NCBI GenBank assembly: GCA_010645155.1
Contig: CM021315.1
Location: 7,329,034 to 7,393,033 of the forward strand
From: Tigriopus japonicus
Lineage: Eukaryota > Arthropoda > Copepoda > Harpacticoida > Harpacticidae
Length of the DNA stretch: 64,000 bases
Reading direction: 5' to 3'
Shown: positions 1 through 64,000 of the stretch, piece by piece
Layout: the number at the start of each line of letters is the position of its first letter
How positions within the stretch are numbered: the stretch's first letter is position 1
Program-made: the position numbers and the translations under genes
The notes under the pieces: model-generated
What the model saw: only the letters and a program-made list of their open reading frames with translations
Databases searched by the model: none
Told to the model about the DNA's origin: nothing

Positions 1-1478
1 GACCTTTTCGCTTTTTGATGTTATCTCTGATCGATTGATGGTTCTGGGGATCCAATATGAATTCTAGGTTGGGCTGAAAACGAGGGATTTTGAGCGATGA
101 AGATGGATAAGCTCCATTGGTAACAAAACGACGGGTGAGATGATTGCATAAATTCAACATGGATAAGCCATTCTTTAACACCATTGTGTCCAAATATTAA
201 AGGACAAGATATTTCAGAAGTCCATGCCGTTTTTGGTCTGTTCCACGTTGTTTACAACATACAGTCAATCTCAGGTTGACCAATAAACAAACAGAATGTT
301 ATATTTCATTGCTTCAAAATCTATATTGAAAGTTTTTCATGCTGTGACTCATTTGCACTTACAAAAAATGAAATGCAAATCCATTCGGTTTGAACGAAAT
401 GGCAAATATATGCCCATAAAAAGCTTGTGAAGCAAAATTCATTGCTTGGAATCAAGGACATCTTTACTTGGAATGAAGCAGAATATGGCCACCCTTTCTT
501 AAAGAACAAAAGAAGACATGGGGCTTAGCTTAGCCAAATAAAAAATATCTGCTTGTATTTATTGAGATTTGTCATGATTTCTAAGCATTTTTTATGGTAA
601 AACTTAAGAACATTACCTTTAAAAGTTGTATTATTTTCAATTTTTTGTCACGCTCTTGGTCAAGGCTAAACAAAAGCGATTTTCAATGATAGCATGGTTT
701 ACGATGCGTAACTTTTAAACATTGCTCATGCCTGTGAAATTATTGCTTCTCACAAGGATGAAGTAACATTTATTTGTATTTAATCTAAATTTTCAAATCT
801 TAAATAATAAATATTGATTACCTATTCCAATTTTAGAAAGTGCTCCTGCCCCTCAAATTACTTTTATTAAGAAAGTGAGTGGCAAATTTGCTCTCGATAA
901 TTCACATTTTTCCAGTAATTCAATGCAAAACTTTTATTTCCTTATGGACACGCGGTAATAGATGTGCAAATTTCGTCAGCGGAAAGTTCCATGTCCACGA
1001 TGAAATGAAGCAAATCGTTGCCATAAGTAGATATCATGTATTCACACTCCACCGTGTTATTTGGCATGATAATGGGACAGGAAGAATATACAAAATCAAT
1101 GACCTGAAATGGGACAAATTAGTGAATACTGATCAATATGAAATACCAAAAATCAAGTATCTTAGTTTGAGATGGATTTAGTCTTACGTCTTGCTCATTT
1201 TCTGGATTGGAGATGGTATCAGTAAGGAGAGTCATTGCTATACGACAAATGGAGCAAATTGTCTCATCTAAAAAGATATCCGGATAAGAAATGTTTGATA
1301 ATCTTTTTTTCGGAGTTCTTACCTTTAGCGTTTGGTTTGGGTTCTGTGGCTAAAGATAAACCTAGTCCAAAGAAAATGGTTAATAGGATGACACTTTTCA
1401 TTGTGCCAACAACAGAAGTTAGAGTAAATGAATGAAATATGTATTATCTAACAATTATTAAGATAACAGGTTATCACG
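1..1478. other. gene-poor stretch with one possible exon
   Basis: No recognisable gene. The plus strand is open at 916-1181 (about 88 codons to a TAG) directly after a splice-acceptor-like tract (TTTTTCCAG at 907-915). The peptide includes KFHVHDEMKQIVAISRY, which I do not recognise. A GTGAGT donor-like site at 875 would leave only a 41-base intron, and the frames across it do not join cleanly. It may be an exon of a gene extending left, or chance. Confidence 0.2.
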
Positions 1479-2801
1479 TCATGTTGTCTTGTCTGATGTG
1501 GCCAACAAAACAACATTTTCTGGAGATATTTCAGGAGTACAATAGAAAAATAGCTCAGTTTTCATTCCCAAGTTTTTGGTTACATAAGTAGCTCTGGCTA
1601 CATCCAAGATCCGTTTCACTTTCCGACCAATGGATTCTCTTCTTTCCCTCGGCAATTCCAATCGATCATATCGGCAATCAAATGGATTATCATTCTCAAT
1701 TGAATCAGTCACACCTAAAAGAAACCTTAACTTATTGTACAAGTTGATGTTGAATTTTCACCACATTTTATTACCTTTGTCTTTGACAACTCTGGGTTTT
1801 CCAGAGCCACAAGTAGCCCAACTTGTCAATCCGCATAAAAGACTGAATTCATCGGGCACAAACCCGAGTTCTTGAAGGTAATCACATCCAGCAAACAGAT
1901 TCCAATCACATCTATGATGGCAGCACAAAGCGATCATCAAACCTTTTAATCGGCCTTGTTTCAATTGTTGACAAGCTCTTAAAGTCAAATCCGTGGCTGC
2001 TCCACACAAATGTTTGCTAACACCCACAACTCCCTTGTCAGATGATTGAATTGATGGAACTTTAGGTAGATACAAATCTTGGATATCGGTCCGAATTCGT
2101 TCAATTGAGAATCCTTCTTTATCCCTGAGTTTATTATCAAATTTGTGTCGATGACTGGCTCGATCTACCAAGATGAAATCACATTTATTCGTGTTGGGCA
2201 CGGCTTGAGTAAGCCAAAAGGTCAATAATCCACGTCCAGAGCCAAATTCAATGAAGATGGAATCATCCTGAAGAAGATTTGCTTGTTCCAAAAGACCAAG
2301 GAGCGATGCATTTTGCTTTAGATGCTTAAGAACACTGGGTCCATAGAAAGATTGAGCCAATTCTTGCTTTAAGGCTTCGTGGTTATGAATGTTAGATGTG
2401 ATTTTGTCTTGCACATATTGCTCATAAACGTGCTCAACTTTCCCAATCACACCCATTAACTGATCGTCGGTGATTCTAGCAATTGTCATTGGTTTGTGAA
2501 TGATGGTTTTTGATCCGGCTTTAGGAACATTGATGCCTTCTTGGCAATAATCAGGCCTGAGAGTGGGCTTAGCTCCGCATTTGGCCAAATGAGTGGCTAG
2601 CTTCGACTTTAGGACAGTGTGTTTGTTATCTAAAGGACAAGGAACCCGCAAGGCGTGCAAATCCGATGCATTTTCATTGGAGATTGGTGCTTCCTGATTG
2701 GCATGCTCACCACAGAATGTATTTCCCGATTTGACAAGCATCCGACAGGACCGTTTCTTCCTGGGCACGATGTATTGACATCTTTGAGGTTCAATGCTCA
2801 T
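1479..2801 (-). CDS. TRMT13: tRNA:m4X 2'-O-methyltransferase TRM13 homologue
   Basis: TRM13 methylates the ribose 2'-OH of position 4 in the acceptor stem of some tRNAs (Gly, Pro, His in yeast) using S-adenosylmethionine. Two exons are visible: 2801-1775 and 1714-1479, separated by a 60-base GTAA...TTTTAG intron that joins in frame to give about 420 residues (human protein about 480). Domains in order: an N-terminal CCCH finger (C8, C19, C30, H33); a CHHC finger of U11-48K type (C55, H61, H71, C75); a Rossmann SAM motif IEFGSGRG at 184-191; the family hallmarks SKHLCG (about 260) and ALCCHHRCDW (about 290); and a C-terminal exon with YDRLELPRERRESIGRK. The ATG at 2801 fits because the first finger follows at once. 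Family assignment is firm; the substrate is inferred from the family. Confidence 0.93.
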
Positions 2802-2904
2802 TGCAGCAAACTAGAGAGGTATTCCAAAGTTTGTTATGTGAAGAAATGTTTGATCATGTTCTTGCAAATGGAGAATGTTAGGTTGTTTGAAGAAGACACA
2901 AACA

Positions 2905-3052
2905 AACAGTGTGACCAGCGTGACCAAATGTTGAAGATCAAAAAGAGCTAAAAACCTTAGGCTCAAGGCAAATTTTGGAGCTAAAAGAGCTAAATTTTGT
3001 TTGAGCGAAAAAGAGCTGAAATTTAAGTGGCCAAAAACACCAATATTATCAT
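2905..3052. repeat. dispersed repeat fragment (AAAGAGCTAAA-rich)
   Basis: The sequence around GTGACCA...ATCAAAAAGAGC...GGCAAATTTTG...AGCTAAAAGAG recurs at 23528-23640 in the same order. It is a non-coding dispersed repeat, adjacent to a family A element on its right. No termini or target duplication could be fixed. Confidence 0.5.
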
Positions 3053-4432
3053 TAGGGAAAGGCAGAAAGTGCAAATAAATTTACCCTTTTAGTTATCAAA
3101 AGTTGCAGAAAAATGTACCCAAAGGTGCAAAACAAAGTGCTGAAAAAGGTTGAAAGTGCAAAACAAATGTCAAAAAAGAGCAAATAACTTGCACTTGGAC
3201 TTAAAAAGTCATTCAAAGTCAGAGTTCCCACGGTGCTTCATTGAGCTGGAGAAGTCATTTATAAGTTTCAAAGACATTTGAGACTAGTTTTGAGATGAAG
3301 AGACATTACCGCACAAGTAATTGAGTTCTATTTATTATGTCACGACCAAAAAAGGATATAAAGTCATTTAAAATACACCAGAAAACAACCTTCTGAATTT
3401 TCCATTCCTAAGGTGGTCTCATGGTACCTAAAAGATTGTCGAACTCTATTGAGGCATTGTTTTATATGGCTTAACCAAAGTCTGTTTTCACCCTTCGAGA
3501 GTGTTGTTCAAAAGTAGCCATTGAAAATTGCACGGAAAAATAGATTTCACCAATACTTAAGACAACCTGTGACCCACGGGTGCCTTACAATTGTATCAAA
3601 GAATGTTTAAAGTCACATTACTTCAATATTTGGCCCGTGACCTAATTACTAGAACTCAATTTCAATTGTGGCATTATATCTGCACCTTAAAGCTGGTCTC
3701 AAATATCTTTGGAATTAAAAAATGATGTCTCCTAGTCAATTAAGCACCGTGATCTGCTACACTGATATATCCTTAGCTTGATGTTTTCAAGTTTTTTAGG
3801 GTCTTTTTTAGAAAAAGCAATCTTAGTAGGCAATCAAACCTATGCCTACAATCTACATTATTTGTCAGAACCTTTCATTCCCATAACTTGAGCTTCTTTA
3901 GGTTTGATATTTGATGGTTGCATGCAATAAGATTCATTTCTCAGGGAATGGGATGCTATTATTAAAAGCAAGGTGAAGAATTAACTGTGAGGTATATGTC
4001 TGAAATGCACATATTTCTTCAAGGTGCTGAGAATGTTTGATTGCAAATGGAAGCTTTTATGACAAGTTCTAAATTTGATCTTGAAATTAAAAATGATTTT
4101 CAAAAGTTACTATTCAGTCTTAAAACCTGAAATTTTCTTCACAATTTGTCAATTTTGGCCAAAATCGTAAATAAAAAGTGCAAATAAAGGTGAAAAATGC
4201 AAAAAGGCAGATAAATGATGGTTGGTTGGGAGATGGTTGTAGCGCGGTTGACTAACGCGCAACCGAGCTGTGCTCGGGTTCATGGGTTCGATCCCAGGTC
4301 TCCCCCCCACCCCACCCCTCTGTCTAGTGGATAATACGCCTCGAACGGCGCCTCCTGAACCCAGAATGGGCCCCCAAACAGATAAATGGGTTTATGTTAC
4401 CAAAAATCTTTTTACACTAATTGCCCGCCCCT
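3053..4432. mobile_element. family A non-autonomous element (AGGGACGGGC ends)
   Basis: About 1.2 kb of non-coding repeat, seen again at 11565-12024 and inverted at 50186-51075. Its 3' end reads ...TTTACACTATTTGCCCGTCCCT in the consensus. The left end TAGGGAAAGGCAGAAAGTGC is a degenerate inverted match to it, so the termini look like DNA-transposon inverted repeats (hAT-like in style). This copy is split by a SINE at 4218-4378. No clean target duplication was found. It encodes no protein, so it would depend on a transposase supplied in trans. Confidence 0.55.
4218..4378 (+). mobile_element. tRNA-derived SINE with 10-bp target duplication
   Basis: A tRNA-like head (acceptor pairing GGGAGA/TCTCCC, D-stem GCGC/GCGC, B box GGTTCGATCCC, RNA polymerase III internal promoter) is followed by a short unrelated tail. 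It is flanked by the perfect duplication CAGATAAATG (4208-4217 and 4379-4388) and splits a family A repeat. The anticodon stem-loop is imperfect (C in place of U33), so it is a retroposed SINE or tRNA pseudogene rather than a working tRNA gene. Confidence 0.75.
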
Positions 4433-4474
4433 CTTGATGAGAGAAAAAGAACGTCCTGTCGCTTGCCTCGCCAG

Positions 4475-5765
4475 TAGAGCTGTGCATCGGATCCGAAAGG
4501 TCCCCAAAATCCAATCCGAACTTGATTTCTTTAATCCGAATCCGAATCCGAATCCGACAGCTTCCATTCATTCCGAACGAATCCGAATCCGAAAATTTAG
4601 TACTTAATCCGAACGAATCCGAATCCGAAATTTTTTGCCCAATCCGAACGAATCCGAATCCGAAAATCTTCTGCCCAATCCGAACGAATCCGAATCCGAA
4701 AATCTTCTGCCCAGTCCGAACGAATCCGAATCCGAAAATTTGGCGCAAAATCCGAAAAAAATCCGAAAATTTGGCGATAATCCGAAAAAATCCGAAAATG
4801 TTAGGTCAATCAGACAATAATCCAAAATTTTTTTGCTCTTTCCGATTTAAATCTAATTATTTTGTTATTTTGGCCTTTATTGGAAATAACAACACTATTT
4901 CAACTAGAAGTGCCCATAACACAATCTTTTAAATATAATATATTTTATTAATATTTCCACATTAAGCCTTGATTTTTTTAACATTTTGGCATTTTCCAGG
5001 AAAAAATAAGCATTTTCTTGTTTTCTTATACAAAATATTTCAAGACAATTAGAGAAAATTAATGAATGCTCTTTGCACAATAGAATTTCCCAAAAGGAAC
5101 CAAATATGTTAAAATGTTTACGAAAGGATATTAATTCAAAAAATCACAATCATACCAACAGTCAAATGCAGAAAAAACTGCATAATTAAATGGGGTAAAA
5201 ACATTTTAATCTTTTAGTCAGTTTGGTGTCAAGTGGGCAGATATTTACGCACTTAATTGTAATCCAGGGGTGAATACTTGGCAAAATCTTTCAATTTTTT
5301 TCAAATAGGATGGTTTTGCTTTGTAGACGTTTTGCAACTTTTTGATGCTTTTCTTACTACAAAACCTTTCTATGATTCTCTTAATGTGGAAATATTTGAT
5401 CTGCAAATGCTATTATTTAATTGGCAAAATCTGAAACATTAAAATACCTTGTGGAGTCTTTAAAAAATTCAGAGTTGAAGGCAGGAGATTGCATTTAAAT
5501 CATCAAACAAAAAAGGTCTCATAATAAAAATATTGTAAATTGAAATAAGAAAGTTAAATAAAAAATTCGGATTATGTCGGATTATGTCGGATCCAAAAAA
5601 TATTTCGCAAATCCGAATCCGACAGGTTTTGGCGAATCCGAACGAATCCGAATCCGAAAATTCGGGCTAAAATCCGAACGAATCCGAATCCGAAAATTCG
5701 GGCTAAAATCCGAACGAATCCGAATCCGATCGGATCCGACTTTTCGGATCCGATGCACAGCTCTA
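4475..5765. mobile_element. family B hAT MITE, copy 1, built of GAATCCGA repeats
   Basis: The 1291-bp element has 24-bp perfect terminal inverted repeats starting TAGAGCTGTGCATCGGATCC and a perfect 8-bp target duplication CTCGCCAG (4467-4474, 5766-5773), both diagnostic of hAT transposons. Inside each end lies an array of ~27-29-bp units made of AATCCGAACGAATCCGAATCCGA (4500-4800 and 5570-5740), which creates spurious ORFs rich in Asn-Pro and Ser-Glu-Arg. The middle is AT-rich and non-coding. No transposase is present. Confidence 0.9.
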
Positions 5766-5847
5766 CTCGCCAGTACTGGTCAGCTGTCGCCGCCGCTCTA
5801 TGTACTAAAATTTCTATACTTTTCATCGCCGATAGAGAGTGTTGATA
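5766..5847. repeat. 82-bp segment shared with second hAT MITE locus
   Basis: This host flank of MITE copy 1, beginning with its CTCGCCAG target duplication, is repeated base for base at 53698-53779 inside the copy 2 structure. It supports co-mobilisation of element plus flank. Confidence 0.85.
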
Positions 5848-5859
5848 TTTTCTTTCCAA

Positions 5860-5972
5860 TTTGTCAATTTTGGACAAATTCGTAAATATAGAGTGCAAAG
5901 AAAGGCAAGAAAGAAAAAGGCAGAAAAATGAGTTTTTGTTACCAAAAATCTTTTTACACTTTTTGCCCGTCC
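5860..5972. repeat. family A 3'-end fragment
   Basis: It matches the last ~110 bp of family A (CAATTTGTCAATTTTGG... to ACCAAAAATCTTTTTACAC and TTTGCCCGTCCCTA). Only the terminal part is present. Confidence 0.6.
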
Positions 5973-7627
5973 CTATTCATATGTATTGAGCTTTCAAGTA
6001 TATTTGGGAGGGACTAATCTTACACAAGTACGGAATATATTCTGACTAAGGTAGTAAGACATTCGTGAGAAGATTCGGAAATTGAAAGATGGAAGGAAAT
6101 GGATAAGTGTAATCGAACGAATTCAGCTGGGGATTCTAGGGCCAAAATGGCTAGGGATGCGTCGGAGTCGAGACTCACCCTCCATAAAATTTAATCAAAA
6201 TTCGTTAGCCCAACTCGTTTTCTTCATTTTGACAATCAATTCAAATAAGAATTTGTTCCTCACGTAGCAAACTGAACCTGTAAAATGTCAGAACCTAGTT
6301 CTGACCCATCCCTAGTCATTTTGTCCCCAGAATCCACAGCTGAATTCGTTCGATTACACTCATCCATTGCAAACAAACAAAACTCGTTATTTTATTTGAT
6401 CTCATTAGTAACTCAGCTAGGTGCAGTCATTGTTAAAACTAACACTGATAAACTACAACTGGACCTGCAATCCTGTATTGCACAGAACCTTGAAAACTCG
6501 CAGAATGAATTACCGGGTGATTCATAAGAAACGGGAACAGGAAACTATGTCCGTAACTCGGAAATGTTTGATTTCACAAAAAATGTATGAAGCTCAAAAA
6601 GATGCGCCAGATAACAATTCTTAAGGTGCATATAATTTTATTCCCTTCATGTCGCCTGATTTTCGATTTTAGCCAATTTTCGGAAGGGACAAAAAAGTCG
6701 GAGTCACGAACGCTCTGTTTTCAGAAATGACCCTTCACGGGAAAAATCGTCGTCGCTTAAATATTGAACTTAAGTAAAATTAATTTTATTGACTCTTCAA
6801 GCCAAGAGTTTGCCCAATCATATCCACTGAAAGTGAGTTTCATGTATAGTTTAAATCATGAGTTATAGGTGATATAATTAGGTGTTCCGTTTCTTTTGAA
6901 ACACTCGGTACAATGCAGGTACAAAAATATTCGATTTCTTATGGTTATTGATTCATGGAGAGCCGACTCTTCAGAGGTATGTTCCGAATCCGGATCGGTT
7001 CCCGGGTTTTTAGATCTGGATCGCGGCGAACCGACCTCAGAACCAATCAGACTGGTATCCATTCAGCTAAATCAGTTAATTTTAATGTCTTGCGAAACTT
7101 AAATTGATTTTCCCCGCATTTCGACCAAAATGCATTTCTAGGAAGATTTTGACTTAACTGAATGCCAAAATTACCGTTAGGGCGTTAATTTTGAATACCT
7201 GGTGCACTAAATGGATAAGATGTAGACTTTAATATCGCTTCTGATCGACCTCAAATTGTTTTTCTCAAGTGTGACTTTCAGTTTAGAGTATTATTTCCAC
7301 TTTATCATGAAATCAGATGTTTTTTTTACCAATAGGCCTATTTTTGTTCAAAAATGCAAAATTCTCTGAATTTGCTTAGTTTCAATATTTAGATTGTTAG
7401 TGCGCCAATCCCCTTTTTGAGTATTTTGAATTTCCCGCTTCTTTCGTTTCATTTTGCTGTTGTTTTCGTTTTCCGTTATGTGTGATTGTATTTCTGTTTT
7501 GAACAGAGGTGAGCCACAGCTCTACGTATGGCAGAACGTCAGTCGAAAATATAAATCTTTGTGTGTGCATCTAGCGAAACGAGCATTCATTTAGTGTTAT
7601 ATTGGGCACAAGGCCCCCGGCGTTACA
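5973..7627. other. intergenic stretch, no supported gene
   Basis: AT-rich with no family recognised. One 80-codon ATG ORF (6285-6527, +; begins MSEPSSDPSLVIL) has protein-like composition but no domain. A short GC-rich patch at 6965-7050 (CCGAATCCGGATCGG...) resembles the composition of the hAT MITEs without visible termini. Confidence 0.3.
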
Positions 7628-7629
7628 TA

Positions 7630-8963
7630 CAGTCTGAGTCACTTAACTTGCAAGATAAATTATTGGATTTTCTCCGTTTATATTAAAGCTATATAACTGA
7701 AATTTGAATATGATAACAATGGATCCAAAAGTATTTTTTTTAATTTAATGTTGTTCGATGTGACCTCCCTTGTTCCTCACCACGGCGCGCAAACGGCCAG
7801 AAACGGAAGCAACAGCAGCACGGACGGTTTCCTCGGGAAGATCATCCCATGCCTTCCTTGAGGCAGCTTCAGAGCATTGATACTTTTGTAGTGGACCTTG
7901 CTGACAATGCCATCTAGAATCCCCCAAGTGCTGAAGTCCATGGGGTTACAGTCGGGACTGGATGGAGGCCATTCTGTCTTGTCAAGAAAGTCATGAAAAT
8001 TTTCTCGACACCAATTCTGCGCAACATTGCTCGTGTGTGCAGGAGCCTCATCCTGCATAAACAAATATGGAGCTCCTGAATCCTCGAGCCATGGCAACAG
8101 GTCCCCCTGCATCATCTCCACATACTTAGGTCCATTAATCTTGATCCCTTGCTCCACGAAGATGAGTGGGGTCTTCTTCCCAGAGGTTGTCACCCCGGCC
8201 CAGACCATTACAGAGGCTGGCTTTTGTCGGCGACCAACAAAACGATATTTGTCCTCCAGGATGCTATGATCAACAGCATACGCGCCATCAGTTTTCCGGT
8301 TCAGCTTTGGTTCCACCATGAATATTTTTTCATCTGTCCAGATAACCTCTGATGGGCCTGATTTTAAGCGTTGCAGCAGTTGCCGGCATCTCAACTTGCG
8401 TTTCTTCTTGGTGGCCTCAGACGGCAGGTGGCGATATCGCTTCGGCTTCCAGGTCATCTTCAGATCTTTCTTGATGATTCGGTGGGCAGAAGATTGTGAT
8501 ATGTTCATGGATTTTGCTAACCTTCGGGTTGACACATTGGGATTCCGCCGGACACGCTCCCTGATGTTGCGCACAGCACGTGAGGTTCGCACTGTCTTCG
8601 TCCTTGATCGAGGCTTATCACCGCAGTGTCCCAGCTCCTGAAATCGTTTGATTGTCCTAGAGACATTGGAATCACTCACTTTCAGTGTCCTTGAGATTTT
8701 AGCATTGGTCCAGCCCAGATCCTTCAGCTCCACAATGGCCTCGCGCTTTGTTTTGGCTACTTTTTCATAACTTTTCCTCATGACTTTGATCAGTTTTAGC
8801 GCCACTATTCCATAATTAACGAACAACTGATTGTTTACATTGTACATCAAATTAATCTGCAGACTCGGACGCTTCTTTTGGCGCCAATTTCAAATCTTTA
8901 AACGTATTATTAAAGTTGTCATGTATCATTAAAAAACCCTTGCAAGTTAACTGACTCAGACTG
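7630..8963 (-). mobile_element. mariner-type transposon (DD37D), near complete
   Basis: The 1334-bp element lies between TA dinucleotides (7628-7629, 8964-8965). Its 25-bp terminal inverted repeats start CAGTCTGAGTCA and differ at one base (CACTTAAC versus CAGTTAAC). It carries a single transposase gene on the minus strand. The length, TA target and inverted repeats all fit the Tc1/mariner superfamily. Confidence 0.92.
7745..8847 (-). pseudogene. mariner DD37D transposase with one frameshift
   Basis: A cut-and-paste transposase of about 340 residues. It has an N-terminal helix-turn-helix (WTNAKISRTLKVSDSNVSR), a second HTH (VSTRRLAKSMNISQSSAHR) and a DDE/D catalytic core with IWTDEKIF, FMQDEAPAHTS and PDCNPMDF. 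Exactly 37 residues separate the second and third Asp, so it is DD37D (maT-like). The reading frame shifts near 7863-7880. The true C-terminus (RKAWDDLPEETVRAAVAS) continues in another frame to a stop at 7745. ATG at 8847 or, more likely, 8781 (MRKSYEKVAKT) is the start. A single lesion suggests a fairly recent insertion. Confidence 0.85.
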
Positions 8964-8965
8964 TA

Positions 8966-9378
8966 GATAAATCAAAAGGGGTCTCAGATTGTACAAAATT
9001 GCCTTAGAAAAGGGTTCAATATTACGAAAATATTCTTTTATACGATCTATGGCGTTTCAAAGGCTGCACAGGTTCTGAATGAAATTTGTAAAAGGTTGTC
9101 ATTGGTATTTGGCAACAAATACCAATAAAATGCAAAAAATGCATTGAATAGTTATAAGTCCTTTACATTGTTAATTTGCTTTTGGTGAATGAGCAAACGC
9201 AATAATTTTGTATTGCTCGTTTTCATGTTTTGTCTTCATTATCAAACCGTGAACTTGAAAGAGGTAAAATACGGTACATAGACTGTTGATTATTCCATCT
9301 TAGGTGAGGCAAGGCCCAATTATTTATGGCAAAAAATAGAAACAGCAGTTGAGGCTTTTTAAGAGTCACAGATGAGTC
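8966..9378. other. intergenic stretch, nothing recognised
   Basis: AT-rich with only short chance ORFs. It lies between the mariner element and a small tandem repeat. Confidence 0.5.
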
Positions 9379-9485
9379 AGAACCTACACTCGTGTCCGTA
9401 GGAGAGGTAATTTTAAACATACATTGGTTTCCGTAGGTAAGGTAATTCAAAACCTACATTCGTTTCCGTTGGTGAGGTAATTCTA
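9379..9485. repeat. short tandem repeat, ~48-bp unit, about 2.3 copies
   Basis: Successive units share AACCTACA(T/C)TCG, TTCCGT(A/T)GG and GAGGTAATT. There are two to three degenerate copies and no coding potential. Confidence 0.6.
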
Positions 9486-9655
9486 ATTACTTGTTAGTGT
9501 ATTGAACGATTTAAAAGAAAACCAACATTCACTTCACCTAGATGGCCATCACATGATTTAGCATGCCCTCAGCCAAGAAAGAAGTTAGAAACCTTAAAAT
9601 GGTCGGAAATGATCCGTTGTGGTTCCAAAAAATGTGTGAGAAAAAAATTGCGAGT

Positions 9656-9685
9656 TTTTCATGCGATTAAGCAATCGCATGAAAT
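9656..9685. other. perfect short hairpin
   Basis: TTTCATGCGATT and its exact reverse complement AATCGCATGAAA flank a tetraloop-like AAGC. It could fold in RNA; there is no flanking evidence of a function. Confidence 0.35.
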
Positions 9686-9885
9686 GTTATTTTCAGTCTA
9701 GTTAAATTTCCAGAAAGTTGTCACTTGTGTAGTAAAAAATCTAGAATATTGGATTTAGACAATTGCAAAGAAAAACGACAATGTACCCTAGTAGCTCAGA
9801 AGAGCAACAAAATATCAACTTTTGGTATTAAATCTTCCAGGTGAAGAATAGTAATTAAAATAGAAGTTGCGTGACTCCATTTTAA

Positions 9886-9995
9886 AACCTAACCTAACCT
9901 GACCTAACCTTACCTACCCTAACCTAACCTAACTTAAAACCTAACCTAAAACCTAACCTAATCTAACACAATAGAATGTAATCCAACCTAACTTA
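9886..9995. repeat. interstitial CCTAA (TTAGG-type) telomere-like repeats
   Basis: A degenerate array of CCTAA units (AACCTAACCTAACCTGACC..., later AAAACCTAACC). (TTAGG)n is the ancestral arthropod telomere repeat. Variant units show that it is old, and flanking sequence on both sides shows that it is internal. Confidence 0.6.
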
Positions 9996-10955
9996 GTTTC
10001 AGTTTTAAAGAAATAGATCGCGCAACCTCAGGAAATTGGCAGGTTTTTTGGCAGTTCAGAACTTTGCTGAATAACAATGCAATGCAAATCATTTTCAAGA
10101 CATTTTTCTCACAGTTGTGCAAGGTAAAAATAATTCAATATCTTCATCAAGGATTTTATAATCATAGCATCACAATCCGGAGATCTTTTTTATTTACAAA
10201 ATGTCCCATAAAATGCAAGTGTTCAGGAACTATTGTTGGATAGCTTAAAGCATTATTATTGTGCCACCCAAAAACCATTTTTGGAAACTTCTGCACTTTT
10301 GATTAGATGTTCTCTAAACCTGGAAAATTAGGTAAACTAGATGCTTTAATGATGGACAATCTTGGATGAAAAATGGATTTTTTTGTCTTCCAATATCTAA
10401 ACAATTTGATGGTGTTGTGAACAAGTTGACAAGAAGAATTCTTTTCCTGATAAAATGTGGCTTTAAAAAGTTATGCTGAATTATCAGGCCACAAGTGTAC
10501 GTTGTTCAGAACTGTGGATATCGAATTGATCTTAAAAATGATTTACATTGCATTGTTCTCTGCCATGGTTTGTGCCTTTTAATCATTTTGGGAAATTTGG
10601 GAGAATTTGAGCGTACCCTGTAGATACAAGCTTTCGGAAACATCTTATTTTTTGTTAGCTTCCATTATACTAATTATTTGATTCTGTGATGACTAAATGG
10701 GCAGAAAACATTCTTTGTTCCTCGATAAAATGGGTCTTTCAAACCCACGTTGAACTGTCAAGCAACATAAGTACGTCGTTCAAGTAGTGGTTGGCTTCTC
10801 TGCAAAGAGTTAAGAATAAATAGTCATGTCCTTGTTGAAGAATTTTTCAATATCGCAATTAAATATCTGATCCTATTGGACTTGATATGAACAGGGATGG
10901 GTAAAATTAGTGAAACATGAAACTCTTAATCAAAGTATGTATAACATAATGTGGT
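9996..10955. other. intergenic stretch, nothing recognised
   Basis: AT-rich with no ORF of note. I see no repeat termini. Confidence 0.4.
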
Positions 10956-11540
10956 ACATCTTTATTTGCCGCCTTTGACCCGAACCACAGCCCTAACCGC
11001 TTGATGGCATTGGCATAACGTGCACTTCTGAGGTATCTTCTGAGATATCATCACATGCTTGCCTCTGCTGCAGACATTAAATGGTCCTCATTGGCTCTAG
11101 AGATGGCATTGACTTTCCTCTCAACCATCCCTTACATTAAAAGGTCCAAAGGGTTACAATCTCGTGAAGAGGGAGGCCAATAGTCTTTACACCAAAAATA
11201 ATCGAAATTGGCTTTGCACCAACCTTGAACAATCTTGGCAATGACGTTAGGATGATCGGCATACCACTTGGGGAGGATTTTTGATCTTGTCCAAGATCAA
11301 GAACCAAGTGCGAGTTGAGGATACGGGCCCTTTCTTGGATGCAATGGCTTCCCAACTAGGAGTCCTCGCCGTTCTTTTTCTACCTTGGCGGGACTTTCTG
11401 AATGCCTTGCCAGTCCACTTATATTTTTTGGCCCTCCATATGTAAGTGCAGCTCACACCAAGGGTCTTGACAATGACGGCCCGTGGATGGCCCGATTCCA
11501 ACATCTTTAAAGTAGTGATAATCTTACTTTCAAGATCCAT
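10956..11540 (-). pseudogene. degenerate mariner-like transposase relic
   Basis: Two reading frames together show transposase features: an N-terminal HTH segment (MDLESKIITTLKMLESGHP..., GVSCTYIWRAKKYKWTGKAF) and, in a different frame, a segment resembling the PPSSxDCNPxD block around the third catalytic Asp (near 11150-11190). The segments are shortened and frameshifted, and the element termini are not visible. It resembles the DD37D group more than Tc1, but the exact family is uncertain. Confidence 0.6.
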
Positions 11541-11564
11541 AAATCGATTTCATTTATTTGGATC

Positions 11565-12024
11565 TGATTTATCGCTTTTTAGAAATAACGATCTTAGTAG
11601 GCAATCAAACCTAAGCCTATTGTACAACTACATTATTTGTCATGTCCTTCCATTACCGTAACTTAAGTTTCTTTAGTTTTGATGTTTCTTGGTTGCATGC
11701 AATGAGATTGTTTAGTCAGGTTTAGGATGCTATTGTTAAGGCCAAGATGGAGAAAAAACTCTGAGGCTCTGCACATATTTTTTCATGGTGCTGAGAAAGT
11801 TTGATTGCAAATGGAAGCTTTTTTTGACCAAATCAGAATTTGATCTTGACACTAAATATTCTTTCAATAGTTACTAGATTTTCAAAACCTAAAATTTTCT
11901 TTACAATTTGTCAATTTGGGCCAAAATCGTAAATAAAAAGTGCAAATAAACGGGAAAAGTACAAAAAGGCAAAAAATGGGTTTGTGTTAACAAAAATCTT
12001 TTTACACTATTTGCCTGTCCCTAC
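11565..12024. mobile_element. family A element, truncated copy
   Basis: It matches the right-hand half of the 3053-4432 copy (TCTTAGTAGGCAATCAAACC..., then GTAAATAAAAAGTGCAAATA and the terminal ACACTATTTGCCTGTCCCTA). The left part is missing and the mariner relic lies where it would be. Confidence 0.6.
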
Positions 12025-12630
12025 TGATGTTTCACTAATTCTGCCAAACGCTGTATGTGACAAAATAACGCCAAATTAAAGATGAAATAGGAGAATTTAT
12101 TTGCACACTCCAATCATTTTAAGGACAAAAAGCCCAAGCAGTGATGAAAAATCAAAGATGCTGTAAAAGGAAGCAGGACTGTCAAATTCATGGTAGAAAT
12201 GGCTCAGTAGAGTCTATAGTTCTATAGGTGGTTCCGATCTTTTTGTACGTAAGTTCGTAATTTTGCACAAGTGGTAGTAGTTGAATCGACTAACACATCG
12301 ACTAAAATATCCACTTCATGCCACGCCCACGACTCAAAAATCTCAAAACAGGGCCAGTATGGCTAATGCTTGAAACGAGTTTACGGATGTTTGGCTTTGG
12401 GTTAGAAATTGACCATGTTGTCTATAACCGAGACACTTGGTTGCCCTCCCTCTCTTCTCAAAATGAACAACTCGCCATCAGAGCAAGCCTTCTTAAGAAA
12501 GCAAAGTTAAGCTTCAATCAAAGAGAAAAATGACAATCAGCGCCATTAAGAGAATTAGCCCCTGTTTTGGCTCCATCTAGTGGCAATTTTTGTAACCTTC
12601 AATCAAAATTCTTCATAATAAGAAAACCTA

Positions 12631-12938
12631 GTCATAGACCAACACCACTTTCGTCCAAAATTAAGGCCGAAATTTCGATTTCGGTTATGCCTACCAAAAC
12701 TGAAATTAGAAAAACACTGTAAATGATGGAATTAAACAACAAAATTGAAGATTTTTTATTTATCCAAAAACCTATGTAATATAAATTTTCCGATTTCGAA
12801 AATTTCAGCGATTTAAATTTTGAATGTGAATTTTGCATAAATATGATTTTGGAGTCTGCTTTCGGTTTCTGTTAAGCGCTCTTTCAGCCAAAACTTTCGG
12901 TTTCAGTTAAGAGGCCTTTTGATCCATCAATATTAATC
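12631..12938. mobile_element. family D hAT-like MITE, degenerate copy
   Basis: The left end TAGTCATAGACC and right end GATCCATCAATA are decayed versions of the TAGTGATGGACC termini of the intact copy at 52070-52317. The interior shares TTTCGGTTATGCCTACCAAAA and TTTCGGTT runs with it. No target duplication remains. Confidence 0.6.
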
Positions 12939-13055
12939 ATCCATCCTACTATCATCATATCCAAGTGGCATTCATAACATGATTCAGGGATGATTGTATC
13001 AATCCAAATCATCACAAGTGTAAAGAATAATGATCATTTTGCCGTCCATTTGCAG

Positions 13056-13673
13056 CCCCATTCGTTCGAAGCCCAACGGTGGCAGGACCGGGCCCTGCTA
13101 GCGGAGAAGACCTTGGAGGAAGATCGTGTCAAGAGAGCTCTAGAGATGGAAAGGGCGGAAAGGGCGGAGAGAGCTCTTGAGGTGATAAGAGTAGAGAGAG
13201 CTCTTGAAGTGGAGAGGGTGGAGAGGGAAAAGCAGGCCCTGCTATTAGAGTGGACTGAGTGGGAAGCTCTAAGTAAAAGATATGGAGGTGGTGGACTGGT
13301 TGCCGCCCACGGAGGATAGGCGGCAACGGGCCACCCCCACCCCCCAAATCCCCCCATCACCTTACCTTTAACCCAAGTCCTCAAACCTGTGCCGCTGCCA
13401 TCATTTCAATGCCCACCAACTACTACTGAAGGCCACACGAGGCCCCAAGTATTGTCAACCCTACATCTAACATATCACTCAACCACCAAGGGCCCCATTT
13501 TAAACGAGGCCCATGCCTCAAGCTACCACCCATTACCCACAATCACCGTCATTGCCCATTATAAGCCCCCACCTGGAGCTCCCATCCAAACAGGGGCTCA
13601 AACAACGTCGCCAACCATGCAAGATCCTGAGCCATTTCCAATTTTAGTGTTAAATGATGACGATTTCCTGTAG
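13056..13673 (+). pseudogene. coiled-coil then proline-rich ORF, interrupted by one TAG
   Basis: A polypyrimidine tract and CAG (13038-13055) look like a splice acceptor. The following frame is open from CCC CAT TCG at 13056 to a TAG at 13317-13319. It encodes an Arg/Glu/Ala-rich segment with ERAERALE-type repeats (likely coiled coil), then KRYGGGG. The same frame stays open after the TAG for another 118 codons of Pro/Thr-rich sequence, ending EPFPILVLNDDDFL. This may be one exon with a nonsense change, or a true end followed by chance. Family unknown. Confidence 0.35.
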
Positions 13674-14780
13674 AATAATTTGCTTGTGAATGACCATGAC
13701 CTTCAATTGAATTCCAAATACCATGAAAATAAATTGATAAGAAAATAGTCCAAAGAAAAGCTTACAGTTGGGCTAATGGGAAATCAGGGAAATCAAACGA
13801 GACAAGGATGCCCGTAGTGCTCGATCTAGTTCGGTAAGAACTTGGACACGAGAGTAGATTATTGCTTTTATACTTTCAATTCAAAAATGCCTAAAGCAAA
13901 TTCACTTCAACTTGTCTGTTATCCATTTTTTGTTTCATTCAAGCCTATTTTTGGCTAAAACTTCCGTTTCAGCCATGGGCTCTTCCAGAACACCACCAAT
14001 TTCAAATTTCAAACCTCAATTGAAAATAAAATGTCCATCCCAGACTATTGAGGTACCATGTAGATGTGGTGAAATTTAAAATGTTTATTTAGGGTTGTAA
14101 GAGGCATTTGATTTGTGCGTCTAGTTATGATTTTTTAATGTGTTCAAAAAGATACTTCAGCAGAGCAAATTGGTAAAAACATTGATGACTTTCTAACAAA
14201 AGGTCAGATGTTTTGTGTATTCCAAGGTGTGCTAGCAAAGTTGACTTCGAGGCAACTTCAAGGCAGTTTCAGCCGTTTTGTTGATAGCATAAGCTTTCTT
14301 GAATCAGAAGTACACCAAGCAACTCATGAAAAAGAGAAGTGTACCACCGGTGCCAAGGTGCAACAAGTAGATACGTCAACAATTTTCCAACGCTATTCAT
14401 AGGTTTAGCGTGCACAAACATGTGCTAGTTCCATTGACTTCAAGTAAACTTCTAGCAAGTTGGGTCGCTATTTGGGCTTAGCATCAGGTTTGATTGATGA
14501 GAAGTTCTCCGAGAAGCACGCCTAGAGAAGAGCATTCCAACGTTGTGGAAGCACTCCCATTTGAATACTTCAACGCTGATCAATCGAACTGCAAGCGAAC
14601 TTCCTTCCAGTGTTTCCTGAAATTAGCTGCCAAAATTTGCATGCTCCTGTGAGATCAATCAACGTTTTGAGTTGAATGGAGTAATATGAAATAAAGAAGG
14701 AGAAATGTGGAATAGCTGAACTAGCGGGCAATTAGTGTTTCGAGAGGATGAATTTACGATCATAGATGTAGATGTTAAAG
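13674..14780. other. intergenic stretch, no supported gene
   Basis: There is a fragment of TTTCGGTT-type MITE sequence near 13950-13985 (AAAACTTCCGTTTCAGCC). A 64-codon ORF (14208-14402) has no recognisable features. Nothing else was seen. Confidence 0.3.
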
Positions 14781-14837
14781 CATCCATTATGCATTGTTTA
14801 GTATGCATTATGCATTTTCTCAAAAAGTATCTAGATA

Positions 14838-15149
14838 AGATACTTCTAGATACTTTTCTTCTTAATGCATAATGTCAAATTACTTGTGCATTATGCACAT
14901 TGAAAGTGGATACATTATGCATGTTGAGACTTGAGAGTGAACACATCATGCACATTGAGTGAGGAATCTGAGGATGCATTCATTATCCACTTTGAAGAAG
15001 GGTACATAATGTATCCACTCTCAATGTGCATAATGCGTCCACTCTCAAGTCTTAACATGTATAATGCATCCACTTTCAATGTGCATAATGCACAAATAAT
15101 TTGACATTATGCATAATGAAGAAAGAAGTAGAAGTCTAGAAGTATCTTA
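14838..15149. repeat. large imperfect palindrome with ATGCATAATG motifs
   Basis: The left arm (about 14838-14965) and right arm (about 15010-15149) are inverted copies of ~130 bp, centred near 14985. The shared string order is CTTCT, ATGCATAATGTCAAATTA, GTGCATTATGCACATTGAAA, then GACTTGAGAGTG. Short sub-units GTGGAT(A/G)CATTATG recur within each arm. No ORF. It probably belongs to a fold-back or MITE-like element with the next entry. Confidence 0.7.
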
Positions 15150-15445
15150 TATGGATACGTTTTGTGAAAAGTATTGAAGTATCTTAGCTAGATAATTTTT
15201 CGGGAAAGTATCTTAAAGTATCTTTATCTAGATACTTTTTTCGGTACAGTATCTTATAGTATCTTAATCAAGATACTTTTTTTCGGGAAAGTATCTTAAA
15301 CTATCTTTTTCTAGATACTTTTTCAGGAAAGTATCTTAAACTATCTTTTTCTAGATACTTTTTCAGGAAAGTATCTTAAACTATCTTTATCTAGATACTT
15401 TGCGGAAAATACTATTTTATCTAGATACTTTTTCAAAGTATCTTG
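15150..15445. repeat. AGTATCT / AGATACTTTTT tandem array
   Basis: Five to six units of about 50-55 bp, each with AAAGTATCTTAAA(C/G)TATCTTT followed by ATCTAGATACTTTTT. The same palindromic motif occurs at 14822-14850 left of the palindrome, so both flanks of that structure carry it. Confidence 0.7.
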
Positions 15446-15449
15446 AACA

Positions 15450-15600
15450 GGTCTGGTTGCCAGGTGGCCGAATTTGAAACCCGGTGGCCGAAACAAAAAA
15501 AAAATCTCTCGGCCACTTCCAAAAGTGGCCGAAAGTGGCCGAATTTCAAAGATAAGTGGCTGAGAGGCTTCCCTAGAACCTGGCAACTCTGGTCCTGTAC
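15450..15600. mobile_element. small MITE with GTTGCCAGGT ends
   Basis: About 150 bp. The left end CTGGTTGCCAGGTGGCCGAA and right end AACCTGGCAACTCTGG are inverted, with GTGGCCGAA and its complement repeated inside. CAGAGTTGCCAGGT-type ends are common in hAT MITEs, but no target duplication was resolved. Confidence 0.45.
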
Positions 15601-15689
15601 ATTTTAAACCAGTTCCCGGTTTTGTAATGACAACAAATATTACTCCCAATTATCCAGTTCTTGACATCTGAATTTCTGCAAACCAATTG

Positions 15690-17308
15690 CCAAATCCCTC
15701 TAGAGGGAGGATGCCTAAGGATCCACACTCATCCCTACTAATCCGAGAGTTTGGAGGTCCAAAATATGGGAGTACAATCCTGCGAACAAGAAATTGCTGT
15801 GCAAGCCTTGCTCTACATCAGTTCCATCTGATCGACGTTCCTCCGTCACCCAGCATTGCAGCACAAAAAAATATGTCAATGCCATTCAGAAGATGGCGAG
15901 AGGGGAGGTGGTGGCTAAGCAACAAGTTTTGCAGCTGGTGAATTCTCCGCAACCCAAGCATTCTCAGTTTGCTGTTGATCTCACCAAGTTCCTTGTGGCT
16001 ACCAACATTCCCGTTTCAAAGGTTAAGGATAAGGACTTTGCCCAGTTCCTGGAGTAATACACCCAAAAACCTCTTTCAAGTAGGCGAGTTGTCACCCATA
16101 TAATGGAGGACCAAAGCAAGGAATGCTTGGCTCAGGTTAAGAACCTACTCTTGGGCCAACATCTCTTTCTTGTTGTTGATGAAACCACTGACCAATTAGG
16201 ACGTGCAATGACTGCGGTTCTTGCTGGACCCCTGGATGGCCAATTCCTTGAAAGACTGTACCTGTGACTTGGTTGATGTTGGAACTGCCAACAACCAATC
16301 AATTCAGCAAGCTGTCATGTCAGCTCTCTACAATCTCCTTGGATCAGATCTTGACTTCAGCAAGGTTTTATTGTTCCTGACCGATGGAGCACCTTATTGT
16401 GTAAAAGCTGGGCGTGGTCTCAAGGAAATCTTCCCAAACTTGCTGCATGTGGTCTGTCTCTGTCACAATCTGCAAAGAGTGGCTGAGGAGGTTCGCCTCC
16501 ACTTCCCAAAGGTTGATTCTCTAATCTCGGATATCAAGAAAATCTTTGTTAAAGCTCCTCAAAGGAACATGAGTTGGCTCCTTCGCCAACTCATGCAATA
16601 TCCCTCTGCCCCCAGAACCATGTCTGACACGATGGGTCACCTGGATAAAGGCCAGTTTTTTTTACTGCAAACACCTGGAAGTTGTCTGCCAGTTTGTCTC
16701 TACTCTTGATGATGACAGCAGAGCCATTGTTTCTGCCAAGGAGCTTCTTGAGGACCCAGATATTCCTGGGCAATTGGCCTTCATCAAAGCCAATTTCTCC
16801 TTGCTGGTTAAGGCTATCACTGCCCTGGAAAAAAGGCTGCCCTTGATGGAAAGTATGCCTATAGTCGAAAAAGTCCGGGTCCAATTAAAGGTGGAGCCCT
16901 TCTCAAAAAAAAATTGAGGACTGTACTGGAGAAAAACCCCGACTTCCAAACCATGTGTGAAGTTAAAGCAATCCTTGACGGTACTTCAACAAGAACAAGT
17001 GCTAACTTGAGCCCCGAGATCATCGCCAAGTTGGCCAACGCGCCCATTACATCAGTGGATTGTGAACGAACTTTCAGCTCTCTCATTGACCTGATAACCC
17101 CCAAAAGGTCTAGGACGACTGAAGACCACTTAAAAGATCATATGATCATCAGATGGAATAAGGATATCCAGTAATTTAAAGAAAAGATACCTATAAAACT
17201 GTTTTAGAAAAATTGCATATTTTGCTTTTCTGGCACATATCTCCCTCTTTTTCTGCATATTTTATGTGCATATTTTGACATGTTTTATGCATATTTTGCC
17301 CATCTCTA
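15690..17308 (+). pseudogene. hAT transposase relic with 3' inverted repeat
   Basis: Pieces of one hAT transposase are spread over three frames. First comes a BED-like zinc-finger segment (LLCKPCSTSVPS...QHCSTKKY, near 15790-15880). Then a catalytic-core stretch follows (LFLVVDETTD near 16170; KVLLFLTDGAPYCVKAGRG and HVVCLCHNL at 16365-16470). Last is the C-terminal dimerisation domain (PITSVDCERTFSSLIDLITP, 17043-17102). Stops and frameshifts at about 16058, 16265 and 16640 break the gene. The right end TTGCCCATCTCTA (ending 17308) is a typical hAT terminus; the left terminus is missing. Confidence 0.8.
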
Positions 17309-17595
17309 ATCATGACTATTTCTCAAACATTTAATTTCTAGGACCATTGCTCTGTTATTGACATAAGTTAATTGTTTTAGATAAATCAAGAAGGCATAAC
17401 TTTTCACTCCGGCATTCGATTGGGCTGAAATTTGAAATACTTGTTATTCTCAATGCAAGCCCTGTCTCACTTGCAGAAGAACGCTAATGGTTCGTTTCTG
17501 CTGGAAATCATAATTCTCATTACTAGCCTCCCACTCCATGATCTCCGTGCTTCTTGGATCAATACAAGCAATTTCAGCACAAAGCGACAACCGTC

Positions 17596-17800
17596 TACTG
17601 ATGAGTTTCGAGTTGGATTTTTGGTCGAGTTTTGCCACTTTGGATTTTAAGGTCAAAAAGTTGACCCCCAACTAATCTTCTCAACTAGAGACGCCATAAA
17701 TTATGGCAGCACTGCCAACTCGAAATCCTAAAGTATAACTACTGATGAAACTCGAAATCGAACTAGTTCGATTGTTGCCAAATTGTCACAACACTCGCGT
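17596..17800. mobile_element. family C hAT-like MITE, partial copy
   Basis: It starts TACTGATGAGTTTCGAGTTGG and contains ATGGCAGCACTGCCAACTCG and GAACTAGTTCGATT, all found inverted in the intact copy at 26862-27167. The right side is rearranged, so only one terminus is clear. Confidence 0.6.
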
Positions 17801-18693
17801 ACAGGAAGGAACAGCATTTGAGATTTGTTGACAAGCCTCCAACGAGGACAGCTGACGAGCGGATTTTTGAAAACATGAGCTGTGCGCTTGCCAATTGAAC
17901 TATAGTTTTCGCCTATCTGTCCTCTGATTCTTTGACGTTGGAAATCCCAATTTTAAGTCTTGGACTTTGGTAGGTATATGTATAGGTATATATTGGGCCA
18001 AGATTTTTGAGTGTCGGGTTTAGGGTCGGGTCGGCGACTTTTCGGATCGAATTAAATCGGTTCGGAACTGAACTCAAAATTTTGCCTCCGGATCAGATCG
18101 GAGTCGAGCTCACAAATGCTTTAAAAAATTATAGATTATATTTATAGATAATTTATTAATAGATTAATTTAATGGTCATATTAGTAAATGAATTTCCAAC
18201 TTCATTGTGCCCATTTTCACGGTTTTAGGATCACTGAAAAGTTTTAGATATATGAATTTCTTTTAAAGTTAATGAGTTGGGTTTAGATAAAGCTGATGTC
18301 TTTAGGCCTATTGTTGCAGTTTTAAGCTCTAACGTTGCCGTATTTTTTGTCAAAAACTGCAATCAATTCGACGACAGTTGCCAAAAAGTTGCTATTTTCT
18401 TGTCACAAAATGTCAGTTCAAATGGCCAAATGTTAGGGACTGGAATCAAGTCTGATTTTTCATAGAGTTTTTTGGCCAAATGTTGCCAAATTAGTACTAG
18501 TTGTTTAGATTTTTGGGTCAAAAAACCTTCCACAAAAAGACCTTACGAACGGATGAAAACTGGTCAAGTTTGAAGAGCCCTCGCATTATTTTGAAGGATG
18601 CATCCTTTTTGACTAAAGCTCAATTTTGGCATAGCAACAAAATTTTGATTCTTTATAGTAGGTAGTGTCACAATTTTATTTCCTAACTTTTCA
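17801..18693. other. region upstream of the plus-strand winged-helix repeat gene
   Basis: Non-coding. A GTCGGGTCGG...GGATCGG patch at 18010-18110 resembles hAT MITE composition. A splice-acceptor-like TTTCCTAACTTTTCAG ends at 18694, 23 bases before the gene's first ATG, so part of this region may be a 5' UTR intron. Confidence 0.4.
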
Positions 18694-18717
18694 GCTTCAT
18701 TGGAATTTCTGGACACA

Positions 18718-20337
18718 ATGAAGCCAATTCCAGCGTTAGACTCTTTGTTGGAGAGCTTAATGCGCACTTGTTCCTTGACCGATGACAATCACGTTCCCTT
18801 GAAAGGTCATTGTTTACCTGAATTGAAAGTTATGTTCAAGATCCCTTGGGTATTCTCGGAAGCACCTGGTTTAGCCAACCACGGGATTACCAGCCAAGAA
18901 TCCTTGACTCGCTACATGAAATCCAATAGGAAAACCTACATTCGCTTTGAAAAATGTGTGTCAACGCGAAAGATCTATCGAAAGATTCCGAGTGAATTGG
19001 ATGCACTCATCGATTTCACCAAAATCTTGCACAAGCAAACAACCACAACACTGGAATCTCTTCAAGCCCTAATAGACGATGATAAAATTTTGAAACGTAG
19101 ATTGAGGAACACAACCAGTACACAAGAATTTCTTCGTCGCTATTCAGCCTTCTTTGGCTCTAAAACAAATGGATCAATCACGCCTTTGATTCATGCCAAG
19201 TATGAATGCGATTGCCTGAGACAATGCAACAAGAAAGTGGACTCTCTCGTTGTCATTAACAAAATCCGAAGGTACATCGAACAAATGGAGTCTTCGTCCA
19301 TCAAACTTTCCGATTTACTTGATCATTTGCGCAAAATCGGCTTCGATGTAAATGTGGCTGACCTTCGCAAATTTCTATTGCTCTTCTACAATCGAAACCT
19401 TGTATACAACTCCTCAAAGCCAAAACAGGTTCGAACAAAATCGGATCAACCTCTATCACAAATTGAAATCAACGAAATCATCGATGACGCTTTGAAAAAA
19501 TGGCCAGTATCTTTTCCCACCATTCAGGAGAAGTTAAATTGTGCCAATGTTTTCATTACCAATCATGCATTGAGGGCGATCATCGAGGGACATTTTCCCG
19601 ATTATTTCATGAAAGATGGACTTGTGTCCAAAGACTTTGGACAATGTTTGGCACCGGTACGAAAAATCTTGGGGAAGAAATGCATTATCTCTCTGACTGA
19701 ACTTCGAAATATGTTGGAATCTCGACGAATCGGACTACCAATACCAAAATTGATTGACTTGGTTGTCAGAAATCTTCGTGGACATTTCATCTACGAAGGA
19801 AAAATTTGTTTACCCACGTCCAAAGTGTCAGGAAAACTCGTGGCGAATTCTGTTTTGGACCACCTGAGTCTCATTTTGGAAGACCACTCCCGGATCTTGT
19901 TAGAGGATCTTGTCTCTAAGATGGCTTCAAGGGAAATCTTCATAACTGAAGAGAAGCTCAAAATGATCATTGAAAAGCATTCAACCATGTACAGATGTGA
20001 GAAGGACTGTGTTTGTCTGATTGATGATAAAACACGGGTGGTTAACCGTCGGAATGGTGATCCTCAGCCTTTGTGCAAAGTGGTGGCAAATTCGAATTTA
20101 TGGCAATTGAGCATGGGAAAGTATATTGGAGAACCAAAGAAAAGGGTCAAATCACAAATGAATTCAAACGTTCCAGAAGCTTATAGATACAAAGATTGGC
20201 CTGAAGGCCGATTCGACAAACTTCTCAAGGCAAATTTTGAAAATCGAGTTCGTCATCGTGACAAGGTTAACTTCAAACGAAACAAAGATCCAAAGAATAG
20301 TTTCCGAGTCGTTGGTAAGCCCAAAAATGGGAAATGA
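18718..20337 (+). CDS. tandem winged-helix-like repeat protein (paralogue 1)
   Basis: A single open frame of 539 codons, starting at ATG 18718 (MKPIPALDSLLESL). It carries about five repeats of ~55-60 residues: an amphipathic helix, a second helix after a Ser/Thr-Leu turn, a third helix, then a short beta-like strand pair ending in G. Clear examples are VRKILGKKCIISLTELRNML... (about 317-371) and VLDHLSLILEDHSRILLEDL... (about 378-437). The last repeat ends YRCEKDCVCL, and a basic tail (RVRHRDKVNFKRNK) closes the protein. The repeat resembles small winged-helix folds such as LOTUS/OST-HTH, but I cannot name the family. Poly(A) signals AATAAA lie at 20478 and 20552. It converges with its paralogue at 21572-23278. 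Nucleic-acid binding is inference only. Confidence 0.8.
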   Translation: MKPIPALDSLLESLMRTCSLTDDNHVPLKGHCLPELKVMFKIPWVFSEAPGLANHGITSQESLTRYMKSNRKTYIRFEKCVSTRKIYRKIPSELDALIDFTKILHKQTTTTLESLQALIDDDKILKRRLRNTTSTQEFLRRYSAFFGSKTNGSITPLIHAKYECDCLRQCNKKVDSLVVINKIRRYIEQMESSSIKLSDLLDHLRKIGFDVNVADLRKFLLLFYNRNLVYNSSKPKQVRTKSDQPLSQIEINEIIDDALKKWPVSFPTIQEKLNCANVFITNHALRAIIEGHFPDYFMKDGLVSKDFGQCLAPVRKILGKKCIISLTELRNMLESRRIGLPIPKLIDLVVRNLRGHFIYEGKICLPTSKVSGKLVANSVLDHLSLILEDHSRILLEDLVSKMASREIFITEEKLKMIIEKHSTMYRCEKDCVCLIDDKTRVVNRRNGDPQPLCKVVANSNLWQLSMGKYIGEPKKRVKSQMNSNVPEAYRYKDWPEGRFDKLLKANFENRVRHRDKVNFKRNKDPKNSFRVVGKPKNGK

Positions 20338-20743
20338 TGCAACCTCTTCTTCGGGAGTAATCTTCTTCAAACAATATAATATTTTCTTCTTAGTTCTATT
20401 GGGGAAGGGAACTTAATGTTGGAAATTCCACGTGATATATAACCTAAACATGAAACATTTCTTTCCTCCGAAGTGAAAATAAAAATTCAACGCTTTTTTT
20501 TGACGAGTTGGTTATTCGAAGGAAGATCCTACAAGATGTGACTGTTTTGTAAATAAAGAAATGCCTTAAAGATCAGGATTCATTACGGAATGAATCCAGG
20601 ATTATAACTCAATGGCTACTTACGGATACCATAATTCCTGAAGTCTAATAAATCCAAACGAATTGAAAACGATAGCCAAAATCAATGTAGGTAGAAAATT
20701 TGGACCGAAACAAAACTGACGATAAAAACGGCAAAAAAAGGGT

Positions 20744-21604
20744 TTACTCTATGATATTATTATTAGGTGACATGATAAAGACAAAAGGTGTCGAGACTAA
20801 AACTAGAACAATGCATTGGAAATGTGTGTTTGATAATCCCGACTCAAATTGACCAATTATTATATTCAGAAAATTAGCTACATAAATTAACTGACATTTA
20901 AAGGAATAAATGGTTGCATCATTATGGCAAATGTCGAAGCACAGTTGTTGACAAGCTTTATTGATACCGTTTCTCAAGGCACGGGATTTGTCACTTACGA
21001 CATTCATGGATTCTTCGACATCATTGATGTAACTTTGGAATTGTTTTTGGTTCACCAGATTAAGAGGTTCACGATAGATCAGATTGGTTTGGGTCTTCTA
21101 AACAAAATATTCTAATTAAGGTTCTAATCTTCCAAAGTAGCACATGCTTCACCAAGAAGGAATCTTTGGACAAGATGTTCGGAAATTTGAAATGATTTAG
21201 ATTACAAGGTTTCAACACAAGTTCAACAGCCTACTTCATCAACATCCTCATCCAAACGCCTTTGGAGGTACTTTTTGCTCTGGAAGGCTTTGAGTTTCTG
21301 ATAGAGTTGCATTGCTCTTGTAGAGGAACTCGGTTTTGTGGTTCTTTGCTTTGAGTCGGTGATAACATCTTCCATAGCGATTTTACTGTTGACTGAAAAG
21401 AAATAATGAAATTAAAATAAATGTCATATTTCAATTTATTCAATTTTAAACCTTTCAAAAGCTAATGTTTGGCATATTTCATATAATTTGCACCATTTTC
21501 AATTTTTTAATCTTTTTGGTTGGATTGTTCGTTTTTTGAACTCAACTGAAAACTCACCAAGACTTTTTCCTTTATTGCTCTTTTTGACCAACATGGTTTC
21601 CATT
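20744..21604 (-). CDS. splice-consistent exons downstream of paralogue 2
   Basis: Three minus-strand segments join in one frame with canonical sites. The first ends at 21558 (CTTG|GTGAGT). The second is 21392-21235 (TTTTCAG acceptor; GAA|GTAGGC donor). The third starts at 21097 (TTTGTTTAG acceptor) and stays open to 20744. Encoded pieces include RAMQLYQKLKAFQSKKYLQ, an acidic LDEDVDE, and a helical QFQSYINDVEESMNVVSDKS. The frame has an ATG at 21604 but differs from the frame in which paralogue 2 ends at 21572. It is either a small separate gene, an alternative 3' end of paralogue 2, or the result of an indel in paralogue 2. No family recognised. Confidence 0.45.
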
Positions 21605-23278
21605 TTCGTCTGTTAGGAGAGCATTCTTGTTGATATCCAAAGACTTCAAGCCCATCAGTATCTCCTCCAAAGATTTTGGATCCAAGGTTTCTCTGCATCT
21701 TTTCTTCAACGACATACAGTTTCCTTGACACACATAAGAGAATGAATAATCGGAAACCATCTTCTTTAGCTTATTTCCGGATACTTCGATTCCTTTGGCC
21801 GCTAAAACGGGTAACAAACTGTCAATCGAATGTGGCAATTTGTCCTCCAAATGGGGATAAAGAGCTTCAAACACAAGGGTCGCCATGAAAGAGCCATTGC
21901 ATGATTTTGAGATTGGTGAGTAGATGAAACCTTTTACAATGAAGTAGTCGCTGATCTCTTCGACAATCAGGTCCCTTAAATCCGTTTGATTTAATTGAAT
22001 CGAAAGCGATGGCAAAGTCTTTTGAATTTTGGTCAAAGAAATGGGACATTTCTCGTCCAGAATGCGTTGAACAAGACTGATTTGGTCTTTTGAAATTGGT
22101 GTTGAGGGTTGATTAAGGACCATAGTTGGACAACAACTTGATTTATCATCACTGATGAATGACGGAACACTTTCAACAACATTGCTTTTGATGGTATCAT
22201 TTCGTTCTTGGACACTGACTTCATCGTCATCTTTAAATTTCAATCCTGGGAGACGAGTCTCGATAACCAATTTAACGTTGGCTTTGGTCATGGCAATTCC
22301 TTTGGCTTTTAGTTGCTTTGCGATATCAGCAATATCCACTGAAAAGCCCTGTTTTGAAATGGATTCGAGAGCCAAGAGGCAAGGATCCCCAAACCAAGTG
22401 ATCATCCCACCTTCATCAATCTTAAATTCTGGGAAACGCGTTTTCAAATAGGAACGAAAATTGCTTTCCGTCATCTGAATTCCACACATTTTTAACGTTG
22501 CTTGTGCTTCCATGAAAGTAAAGGGACAGTTCTTGTTTAAAACGGTTCGAATCACTGAGCTCCTGTTAGCTTGAACAACCATGCCAGTGTTTTTGACTTT
22601 GAATGCAGGCAAGTTACTTTCAATTAAAGACCTTATGGTCTTATTAACCATGGGATTTCCAGATGCTTTCAACCACGCGCGTATGTGACTCAAAGTCATG
22701 GGACATCCTTGTTTCAGAATTTCTTCAAGTCTATCCGATTTTGTGGTTTTTGGAGGTTTCGGCTTGGCTTTATCTTTTTGACTTGAAACTCGAATTCGGA
22801 ATACCAAGGAATTATCTATATTAAATTCCGGGAGGTTGCTTTTCAAAATTGTCTGGATCTCAGAGTCATCCATGGAAATGCCTTGCTTTCTCATTTTACC
22901 AAGAATCTCAGTCATTGGAATGGGACACTTCTTGTTGAGTATTGTTTGAACCATGTTAATTCTTTGATTTGAAGATCCCTGGTTGCATTGAGGAATTCCA
23001 CGTAAAGTTGTCAGACGTTTGCTGTTCTCCTCTTTGGCCATTTTTGGAGGCAACATTTGTGAGACCATTCCACTGGCAGCAATCTTAAATGAGGGGAATT
23101 GAGTCTCGAGGGAATGTCTTAACCTATTGATGCCAATTGGAATTCCCTGGGCTTGCAAATCCATACGAATGGCGTTTATGCCTCTTGGACATTTTTCTAA
23201 GATCCGGTTAAAGATGAGCTCAGCCTCCTTGGTAAGCTCAAATGAGTTGGGTGTAGCTAAATCAGAATTGGTAGACAT
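21572..23278 (-). CDS. tandem winged-helix-like repeat protein (paralogue 2)
   Basis: A 568-codon open frame from ATG 23278. Seven repeats of ~54-60 residues are readable. They begin near residues 17, 105, 180, 237, 297, 384 and 448 and follow the pattern IL-x-KxCP-hydrophobic-T-x-I-x3-L-x3-GI-x-M-x5-R-x2-I-x4-P-x-F-K-I-x3-GM(V/I), for example TILNKKCPIPMTEILGKM. The last ends SYVCQGNCMSL, matching the CxxxxC end of the plus-strand paralogue. Helix-helix-helix-strand periodicity suggests tandem winged helices; LOTUS/OST-HTH or Egalitarian-type wHTH are candidates by shape only. No catalytic motif, signal peptide or membrane segment. The C-terminus is uncertain, because exons in another frame follow. 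Confidence 0.8.
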   Translation of the reverse strand: MSTNSDLATPNSFELTKEAELIFNRILEKCPRGINAIRMDLQAQGIPIGINRLRHSLETQFPSFKIAASGMVSQMLPPKMAKEENSKRLTTLRGIPQCNQGSSNQRINMVQTILNKKCPIPMTEILGKMRKQGISMDDSEIQTILKSNLPEFNIDNSLVFRIRVSSQKDKAKPKPPKTTKSDRLEEILKQGCPMTLSHIRAWLKASGNPMVNKTIRSLIESNLPAFKVKNTGMVVQANRSSVIRTVLNKNCPFTFMEAQATLKMCGIQMTESNFRSYLKTRFPEFKIDEGGMITWFGDPCLLALESISKQGFSVDIADIAKQLKAKGIAMTKANVKLVIETRLPGLKFKDDDEVSVQERNDTIKSNVVESVPSFISDDKSSCCPTMVLNQPSTPISKDQISLVQRILDEKCPISLTKIQKTLPSLSIQLNQTDLRDLIVEEISDYFIVKGFIYSPISKSCNGSFMATLVFEALYPHLEDKLPHSIDSLLPVLAAKGIEVSGNKLKKMVSDYSFSYVCQGNCMSLKKRCRETLDPKSLEEILMGLKSLDINKNALLTDENGNHVGQKEQ

Positions 23279-23751
23279 TTGGCTGTACTTCGTAATGTTT
23301 GGGCAAGTATTCGAATATTCAGACGAAACTCCTAAGGTTTGGTTGGATGTGTAATGAATCCATTTGCTAAATCCATTTGCGTCTGTAGAGAATGATTCAA
23401 TCCTTACACAATTTCTTGGTGAAGGTTGTGTCTTCCAAAATGATTTGAACTCTTAGTTTCATTTGTTATTCCAGTGAAAACTCAATATAAATACCCGTTC
23501 TTTGTTTATGGAAGACGTGATACGCAGCGTGACCAACTGTTTAAAATCAAAAAGAGCAAAAAACTTCAATTTAAAGGCAAATTTTGTAGCTAAAAGAGAT
23601 ATTTCTTTTTAATAGAGCTAAATCAATGTGTGCCAAAGCGGAGAGAAGGATCCAAATAAACACCAAGATCTTTGAAGATGGTCACTGTCGACAGTTTAGT
23701 GGCGTTCATCCAATATGTTGGCTTACATGTCTTTCTTCCAAATCCAAAAGG
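23279..23751. other. upstream region of paralogue 2 with dispersed repeat
   Basis: It holds the putative promoter side of the minus-strand gene and, at 23528-23640, a copy of the AAAGAGC-rich dispersed repeat also seen at 2905-3052. No ORF. Confidence 0.4.
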
Positions 23752-24055
23752 AAGCCAGAGTGGTCACGCGTACTAGCGCGTTCTTAAAAAGTGCCGAGTG
23801 TAAGTGCTTCCCCAGACGGCGTAGGTTCGAATCCTATTGGGGGTCGGATTGAAGTTGTCGGGAGAAATCCTTTTAAGGAAGCCAGAGTGGCCACGCGTAC
23901 TAGCGCGTTCTTAGAAGTGCCGAGTGTATGTGCTTCCCCAGACGGCGTAGGTTCGAATCCTGTTGGGGGTCGGATTGAAGCTGTCGGGAGAAATCCTTCA
24001 ATTTACAGGGAATCGCATTCCTTGTAGCGGTAATAAAAAGTCCGCAAAAAAAAAA
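23752..24055 (+). mobile_element. dimeric tRNA-derived SINE with LINE-like 3' tail
   Basis: Two tandem units with a 123-bp period (23752-23874, 23875-23997) each carry a class-II tRNA-like head: A-box region AGAGTGG(T/C)CACGCG, a long variable-arm region, and B box GGTTCGAATCC. After the second unit comes a tail TTTACAGGGAATCGCATTCC, then the hairpin GCGG...CCGC at 24027-24045, then poly(A). The tail matches the 3' end of the LINE at 62897-63403, which implies trans-mobilisation by that LINE. Confidence 0.8.
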
Positions 24056-24094
24056 ATCTCATAGTATTACACTTTGAGACAATAAATTCCATTC

Positions 24095-25103
24095 TACCGG
24101 CTGCGTAAGAAGTCCCTGGGGCAGTCCCGAACCCCATCTTCATGGACTTGCCCAAGTCGAACTACGGACCCTAGCCAAGTCAAACTTGAATATGTGATAG
24201 AATAGGGTTTTGTCCTCCCGTAGAAAAAGATCCGAAGTCGATCGGCCGTAGTACAAGCCCACCAGGTCCGCCGCGGTCTACGTCGGCAAAATTTGGCAGT
24301 GGTTGGCGCAGAACCCCCCGTTCTTGATCTGGATGAAGTTGACCATGTTGAGTAGTACCTCGTATGAAAGCTATTACCTTGAGGAACAAGACGCTGGTAT
24401 TAGTTTTTGGCTGGGTTAAATGTAACAAAAAATATATTGAATTTTCATCCGGGGTTATTTTTCAAAAAAATACATACCTACTGTAGTATTCCCGTCATGC
24501 TCTCCAGTCAATGCTCGTGCTCAATCTCTAGTCAATCTATTCGTGTATAAATATCCGTGTCTCCAAGACAATAAACATCTAGTCATTCATCATCACTCGG
24601 CCATGCTATACCTACAAAAAAGTAAACAAAGGGGGCTTTGCCGATCGACTCCTTGAAGTTCTTGAGCAAGTAGGACACGTCGAAGGGCTTCCAAATAGTC
24701 TATTTTTCGAACACTCCGCCCTCCGCCGCAATACACCGCTCCAGCCTGGCCCTAAACCTGGCTTACCTGGAGTCGAAGCTGGGATCCAGGGGGTTCTGGT
24801 CCAAGGGGATTTGGCCCCCAAACTCCTGTAACCTGAACCCCCTGGACTTCAGCGTGTGGGACCACGTCGACAAGAGGGCCAACGACGTCTACCACGAGTC
24901 CATCGACGCCATGAAGGCCGCCGTGGAGCGCGAGTGGGGCGCCATGACCGTGGACTACGTCAGGAGCACGTGCCGCACGGGAGGACAAAACCCTATTCTA
25001 TCACATATTCAAGTTTGACTTGGCTAGGGTCCGTAGTTCGACTTGGGCAGGTCCATGAAGATGGGGTTCGGGACTGCCCCAGGGACTTCTTACGCACCCG
25101 GTA
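24095..25103. mobile_element. 1-kb element with 126-bp near-perfect inverted arms
   Basis: The arms 24095-24220 and 24978-25103 are reverse complements with about one mismatch near the outer end (GCAGCCGG versus GCACCCGG). The interior is GC-rich and contains mariner transposase debris. The arms end abruptly at unrelated sequence. The near identity points to a recent inverted duplication or a young palindromic transposon; an assembly artefact is also possible. Confidence 0.7.
24780..24976 (+). pseudogene. mariner transposase C-terminal fragment
   Basis: The plus frame reads FWSKGIWPPNSCNLNPLDFS followed by VWDHVDKRANDV and AAVEREWGAMTVDYVRSTC. This is the block around the third catalytic Asp (NPLD) and the C-terminal helix of a mariner-type transposase. 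Codons are strongly G/C-ending, unlike neighbouring DNA. The catalytic N-terminal parts are not recognisable nearby. Confidence 0.75.
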
Positions 25104-25168
25104 TTATCATGTGCCCATCGTGCGACACGATCAAGATCTTCTTGAAGTGCAATTTCATCACGATAACT

Positions 25169-26190
25169 TCAACTAGTTCTGTAAATCTTGGTGTCGTCGG
25201 CAAAGTGAAGCACTGCCGAATTTACCATGTCACTCATCTCATTAATAAAAATGATGAAGAGAACAGGGCCCAACACGCTTCCCTGGGGCACTCCTGAACC
25301 AACTGAGTTCCAGGAGGAAGAGAATCCTTCCAGAGTTGTCCTCTGACGACGCCCACTAAGCCAAGCTTTAATCCAACATTTGACGTTTCCCCCGATTCCC
25401 ACAGATTGTAACTTTTGCACCAGCAAGTCATGATCCACTCTATCAAAAGCCCGAGATAGGTCTAAAAAGATGGAGTCCACCGGAGACCCAGCATCCATAG
25501 ATTCGACCAAGTAGTATTGGAATTCTAGATGATTTGATGGGCACGACCTTTTTTCACGAAATCCATGCTGAGATTCACTAAGCCATCCACGACCTTCCAG
25601 TGATCTCATTAACACCTTCTTCTTGAAGGATTCCATAATCTTGGAAGCCACAAATGTCAAAGAAATAGGCCTGTAATTACAAGCGCTCCTCCTCTCGCCT
25701 CCCTTGAAGAGAGGGAACACATTAGCCGAACGCCAATACATGGGAACTTCCCCAAAACTCATCGACATTCTGTAAACAAGTGTCAGAGGGCGGGCAATGC
25801 TAAGACCGAGCTCCTTGAAAATCCTTGGTGATATTCCATCTGGGCCTGGAGAAAAGGAGGGCCTCAGTCTCTGGATTTTTTGCATAACAATGCTCGTTGT
25901 GAAATCAATCGTTGAAACCTCGCATTTTTTAGAGAAAATTTAGACACAGACGAGGGAAGAAATGCACTAGGGGTTAGGAATGCAGATTTTAATTGTTCCT
26001 TTAATACGTCAGCCATAGCAGCACCATCGGAAACTTCGATACCGTCTTGACCGGTTAAGGGTCCAACTCTTCTCGTGGTCTTTTTACTCGACTGGAGGCA
26101 GCTATAATAGCTATTTCTCTCAGTAGGGAAACATTCTACCTGGACCTGAGAAAGGAGAGAAGAGGAGAGAATGTTGGTTGAGGGCACCTC
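25169..26190 (-). pseudogene. non-LTR retrotransposon reverse transcriptase fragment
   Basis: CR1/Jockey-type LINE ORF2 piece. A linker (26187-25864) shifts frame into the RT domain (25885-25169). RT motifs present are SPGPDGISPRIF, NYRPISLT, FLDLSRAFDRVDHDLL, GVPQGSVLGPVLF and the catalytic FADD (HFADDTKIY). The copy ends just after FADD, where the 24095-25103 inverted-repeat element begins. There is no endonuclease or 3' end. Confidence 0.85.
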
Positions 26191-26210
26191 TGGATCATTC
26201 CGTCAACCAG

Positions 26211-26861
26211 ATTATTTTCCGATTGGGTTGTTGCTAGCTAGGGAGGGTGGTGCAGGCGTCAGAGGTGGAGGTCTAGGAGCGGCTTGCTCCTTTTCCTCGC
26301 TCCACCAATGCCTCTGGCACTTGCCCACCTGACCTGGCTTGCAACAGCTCAAGAGGAAAGCAGTCTGGTTGACTGAGTGGTTCAGTGTTGCCTAAAATCA
26401 ACTGTCTCTCCGAATTGAGACATTCTCAGGCCCGTGTAGAATTTACCCGATTGATAGACACAGTTTTCCGTCAAGTAAAATGAATTTCCTAGGCATTTTT
26501 GACACTATGGTACATATTCTATAGCTACTTGCAAGTGCAAGGAAACTTTCAAAATGTCATAGGGCACAGAAAATACAACCTGCTTCCCTAAAGGAAAGAA
26601 AATCCAACATAAATACCAGAAGACCAAACAGTTGTGTTCTGTAAAACTCGCTCAATTTGTGGTCAATTTTAAAATGAGGTGGCATTTTTGGCATTTGTAA
26701 GTTTTAATATCTGGCAAAGTTAAGCTAGATTGTTGTAGCAGCAAAATTTCCCTGTGAATCAGGCTAGGAGACAAGCTGCCTTTTCAACACAGACTTATCA
26801 TTTTGTATAGATAGGAATCTCCTAAAGGATTTTGCTAACGCACCCATTGGCTCCTATCCAC
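26211..26861. other. intergenic stretch, nothing recognised
   Basis: The first ~30 bases continue LINE linker-like sequence shared with 29815-29885. The rest is AT-rich without ORFs or repeats I can place. Confidence 0.35.
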
Positions 26862-27167
26862 TAGTGATGTGTTTCGAACCAGTAGTGCTGCCAGTTTTGA
26901 CTCGGAAGTTTATCACTTTTAAAAAGGTAGGTTGTATTGAACTTTTTGAAAAGACCTAAAAAGGGACCAATTTGGCAACACTCGAACTAGTTCGATTTCG
27001 AGTTCCATGATAGTTATAAAAATGGATTTTGAGTTGGCAGTGCTGCCATATTTTATGGTAGATAAGGTCTATTGCCCTGTTGAAAAGTTTATTTGTGGTC
27101 AGCTTTTTGACCCTTAAAAACAAATTGGCAAAACTCGGCCAAAAATCCAACTCGAAACACATCAGTA
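26862..27167. mobile_element. family C hAT MITE, intact
   Basis: A 306-bp element with terminal inverted repeats TAGTGATGTGTTTCGA / TACTGATGTGTTTCGA and a perfect 8-bp target duplication CTATCCAC (26854-26861, 27168-27175). The size, TA(G/C)TGATG-type ends and 8-bp duplication fit a hAT MITE. A partial copy is at 17596-17800. Confidence 0.88.
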
Positions 27168-27525
27168 CTATCCACATTTTAACCTTCCTCTGGTTGGCAA
27201 CTCGATTGAAAGGATTGCCAGTTTTGAGACAAAGCAAGGCTGCTTGGGTTCCAAGATCGTGGAAAATAGGCATTTGAGTGACTTAAATGCTAAAATTTAG
27301 CAATCCTGACGAAACTTTGATGAGAGGAACACAACCTAGAGAAACGAGGCTTAATGAACTGAGGATCGCAATGGCTTCCACAAGTTTGATTCACCTTGCT
27401 AGAGAACAAATGTAGTGTCAGCATAGTGGAAAACAGTGTTTCAGAGAACTTTAGTGTGGAAAGGTGCCTGGATTTCCAAGGGATTCAAGGTATGTGAATT
27501 TACTTGGTGTTCATTAACAACCAAG

Positions 27526-28502
27526 TAACAACTATGGACCTGAATCCACACGCAAGTTCCTCTTGAAGATGGGATAAGAACCACATTTCCCCCGGAAACT
27601 CTCCCTTGGACAAAAACGCGGAATTTCATCACCCTCATTCATTACACAACTTGAACAACTCAAGAATATCTTGCCTCTCCTTGCATTAGCAACAACAAAC
27701 AAACTGGCGTCTTTTTTCGAGCTCATCTGTTACCTACAGAAGCTCATGTGAAAGAAGCGTCGTCAGAACACTAGTGACGGTGGATTTATCATGAAGCTTA
27801 AAAAAATCCAAACAAACTGAGAAGTGCAAGAGAAAAAAATACAGCCTTTGACCGAAAAATACCCTTGCCAGGGCTTGAATCCATCTTCTTTTATGATCCA
27901 ATGACTGGATCAATCTGTAGTGGCATGATCTATGTAAATTGATTGCAAAATCGACTTTCATTATAACTTGAATTTCCTGATTGATGGTGGTGACAACAAG
28001 GGCAAACATTTGAAGCTTCAAAAAATCCAAACAACCTGACTGTGTTGACGCTTCTTTCCCATGACCTTCTTTATTGTTACCCAACTTGAACAACTTACAT
28101 TGAATTATCCTGACCTCAATTGGATAATCATACAATGAAAGAAATTTGAAGATACAAGCATCAATTCTAGAACCTGAATTTATGCCAAGGTGACACAACC
28201 CATAAAAACCTAGATTTCCAATAAGCAACAAAGTTTGCCTTGTCTTTATTAAGTACAGGATTGTTGGTGAATGATCAAGAATAAGTCGTTCAAGACGGGT
28301 AACAGATGAGCTCAAAAAAAGACGCCGTTTTGTTGTTGATAATTCAAGGAAAGGCAAGATATTCTTAAGTTGTTTAAGTTGTGTAATGAATGAGCGCGAT
28401 GAAACTCCGCGTTTTTGTCCGGGAGAGAGTTGCCGGGGGAAGTGTGGTTCTTATGCCATCTTCAAGAGGAATTGGCGTGTGGATTAAGGTCCATAAGCTA
28501 CA
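27526..28502. mobile_element. family F long-inverted-repeat element (split by a MITE)
   Basis: Arms of about 205 bp (27526-27735 and 28298-28502) are inverted copies containing AACTCTCCC, CATTACACAACTTGAACAAC and GAGCTCATCTGTTACC. The interior 28076-28297 is AT-rich. A second copy with shorter arms is at 60220-60600. This copy is interrupted by a family E MITE at 27737-28075. The 207-codon minus-strand ORF across it has no domain and is chance. Confidence 0.65.
27737..28075. mobile_element. family E MITE inserted in family F element
   Basis: Its ends CAGAAGCTCATGTGAAAGAA... and ...TTCTTTCCCATGACCTTCTT are inverted repeats around GAAAGAAGCGTC. The flanking 8-mers GTTACCTA and GTTACCCA (7 of 8 identical) look like a target duplication. 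It is homologous to the MITE in the selenoprotein intron at 33705-34053. Confidence 0.65.
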
Positions 28503-29341
28503 ACACTTTTCACTTTGCTGGTAATGATGGGCTTCATTGAATGCGGTTGAAAAAGCTTGGCTTTACAGTAATACAAGGGGACATAGCAAATCAAAAGTTA
28601 GAAAGTAAGGAATAATATGTAACAACTTTTAAGCCTGATAAATTATTTTTAAAAATCAAAGACGTTTGGAGTCAGTTTTGAAAATCATGGAAAAAATCAT
28701 GGAATTATCTTTCCAGATTAATTTCAAGTCATTGAACTAACTCACAGGCAAAGAAGCAAAAATGTCACTTAGAAAGATAAAAGGTCAGGCTGTTCTAAAA
28801 TACTGGCATGGTTTCTCGCGCACCACAGTTTTAAATTTCTTTTTGATTAATATTCTGTAAGAACCTGATTTCAGTAATGTTCCATAGAAATTAGATCATG
28901 AGCTGAACAATCTTAACAATATTTTAGGTAAACATATATATTAGACATCTAACTAATTCAGGCAAAAAGCATTTCCATACATTTGATTTTAAGTATGCTT
29001 TAAGTGATATAGCAACATTTTTTGCCCTTAAACTACTTAAGAAAATTCACATGAGTATGGGGAAGTACTTTTAAACATCTGGTCTCAAAATGTGGAACTT
29101 AAAAACGACTTCTGCTAAACAACAAGGTGACGTGTCTCTCAAAAAAGGAAAAATGCTTTGTTTGTGCATTTGGTGTCATGGAATCGAAAAAAATGCCTGT
29201 TCATGTAAGGTAAATAGTCGAACAAAATCAAAACCGGTTTTGGTCTGATCTTCGATCATATTTCATCAAATTAGCAACTTCTATTAACCAAAGCCCTAGG
29301 CTTTCACCTGGAGTGAGCTCAACATTAGCCAAACTAATGGA
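28503..29341. other. intergenic stretch, nothing recognised
   Basis: AT-rich, with no ORF, repeat termini or RNA structure that I can support. Confidence 0.4.
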
Positions 29342-29395
29342 ATGGAAATAGAGTCCTGCTTGTTTGCCCGTGTTCCTCTCCCGCTTCTACCTGCT

Positions 29396-29580
29396 TTCTC
29401 ATTTTTTACTCCCAGTTCTACTTCTTTTCTCATTTTCTACTCCCAGTTCTACTTCTTTTCTCATTTTCTACTCCTAGTTCTACTTCTTTTCTCATTTTCT
29501 ACTTCCAGTTCGACTTGTTTTCTCATTTTCTGCTCCCAGTTCTATTTGTTTTCTCATTTTCTACTCCCGCTTCTACTCAC
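29396..29580. repeat. 31-bp minisatellite, about six copies
   Basis: The unit CTCATTTTCTACTCCCAGTT + CTACTTCTTTT is repeated about six times with few changes. It yields hydrophobic Phe/Leu/Ser-rich ORFs that are artefacts of the repeat. Confidence 0.85.
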
Positions 29581-29799
29581 ACTTTCTTCTCCCACCCAAA
29601 ACCCCCTATTTTCCACGCTTTCCCCGTAAATCTTGTCCTTTTGTTGGCAAGTTTCTCGATCAATATTCTCACTTTCTGCCTGGGAAAAGAAAAAAATCGA
29701 AGAGACACAGAATATGTCAAAAGTACCAGGAATATTCATTTACGCGGACGGAATAGCTATTTCTTTTAACCGGGTTACATTCTAACAGGGGCTGAGTAA

Positions 29800-30546
29800 G
29801 GGGAGAGGAGGAGAGAAAGTTGGTTGAGGGTAACTCGGAACCACTTAGTCAACCAGATTCTCTTCCGAATAAGTTGCAAAAGAGCAGGGGAAAGCCAATG
29901 AGGTCGTTTCATCCGTCGGAGGGAGTGCATTCTTTGGAACAAACAGATAGGTCCCAAATTGTACAGCATTTTTCAGAACAATCCATGCCTCATCCACAGA
30001 CCTTCCATCCAAAATAGATATCCAATCACAATCATCCATCATTCGTCGGAAACCTTTGTAGTTTCCTTTCGAGTAATCTAATACAGTCTCGACTTTTTCT
30101 CATATGGTTGCGATGGGAACGCTAAATTTCAAAGGGATATGGTCGTTCAGGATTAAGTCTGGCCTCAGCATAATATCACAACATGTTCCAGGCTCATTCT
30201 CAAGTATTAAATCCAAGATTCCTCCCTTCACATGGGTTGGTTCCTCGACCAGTTGAACAAATCCACCGAGTGTAAGTGAGTCACAAAAGTGTGAATCGTG
30301 GGGTGTTGTACACGAGAGATCCTTCCAATCCACCCAAGGATGATTGAAATCTCCCAAAAGGATGCACTGTGATGACAATGAGGCAACAAACGTGTTTAAG
30401 TTGTTTCGAGAATCAAGGTTTGTGTTGGGGGACAAATAAGTGCAATACACTTCTAGAGCTCCAGTATAAACGCCGCATGTGTTAAGTAATTGAACCGGAA
30501 TCTTTGTGCATTGGGTATGGTCACGAGCCATTATATACTGTATCAT
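29800..30546 (-). pseudogene. LINE endonuclease/linker fragment
   Basis: The minus-strand frame 30546-30100 shows the C-terminal half of an APE-type endonuclease: ILLGDFNHPWVDW (GDFN motif), GGFVQLVEEPTHVKGGILDL and NDHIPLKF (the H of the SDH motif). The following linker region (30042-29800, e.g. DDCDWISILDGRS) is in another frame. It is a truncated CR1/Jockey-type LINE; the RT is not attached on this strand. Confidence 0.75.
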
Positions 30547-30561
30547 AAGTAGAGACAGGCA

Positions 30562-30722
30562 GTTAAGACGAATAAAACTGCCAAATTAGACGAAAAAAGA
30601 CGAATAAAATTACCTGATAAGACGAAAAAAGACGAATAAAATTACCTGATAAGACGAAAAAAGACGAATAAAATTACCTGATTAAAAGAAAAAAGACTAA
30701 TAAAATTGCCCGATTAGACGCA
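30562..30722. repeat. ~33-bp tandem repeat (GACGAATAAAATTACCTGATAA)
   Basis: Four to five copies of GACGAATAAAATTACCTGAT followed by AAGACGAAAAAA. One further unit of this type is at 56800-56850. Non-coding. Confidence 0.75.
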
Positions 30723-30734
30723 TAATTTCCTAAA

Positions 30735-31632
30735 TAACTTGTCCACCCAAAGTGAGGAAAAGTACACCGTTGGTATATTTGTAGATTTGAAAAAGGCGTT
30801 CGATACTGTAAATCATGAGATTTTATTGGGAAAATTAGCAAGATATGGTTTTAGCAATAACGTTACAAGATGGGTTAGGAGTTATTTAACAGGTCGGCAA
30901 CAAAGAGTTCAAATTGGAAATGTTATGTCAGGGCTTTCACATGTGTCTTGTGGGGTGCCCCAAGGCAGCATCCTAGGTCCTCTGTTATTCTTAGTATATA
31001 TCAACGACCTCCCTAGAGCCACTGGCTTCAAAGTTACGATGTTCGCTGACGATACGACATTGCAACATTTTGGCACCAATGCGGATAAATTAAAAGATGA
31101 ATGTAAGGGATGGATGGATGTGTTAGTGGATTATTTTGAAATCAACAAACTGACATTGAATCTCAGCAAGACTAAGATATTAGTATTTAGTCCCCGGGAT
31201 ACAAGTATCAACCTTGAGATCAAAATAGATAATACAATCATCCAACAGGTGGGAGCAGACAGGGTGGAGAAAAGTATTAGATTTCTAGGATTAAACATTG
31301 ACAATCGCCTAAATTGGAAAGAACATGTTCGTTTGGTTGGAGACGGCGTGCGAAAGGTTCTTTTCACATTGTTTCTCTCCAAGAAGTCAATCCCGACTAA
31401 CTTGAAAGTCATCCTTTATAACGCACTAATTAAGAGCACGTTGGAATACGGGGTAGAGTATTATGGAGAGTCTCCTTCGTTTGCAAACCTAATCCGATTA
31501 CAGAAGAGGGCAGTTAGATGGATAGATGGTGCAAGATTTCGAGCTCACACAACGAAAATATTTCAGAGGTTGAATGTCGTGAAATTACCAGACTTGGTCA
31601 AGCTCCGTCGCTTGCAATTTATGTACAAAAAT
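30735..31632 (+). pseudogene. LINE reverse transcriptase, 5'-truncated
   Basis: The open frame covers most of a non-LTR RT domain plus the C-terminal region: FVDLKKAFDTVNHEILL, GVPQGSILGPLLFLVYIND, catalytic MFADDTT, ALIKSTLEYGVEYYG and RLQKRAVRWIDG. The frame is intact for ~297 codons but lacks the endonuclease and a true start. At 31633 a fold-back element cuts it off, so the last seven codons before TAG belong to that element. Jockey/CR1-like; clade not fixed. Confidence 0.82.
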
Positions 31633-32784
31633 GTGTTCCGAATGGCTTTTTAGGTTTGAATCAAAATACCCAAAGACACCATGGCACTTTTTGGACCCAC
31701 AATTCAATGGGGAACAACTTTACTTTTATTGTATTATACAAGATTAGGTCCAGGGAAAAAGTTATATACCTAAAAACCTATTAAATATAACATTTTTTAA
31801 CAAACTATTTAATCCATATTTAGAGACCATTTAGTTACCTAATGAATTCAAATTGAATAAAAATTCATTCAGCAGTAACTGAGTTATTTGACTTTGAATG
31901 GTCCATTTTTGACCCCAAAAAGCTGAAAAACGCTACAGTTATATGAAAAAAAACAAATCCCTAAAGATTTCACATAGTTTTTCAATATTGCAAAAATAAA
32001 TGATTTTTTCAGCTTTGGAACTTATGTCAAAATTGCTCAAAATATGAAAAAAATATCACTTAAAAGGTATTTAAAATACATTTTCCAATAAAAAACTTTT
32101 GCAGTATCAAAGACACTCAAAGTTGGGTAATAATTTAAAGTTTTGAAGAAATCGGTTAATGTTTCAAGTTTCGATTTTAGTCCATTTTGAACATGGTCCT
32201 TCTAGAAATCGTAATTTTGGATATGACTCTGTTAGACATTTTTATTTGTAATTTTGGCACAACACACATCATAGCGTACCCTAAATTGTTATGAAAATAA
32301 CTTTCCAAAAATCTTATTTAAGTGCATTTTAAGTGATATTTTTTCATATTTTGAGCTATTTTGACATAAGTTCCAAAACTGAAAAAAATCATTTATTTTT
32401 GCAATATTGAAAAACTATGTGAAATCTTTGGGAATTTGTTTTTTCTTTATTATTATTATTGTTATTTCATATAACTGTAGCGTTTTTCAGCTTTTTGGGG
32501 TCAAAAATGGATGGACCATTCAAAGTCAAATAACTCAGCTGTTGCTGAATGAATTTTTATTCAATTTGAATTCATTTGGTAACTAAATGGTTTCTAAATA
32601 TGGATTAAATAGTTTGTTAAAAAATGTTATGTTTAATAGGTTTTTAGGTATATAACTTTTTCCCTGGACCTAATCTTGTATAATACAATAAAAGTAAAGT
32701 TGTTCCCCATTGAATTGTGGGTCCAAAAAGTGCCATGGTGTCTTTGGGTATTTTGATTCAAACCTAAAAAGCCATTCGGAACAC
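31633..32784. mobile_element. fold-back element with ~450-bp inverted arms
   Basis: The left arm (31633-~32080) and right arm (~32330-32784) are long inverted repeats that begin GTGTTCCGAATGGCTTTTTA at both ends. They share TTTGACCCCAAAAAGCTGAA and the TATAACTTTTTCCCTGGACC / complement stretch. The arms are ~95% alike by eye and the centre of ~250 bp is unique and non-coding. A target duplication is not obvious. It interrupts a LINE RT. Confidence 0.75.
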
Positions 32785-33025
32785 CGTGGGTACAAGTGGT
32801 TTTGACAACGGAATGAATTTACGTACCTTCAAATCGTATGCTCGCTCTACCTGCTATGACTTGGGTTGCCAAGCCAGCGCGAATGTATTTATCCTTCCAT
32901 AAAATCCAGAGAGAAGCTCTATTCACATTGGATTCGTCCGCTCGCAATCTACGACTAATCCTTGTTGCTGATTGCAGTGAAGGTCAAAGTTCAGTTTTGT
33001 CTAGTTTCAAAAGATTTGGAAGACA

Positions 33026-34577
33026 ATGGATTCGGTTGTTCTGTCAACTGTGGGGACACACAAAGCCTTACAATCCATGTTGAACAAGGCCAAAATACAT
33101 GCAAAAAACGACCGCGAGGACTTTTTGTCAAAGCCTGGACCTCATCTTGGTGCGTGTTAGTTTCATTCATTGTTTAATTCCATGTTCAGGGCGAATGTCT
33201 TTTCAGGAGGTGCAATCGGTGTTTATGCAAAGTTATTAAAATCCATGTCTTTGGGAACCCGCCCAGAATTGATGGAATATTGGTCGAAAAACGGACGGCA
33301 AAAGGAGCTCACGAACGTCGTTGAAACACTTTGGGAGGTGGAAGATGAATGGGACTCTTTCTTGGAAGAACTCGATAAGGTAATAGTTAAGAGTGTTGTT
33401 AATCCAGCCCCAATATGTAATACTTAGATTCCTTTAGGAGACCTTACGTGAGGGAGGTGATGAATCCAAAGAATTACTTACAACAGGATCTCAAGCCCCC
33501 GCCCATGTTGAGTTGACCAATGTAAGAACTCAAGAGAGCTTTAGCCTTCAAGGTCTCATGGACCAGTATGATTCAAATGAGGCTGACAGACTTCATCTAA
33601 TCTTACTCCGACACTTTGCCTGACTTCCGTGACGAGATCACGTGGCCTCTTTGGAGGGCAGTCAAGGAAAGTATCCTATTTTCCAGGTTTTTACCCAATA
33701 CTAAAGAAGCTCATGAGAAAGAAGCGTCGACACAGTCAAGTTGTTTGGATTTTTTGGAGCTTCAAATGTTTGTTGTTGTTGTCACCACAGTCAATCAGGA
33801 AGTTCAAGTTAAAACGAAAGTCGATTTTGCAATCAATTTACATAGATCATGCCAGTAAAAATTGATCCAGTCTTTGGATCACATAATAAGATGAATTCAG
33901 ACCCTTCCGTGGATATTTTTCAATCAAAGGCTCCTACTTGCTGTATTTTTTTCTCTTCCACTTCCTGGGTTGTTTGAATTTTTAAAGGCTTTGTGAAAAA
34001 GCCACTGTCGCCAGTGTTCTGACGACGTTTCTTTTGCATAAGCTTCTGTACCAAATACTAATGTCTAACAACTGTTGATTTTGGCGGGAAACGTGTATTT
34101 CACTACCACTTTGCTCTACAGCTCGCTTGAAAGCCTCGAAATTGGCTGTTGTGGTTGTTTCGTTCGGATTGCAAACTGGTGCAGAGAATTGGCTCCAAGA
34201 AACGGGATGCCAATTGCCAATGTTTCTCGATCCGGATCGCAAATTGTATCGCGCTTTTGGTCTTCATAGGTCTTTGGCCAAGGTATGCTTTCTATGCAAT
34301 CATGGGTAGTGCTAGCACACCGTAAAGTGCACTAAGTAGTACCATACGTTGCTTATTGATCCTTATTTTGAAGGTGTTCAATCATAAAAGTCTGTTCTAC
34401 TATGGAGAACAAGTAGCCTCTGGACGTGATCTGCCCAAGGCCATGAGTGGGATTGAGGACGATCCTTTGCAAATGGGTGGAAACTTTACCGTGTCCATTC
34501 CAAGTACCAAAATGACGTTGGTTTACCGGAGCAAAAACCCTTCGGACCGTCCATCTTTGGAACAAATTTTAGCGTAG
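33026..34577 (+). CDS. SELENOL: selenoprotein L (Prx-like2 / AhpC-TSA_2, U-x-x-U)
   Basis: Five exons: 33026-33149, 33207-33379, 33438-33660, 34122-34282 and 34374-34577, about 294 residues. The ATG at 33026 has an in-frame TAG 24 bases upstream. The N-terminal half is helical. The thioredoxin-fold region starts GSQAPAHVELTNV (exon 3) and runs to LILLRHFA, then TGA-CTT-CCG-TGA-CGA (33621-33635). Read as selenocysteine, this is the pair U161-LP-U164 at the place of the peroxiredoxin-like CxxC. Exons 4 and 5 continue the fold (KLAVVVVSFG, FLDPDRKLYRAFGL, then DDPLQMGGNFTVS and LVYRSKNPSDRPSLEQIL), typical of AhpC/TSA_2. The exon 3 donor is the weak point: GTCAAG at 33661 keeps phase, whereas GTATCC at 33671 does not. 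A SECIS-like element follows. Presumed redox enzyme; the family is described from aquatic animals. Confidence 0.88.
33621..33632 (+). other. paired in-frame TGA (selenocysteine) codons
   Basis: TGA at 33621-33623 and 33630-33632 are separated by CTT CCG. Both are in the frame fixed by exons 1-3, and the frame carries on with RDHVASLEG afterwards. The spacing gives U-x-x-U, the diselenide motif known in selenoprotein L. Confidence 0.87.
33705..34053. mobile_element. family E MITE in intron 3 of the selenoprotein gene
   Basis: A 349-bp element with inverted ends AGAAGCTCATGAGAAAGAAG / ...CTTTTGCATAAGCTTCTGTA and a perfect 8-bp duplication AATACTAA (33697-33704, 34054-34061). Removing it restores an intron of ~110 bases, similar in size to the other introns. 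Confidence 0.82.
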
Positions 34578-34599
34578 AAGCTCAACAAAAGAAGAAGTG

Positions 34600-34680
34600 C
34601 AAAAGTAACCTATGATGGTTTGGGATGAAATTCATTTGAACTTCCCAAAGCTTGATGCCTCAGCTACAGAGTACTTTTTC
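34600..34680 (+). promoter_or_regulatory. SECIS-like element in the selenoprotein 3' UTR
   Basis: It begins 34 bases after the stop. The core ATGA is at 34612-34615, followed by 12 nt, the apical AA at 34628-34629, 23 nt, then TGAT at 34653-34656. Spacing fits the eukaryotic SECIS consensus (ATGA-N10-12-AA-N18-27-NGAN). The helix TTTGGGA (34619-34625) pairs with TTCCCAAA (34642-34649). Outer pairing of AAAAGTA (34601-34607) with TACTTTT (34672-34678) is possible. SECIS RNA recruits SBP2 and the Sec-specific elongation factor so that UGA is read as selenocysteine. Confidence 0.82.
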
Positions 34681-34703
34681 TTGAGTAATTAGATATTTAC
34701 GTA

Positions 34704-36352
34704 CAGTCAGGAGCAAAAGTATTCGTAACCTCGAAAATTTTATTGATTTTTAAATGATACTCGATTTTTGAAAAATACATTTAAGAACCATTTTGCTCCT
34801 TAGTTATTCTTTTATCATTTAAAAGCTATGATACTTTTCTTTTTAAAAATTTACAAGATTTTGTTTAAAAAACTGCTCAGAACATGTATTAGACCAAGAG
34901 CAAAAGTATTCGTAACATTTTGTCAATAGTTTATTGAATGCCCTTTTTGCTGAATTACACTTAAGAGACGTTTTTTATAATCATTTACAAGATTTTTACA
35001 TACATCTGAAGGAATGTTAGCCCATTCTTCATAACAGATTTGCTCCAGTTCGTCAATTGTCTTTGGACGTCTTGCACGGATACGGACTTTTAATTCTCTC
35101 CAAAGGTTTTCAATTGGATTAAGGTCCGGATTCATGGAGGGCCAGTCCAAGACCTTAATCCGATTGTCCTTCAACCATTTCTTGACCAAAATGCTGTTGT
35201 GCTTAGGGTCGTTGTCGTGCTGGAAGACGAACTGTCGACCAAGCCAAAGTTTCCGCGCTGAACTCTGGAGATTCTCAGCCAAGATATCCCGATAGTCTTC
35301 TTTTTTCATTGTCCCATGAATTCTCACGAGGTTACCGGTGCCTTTGGCGGAAAAGGAGCCCCATAACATGATCGATCCTCCACCGTGCTTGACCGTAGGG
35401 ATGGTGTTTTTTGGATGAAACGCTTCTCCTTTACGTCGCCAAATCCTTTGAGCATCATTGTGACCAAAAAGCTCAACCTGTGTCTCATCTGACCAAAGAA
35501 TCCTAGACCAAAAGTCACTGGTCTTGTCAGGGTACTTCTTGGCAAATTCCAAGCGAGCCTTCAAGTGTCTATCCTTGAGCAAGGGAGTCTTCCGTGGGCG
35601 ACAAGACTTCAATCCTGCTTTGTGAAGTGAGCGAGCAACAGTAAACCTCGAGATGGACAATCCATTTTCACTGAGACTGTTCCGGATGTCCTTGACCGTT
35701 GTTCGAGGATTATTTGTGACCTCTCTGACAATCTTCCTCTCAAGTCTGGCTGACAGTTTCCTTGGACGACCGGATCTTGGGAGGTTCTCAACCGTTCCGT
35801 TCTTTTGTGCCTTCTTCACGACGTACTGAATCGTTGAAATCGGGATGTCCAGAAGCTTCGAAATGGCTCTGTAGCCCTTGCCTCCATGATGAAGACTTAC
35901 TATCTTCAACTCTTCAACTTCAAGTCCTTGTCGAGCTTCTTGACCTTGGTCATGATTGGTTGACTGTGAAGCAATTGTTCAATTCGGTAAAATTTATAAG
36001 ATCCAAGAAAGATCTAGAAAATCTTGGAAAAAAGGAGACTAAATGACTTTTCTCCGGCTTTCCAGAATGTTCTACATCTTTCGATCAATTTTTTCTGATG
36101 AAAAATCTGTTTATAAACCTATTTTGTTAACTTTTTTGCGCGTTACGAATACTTTTACACTATCTAAAATTTTATTTTTAATAATTAAAAGTTAGTTTCA
36201 GACATTTTTATAAAACAATTGCGGGAAACTGGTATTATTCTTAATCGGAAAAAAATATTACATTCTTACAAACTTCTTAGCATAGTATTTAATTGGATAT
36301 AAAGGATTTTCTGGTTTTCTCGTCACGTTACAAATACTTTTGCTCCTGACTG
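34704..36352 (-). mobile_element. Tc1-type transposon with IR/DR ends
   Basis: The 1649-bp element lies between TA dinucleotides (34702-34703, 36353-36354). Outer ends CAGTCAGGAGCAAAAGTATT are nearly identical. A second copy of the AGCAAAAGTATTCGTAAC motif lies ~195 bp inside the left end (34897-34915), and a partner lies at 36141-36160 on the right. This is the two-binding-site inverted/direct repeat layout of Sleeping Beauty-like Tc1 elements. It starts only about 45 bases after the SECIS of the upstream gene. Confidence 0.92.
34923..35978 (-). CDS. Tc1 transposase (DD34E), nearly intact
   Basis: The frame is open for about 350 codons, with an N-terminal paired-like HTH (GYRAISKLLDIPISTIQYVV), a GRPR hook (RSGRPRKLS), a second HTH (VARSLHKAGLK) and the full catalytic triad LWSDETQ, FQHDNDPKH and NPDLNPIENLW. 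Exactly 34 residues separate the second Asp from Glu. The C-terminus (NLVNDYKKRLLSVIQQKG) is complete. This frame has no ATG before the HTH. An ATG at 35955 (MTKVKKLDKDLKLK) is in another frame that ends at a TGA, so a one-base indel near 35911 probably breaks the N-terminus. Confidence 0.88.
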   Translation of the reverse strand, partial: TIASQSTNHDQGQEARQGLEVEELKIVSLHHGGKGYRAISKLLDIPISTIQYVVKKAQKNGTVENLPRSGRPRKLSARLERKIVREVTNNPRTTVKDIRNSLSENGLSISRFTVARSLHKAGLKSCRPRKTPLLKDRHLKARLEFAKKYPDKTSDFWSRILWSDETQVELFGHNDAQRIWRRKGEAFHPKNTIPTVKHGGGSIMLWGSFSAKGTGNLVRIHGTMKKEDYRDILAENLQSSARKLWLGRQFVFQHDNDPKHNSILVKKWLKDNRIKVLDWPSMNPDLNPIENLWRELKVRIRARRPKTIDELEQICYEEWANIPSDVCKNLVNDYKKRLLSVIQQKGHSINY

Positions 36353-36354
36353 TA

Positions 36355-37363
36355 CATGCGACTGAAAAGAATGAATTATAGTAATTGGTCCGACAAATTT
36401 GGATAATGAGAGGTTCGAGTCTGTTTTTACGTTGTGATGATTGCGAGAAATGTTTATTAGTACATGGACGAGTGAGTTGGCAAAGAAAAAAAAGAAAGAA
36501 GAGACTATTATTATATGATTATTGAAGTGTGTGTGTACTTTTGGTTAAGATTCATCAGATCGAAATAAAGCGTCGTGAATCGTTTATTGTTTCTAAAATA
36601 GTTCCAAGGATTCAGCAGTATAGGGGGAGCTAGCTGCAACTTTAAGGGCTCAAAGGCTTTGACAAGATACTAAAGTTAGATATATTTGACAATTAATACA
36701 GTGTTGTGAACTACTCAAAAAATTGTTTTAATTCAAAACATTTGAAACAAATTCCTCGTTTGCCTGTAACTTCTAGTTCTATTTTCAAATTTGGCTTTGA
36801 GATCAAATGGTGAAGCCCAGACAGCCTTAGTCTTAAAGAAACAACAAAAGTTGTGTCGCCATCACGCCAACTGGTGTATTCTCTTGGAAAACTTTACCGA
36901 AAGAGATTTTCAAAAAAAGGTGAAAAGCGAGACAACATTATTTCCAGATAAAAGGCTGAATGAAACCATATCGGTTCACTTACAATTTCTCATACCAGTA
37001 TGTTCTTGTTCTTAGAACATTGTCATTTGGTTCCAGTCAATGCTAAAAAATACGATAATCTATACAACTAAGGAGAAACAGTCACACTCTAAAGTGATTG
37101 CAACGACATTCAACGGGGTAAACAAGGCTTCATTTCAAGCTGACCTACTAAATCGTGGATCCAATTGGTCCTTCGAGCCGGATCTTTGAACAATCGCCAA
37201 ACCTTATTAAGTGACAGAACCATAGCCGCGTTCGCTTAGAACATTTTGGATCAATGCGTCATCATGCCAATAGAAAACATAAAAAAGACTTGAAGACCAA
37301 CAAGCGGTCAACCACCATCCAAATTTCTACTTTGACAAAGATATCCGGAACACTCCGACATTG
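36355..37363. other. intergenic stretch downstream of the Tc1 element
   Basis: No gene recognised. An AATAAA at 36564-36569 on the plus strand could be the poly(A) signal of the selenoprotein transcript, displaced by the Tc1 insertion. The rest is AT-rich. Confidence 0.35.
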
Positions 37364-37700
37364 TCAAGAGCAAGTATCGTCAGCAAAAAGGGAGAGTTTG
37401 TTTGAAATTCCGTCCCCAATATCATTTATGTAGGCTAGGAACAAGACTGGGCCCAGAACTGAACCACTTGTGACATGAGTCCATTCTGATTTTGCTCCAT
37501 TAAGAACAATTCTTTGCCGTCTGTTGGATAGCCATGCTTCCACCCACCTGAGCACAGAGCCGTGTAAGCCCAAAGCCGAGAGTTTTTTCAGTAGAAGGAA
37601 ATGACTGACTTTGTCAAATACTTTGCAGAAGTCGAAGTACAGTAGACAGAGTGGACCGGATTTCCAGCGTCAACTGACTCGCTAATTTGTTCTAAATATT
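37364..37700 (-). pseudogene. LINE reverse transcriptase fragment
   Basis: A short minus-strand piece holds consecutive RT motifs: DFCKVFDKVSHFLLLKKL, WLSNRRQRIVLNGAKSEW, SGSVLGPVLFLAYINDIG and LFADDTCS. It is truncated on both sides. Confidence 0.75.
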
Positions 37701-37909
37701 TCAGCAAGCCCGTGGTGGAAAGTGGAAGAACATATAGAAGCTCGAGCATTTGAAAGTAGTACAATGTTCAGGAGCCAAGGGACTGAGTTGCTACGGGTCC
37801 AAAAAGATCAAAGGCAACGACTACGGCACTAAAGCAAAAGAAACCCTCGAGAAGGCGAACAAGGACATTTTAACCTCAATAGCCAGCGAGCCCTTCTAGG
37901 GTACGAATA

Positions 37910-39341
37910 ATGCCACAAGAATTTCCTCAAATTCAAAATAGAGTAAGATCGGGAAACCATCCAAATGACTGGATGCTGAACCCAAACGAATGGAGATTGA
38001 ACCCGATCATGGACGAGGATGGTATTAGAAGAGGGAAATGCCATATTAACGTTAAGATGCCAGTGTTCCATGGTGACGTCCTGAAGTGTACTGAGTGGAG
38101 TAACATGTACCAATCACTCGTGCAAAACACTTCAAAGACTATATCAGAAAAGATGGGACTGCTCAAAGCCTCGTTAGGTGAGAAGGCTAAAGCATTCCTT
38201 ATGGGATTTGATAATACTCGAGAGGATTATTTTGAAGCTATTCGCCCATTAAGGAAGGTATATGGAGATCGGGACCTCGTAGTTGACGCTCACCAAAGAG
38301 CATTGGAACAATTGCCAAGAGTTAGACCCCGAGACCCGGAAGCCCTTTCAGATTTTGCTGCAAAAGTACAGGGTCATATGTTCGTCGTCCGAAAGTATCG
38401 ATCGGTTGAGGACGGAACATTGGGTTATTTAATTCGAACTTTGGAAAGGAAACTGGACCAAGACAACACCACCAACTTTGGAATGAGTTCATCAAAATGC
38501 GTCTGTTGCAGAGAAGAACACTCCGTCGCCAATTGTACGAGCTTTAAATCTTTGGAACATGGTCAGAGGTTTGAGATTGCCCGGAAGAATAACCTTTGTT
38601 TCCATTGTCTCAGGGGTGGCCATTTGGGGAATCAATGCCGAACGCCACTTTCTTGCAATGTTCGTGGTTGTCGGTACTCCCATCACCCATTGTTACATGC
38701 AGATCAACAAACCAACCACTCGAGTAATCTTCAGTGTTCTCCAATGAGATCGGAAGCAGAGTTCCGTGGGGGAGACAGTCAGTGTCAAAATGTCAAGTCC
38801 AGGTCAGACTTCGTCTTAAGAGTGGTTCCGGTGACTTGTTGCGGTCCCCATGGAACAATTGATACATTTGCATTTATTGACGCAAGCGCAGACACGTCTT
38901 TTGTTAGTGAAATACTCCTTCAGGAAATCGGAGCGCTCAAGGGCGTACCAGAATCATTAGTAGGTCATGGAGCAACAGGAACCATACACTGTACATATGA
39001 GATCAATCGAGACAAAAATCGATATTAGGCCTATCAGTTCTCAAGATATTTATACACTAAACGTGAGATCCCTACCAGAGGTATGTCGGAACCTGAGGAG
39101 CTTCTCTTGGAAATCAGTTCATCAGCGGTGGAATCATCTGAGAGGTATACCTCTGTCAGATAACGGCAAAGTGGAGGCAAAGATAACGGCAGACGGCAAA
39201 GTGGAGGTGCTTTTGGCTCTAGATGCAGACACTGATCGAACCTTTAGAATGGCGAAGAGGGGAACCAGGGACCCCTTACGCTTTCCGAACTGCCTTGGGT
39301 TGGGTGGCTCGGGGAAAGGTCAGTTCTGCCTGGGAGGATAA
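37910..39341 (+). pseudogene. BEL/Pao retrotransposon gag-protease, degenerate
   Basis: Starts at ATG 37910. The order is: a DUF1759-type capsid segment (MPVFHGDVLKCTEWSNMYQS... through LEQLPRVRPRDPEALSDFA); zinc-knuckle regions (CVCCREEHSVANC, CFHCLRGGHLGNQC, CRYSHHPLLH); and a DUF1758-type aspartic protease whose active-site region reads FAFIDASADTSFVS, where D-x-G-S is expected. A frameshift near 39000 moves into the next frame (SLPEVCRNL, WNHLRGIPLSD). BEL reverse transcriptase, integrase and LTRs were not found, so only the 5' half survives. Confidence 0.75.
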
Positions 39342-39849
39342 AGCAACCTAGTTCAATTTTATCCAGACCGAGGATGAAAACTTGGATAGGGTACTCAATA
39401 TTTTTTATAGAAAGTAGATCAATCCCTACATTGATTGTGAAAGTGTTAGACTCACGAGTTTGGCGTTCATCAATGGAAATGCCAGACGAGGAGACTTTTT
39501 TCCAACCACTGTTCTGGCAGACAGAATTTCCTTCCATAGATCGCCGAATCCGGCTACCGAACTTCGCTCAATGCCGTACGGGAGATGTGGTCGGGTCGGT
39601 GGCTTCACGCAGGGTCCCCTAACTCGAATAAAGCCCGCCAATTGCATAGGAGGGTAAGGGTATATTTCGAGAAGGTTATTGCTGGTGACTGGAACAAATA
39701 TACATGAAATGAAATGGTCGTGGAAGGGAGTAGAGGGAAGAGATGCACTAACAAACTATGGGAGGACGGGAAGGTAAGATGAAATAGAAATGCAGATGAA
39801 GATTCAAGACTCAGAGTCAGCACTTTTACCATGTGGTCGATTGCCTTCT
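39342..39849. other. junction between BEL and DIRS remnants
   Basis: No motif of either element could be placed here with confidence. Short ORFs on both strands are unremarkable. Confidence 0.3.
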
Positions 39850-40002
39850 GAAGGTTAATAATGTGCTTCCTCCCAATCAGCCCCCTGGCGAGCCAAGGGA
39901 TCATGAGTATTGCAGCGACCCCTAGGGGTAAGGTTTTCAGCTTGCTGCACAGAACAACCACAGACATGAGAAAAGGTTATCATCATCTCATGATTAATTT
40001 AA

Positions 40003-40258
40003 TTAGGGGAGGAGACGTGGCGTCGTGGTTAGCGCAGTTTTCTATAGTGAGAGAGGTCCCAGGTTCGATTCTTTCCCGACCTTTCTCAAGGAAACTTTTA
40101 GACGCTAATTCACACCCACAGACGGAGAACCATTCTGATATTGGACATGAGATTGCCTATCGGAAAAACTTTGGACGATGTGATGGCTGGCTTCGCTGGC
40201 CGGGCAAGACTCAACCCTCCGACCCTAGCACCAACAATCCAAGAAAAAAAAAGATATA
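40003..40258 (+). mobile_element. tRNA-derived SINE inserted in DIRS RT
   Basis: The tRNA-like head has A-box region TGGCGTCGTGGTTAGCGC and B box GGTTCGATTC, followed by ~160 bp of unrelated body and an A-rich tail (AAGAAAAAAAAAG). It splits the DIRS RT between the codons for HHLMI and YRTLFGF. It differs from the SINEs at 4218 and 23752, so it is a third family. A clear target duplication was not resolved. Confidence 0.7.
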
Positions 40259-40346
40259 GAACGCTTTTCGGATTCATGTGGCGTGGGGACCAAAACGAAG
40301 AAGTTTATTACGTTTGGAACTGCGCTTTCTTGGGTTTGAAGGAACT

Positions 40347-40457
40347 GGGCCCGTATTCTCAACTTGTACTTGGTTCTTGAAGTGTAACTTCAAGAACGAA
40401 GTTACTACATAGAAGTACGACTTCAAGTACCAAGAACGAGTTGAGAATACGGGCCCA
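40347..40457. mobile_element. ~110-bp palindromic MITE (GGGCCCGTATTCTCAA ends)
   Basis: The terminal inverted repeats GGGCCCGTATTCTCAACTTG / complement, plus inner AAGTACCAAGAAC / complement, make it almost fully self-complementary. Inserted in the DIRS RT between KEL and the next RT codons. Superfamily uncertain. Confidence 0.75.
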
Positions 40458-42053
40458 GGTCCTGAAATTCACGAAGTTTGTGGTTCCAATACTGGCGTTA
40501 GCAAGACGGAATGGTATTGAGGCAAATGGATACATTGACGATATTCATGTTCTTGCTCGAACTCAATCCGAATGCCAACTTGGTATTGATGCTATCCGGA
40601 ATACCATGAGGAAAGCGGGAATTGTTGAAGCTCATGAAAAGTACCAACCGCCAACACGAGTGGGGGTGTTCCTGGGCCTAGTAAATGATTACACCACTAT
40701 GAAATACTCTGTGCCAACCCCCAAGCTGGATCAAATAAAGGCTGCCCTACGACGCCTCTTTCTGGCAAAACGTGTACCAACAAGAAAAAATGGCTTCCTT
40801 GTATGGGAAACTCGCAGCTTGTCGGCTTGCTTGCGGGCCAAGCCTACGGCTGCTTTGTCGCATTGGCCAGAAATTTTACTCTGCGGATGGTGCAAAAGAT
40901 TGGGATGGTTGGTCAAATGTGCAACCTTACCGAGAGGAGATGAAGAATCTTGTGAATTGTCTAGACGACCTGAACTGGTACCCCACGTACGGTAAGGATA
41001 GTGTTACCAACGTTGATACTGTGCTAGCGTCGGATGCATCAGGCCTAGGTTATGCGCTAGTGGGCATTCATTGTGGAGGTGAGTTTGAGCACAAGGTTCA
41101 TGTTGGTCCTTGCTTGCAATTTATTGTCAAGGGTCAGTTTTTGGCTACACAACAAAAAGAAAGTTCGGCTATGCGTGAAATTCGAGCATGAGTCGGGACT
41201 TAAACATCTCGCGTGGGAGACAGATTGAGAGGCAAGTCTATATTACATTTAACGGACTCCTCGGCTGTGGAAGCTATTATGAAAACTGGCCCACCCAACG
41301 CACAACTACAAGAAGCCGCACTTCAGATATACGGTACGTTTCCTGTCGAGGGCGGTCAATTCATTTGCAAGTTGAATGGCGCTCTAGAAATGACCCCAGA
41401 ATGTAAGAAGGTGATGAAGCTTCCCGACTTTTCGACTTGGACGACTTCAGGGTCTCATTTAGCGATTATCGAAAAATTGAACGTTGGACTCGAAAAACGA
41501 TTGTTTTCGATCTTTTTACTTCAAGTATTAACGCCAAATGCACTCGTTTTGCAAGCAAATTTCGTGGCCAAGGTTCGGCAAAAAATGCATTTTCCCTCCT
41601 TTGGAATACGTTGGGTTACGTGTATGCTTGTCTACCACCTTCCCTGATTATTCCAGTCATCAAAAAATTTGAAGCTCAGATAGCCAAAGGTGTTCTTCTT
41701 ATCCCCTTGTGGAAAACTGCGAGGTTCTGGCCTGTTGTTTGTCCTGATGGGAAGCATTTAGCGAAAATGTTTGTTAGACATTTCATATTTACGCCAAATC
41801 TTATCGTAGGGCCCGAAATTCAAAGTCAGACTTTCCGGAGACCCATGCCATTTATTGTACTGGATGTCAATGGCGAAGAAAGCAACCCCAGACAAGCCAA
41901 TACTTCAGGCAAAAAGTGTTTAGATAATGTTTGCCATCTTATTGATAAATGATTATTTTGTCCTATTTGTGTTCTTTCAGGAACTATACAAAATACCGAG
42001 CATCAATGCGACGTTATGGCGCAGCTTAAGTACGAATCTAAAGCAGAAGGAAC

Positions 42054-42154
42054 GTGAGGCTAGTTTTTTAAGCGCAAAGATTGATCTCAAGATCGAACTT
42101 ACAGTACTAAAGTACGATCTTAAGATCGATCTTTGCGTCTTAAAAAACTAGCCT
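42054..42154. mobile_element. ~100-bp palindromic MITE (GAGGCTAGTTTTTTAAG ends)
   Basis: The arms GAGGCTAGTTTTTTAAG...AAAGAT and complement, with AAGATCGA inside, form a near-complete hairpin. Inserted upstream of the recombinase part of the DIRS element. Confidence 0.75.
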
Positions 42155-42175
42155 CAGAAGACAATATGATCATGC

Positions 42176-43030
42176 GTGGAAAAAAATTTCTTCTTTTGCG
42201 CTCGAGAGCATGGAAAATATCCTATGTCTGCGTCTGCCTTCGCAATGGATATGTATGTAGCTTACTTAGCCGACCAAGGGAAAGGGGTCTCATGTGCAAA
42301 TATTGCATTGGCAGCTATAGCCGATCAGCATGTGGGGAAAAGGCTGGTCAACCCCTGTCTTGATCCAGGGGTGAGAATGTCTATGCAAGGTTACAGGCGA
42401 AGGCTGGGCAAGCCAGCAACCCAAGCCCAAGGTCTGACCAAGAGTCTGCTAAAACGCTTTATCGCTCACGCGATTGGGGGAGATGTCAATAACCAGGGAA
42501 AGACTAGGTCAAGGCTAGTAATGGTGAGGGAAGCTTGGAGAGAGCTAACTTGCTTCTTGACGTTAGCTCGATTTGCAGACTTGCAAAATGTCACTAGGCA
42601 CAGCGTGTCAATAGACCACCAGAAACAGATTGTAACCATTCAATTTGGGTCAAAGAAAAACGACCAGCGGCACGTCGGGCATTGAGCGAATATGCATGGT
42701 ACCAATACGAAGTACTGTCCAGTCAAACTCAAATCACGATACTTATCCTTGTTACCGCAAAATCCTGACACGTACATGCTGCCGGATATGAGATCAACCA
42801 AAATAAGTTACTCAAAAGCCACGAATGAGGCTTGCAAACGTCAACAAAATATCGTTCTTAAACAGATCGGAACAGATCCCAACCCATTTGGACTGCAGAG
42901 TGCCCGAGTAGGAGGCACGACTTACTTGAAGGGTGCGCACAGGTCTGAGAATGATATCGGTAATTTGGGAGGTTGGGCACCTGGAAGCTCACAACCCCGA
43001 CGTTATTCTAAAACTGATGTTGAAAAATGA
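42176..43030 (+). pseudogene. DIRS/Ngaro-type tyrosine recombinase, one in-frame TGA
   Basis: The frame runs from about 42176 to 43030 with a single TGA at 42683-42685. The catalytic region shows FLTLARFADLQNV (first Arg), FGLQSARVGGTTYL (second Arg; the usual His is Gln here), GNLGGW (the His/Trp position) and RRYSK (nucleophile Tyr). These enzymes integrate circular cDNA in place of an integrase. The in-frame stop and missing His argue that it is inactive. Confidence 0.78.
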
Positions 43031-43120
43031 GTTCAGGCTTCCTCTGCGTTGGGAATATAACAAATCTGGCACTCAGTGCTTAGAGTGAAAAATATATCAG
43101 TCCCTTTGGAGAGTTCAGAC

Positions 43121-43228
43121 ACTTACTGCTATATTCTTGATTCATTTCACTAAACCATTGCTAGGAAGTACATAGACATAACGACGACTGGGAAAGACGG
43201 TAGTAAACTTCCTTTTCATCCTAATGAA
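43121..43228 (+). repeat. DIRS 3' split repeat, first copy
   Basis: It begins ACTTACTGCTATATT and ends AAACTTCCTTTTCATCCTAA, repeated at 43471-43598. The two copies are separated by ~240 bp, as expected for B1-A2-B2 termini of PAT/Ngaro-like elements. Confidence 0.75.
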
Positions 43229-43470
43229 AGACAGTTTACTTTTAGTCTTCACTAGGAGGAGGAAGAAAGAAACAAAGGTTGTGTTTCTTTAGATTTCTTC
43301 CGAGGTAGAGGCAAACCATGCTTCACAACTGGTGATTTCCGGTCGTCATTAGCGTAAGAGAAGCCTTCAGAGATAGTTGTGTGAGATCCTCCGCCACACC
43401 CACCCACCAGTTCTCAATTCTCTTACGCTTTATGGACAATGGTTCACATATTTTTCGGACACTTCTATAC

Positions 43471-43598
43471 ACTTACTGCTATATTTTAGACAATTACTAC
43501 TTTATCTTGATTCATATCACAAAACCATAGCTAGGAGGTACATAAACATAACGACGACTGGTAAAGACGGTAGTAAACTTCCTTTTCATCCTAATGAA
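43471..43598 (+). repeat. DIRS 3' split repeat, second copy
   Basis: Same sequence as 43121-43228 with a 20-bp insertion after CTATATT (TTAGACAATTACTACTTTA region) and a few substitutions (ACCATAGCTAGGAGGTACAT versus ACCATTGCTAGGAAGTACAT). Confidence 0.75.
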
Positions 43599-43766
43599 CT
43601 AATGCGTTTTAATGCAAATGAAACCTAGCAAGTACAGAGTTAATTGCGTACGTATATTTTGTTTTGAAGTGCTCATCTTTCTTCACTTTTATTTCGGAAA
43701 CGTCTCTACAATTTATTGTCCTTGTCCATCATCCAAACCACTTTTGTACAGTGTTCATCATCGTCT

Positions 43767-45602
43767 TTAATATCTGCCTAAGTGCAAGGGGCTTCTTTCT
43801 CTCTCCCTGAAGTACAATTCTTCCTCATTCTCAAGACTGCTTCGTCGATAGGATCTGGACCGTTCATTCAGCGGAGAATCTCTGGCTTTTCTCGCATCAG
43901 TCCTAGGATAGTATCTGGTGCTATGTTTCTTGCCCTCAGAGCAAGAAACTCCCCGGACATCCCTGTCTTGAGTCAAAGGTGCTGTTCGGTATGGGCTGAG
44001 TGGACACATAAGCACATGGTGATCCACGTCATTGCGTCGGCCATTGCACAGGCGACATGAAATATTGCATTGATGATTCCCCTCCATGGGTCTGGCACAT
44101 TTGTAACAGAATGAGACATTACGACAGACACGTCTCCATTCTTGGAAACTCATAGCCAAACCAATGGGACATCGGGTCAGATGATGGTTTGTTTCATTTG
44201 GTCCACAAAGAAAGCAGATTTCCTTTGAATGTTGAGAAGTCAATTCTCGGAGGGAAGCCAATTTTTGCTCACAGTCTCGTTCGGATTCCTCTTGTTTGTA
44301 TTGGGCCTCTTGTTCCTTGAGCCAAGCATTGAATTTTTCATAATTGTCGACCATGCCAAAGTTCCATTCGGGAAGGATTTCTCCCGTTTTTGCAGCTTCT
44401 TCGCGTTTTTTGTTGTACTCGCGCATTTCTTGGCTCTTGAATTTATACCAATTTCCTTCCTGTTCAGCGGTCATGGATCTTGTGAAGGTGCAAGTCAAGG
44501 CAAAATTGAACATGTCCACTTTTTCCTTCTCAAATGTGTCCTTGACACGTTGCAAGGATTTCAGGGATTCCTTGATCGCCTCCAATTGGTCCAATTTTGA
44601 CTTCTTTTTGTTGAGTCCCCTCTTGATGTAATAAGCAGCGATGTTCATTGGATTTTCAAATTTGTCGATCAGGCCTTGTATGGCCTTGTCATATGAATCA
44701 GGTTCATCAGAAGGATACCTGTAGACTAATCTATAGGCTCGATCGGAGAGAGCCTTCTTGAGTTTTCTGAACAAGGCGATCTTGCTGAATCCTGCCAAAG
44801 ATTCCATTTCTTTGACAAGACATTCCCAATCATTCTTCCATTGGGCAAATTCGACCAAAACTTTTGGATCACTCAGATCACCTTCAAACGGTTTGATCTT
44901 GTCTCTGATATGAAAACTGTCCATTGTGACGACATCTTTGGCATTTGGAGGGCTTGTGACCGGTTCATGGATGGAATGGCTGTTCAGGACGGGTCGGATG
45001 GAAATTTCATACTCAAATCGAGCCATCAAATTTGCAAACTTGTTCATGGTGGTTGAGTAAGTGGTGGTGAGAGGGTCACGGTTGGGTTTGTACCATACTC
45101 TGGTAGCTTCCTTAAAATTGGTCTCAAATTGGGGCAGTCTACCAATCTCCCAATCACGGATGAGTCGGTTGGCTTGGTGATCCTCGATTTGGGCTGATGG
45201 ATCGGTCACTTCTTTGGTTTGAAGACTGTCTAAAACCTGGTCAAAATTGGTTTGAATTTGTTGAACCATTTGGCAATCATCCTTGAACTTTTTCTCCGCT
45301 GTCCATCGTGCTGGAATCATTTGTCGGGCTTGCTCCAACTTGAGGTCGACGAGAGTCCGGAGTTGCTCATCAGTGGCTCCTTGGGTTTCTTCACTGATGG
45401 CTTTGTACCAAATTGGCCGAAGCATTTCCAGCTCAACTTCAATGGCGGAAAACTTCTTTGTGTCTTGACTGGGTTCAGCTTTGTAATCAAGTCGGTTTTC
45501 CAATTCATCTATAATTTCTTCCTTGAGCAATCCTGGGGGTGTCGTGGATTGGAGACCATCTCCAATAGGGTCAGTGGAGCCAGCGTAGTTATGATCCCCC
45601 AT
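43767..45602 (-). CDS. intact Gag-like protein (BEL/Pao DUF1759 type), solitary
   Basis: 611 codons from ATG 45602 (MGDHNYAGSTDPIGDG), with no stop or frameshift. An acidic N-terminal helical region is followed by a DUF1759-type capsid core (IKPFEGDLSDPKVLVEFAQW, ALSDRAYRLVYRYPSDEPDS), a charged coiled-coil segment, Cys/His knuckles (CFLCGPNETNHHLTRC, CYKCARPMEGNHQC, CRLCNGRRNDVDHHVLMC) and an Arg/Ser-rich tail. The frame is open upstream, but a TTTCTTCTTTGTTTAG acceptor-like site 26 bases before the ATG suggests a spliced 5' leader. No pol or LTR adjoins it. It may be a young 5' remnant or a domesticated gag gene. Confidence 0.7.
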   Translation of the reverse strand: MGDHNYAGSTDPIGDGLQSTTPPGLLKEEIIDELENRLDYKAEPSQDTKKFSAIEVELEMLRPIWYKAISEETQGATDEQLRTLVDLKLEQARQMIPARWTAEKKFKDDCQMVQQIQTNFDQVLDSLQTKEVTDPSAQIEDHQANRLIRDWEIGRLPQFETNFKEATRVWYKPNRDPLTTTYSTTMNKFANLMARFEYEISIRPVLNSHSIHEPVTSPPNAKDVVTMDSFHIRDKIKPFEGDLSDPKVLVEFAQWKNDWECLVKEMESLAGFSKIALFRKLKKALSDRAYRLVYRYPSDEPDSYDKAIQGLIDKFENPMNIAAYYIKRGLNKKKSKLDQLEAIKESLKSLQRVKDTFEKEKVDMFNFALTCTFTRSMTAEQEGNWYKFKSQEMREYNKKREEAAKTGEILPEWNFGMVDNYEKFNAWLKEQEAQYKQEESERDCEQKLASLRELTSQHSKEICFLCGPNETNHHLTRCPIGLAMSFQEWRRVCRNVSFCYKCARPMEGNHQCNISCRLCNGRRNDVDHHVLMCPLSPYRTAPLTQDRDVRGVSCSEGKKHSTRYYPRTDARKARDSPLNERSRSYRRSSLENEEELYFRERERSPLHLGRY

Positions 45603-45729
45603 TTCAAAGGTGTGGTAGGTACAGTTCCTAAACAAAGAAGAAAAGCATTTTATGACGTAATGTATGATAAGATAAATCAGGTCCCTGGATAAATAAACAC
45701 AAAGTGCTAAAACGAAGGCGATCAAGAGT

Positions 45730-48259
45730 CAATTTTTCAGGTAAACGTCGCAAACGCTCAAAATAAAGCTACACCAGGGCCATCTACCATTCAAAGGAAT
45801 CATTTCTTTAAAAGTAGTTTTTAAAACACAATTTAAGTGTCATTGTGTGGTAATATTTTACATATTCTTTGCCTGCTTAAAGTCTACAGATGGTTAAGTG
45901 GACATTTGGTTCAACTTTGATTGTCAGAAAAGCAATTGTAAGGGTTGAGGGTTTAGGGTTGTAAAAACTTGGAACATTTTATCAATTCATGGCTCTATTT
46001 CAAAAATTGGAGTCCCGGAATTGAGGTACAACTGCAATTCAATTTGAAGGACCATATTCATGAAAAAAAAATCAAAATGAATTCATTAATCATCGATGTT
46101 AACCTTCTACACGTTTGGGAGACCAAAAGATTTTTTTTTAATTTTTCCCCTTGACATCCTCAAAAGTACCCGTTTTTACAGGCCTTACTCGAAACCTTCA
46201 AACTAGCTCGGACAAAAATTGTTTGGGTACAACAAGCTCGTTTGCTATGATGGCAAAGCTCGATAGTTGACTTGCAAGTTTACTTCAGTGTGCTTGCCAG
46301 GTTTCTCCATCGATTTGGCTTTTCTCGAATGTGACGGTCCGTTTCGATCTTAAAATTCCCGCCGTCACCTCCTGATTTCAGCTACCCCACATTTCTCCTT
46401 TCGTCTCTTCCTCGCACCCTTTTCAACCCCACGCTCAAGAACAGGTCAAGGGGCGTGCAATTTTTAACAGCGAATTCGAAGAAACACTGAAAGGAAGTTC
46501 GCTTGGAGTTGGGTAGATCGGCGTTGAAGTGTTTGAATGGGAATGTTTCAACGACGCCGGAGAATTTCCCTCTTCGCATGCTTCCAGTCATACTTCTTGT
46601 CGATCAAACCTCACGTTAAGGTCAAATAGTGAGAAGGTTTACTTGAAGTTGACTTGAATTCAATGCTACTAGCACACCTTGGCGCACGCTTAACATACCA
46701 GCTAATGTCTTAATTACCCCTGGTCACACTCCTCCGGCAAGGTAATTGTTTCGCAAAAAAAGCCGATTGCGAACTAATATTCCTGCCGCTTTGTGCTTGT
46801 GAGCGAATATAATGCAGTGTCATTAGTGATTCGTGATAATTGATAAACTAAAATGTTTCCAAGTCAGATTTTTTAGATTTTATCAACATATGTTAAGATT
46901 CGGTTCATTTTAAGAAAATCATTATTACTTTGGTTTGAATGTGGTGCATGTGTAGATTTCAACAGAGAGTTAATAACATTTAATATTTCAGTATTTCGTT
47001 ATAAATTTGACGATAGCGATACGGTGCACTTTATTTGGGGTCATGAGGAAAAAATGCCAGGACTGAATTGGATCAAATTGAACCACTAAAACTGGACATC
47101 ACTGCACGATTCGTTTCAAACGCCAAAAAAATGTAACTCTCCTACAAAAGATATCATGTTTAAAAACATTAACTGCTTAACAAGAGCAAAGCAAAAAAAA
47201 AACATCTGGAACATGAGAAAACTGCAATTTGTCGTAGATGCATTTCGCACCACTGAAATTCTGCAAGAAACTCACGCAACGTCTGAAATATTTTCTTGGT
47301 ATCCAATTAATCTTGACCGTGGAAAAATCGAGATTAATAATATATTTAGCTCTGATTTAATTTTGTTTCACGCATGCGAAAAAAACAACAGGAATTGTGT
47401 TTTTCTATATGCCAAAAATATCCATATTTTGCGACATCAAAAGTTGCTTCCTCAACATTGGTTCAAATGATTTTATCAATTCCTTTCCTAATATGGAACT
47501 CGAATGAACTTAACACCTAAACGATGATTCTTACCGGTAGAAAGTTGAGATCAGTTATTAGGGTGTCAATTCCGTTGCACTAACGATCAAACATCAACGA
47601 TGTTAACAGATCGAGGGGATTGTTTAGACTGACCAAATCTCGACACCGTCAATGATTTGGTGGGACTGCGACAGGATGCGCGCAGACAAAAACGTTTGCC
47701 TTTGATGAAAATGGCTGCGTTTTGTGAGGCGTTGCCAATCTAACGAATAGTTTTCTTTAGCGTGATTAATTTGAAGATTGCACAATGATCAGGGATTGGT
47801 GCATTTGAACATTTTGATGCAAAGTTGCAATGCTCTTCTCACATTTTAATCTGTTCAAAGGGTATCGATGTAGGCCAAAAAAGGTCATGTAGCTTTTAAT
47901 AAATGATTTTGACATCACATTTTTCCGCCTCCTTATTTATCTCACTTAATTACAAAATATATGTTAAATATATACTAAATTAAATATTCATTATTTGGTC
48001 CATGCGTTAAGACAAGGATGGCTCTACGAAGGATTAATTTCAAGGTCGAAGGACCTACAGTTTGGGTCTGACACCAGCAACCTAAGACATACGATGACTG
48101 CCTTTGATTCAATGAATTTTGATCATTTGGACTAATAACATTCGTTTTTGAGTGAATGGTTCAACATAACATTTTAACAATGGCAAATAACTCGAGAAAT
48201 GACGTGTATTCAATTGAATGATTGTATTTTATAACATTTCAAGGAGAGCAAAAAGTCAT
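45730..48259. other. intergenic stretch, no supported gene
   Basis: AT-rich. The ORF at 47156-47470 has composition like translated AT-rich DNA and no motif. No repeats with clear termini. Confidence 0.35.
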
Positions 48260-48650
48260 GTTATACTCTGGTATAAGTCTAACGTAAACTTTGTACAGTC
48301 GAGTTATAATTTTCTTGTTCCCTTTGGTGAAAGTGCGTCTCAGGAGCCCCATCATTCTACTCGCCCGCATGACGATATCAGTTTTATGTTCCGATCGAAT
48401 ATGATACCAAGGTCTGTTTCCATGTCTACACTCTCAAGTTCCTGGCCTTTCAGGATATACTTGGGAGTGGTTTTTAGCCTCTTTCCAAACCTCATCATCT
48501 TACACTTATCCATATTGAAGGTCATTTCATTATTCGAGGCCCATTGTTCAGCTGAGGTCCAGGCACTGTGGACTCATCTCGCCTTGAGGTTGCAAGATAA
48601 TCCCGCTGGTCTTTAAATCATCTGCAAATTTTAGCATCTTTGTGGATGTA
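48260..48650 (-). pseudogene. LINE RT C-terminal fragment
   Basis: The minus strand shows FNMDKCKMMRFGKRLK..., a DLGI-type block and RASRMMGLLRRTFTKGNKK, the region after the catalytic FADD in CR1/Jockey-like LINEs. Several frames are needed, so it is decayed. Confidence 0.6.
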
Positions 48651-50185
48651 GTCCAATCTCGGCATGAAGGTGCTCTCTTGCGGTTGCTTAACCATTGATT
48701 TCTTGTGCTGAGTGGTCTTCTCATAGTTGATCTTTCTCAAAGTTGTGAGCCTTCAGCCAAAAGTAGTTGGTCTCTGTATTGCCACTTAAATTCCACGTGC
48801 TTGTTCTTGTCTAACTGGTGATGATTCCATTGTTTTTTCCCATTCCTTTTCATGTTGAATCATCACACAAAGGTTCGCAGTAGTGACAAGAAAATTCCAA
48901 TATTCCCTGAACCTTTTGACGAATTCTACGATCCATGTCTTGTCCTTCCATCTATCCATTGAATGATCTGAGAGTAAGATGAAAGGCTCAAAAGCACGCT
49001 GTACAAACACATAAGTGACACAATTGACTGAGAAGTTCTCATCAATGGAAAATACGATGATCTTTGATTGGAAGAAAGAAAGAAGGATTAAGTTTAGCCG
49101 TCTTTTTCTTTGAGGGGCCACACACGACCCATCCACATTTTCTTTCTCAATCAGCACGACTGGATCTCTCTGTCCACTAAAACACTAGAATGTGGCACTT
49201 GCAGATGGCAAGATGATCAGAATGATAAGTAAATCCACAAGGTTTTTGAGTGGCATCTTCTTCCAAGCTCAATTCACAATGGTCGGACGTTTCTTAAGGT
49301 GGCAAAATTGATACGGGTTGGTTCCTAACCTTAACAACCCTCTCCAAGAATAGTTCACAGACCACTTTCAAATACTGGCTTAAAATATTGAGTTAAAAGG
49401 AGACAAAATAACCCGATTTCTGTTTCAAACAAGATAGGAAATGTTGCCCTTCTCATTGCAGCTTTCATTCGAGTAGTTACCCTGTCAAACGAACAATGAA
49501 ATGAAATTAAGTTCCTATCACCAGGGATCCCCTAATATTCAATAGTTTCCATGAATGTTAGTGTTTGCATCATATCCACGCTCTAATTTGCTTTCCCGCC
49601 AAAATTCTTGATGACGCGACGCTTTTTAGCCATCCCGGGCACGTGTTTCCCCCTTCTGCTGGTAGGCTGATGGACGCTAATTTTTGGCGCCAAATGGGCT
49701 GACCAATGGATCCTCTTGCGTTGTTTAGTCGATGGCACAGAGTTCCCAGAGAGGCGACCCTGCGGCAGACAGGGCTAACATTTTGTTGGACAATTTTCAT
49801 GCCCCAGCTGACCTTTGACTGTGACGTTTTCCAAGGAGTTGTGCCCAAACAAGTTCGTTTGTAGGGTTGAAGTCATGGTCGCTTGTTCCGCCTTAGAATG
49901 CCCCAATCGTTCAGGGCCCGTAAAAAATAACCCGTCAGACCAGAGGCATGATTATGCACGTTAACTTCACATAATTTAATCGCAACATTTCACAACGAAT
50001 ACAACGTTGGCATGAAGGGAAATTAGTTTGTTTGGGCACAACTTAGGTAATAATCTTCGGAAATATCAAGTTTTCACGTGCAACCTTTGCTCTTCAACAG
50101 CTGTAACTCGTCCAACAAAAATTTCTTAATATCCGCCCTGTGGTCGATGGCGTCCAAAATTTGATAAGACTCAAACAGTCGTCAC
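48651..50185. other. intergenic stretch, no supported gene
   Basis: Contains a 123-codon minus ORF (48786-49157) with no convincing domain, and short ORFs at 49570-49848. Nothing else recognised. Confidence 0.3.
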
Positions 50186-51075
50186 CAGGGACTGGCAAAT
50201 ACTGTAAAAAGATTTTTGGTAACCCATTATTCTGCCTTTTTGCACTTTTCACCTTTCTTTGCAATTTTTATTTACGATTTTGGCCAAAATTGACAAAATG
50301 TTAAGAAAATGTAGTGGCTTTTGAAAGAATTTTTAGTTTCAAAATCAAATAATGAACTAGTAAAAAAAAGCTAGCATTTGCAATAAAACATTCTCAGCAG
50401 CTTGAAGAAATATCTGCATTTCAGACACAAACCTCACACTCTATTCACCATCTTGGCTTTAACTATAGCATCCCATCCCCTGACTAAAGAATCTCATTGC
50501 ATGCAACCAACAAATATCAAACCTAAAGAAACTCAAGTTATGGTAATGGAAGGATCTGACAAACGATAAAGATTGTAGTCTTAGGATTGCTCCCTACAAA
50601 TATCGCTATTTCTAAAAAGGCCGTTTTAAACTTGAAATCATTAAGCTAAGGATATATTGGTGTAGCGGTACATGGTGCTTAATCGACTTGGAGACATCAC
50701 TTTTAGGTTCCAAATGTATTTGAGAACAGTTTTGATGTGATGAGACAATGCCATATTTGAAATTGAGTCCTGGTAAATAGGCCACAGGCCAAATATTGAA
50801 GTAATGTCACTTAAAACATGCTGAAAACACATTTGTTTTTGATTTGAATTTTTTTTGATACAATTGTTAGGCACATGTGGTTCTCAAGTATTGGTGAAAT
50901 CTTTTTTTCTGTTCAATTTTCAATGGCTATTTTTGAACAACATTCTCAAAGGACGAAAACGGACTGATGTTAAGCCATAAAAAACAACGGCTCAATAGAT
51001 TTCGACAATATTTTAGGTACAGACAACCATGAGACCACCTTAAGAATGGAAAATTCAGAAGATTTTTTTTGAAAC
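50186..51075. mobile_element. family A element, inverted copy
   Basis: Starts CAGGGACTGGCAAATACTGT, the inverted form of the family A 3' end. It aligns with most of 3400-4430 (for example TTAAGGTGGTCTCATGG and GCCATTGAAAATTG read on the minus strand). This is the longest uninterrupted copy in the window. Confidence 0.65.
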
Positions 51076-51129
51076 AAAACCAAGGCTTTGTCAGGTTCCA
51101 CGCCACCAGAGGACGTCCGGAATGACTCG

Positions 51130-51411
51130 TCATCTTCGCCTCGCACTCTTCACTCTCACCTCGTCACTCTCAGGTGCCTCTGATGCACCTGATCGAAGAA
51201 AGTGGCCCTCCGACAAAAGCTGAAAACGGGATAGCCGTTCCGTTGCAGTTGCCTGAGGTTCCTCATCCGCAGAATCCTGATCACTTTCCTCTCGGACAGC
51301 GTGAGGCATTATTTTGATGCCAGTAACATCGTCCAGGTTGCCCTCCTCTTCTAAAATATCAAGGATTTGGGCCACTGACAAGCCCTGGATGCGTTCTCGT
51401 CTCGGATCCAT
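51130..51411 (-). pseudogene. piggyBac-like transposase N-terminal fragment
   Basis: The 93-codon ORF starts MDPRRERIQGLSVAQILDIL and has the acidic N-terminal signature of piggyBac-derived (PGBD) proteins: VTGIKIMP followed by SDQDSADEE. The DDE catalytic domain is absent. A hAT MITE has inserted 20 bases upstream of the ATG. The assignment rests on composition and a short motif only. Confidence 0.45.
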
Positions 51412-51641
51412 TTCTTCTTAGTGATTGAGATTAGAGCTGTGCATCGGATCCGAAAGGTCCCCAAAATCCAATCCGAACTTGATTTCTTTAATCCGAATCC
51501 GAATCCGAATCCGACAGCTTCCATTCAATCCGAACGAATCCGAATCCGAAAATTTGGCGCAAAATCCGAACGAATCCGAATCCGAAAATTTGGCGATAAT
51601 CCGAAAAAATCCGAAATTTTTTAGCTCAATCAGACATTAAT

Positions 51642-52773
51642 GGGGAAAAAATCCGAGAGTGCGTGACCGCTTTTTTTCAAGTAGCGAAGGACCTACTTTA
51701 CCGTTTTAAGAGACTTCTATTGTAGTAATGCTTCAGTAGATATGCAATTACATGATGTTTTCGACAGTCTATTCCCAAAGTTAGGCGGAGTTCTCTAAGG
51801 GGAGATAATTATCTAAGTGTTGAAAGAGTCTTTGTACAGATTGGTTGACATATGGTTGAGGATGAGGCATATAAAAAATGATTGCCCTTATATTTAGGGT
51901 GTCTTGGTGCATTCTGGCTGGATTACTGAACAGAAACAGACGGCAGGAGACAAGTCATCTTTCTGATGGAAGCACTTCATCTTTTCCCGCCTGTTGCTTT
52001 TGCCCCTGTTTGCCAGAGAGTTATCTAACAAGGCTGAGTACAGAAAGATGTATTACCATAAATCAAGAGTAGTGATGGACCAAAAGGTCTCATAACCGAA
52101 ACCAAAAGTTTCGGCTGAAAGAGGGCTTAACCGAAACCGAAAGGAGCTAATTACAAAATTGTTCAAATAAAAATCCGCCTTAAAAAATATAATGCTCATG
52201 TGTTCGAGTTTTTGTCTTTTTGAGTATTTGTCCGCTTTCGGTTTTGGTAGGCATAACCGAAACCAAACCCAAATTTCGGCCGTAATTTCGGCTGAAAGTG
52301 CTTTCAGTCCATCACTAATCAAGAGTCGAGATCAGTGAGAAGTCTTGGTTGAGGCAAGCCCTCTTTGTGAGGGGATCAAGGAACTGGCAACTTCAAAATC
52401 AAAGAGCAAGCAAGAGCGGCCAGGGTCAAACACAGTCAAAGGGCTTGCTGATCTTTGATAACTTCTACCTAATCTGCCCTAAACACCTAACTTGCAATAG
52501 CAGCAGGAAATTTTGTCCCACCTCAAATCAGGATCATTTTTAATATGCCTCATCCTCAACAATATGTCAACCAATCTGTTCAAAGACTCTTTCATCACGT
52601 AGATAAATATCTCCCCTAAAAGAACTCCACCTAACTTTGGGAGTAGACTGTCGAAAATATCATGTAATTGCATTTCTACTGAAGCATTACTACAATAGAA
52701 GTCTCCTAAAACGGTAAAGTAGGCCCTTCGCTACTTGAAAAAAAGCGGTCACGCACTCTCGGATTTTTGTCCC
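51642..52773. mobile_element. fold-back element with ~240-bp inverted arms
   Basis: The arms 51642-51884 and 52531-52773 are inverted copies starting GGG(G/A)(A/C)AAAAATCCGAGAGTGC. They share TAGTAATGCTTCAGTAGA and TTGAGGATGAGGCATAT. The element sits inside the family B MITE, whose sequence resumes on both sides (ATCAGACATTAAT / ATTCAAAAATTTTTTGCTC). It carries no transposase and its target duplication is unclear. Confidence 0.75.
52070..52317. mobile_element. family D hAT MITE, intact
   Basis: A 248-bp element with ends TAGTGATGGAC / GTCCATCACTA and a perfect 8-bp duplication ATCAAGAG (52062-52069, 52318-52325). The interior is rich in AACCGAAACCGAAA. It lies inside the fold-back element, giving three levels of nesting. 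Confidence 0.9.
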
Positions 52774-53697
52774 ATTCAAAAATTTTTTGCTCTTTCCGAT
52801 TTAAATCTGATTATTTTGTTATTTTGGCCTAAATTGGAAATAACAACACTATTTCAACTAGAAGTGCCCAAAACACAATCTTTTAATATAATATATTTTA
52901 TTAATATTTCCACATTAAGTCTTGATTTTTTTAACATTTTGGCATTTTCTAGGAAAAAATAAGCATTTTCTTCTTTTTTATGCAAAATATTTCAGGACAA
53001 TTAGAGCAAATTAATGAATGCTCTTTGCACAATAGAATTTCCCAAAATGAACCAAATATGTTAAAATGTTTACGAAGGATATTAATTCAAAAAATCACAA
53101 TCATACCAACAGTCAAATGCAGAAAAAACTTCGTAATTAAATGGGGTAAAAACATTTTTATCTTTAAGTCAGTTTGGTGTCAAGTGGGCTGATATTTACG
53201 CACTTAATTGTAATCCAGGGGTGAATACTTGGCAAAATATTTACTTTATTCAAATAGGATGGTTTTGCTTTGAAGACGTTCTGTAACTTTTTGATGCTTT
53301 TTTTACTACAAAACCTTTCTATGATTCTCTTAATGTAGAAATATTTGATCTGCAAATGCTATTATTTAATTGGTAAAATCTGAAACATCATAATACCTTA
53401 TGGAGTCATTAAAAAATTCAAAGTTGAAGGTAGGAGATTGCATTTAAATTATCAAACAAAAAAGGTCTTATTATGAAAAAATTGTGAATTGAAATAAGAA
53501 AGTGAAATGAAAAATTCGGATTGGTTTCGGATTATGTCGGATCCGAAAAATATTTTGCAAATCCGAATCCGAATCCGACAGGTTTTGGTGAATCCGAACG
53601 AATCCGAATCCGAAAATTCGCGCTAAAATCCGAACGAATCCGAATCCGAAAATTCGCGCTTAAATCCGAACGAATCCGAATCCGATGCACAGCTCTA

Positions 53698-53779
53698 CTC
53701 GCCAGTACTGGTCAGCTGTCGCCGCCGCTCTATGTACTAAAATTTCTATACTTTTCATCGCCGATAGAGAGTGTTGATA
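53698..53779. repeat. 82-bp segment identical to flank of MITE copy 1
   Basis: Starts CTCGCCAGTACTGGTCAGCT and ends GTGTTGATA, the same as 5766-5847. It includes the target duplication of copy 1 and sits between two family B 3' ends. Confidence 0.85.
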
Positions 53780-53915
53780 ACGAAATACACCGTTGGTGGC
53801 TAAATCAAGCTAATTCCTTTCAGTCTAAAATCCGAACGAATCCGAATCCGAAAATTCTTGCGTCAATCCGATCGAATCCGACTTTTCGGATCCGATGCAC
53901 AGCTCTAGTTGAGAT

Positions 53916-55320
53916 CTCGACCACTCAATTGCACAAGCTATGAGATGCTATGAGAATGAAGACGAGGAGGAAAGGTCAAGACAGCTATTTCACGCAGTTA
54001 CTTGACGGCCTACTTAAAATGCAACAGAGCACACCTCCTTGGTTTTCTTTCTATATTTTGAAACAAACAAAAAGCTTCTAATACAACAGTTGATCAGCGC
54101 CGTGAGCCTGACAATTGATGTACCTCCAACTTGCTCCTAAATGTTCTTTAGGAACGTATAGTGGTTTCAAAATATCAGTGGGGCTCTCGTTCTTATTTTG
54201 ATTAACTTAGAAAAGAATAAGTTTTGAAGAAATGGATGAAGGAGTGTCATACAAAAGTTTGATCAAGTGGTTGAGATCTCGACCACTAGGAACGAGAGGG
54301 TTAAGACAGGCTGCTTCCTGACCATATCTTTCACCCTCCTGATGTTGGCGGGGTTGACTTGGCTGACGGACCTCGCCCCACCCTTGGCGCATTCGGTCTT
54401 GCCAGTTGCTACAAAAAATACCTACTTTATCGCCAAGGCCAAAAGTTAGTGGTAAATCACATTTTACTTTGGAGTCAACAAGAATCTGCGGGGTTTTGTT
54501 TAAAATTGCAAAATTTTGAAGCAATCAAGAAGCACTTGATTACGAGTAGCGGGATCGAGCAGAGCCCTTTACAACGTCCGTGATATTTTCCTGCCTGACA
54601 GCCTGCAGTTTAAAAAAAAATATTATTTACAAAATTGAGATCAATGTTGTTTCATTCACATATCATAAAAAAACAAAAGCATCCAAAGAATCAATAAAAT
54701 TCAATGTCCCATTAATGTCTTCCTAACAATTGAAATTGTGCTGTCTGATTGTGTGAAGCAAAAGACATTTAAATTTCTGATACGTTGACTTGCTTTGTGA
54801 AAATGATTGTCCATCTTTCATTGCAAGCAACTGGTTTTTCTATCATTTTATATAGTTTTAAAGGATTACGGGACGGCATTTTCCAAAACATTTGCGATTC
54901 CAAGCTTCGAAGAAGTTAAATTGGCAAAAATGAAGTAAGTGTCAAGCAATGATGTTGTAACTTTACCAAAACATATGATTATTATCGGTAGTTTTGCCCT
55001 ATTTAGGACTAAAGTCAAGAATTCGATATTTTTGCCATAACATACGTAGAAAGCCCGGTTCATCCAGTCCCCCTGATCCCAGTTATATCAACCCTCATCT
55101 TTAGGGCTAGCGTGTTAAGCATGAAATCACAAGGTTTATAAGACTTCAAAAATATTAAATGAAATAAATGTTAAATGTCAGTGTTTCAAAATTCCTTTTT
55201 TTTTACTTTGGAAATTTTTGTGAACTGACATTTTTTAGAGTAGCGAATCAATTTGAAATCCCACCTCGCTTAATTCGCTACTTCCCTTGCTTCCAAATAG
55301 TTAACAACAAACGCGAGAAA
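53916..55320. other. intergenic stretch, no supported gene
   Basis: The string GTTGAGATCTCGACCACT occurs at the MITE border (53908) and again near 54272, suggesting a local duplication. Short ORFs at 54207-54583 show no domain. The rest is AT-rich. Confidence 0.3.
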
Positions 55321-55467
55321 ATGGACAATGACGACCTAAACACTCCACCTATGATGGGCCCGAAGGAAATGATTCCAAATTTAGATGCCACAATTAGCGA
55401 TCTCCGCAAGAAACTGGACGAGAAGGACAAGGAACTCGAGGAGAAGGACAAGGAGCTAGTGATGTGA
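55321..55467 (+). CDS. short acidic coiled-coil ORF
   Basis: 48 codons from ATG 55321. MDNDDLNTPPMMGPKEM is followed by the repeats LDEKDKELEEKDKELVM (heptad-like), then a stop. It could be a first exon. No family. Confidence 0.25.
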   Translation: MDNDDLNTPPMMGPKEMIPNLDATISDLRKKLDEKDKELEEKDKELVM

Positions 55468-55949
55468 CTTGGGCAAGTAATGAGTCATCACAGACACCCA
55501 AGAACAAGTTGTTGACAAGCATTACTTGGGCAATACACCAATACACTTGGCAAGCTCAAGGAACATTGGAAGATGCAGTTGCTGGCAGTTGCTCTTGGAA
55601 GAATTAAGATACTTGCAGTGTGACTTAGAAGAAAAAATGTCAAGTTGCATTTTCGATGATCTTTTGACCTTAATAATTTAGCAATAAATAGTGGAAGTGA
55701 TGCAAAAAAATATTTCAATTTGCATAGCATTTGCAAAACCATGTTTTTTTTGTTTCGGTTCTAGGCCACACATGAATGCACTTTTGAGGCTAATCAAGAC
55801 CGAGATTTAGAAGTCACACTTCCAGAACAATCTCGTTTATTCAGAGTTGCCGGCATGACAAAGTAAAATGCCAAATCTTTTTTAGTATTCTCGAAATATT
55901 TTGCATTTCACCATGTGAGAGAATTGAAGTGTGTTCTTTTCTTAAAACT

Positions 55950-56321
55950 ACATCCTTTCAAAGGCATGGGCCCTATTTAGCTGAATCAGCCTGGTTTAGT
56001 GAAATTCGGATGGCAAGTTTATTCTTCGTTCATAGCAAATTTGGCAAACCTGTTAGCTTGGAAAAGTACTTGTACAAACACCCAAGCTATGCCAAGCTTC
56101 AGCAAGCCCAAGCACTGTGCCAGTACAGCTTGCCCAATCTCTTGTTTGCCCCCCATCAGTACAAGGAGCTTCGTGCTGTTCGTGCCGAGCTCATGTGCCA
56201 AAGAAAAGCGGCAGAAATTAAAGAGGCTTCACGAACCTTTGGAATTGAAATCGCTCATGAACAAAACTTGTCCGATCTTCTGCCAAGGATGGCTACCGTT
56301 CTTGCAGAAACCGAGAAGTAG
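55950..56321 (+). CDS. hypothetical helical ORF
   Basis: The frame is open for ~130 codons to TAG 56319-56321. Protein-like content includes FGKPVSLEKYLYKHPSYAKL and ELMCQRKAAEIKEASRTFGI. A TTTCAAAG tract just before it might be a splice acceptor linking it to the coiled-coil ORF upstream. A (GAT)n run follows the stop. I do not recognise it. Confidence 0.35.
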   Translation, partial: TSFQRHGPYLAESAWFSEIRMASLFFVHSKFGKPVSLEKYLYKHPSYAKLQQAQALCQYSLPNLLFAPHQYKELRAVRAELMCQRKAAEIKEASRTFGIEIAHEQNLSDLLPRMATVLAETEK

Positions 56322-58136
56322 CTGCTTCCCAATGATGATGATGATGATGATGATTATCTACATAGTTTCATCCGTTCGTATGAGCTAATCACGCAATTAG
56401 GAAAGATGCAAACCTTGTACAGAATTGCACTTCACAAATTTGATTACCCACAGCAGTAAGAATGATGTGTATAGCAGCAGTATCGTCATTATAATTGTGA
56501 AACAGCTGGTCTGACAAATATCACTACTACAGTACAAAGAGATTTAAAGTCTGCTTTTGTATATGTGCACAATAAAGCGACCTGAATTTTCTCTTTTACT
56601 TAATATGAATTAAAGGATATGCAACCGGAGCATCGGGGATCTTGCACAACTGAGGTTTTTTGAGTATTGACTCACATTTAATAAAAATAAGCTCTGGCAG
56701 AGACATCCCGGAGAACAACAACTCATTGCAAAACTAAATAAGAGAGACAGGCTTGAGTTTAGTACTAAATCATTAGTAGAGATAGGAAGTTTCAACGACA
56801 AAAAAGTCAAATTAGACGAAAAAAAGACGAATAAAATTGCCCGATAAGACAGGTCCAAGTAGTATCCTTTGCCCAAACCAGGAACCCCTGAAAGGGGTGG
56901 ACGCGAACTCCGATTTTAAAAAAAATGGTATGAGGCCGAGGCTATTTTTTGACCCAACGTCATTTATTCCCTATTAATGACTAAAACTGTTGAACATGCG
57001 TCTTGAAAGAATTCATTCAAACTTCTTGTGTTAATATTTATGGACTGGATGTTCTTCACCTTGATTTTAGAGGTCCCAGCACCCTTTTCACTCGTCTCAT
57101 GAACGTTTGACTTTCAGCTCTCTAAAGGATTTTAGTCCTCATAACAATGAGGATATAATGTACGTAGATGGAATCTTAATCCACCCATTAGTCCAACTTC
57201 TCTGAAACAATGCTCTACAGAATGTTCTGTGGTGGTATCTGGAGTGTTACTCCTCTTCCATCCTCTTTAACACCTCCAAAATGCAAGAACCATTTCCATG
57301 GAAAATGAAAGAACAAGAATGGTCTCTTTTAAAAAGATGATGGAGTCCATGTCGGAGATATTGTTGGTTGTACTATTGAAGGGCACTTTAGATGGTTCTG
57401 GATCAGATCAGCCATTTGATCTGGATTGGAATTGGAACAAAGGCAAATTGAATTGCTTTAAAAAGCTGACTTTCTGTGAGCAAAAATCAAAATCACACGA
57501 TGTGGTTGCGAGTAAAAAGCAACTTAGGAGAAGTAGACTTGACAATATTTGGTGAAAAACCCTGTTTGGAAGGGAATCTTCGATTTTATGTCACACAAAG
57601 AATTTTCAGCTTCCACCTAAGTTCACTTTAGCAATCACGACGTCCTTGTGATAAAATGAGTTCAAAATATGAAGATTAAATCCTGGATTGTGGATTTGAT
57701 TGAAAATATTTCAAGTCTTAGGGCTGAAGAAGGTCAGGACCCCGCAGGACTGGGGCTAAGGGTCCTTCAGGGCCGGAGGATCATGTCTTCTCATTGCAAG
57801 GATAGGCTCAACATACACAACGTACATGCTTGATGGGGTTTGATTGATCTTCTTAAATCCGTTTGTTTTTGTTGGAAGAATTACTAGTCAGATTGAGCGA
57901 AAAAATCCACACAATTCAATCTTGATGGGAGCATTTCATTCTAAAGACTTTGAGAGGGTCCATGTAATCCGGGTCAGATTGTCAGATCACCAATTTGGGC
58001 TGACTGAGTCGAAAGGCAAATCAAAATATTGAAATCCATTGCTAGTAGGTTCACCTGATATGTTTCAAACTCATCTTCATTTGATCGAACTCTCGACACT
58101 AAGGACTTCTTTCTTCTTTGTTCCAAACGCAAATTC
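56322..58136. other. intergenic stretch up to the assembly gap
   Basis: Contains a (GATGAT)n run at 56332-56353 and one unit of the GACGAATAAAATTGCCCGAT repeat near 56820. The 85-codon ORF at 57298-57555 has no domain. Confidence 0.35.
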
Positions 58137-58453
58137 NNNNNNNNNNNNNNNNNNNNNNNNNNNNNNNNNNNNNNNNNNNNNNNNNNNNNNNNNNNNNNNN
58201 NNNNNNNNNNNNNNNNNNNNNNNNNNNNNNNNNNNNNNNNNNNNNNNNNNNNNNNNNNNNNNNNNNNNNNNNNNNNNNNNNNNNNNNNNNNNNNNNNNNN
58301 NNNNNNNNNNNNNNNNNNNNNNNNNNNNNNNNNNNNNNNNNNNNNNNNNNNNNNNNNNNNNNNNNNNNNNNNNNNNNNNNNNNNNNNNNNNNNNNNNNNN
58401 NNNNNNNNNNNNNNNNNNNNNNNNNNNNNNNNNNNNNNNNNNNNNNNNNNNNN
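58137..58453. other. assembly gap (317 N)
   Basis: A run of N replaces the 3' end of the LINE copy to its right. The equivalent sequence is present in the related copy at 62897-63403. Confidence 0.99.
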
Positions 58454-60218
58454 TGTTCGAATTAGCCTTGATTCCTTAAGATTTGGAGGTGCTCTCAGAG
58501 CGCACGTAAAACCTCTACGATCGCTACAACTGATCTCAAATCCTGGGTTAGGACAGAGCCCATGAATGCTCTTGAAAACATGCAGTATCAGATACCTATC
58601 ATACCTTCTCTGAGTACTGTACAACCCTAACTTCTGGAGCCTCTCCCAATAGGAGAGCTCTCTCATTCCTGTGATGTTCCTAGTAAAACATCTTTGGACC
58701 TGCTCGACCTTTTGCAAACCTGCTGAACTCATTGGAGCCCAAATGGGTGAGGCATATTCAAGATGCGGCTGGACAATCGACTTGTACAGAGTTAGCATCG
58801 TAATACTATCTCTGGACTTGAAAGTGCGATAGATCCAGCCGCACGTTTGAAATGCCTTCCCCACTTTCAACTGGATATGCTCATCAAACTTTCCATCATC
58901 TTGGACGACAACTCCCAAATCTCTCATGGACGATACCTGCTCAATATCACAACCTCCATTGTCTTTGAGAGGAACATCAAATTTTGACGCCCCATACGTC
59001 ATTGTGCGGAATTTCATCCCGTTCAATGCCATGTTACTCTCGCCAACCCAAGAGTAGACCTTCTCCAAGTCCTCAACTAAACATTTTGAGTCCTGCCCAT
59101 TCCTTCCACAAACTAATTTTGTGTCATCAGCATATGAAGAAATACTGGCTTTTGTTCTAAAATTCTGGAGAGGAGCAATAAAGAGAATAAACAAGAGCGG
59201 ACCTAAAATTGAACCTTGCGGAACACCTGACTTGACATCATACATGCCGCTAAAAGATCTTTCGACTTTAACTATTTGCTTCCTTTCGCTTATGAAACTA
59301 TCAATCCAAGTCAGGACCTTACCCTGGACCCCTAACTCTTTGAGTTGATCGAGCAAAAGACCATGATCTACCTTATCGAAGGCCTTGGCAAAGTCAAGAT
59401 AGACTACATCAACTGACTCATGACTTTCGAGCCCTTCAATGATTTGCTCAATATGATCAACCAATTGGGTTACTGTACTAAAATGAGCTCGAAACCCATG
59501 CTGTCCAGAAGGAATTAAATCATGGACTTCCAAATAATCTACAAGCTTGGACTTCATAATCTTCTCAAAAACCTTTGCAACGCTGGAGGTTAGAGAAATG
59601 GGCCTATAATTACTAGGGAGTGACTTATCTCCGCCCTTAAAAATTGGAACGACATGAGCTACTTTTAGAGAGGAGGGAAACTTGCCCTGATCTAAAATGC
59701 AACGCATCAAATAGGAGAAAACAGGGGCAAGAATCTGTGAACATTTCATCAGAAACTGAGATGTCACACCATCAGGTCCAGGAGAACTCGAGAGCTTTTA
59801 GCTGTTGATGGCCTCAAAAGCATCTTGATTTGTGACTACCAGATCCTCCAGTCGATTATCCTGACTATCAATGCCAGTGTCATCAAAAACATTGCTACAG
59901 TCATGGCCTGCTCTGACTGCCCTTTTTGGAATTGAAAATACACTTGAGAACTGATCTCCAAGCATACTGGCCATAACCTCACTATCATTGACGGTTTTAC
60001 CGCCGACCTCAAAAGGTCCTACAGGATGCTTCATTTTTCTCTTTGTATTCGCAAACGAGAAAAACGCCTTTGGATTAGTCTTGACCTCCTGGATCACTCT
60101 ACTTTCCTTCTCTAACTGATCGGAATCAATGGAGGCCCTAATTTTTGATTGGACCACATCCAATTTGCTTTGGAGGCTGGCTACAACAAATGGATTTGAA
60201 CCAATACCCGGGAATCCA
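58454..60218 (-). pseudogene. CR1/Jockey-type LINE ORF2, 3' end in gap
   Basis: The minus-strand frame is open from ~60218 apart from one TAA at 59798-59800. It holds a linker (TNPKAFFSFANTKRKMKHPVG), SSSPGPDGVTSQFLMK, NYRPISLTSSVAKVFEK, VYLDFAKAFDKVDHGLLL, SGVPQGSILGPLLFILFI and the catalytic SYADDTKLV. The C-terminal region (SYWERLQKLGLYSTQRRYDR) runs into the gap. The endonuclease is missing where a family F MITE (60220-60600) abuts. Confidence 0.88.
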
Positions 60219-60219
60219 C

Positions 60220-60600
60220 CTGAGATTAAGAACCAATTTTCCCCCACAAACTCTCCCCGGATTGAAACGGGGAGTTTTATCGCACTCATCCATCACACAA
60301 CTTGAACAACTTAAGAATATTTTACCTGTCCTTGGATTATCCTGAACTCAAAGAGACACAACCATACAATCAAAGAAATTTGAAGATGGACCATCATTTA
60401 CAGAACATGAAGTTATGCCAAGGTGACACTAATAGATGAGCTCGGAAGAAAACCGCCATTTTGTCGTCGATTCTTCAAGGAATGGTAAGGTATTCTTAAG
60501 TTGTTAAAGTTGTGTAATGGATGAGTGCGATTAAACTCCCCGTTTTGGTCCGAGGGAGAGTTTCTGGAGGAAGTTGGTTCTTGATCCTTTTTCAAGAGCA
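60220..60600. mobile_element. family F long-inverted-repeat element, second copy
   Basis: The left arm (TTCCCCCACAAACTCTCCCC..., CACACAACTTGAACAAC) and right arm (TTAAGTTGTTAAAGTTGTGT..., GAGAGTTTCTGGAGGAAG) are inverted. The interior ATTATCCTGAACTCAA...TTTATGCCAAGGTGACAC-like stretch matches 28100-28195. It interrupts the 5' side of the LINE. Confidence 0.65.
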
Positions 60601-62896
60601 ATTTGCATTTGTATTAGGGTCCATATACGTTTTTCGTTCTTCTTGCTTTAGTTAGGGCTATCACTTCCGAAGGTTGTCCTTGATAGGAGCTAACTGCATT
60701 CCGATCTGGGAGATGACTCATCTGCAGCACCACAGAAATCTGAAATACCGATTGAGCTGCATTCTTATTGTGGTAGCTCAGAACTAGTACACAGTCTACC
60801 CATTCCGCGAGCTGGGATTCGCGCCTCCGCAAGAGTTTTTGGTGGAAACGTTTTTGAGTAAGAATAGGTTGATTTCCATATTTTAGGTAAGATTAGGTAG
60901 CATTCTCTCGTTTTGATTCTCATGATTTAGCAGCAAGAGGAAGCTACTAGGCACGGGAGATACTTATCTTTCCGAGACTAAGGTTGGCGAAAGTTATATT
61001 TCATTTATGAAAATTGTTTTTTTTTATCTAAATTAATAGCCCTCATACTAACGGGCAGTTCTACGCACTTTCTTTGTGCAATCAGGTTACAATTTTTTTA
61101 ATTAAGGTAAGCAATTTGGATTGAAGAAGAAATAAATCGAATGGCATTCTATTACAAGTTGAAGATAATTGTATATTATGAAATCAAAAATGGAATGTAC
61201 ATATCTTTTAAAAATTCTTTGCTGAATATTTCTTTTCTTTAAAGAAGAGTATCTTCCTTGGAGTTTTTTTTCTCTTTTGTAAACCTAGACAAGGACTCTT
61301 GAGCAAGGAAGCGACACGACATTTTTGGTCCCGCCAACTGAGGCCATTGATTGCAAGTCTGGAGATCACTCAAAACTTTAATTTGCATACTTTTACCCAT
61401 TCCAAAAGCATAAAATAGATTCATATGATACCAGTTTGTATTCAAAAATATATCTGAGGTTTGATTTGTTGTATTTTTGGCAAAAAAGTCATGCACAAGT
61501 TCAATTTGTAAGAACAAAGTTTGAACAAAATATCACTTTCTTCCCAATTTTTGCTTTTTTGCATTATATTGAATAGAAAACAAATAATTTCAGACTCTAT
61601 ATTACTGAACATGAATTAGGGATAGTATGAATGTAGTTCACAACTAATTTTATTAACAAATACATAGCCTAATTTATGTTCTCATTCAGAGTCATGAATG
61701 GCATTAGGTAACACTCCACATTTTTGAAAATCAAACTATGGTGCTTAATATGACAACTTTCTTGTCTTTTCCAAGTTGGTCTGAAGATTTAAAGAACTTT
61801 CAATTGGCATGGAGAAAAATGTGTTTTCAAGAAAATATTCAGTATTGACATTGTGTCAGTCAATGAGTAAAAGAGACCTCAAATGCTGATGTGGGAAGTC
61901 TTGATGGCTTCTTGGATATTTTGTGTTTGCTTAACTCACTGGACACTCTCATGAACTAGGTAACTGAGTAGTATTTAAAACGGCAGAAACCTTTTGTCCA
62001 TGAATGTTGGTTGTCTTGGAGATGAAACCACAGGGAACTTTCAGGTTTTGCTCCTAAACAACACTGAAAGAGGAGCTTGTTCTTCTATTTGTATTGTTAA
62101 GTAATAATAGTTTGTCATTGCTCTACTATTCTTTCTGAGCCACAAGCACAATGGCTTTCTTGAAATTTAGAGACCACTAGGCATTGATAAACAATTCCTT
62201 GGTAAACTGGTGGCATTGTGCCATTGCTTAAATGGTTCTTGGTCTTGATCATTGAAGCCTCAGTTCAGGAGCTCTTTTCCAACTCAAATGAAACCACAGT
62301 TTCAAAACCACTCTTTGATATGCCTCAAACACATTAGTTTGTCTTGGCACAATGCAAATACTCATTATCAAACATCCAAATCAATGTTCATAGCCAGAGC
62401 ATGGGGGATTTTGGGCACTATTCACAGGCAAGTTAGGCTCAAAAAGGTTCTTTAGAGCCATAGAATCAAAGAGATAATCATGGCAACTTAAAGCACAGCT
62501 TTTCCTACCCACGGCACTTGGGTTCAAGGTGAGATGACACACAATTTAAAGCTTTTTCTCCTCTTGGCTGTTGGAACTTTCTTCGCCTTTGTTTACAGTT
62601 AGGCCTAAGTTGTCTGGAAAGGTTTGGTGAATGCAAAAGGTGACCATTCCTTGCTGGAGGGTCCTTGGCCTAGATAACCAATGCCTTCACGTTTTGTGCT
62701 TTTCAGAATGAGATGTGCACAGATTATGAAGTATTGCTTGCAAGGTCATCACTTTCTGTAAAATAAAGGAGAGTGCCTTATTTGATTTTGATAAAAAGTT
62801 GAATTTGAATATTTTCAAGAAGCGTCAATCAGAACTCAACAATCATAAACATATTTTGGCTTTTTCAGCATATTTTTCTGACGTCATTTTTTTGGT
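60601..62896. other. intergenic stretch, nothing recognised
   Basis: AT-rich. The longest ORF (61239-61517, -) has no domain. I see no repeat termini. Confidence 0.4.
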
Positions 62897-63403
62897 GTTG
62901 CGGATTTTTTATTACCGCTAAAAGAAATGAGATTCCCTGTAAAGAAAGTTAATTATTAACGTTACTGCATAAATTATAAAATCAACATTTATATGATACT
63001 TGGTCTACCAACAAATTACTGTTGGCAGATCTGTGCAACCCTTGAATAGTGGGTTGATCAGGAATAGTATTTAAAAATTTGTCCAATCCTGTTTTAAAAG
63101 CTGTTAGAGAATCAGCTCCTACATATTCCCGACGAAGACTAATGAGCAAAAGATTGAACAATGAAGGAGCCTCGATTCCCTTGGATTTGGAGGTGCTCTC
63201 AGAACGCACGTAAAACCTCTACGATCGCTACAACTGATCTCAAATCCTGGGTTATGACAGAGCCCATGAATGCTCTTGAAGACATAAAGTGTCAGATACC
63301 TTTCATATCTTCTCTGAGTACTGTACAGCCCTAACTTCTGGAGCCTCTCCCAATACGAGAGCTCTATCATTCCTGTTGTGTTCCTAGTAAAACATCTTTG
63401 GAC
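62897..63403 (-). pseudogene. LINE 3' end (C-terminus and 3' UTR hairpin)
   Basis: Same family as 58454-60218: SYWERLQKLGLYSTQRRYER, GFEISCSDRRGFTCVLRAPP, then LFNLLLISLRREYVGADS and a stop near 62984. A short 3' UTR ends TTTACAGGGAATCTCATTTC...TAGCGGTAATAAAAAATCCGC. The 19-nt hairpin GCGG...CCGC lies at 62900-62918. The copy is cut at 63404 by the MULE-like element. Confidence 0.85.
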
Positions 63404-64000
63404 GATCGGTGTCCTATAACTTTAGAGCGGATCAAATGACCGACAATCAAAATAGAGCGGTTTTTTGATCGCCTTATGAAATTAGCGCGAAAATCATAAG
63501 AGAGAAAATCAAAAGAGAGCCAATACGTTTGACCGAACATCAAATTAGCGCCAATATTAACCAACGCAATCAAATTTAGAAACGATTCGGAATGTCAGTC
63601 TCACAGTAGTAGCAATTACATACTTGCTGTTGGTACAAGAAGCAAGACATGTCCGGAATTTTTACCACAACCCAAAAGGGCAAGAAAAAGTTGTGCTTTG
63701 AAGGCTTTTTCTATGTTTTCGATAAACGTTCAAAAAAAGGCGTGGATTACTGGCGTTGTGAATCTTATCGCACTTGTTCTGCAAGGCTTCATACGATCGA
63801 AGAATTGGTTACAAAGACTGTATCTTTACGTGGCCATGGGCCAATTCCCGGAAGACGGAGCGTTCTTGACCACTTGGCCAAACTAAAAGAAGATGCTGCC
63901 TACCATCCAAATAAAAGGCCAAGAGAAATCATGACTGGTCTTGGGGAGAATTGAGTGAACTTCAACAATCGCAAATACCATCTTTGAATTCCGTTCAACA
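63404..64000 (+). mobile_element. FLYWCH-carrying MULE-like element, 5' part
   Basis: The LINE sequence stops after CATCTTTGGAC (63403) and new sequence begins GATCGGTGTCCTATAACTTT, with repeated AAATTAGCGC and AATAGAGCGG motifs typical of a complex terminal region, followed by a FLYWCH-domain ORF. The element runs off the window, so the transposase core and other end cannot be seen. MULE assignment is by association with FLYWCH. Confidence 0.5.
63649..63954 (+). CDS. FLYWCH zinc-finger protein N-terminus
   Basis: ATG 63649. The FLYWCH domain is read from TTTQKGKKKLCFEGFFYVFD through VDYWRCESYRTCSARLHTIE, with the zinc ligands C-x5-C and a later RGHG. The TGA at 63952 is probably caused by a one-base shift, because another frame continues past it with GELSELQQSQIPSLNSVQ, as expected for MULE-associated FLYWCH proteins. 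DNA binding is the likely role. Confidence 0.7.
   Translation: MSGIFTTTQKGKKKLCFEGFFYVFDKRSKKGVDYWRCESYRTCSARLHTIEELVTKTVSLRGHGPIPGRRSVLDHLAKLKEDAAYHPNKRPREIMTGLGEN

Follow-up and report, generated by a model that had tools for sequence, protein, structure and literature searches.

The window (i.e., the whole 64-kb stretch of DNA analyzed here) carries a five-exon gene at 33026 to 34577 that very probably encodes a selenoprotein L (SelL), a selenium protein of a known antioxidant type. All introns have GT-AG borders, and joining the exons yielded 885 nt, i.e., 294 amino acids plus a stop codon. In-frame stops before the terminal TAG were limited to two TGA codons, at residues 161 and 164. A first-pass annotation had described five GT-AG exons with a frame running past the TGA pair; its 294-residue frame was reproduced, and the four motifs that it quoted (LILLRHFA, VVVVSFG, DDPLQMGG, and YRSKNPSDRPS) are all present in the translation.

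The start codon is the first Met codon downstream of in-frame stops that closely precede it. Of the three frames of exons 2 and 4, only the coding one is open. The coding frame of exon 3 is interrupted only by the TGA pair (3 and 8 stops in the other frames), and that of exon 5 is open up to the TAG (4 and 3 stops in the other frames); in exon 1, one additional noncoding frame is also open. Introns 1, 2, and 4 measure 57, 58, and 91 bp, and intron 3 measures 461 bp (33661 to 34121). The intron 3 donor (GCA/GTCAAG at 33661) is weak. From the TGA pair to the following in-frame stop (33702, supplied by the repeat copy that fills most of the intron), no other GT keeps the frame to exon 4. The one alternative observed is a GC donor at 33658, which also keeps the frame and would shorten the protein by one residue. 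Inverted copies of the intron 3 repeat lie at 27843 to 28078 (86%) and 27735 to 27845 (82%). A self-search of the genome detected no second SelL gene, its five matches being the five exons of this gene.

Table 1. Features of the candidate SelL gene, its 3' untranslated region (UTR), and its third intron (window coordinates)
Feature	Position	Strand	Description
SelL exon 1	33026..33149	+	ATG start; residues 1-41 plus one base
SelL exon 2	33207..33379	+	Part of N-terminal helical region; acceptor TTTTCAG, donor AAG/GTAATA
SelL exon 3	33438..33660	+	Carries LILLRHFA-U-LP-U-RDHVASLEG
SelL TGA codon, predicted Sec161	33621..33623	+	Aligns to human prostamide/prostaglandin F synthase Cys44
SelL TGA codon, predicted Sec164	33630..33632	+	Aligns to human prostamide/prostaglandin F synthase Cys47
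SelL exon 4	34122..34282	+	VVVVSFG strand, FLDPDRKLYRAFGLHRSLAK; acceptor CTCTACAG
SelL exon 5	34374..34577	+	DDPLQMGG, YRSKNPSDRPS, TAG stop
SECIS element (candidate), 3' UTR	34605..34667	+	AUGA ... AAA ... UGAU; Rfam SECIS_1 RF00031
Repeat copy, probable transposable element	33697..34050		Fills most of SelL intron 3

Several other repeats and genes were observed in the window. A Tc1/mariner-type element (34704 to 36353) starts about 35 bp past the SECIS candidate; it contains a transposase ORF on the minus strand (34923 to 35909; HTH_Tnp_Tc3_2 and DDE_3), and its ends are inverted repeats that agree at 25 of 26 bases on visual inspection. Upstream, two 274-nt arms (31633 to 31906 and 32511 to 32784) are 98% complementary and 604 nt apart, a unit that is possibly a nonautonomous transposon and whose end lies about 240 bp upstream of the SelL ATG. 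Short tandem arrays of 31- and 32-nt units are located at 29352 to 29608 and 30565 to 30724. Two long ORFs (18700 to 20337, plus strand; 21572 to 23278, minus strand) share 29% identity over 241 amino acids and had no Pfam match above the curated cutoff. A TRM13 tRNA methyltransferase gene (1758 to 2801, minus strand) is 80% identical to that of Tigriopus californicus and 61% identical to a Tk-labeled protein; a further database entry matched its product at 99%. These values suggest that the host belongs to Tigriopus or is a near relative and, given the 80%, a species other than T. californicus.

The 294-residue translation matched the Pfam family AhpC-TSA_2 (PF13911; 45.1 bits versus a cutoff of 27; E = 1.5e-11) and the NCBIfam family NF040769, "SelL-related redox protein" (118.7 bits, 1.3 bits short of the cutoff of 120; E = 2e-34). 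These matches bear out the family assignment made in the first-pass annotation. One related protein (P0001, a MAKER model labeled Tk06984, probably from Tigriopus kingsejongensis) was 56% identical over 95% of the length, with long conserved blocks common to both. Its C-terminal extension matches one of the two long ORFs described above (44% over 36 amino acids) and perhaps reflects fused neighboring gene models.

A single-sequence query retrieved 2 relatives and a three-sequence alignment retrieved 20; the search admitted lengths of 0.55 to 1.75 times that of the query, so truncated readings are undercounted and full-length Cys-x-x-Cys relatives would not be. At the active site, 17 of the 20 relatives have Trp-x-x-Trp and none has Cys-x-x-Cys. 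We infer that the Trp pair represents TGA codons translated by gene callers under a code in which TGA is Trp; with Trp-x-x-Trp taken as TGA, the relatives would keep the Sec pair. One relative (P0009) ends in LLRHFA, immediately before the first Sec site. The motif is absent from two others, P0001 and an NCBI model from Artemia franciscana (P0010), both of which probably lost it because annotators treated TGA as a stop. The statement that standard ORF calling misses the gene was borne out among relatives by the two models lacking the motif and by the one that stops just short of it. A fold search with P0009 (mainly the N-terminal part; pLDDT, 80.7) found no match under an E value of 0.88, which does not by itself indicate a new fold.

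Human prostamide/prostaglandin F synthase (PDB 9us9 and 9usa), which we take to be PRXL2B/FAM213B, has a thioredoxin-type fold, and its Cys44-x-x-Cys47 aligns with residues 161 to 164, placing the TGA-x-x-TGA at the redox site as originally proposed. The accompanying statement that homologs carry CxxC at this position holds for the human synthase and not for the 20 relatives found here. Unlike the human synthase, the present gene has TGA (predicted Sec) at both sites and no Cys-x-x-Cys. Alignment of the solved human chains to the model of one relative (P0002) was confined to the part downstream of about residue 115, at 23 to 24% identity.

A SECIS search, suggested but not performed in the first-pass annotation, revealed a candidate element in the 3' UTR. 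It begins 27 nt past the SelL stop codon and matches RF00031 across the full model, with a score (26 bits) below the Rfam gathering score of 35. The E value was 0.028 in a 2-kb search and 0.9 in a search of 64 kb against 4,227 families, which by division gives about 2e-4 for RF00031 alone in the window. No other SECIS match was observed in the 64-kb window at E values up to 10. A SECIS-like pattern (AUGA, stem, AA, and UGA) with 80% pairing matched three sites over the two strands of the 64 kb, namely, this element on the plus strand and two sites on the minus strand; requiring at least 85% stem pairs left no match in the window, the element itself also being missed. The region from 34585 to 34700 was more stable than most shuffled sequences (z = -2.83; 5 of 200 shuffles were equally or more stable), and its minimum-energy fold kept the upper stem of the SECIS with the flanks paired differently. 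As a result pointing against the element, a whole-genome SECIS scan at an E value of 0.001, in which 134 of 4,621 candidates were scored, returned no element, including the one described here; the controls of the tool were also silent. A SECIS element separates a selenoprotein gene from a gene with plain stops, and this candidate is correctly placed for one.

The first-pass annotation had presumed that the host possesses a Sec insertion system, and genes for tRNA-Sec, SepSecS, a TGA-bearing SPS2, and eEFSec were all found in the genome (194.85 Mb; 158 contigs). One tRNA-Sec locus scored above the cutoff (79.9 bits; anticodon TCA by ARAGORN); 16 further matches were below it, and the one that was checked proved to be a tRNA-Ser. 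SepSecS was also detected; its score against a solved O-phosphoseryl-tRNA(Sec) selenium transferase was 319.9 bits. There are two selenophosphate synthetase paralogs (L035 and L036, on contigs C9 and C11); the catalytic position is TGA in one of them and Arg in the other. The TGA-bearing paralog (SPS2) reads GGA-TGA-GGT-TGT-AAA at what we take to be the catalytic site. A segment on contig C1 (7435118 to 7435552) scored 203.7 bits to solved eEFSec chains versus 65.9 bits to EF-Tu; it was among 20 selB matches, of which one other was identified, as EF-Tu. At the SPS2 locus, the Rfam search found no SECIS in the 1.5 kb that follow the last matched segment, and the SECIS-like pattern at 75% pairing matched weakly once upstream of this segment and nowhere downstream of it. 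The lack of a match within this 1.5 kb suggests either that SECIS tools perform weakly here or that the SPS2 element lies elsewhere.

We also searched for the motif outside animals. A DNA pattern (TTY GCN TGA NNN CCN TGA NGN GAY CAY) applied to bacterial genomes detected six loci, one of which was a true relative: L024, from a Dehalococcoidia metagenome-assembled genome labeled ALOHA. This marine UxxU Prx-like2 sequence encodes TGA-Leu-Pro-TGA-Arg-Asp-His in its DNA, as does the present gene, and is 33% identical to SelL over 151 residues. Unlike SelL, it is a 185-residue stop-to-stop frame with no room for the N-terminal helical part. No tRNA was detected within its 8 kb. Bacterial Sec signals differ from the SECIS element of the 3' UTR. 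The other five loci had many stops or no likeness to SelL and look like chance matches. A protein pattern retrieved 423 stretches from bacterial genomes, none of which was a relative, and the SelL pattern had no match in viral contigs or plasmids. The 12-mer TGACTTCCGTGA by itself was uninformative, with 18 copies in the genome. Several UxxU sequences of the Prx-like 2 family are reported from the Global Ocean Sampling metagenomes in the part of the source available (PMC2398784).

Given these observations, we hold it to be about 0.95 probable that this locus, in a Tigriopus-like copepod, is a working gene for selenoprotein L (SELENOL). It resembles known SelL (Prx-like2) genes in having a predicted UxxU Sec pair at the Prx-like redox site, a single SECIS for both codons, an AhpC-TSA_2 domain, and an aquatic host; it differs in its copepod host and in an intron 3 that is mostly repeat, the remaining sequence being as expected for SelL.

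The alternatives concern either the state of the gene or the meaning of its TGA codons. That the locus is a decaying SelL pseudogene with an accidentally remaining frame might be suggested by the repeats (one within intron 3, another starting about 35 bp past the SECIS) and by the weak donor at 33661. However, the 885 nt contain no frameshift or unexpected stop, the SECIS is in place, and the long conserved blocks are common to SelL and Tk06984, which makes decay very improbable. Skipping of the TGA pair by splicing would also leave an open frame: phase-1 GT sites 5' of the pair (33448, 33457, and 33553) could, if joined to exon 4 (e.g., from 33553), remove it in frame and give a product without the redox motif, like the Tk06984 and Artemia models. 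Such splicing would cost the core strand before the active site, together with the motif found in 17 of the 20 relatives, and would leave the SECIS without a purpose. The motif-skipping models are ascribed to annotators treating TGA as a stop; we give this reading very little weight.

A recoded nuclear code in which TGA specifies tryptophan would account for the W printed at both sites in 17 of the 20 relatives. Against it, the TGA codons of the gene are limited to these two, all of its remaining Trp codons being TGG, and the genome contains tRNA-Sec, eEFSec, SepSecS, and SPS2. We know of no animal nuclear genome in which TGA is Trp, and we regard recoding as exceedingly improbable.

If the locus is a working SelL gene, it is presumably expressed and translated. 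SBP2 bound to the SECIS would recruit eEFSec and Sec-tRNA, as in established biology, such that both UGAs would be read as Sec. The N-terminal part of the protein would be helical and would be followed by a Prx-like2 domain with a thioredoxin fold, Sec161 and Sec164 being predicted where the first helix of that fold begins. The Sec pair may cycle between diselenol and diselenide in a two-electron oxidoreductase directed at peroxides or thiols; peroxides or disulfides would be reduced with a thioredoxin-type electron donor. For a working gene, reduction of peroxides or disulfides linked to thioredoxin appears the most likely role, and we lean toward it with some reserve. More tentatively, animal SelL could be a two-domain enzyme whose helical N-terminal part (about 110 residues) may confer specificity for a partner or substrate, a specificity that would explain why aquatic animals retain a diselenide site. 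This suggestion, which we put forward as a speculative one, stems from the absence of the N-terminal part from both the human Prx-like enzyme and the bacterial UxxU protein and from the lack of a convincing solved-structure match in one search.

SelL has previously been described in fishes and marine invertebrates; for crustaceans, the name appears in a table of prawn transcripts. The founding paper is reportedly that of Shchedrina (2007, PNAS). According to the accessible portions of the respective sources, SelL occurs in five of six marine invertebrates (Amphimedon, Trichoplax, Nematostella, Capitella, and amphioxus, and not Lottia; PMC3473315), Ciona SelL is known from ESTs (PMC2874816), and the prawn transcript was named "Selenoprotein L" through a Ciona hit (PMC4411767). 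Several predicted tRNA-Sec genes are tabulated for the crustaceans Lepeophtheirus salmonis and Daphnia pulex in the excerpt available (PMC5330540), where the counts of 17 and 16 are taken to be selenoprotein predictions; for a centipede, 20 selenoproteins are given in the excerpt of PMC4244043. The available parts of PMC2500217, PMC3965025, and PMC7539508 contain nothing on arthropod SelL. Judging by titles and abstract openings, copepod selenoproteins are not the subject of the Tigriopus selenoprotein literature found, and we do not assert that copepod SelL is new to the literature.

The general picture of SelL is unchanged by these results, which add the complete genomic anatomy of the gene in a copepod and illustrate how annotation loses it. 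The locus offers a clean case of a gene lost or mis-spliced by gene finders, with two crustacean models lacking the active site. The predicted SelL gene, its SECIS candidate, and the Sec machinery are thereby placed in a copepod of or near a laboratory genus, animals that may be used to probe the role of a diselenide enzyme.
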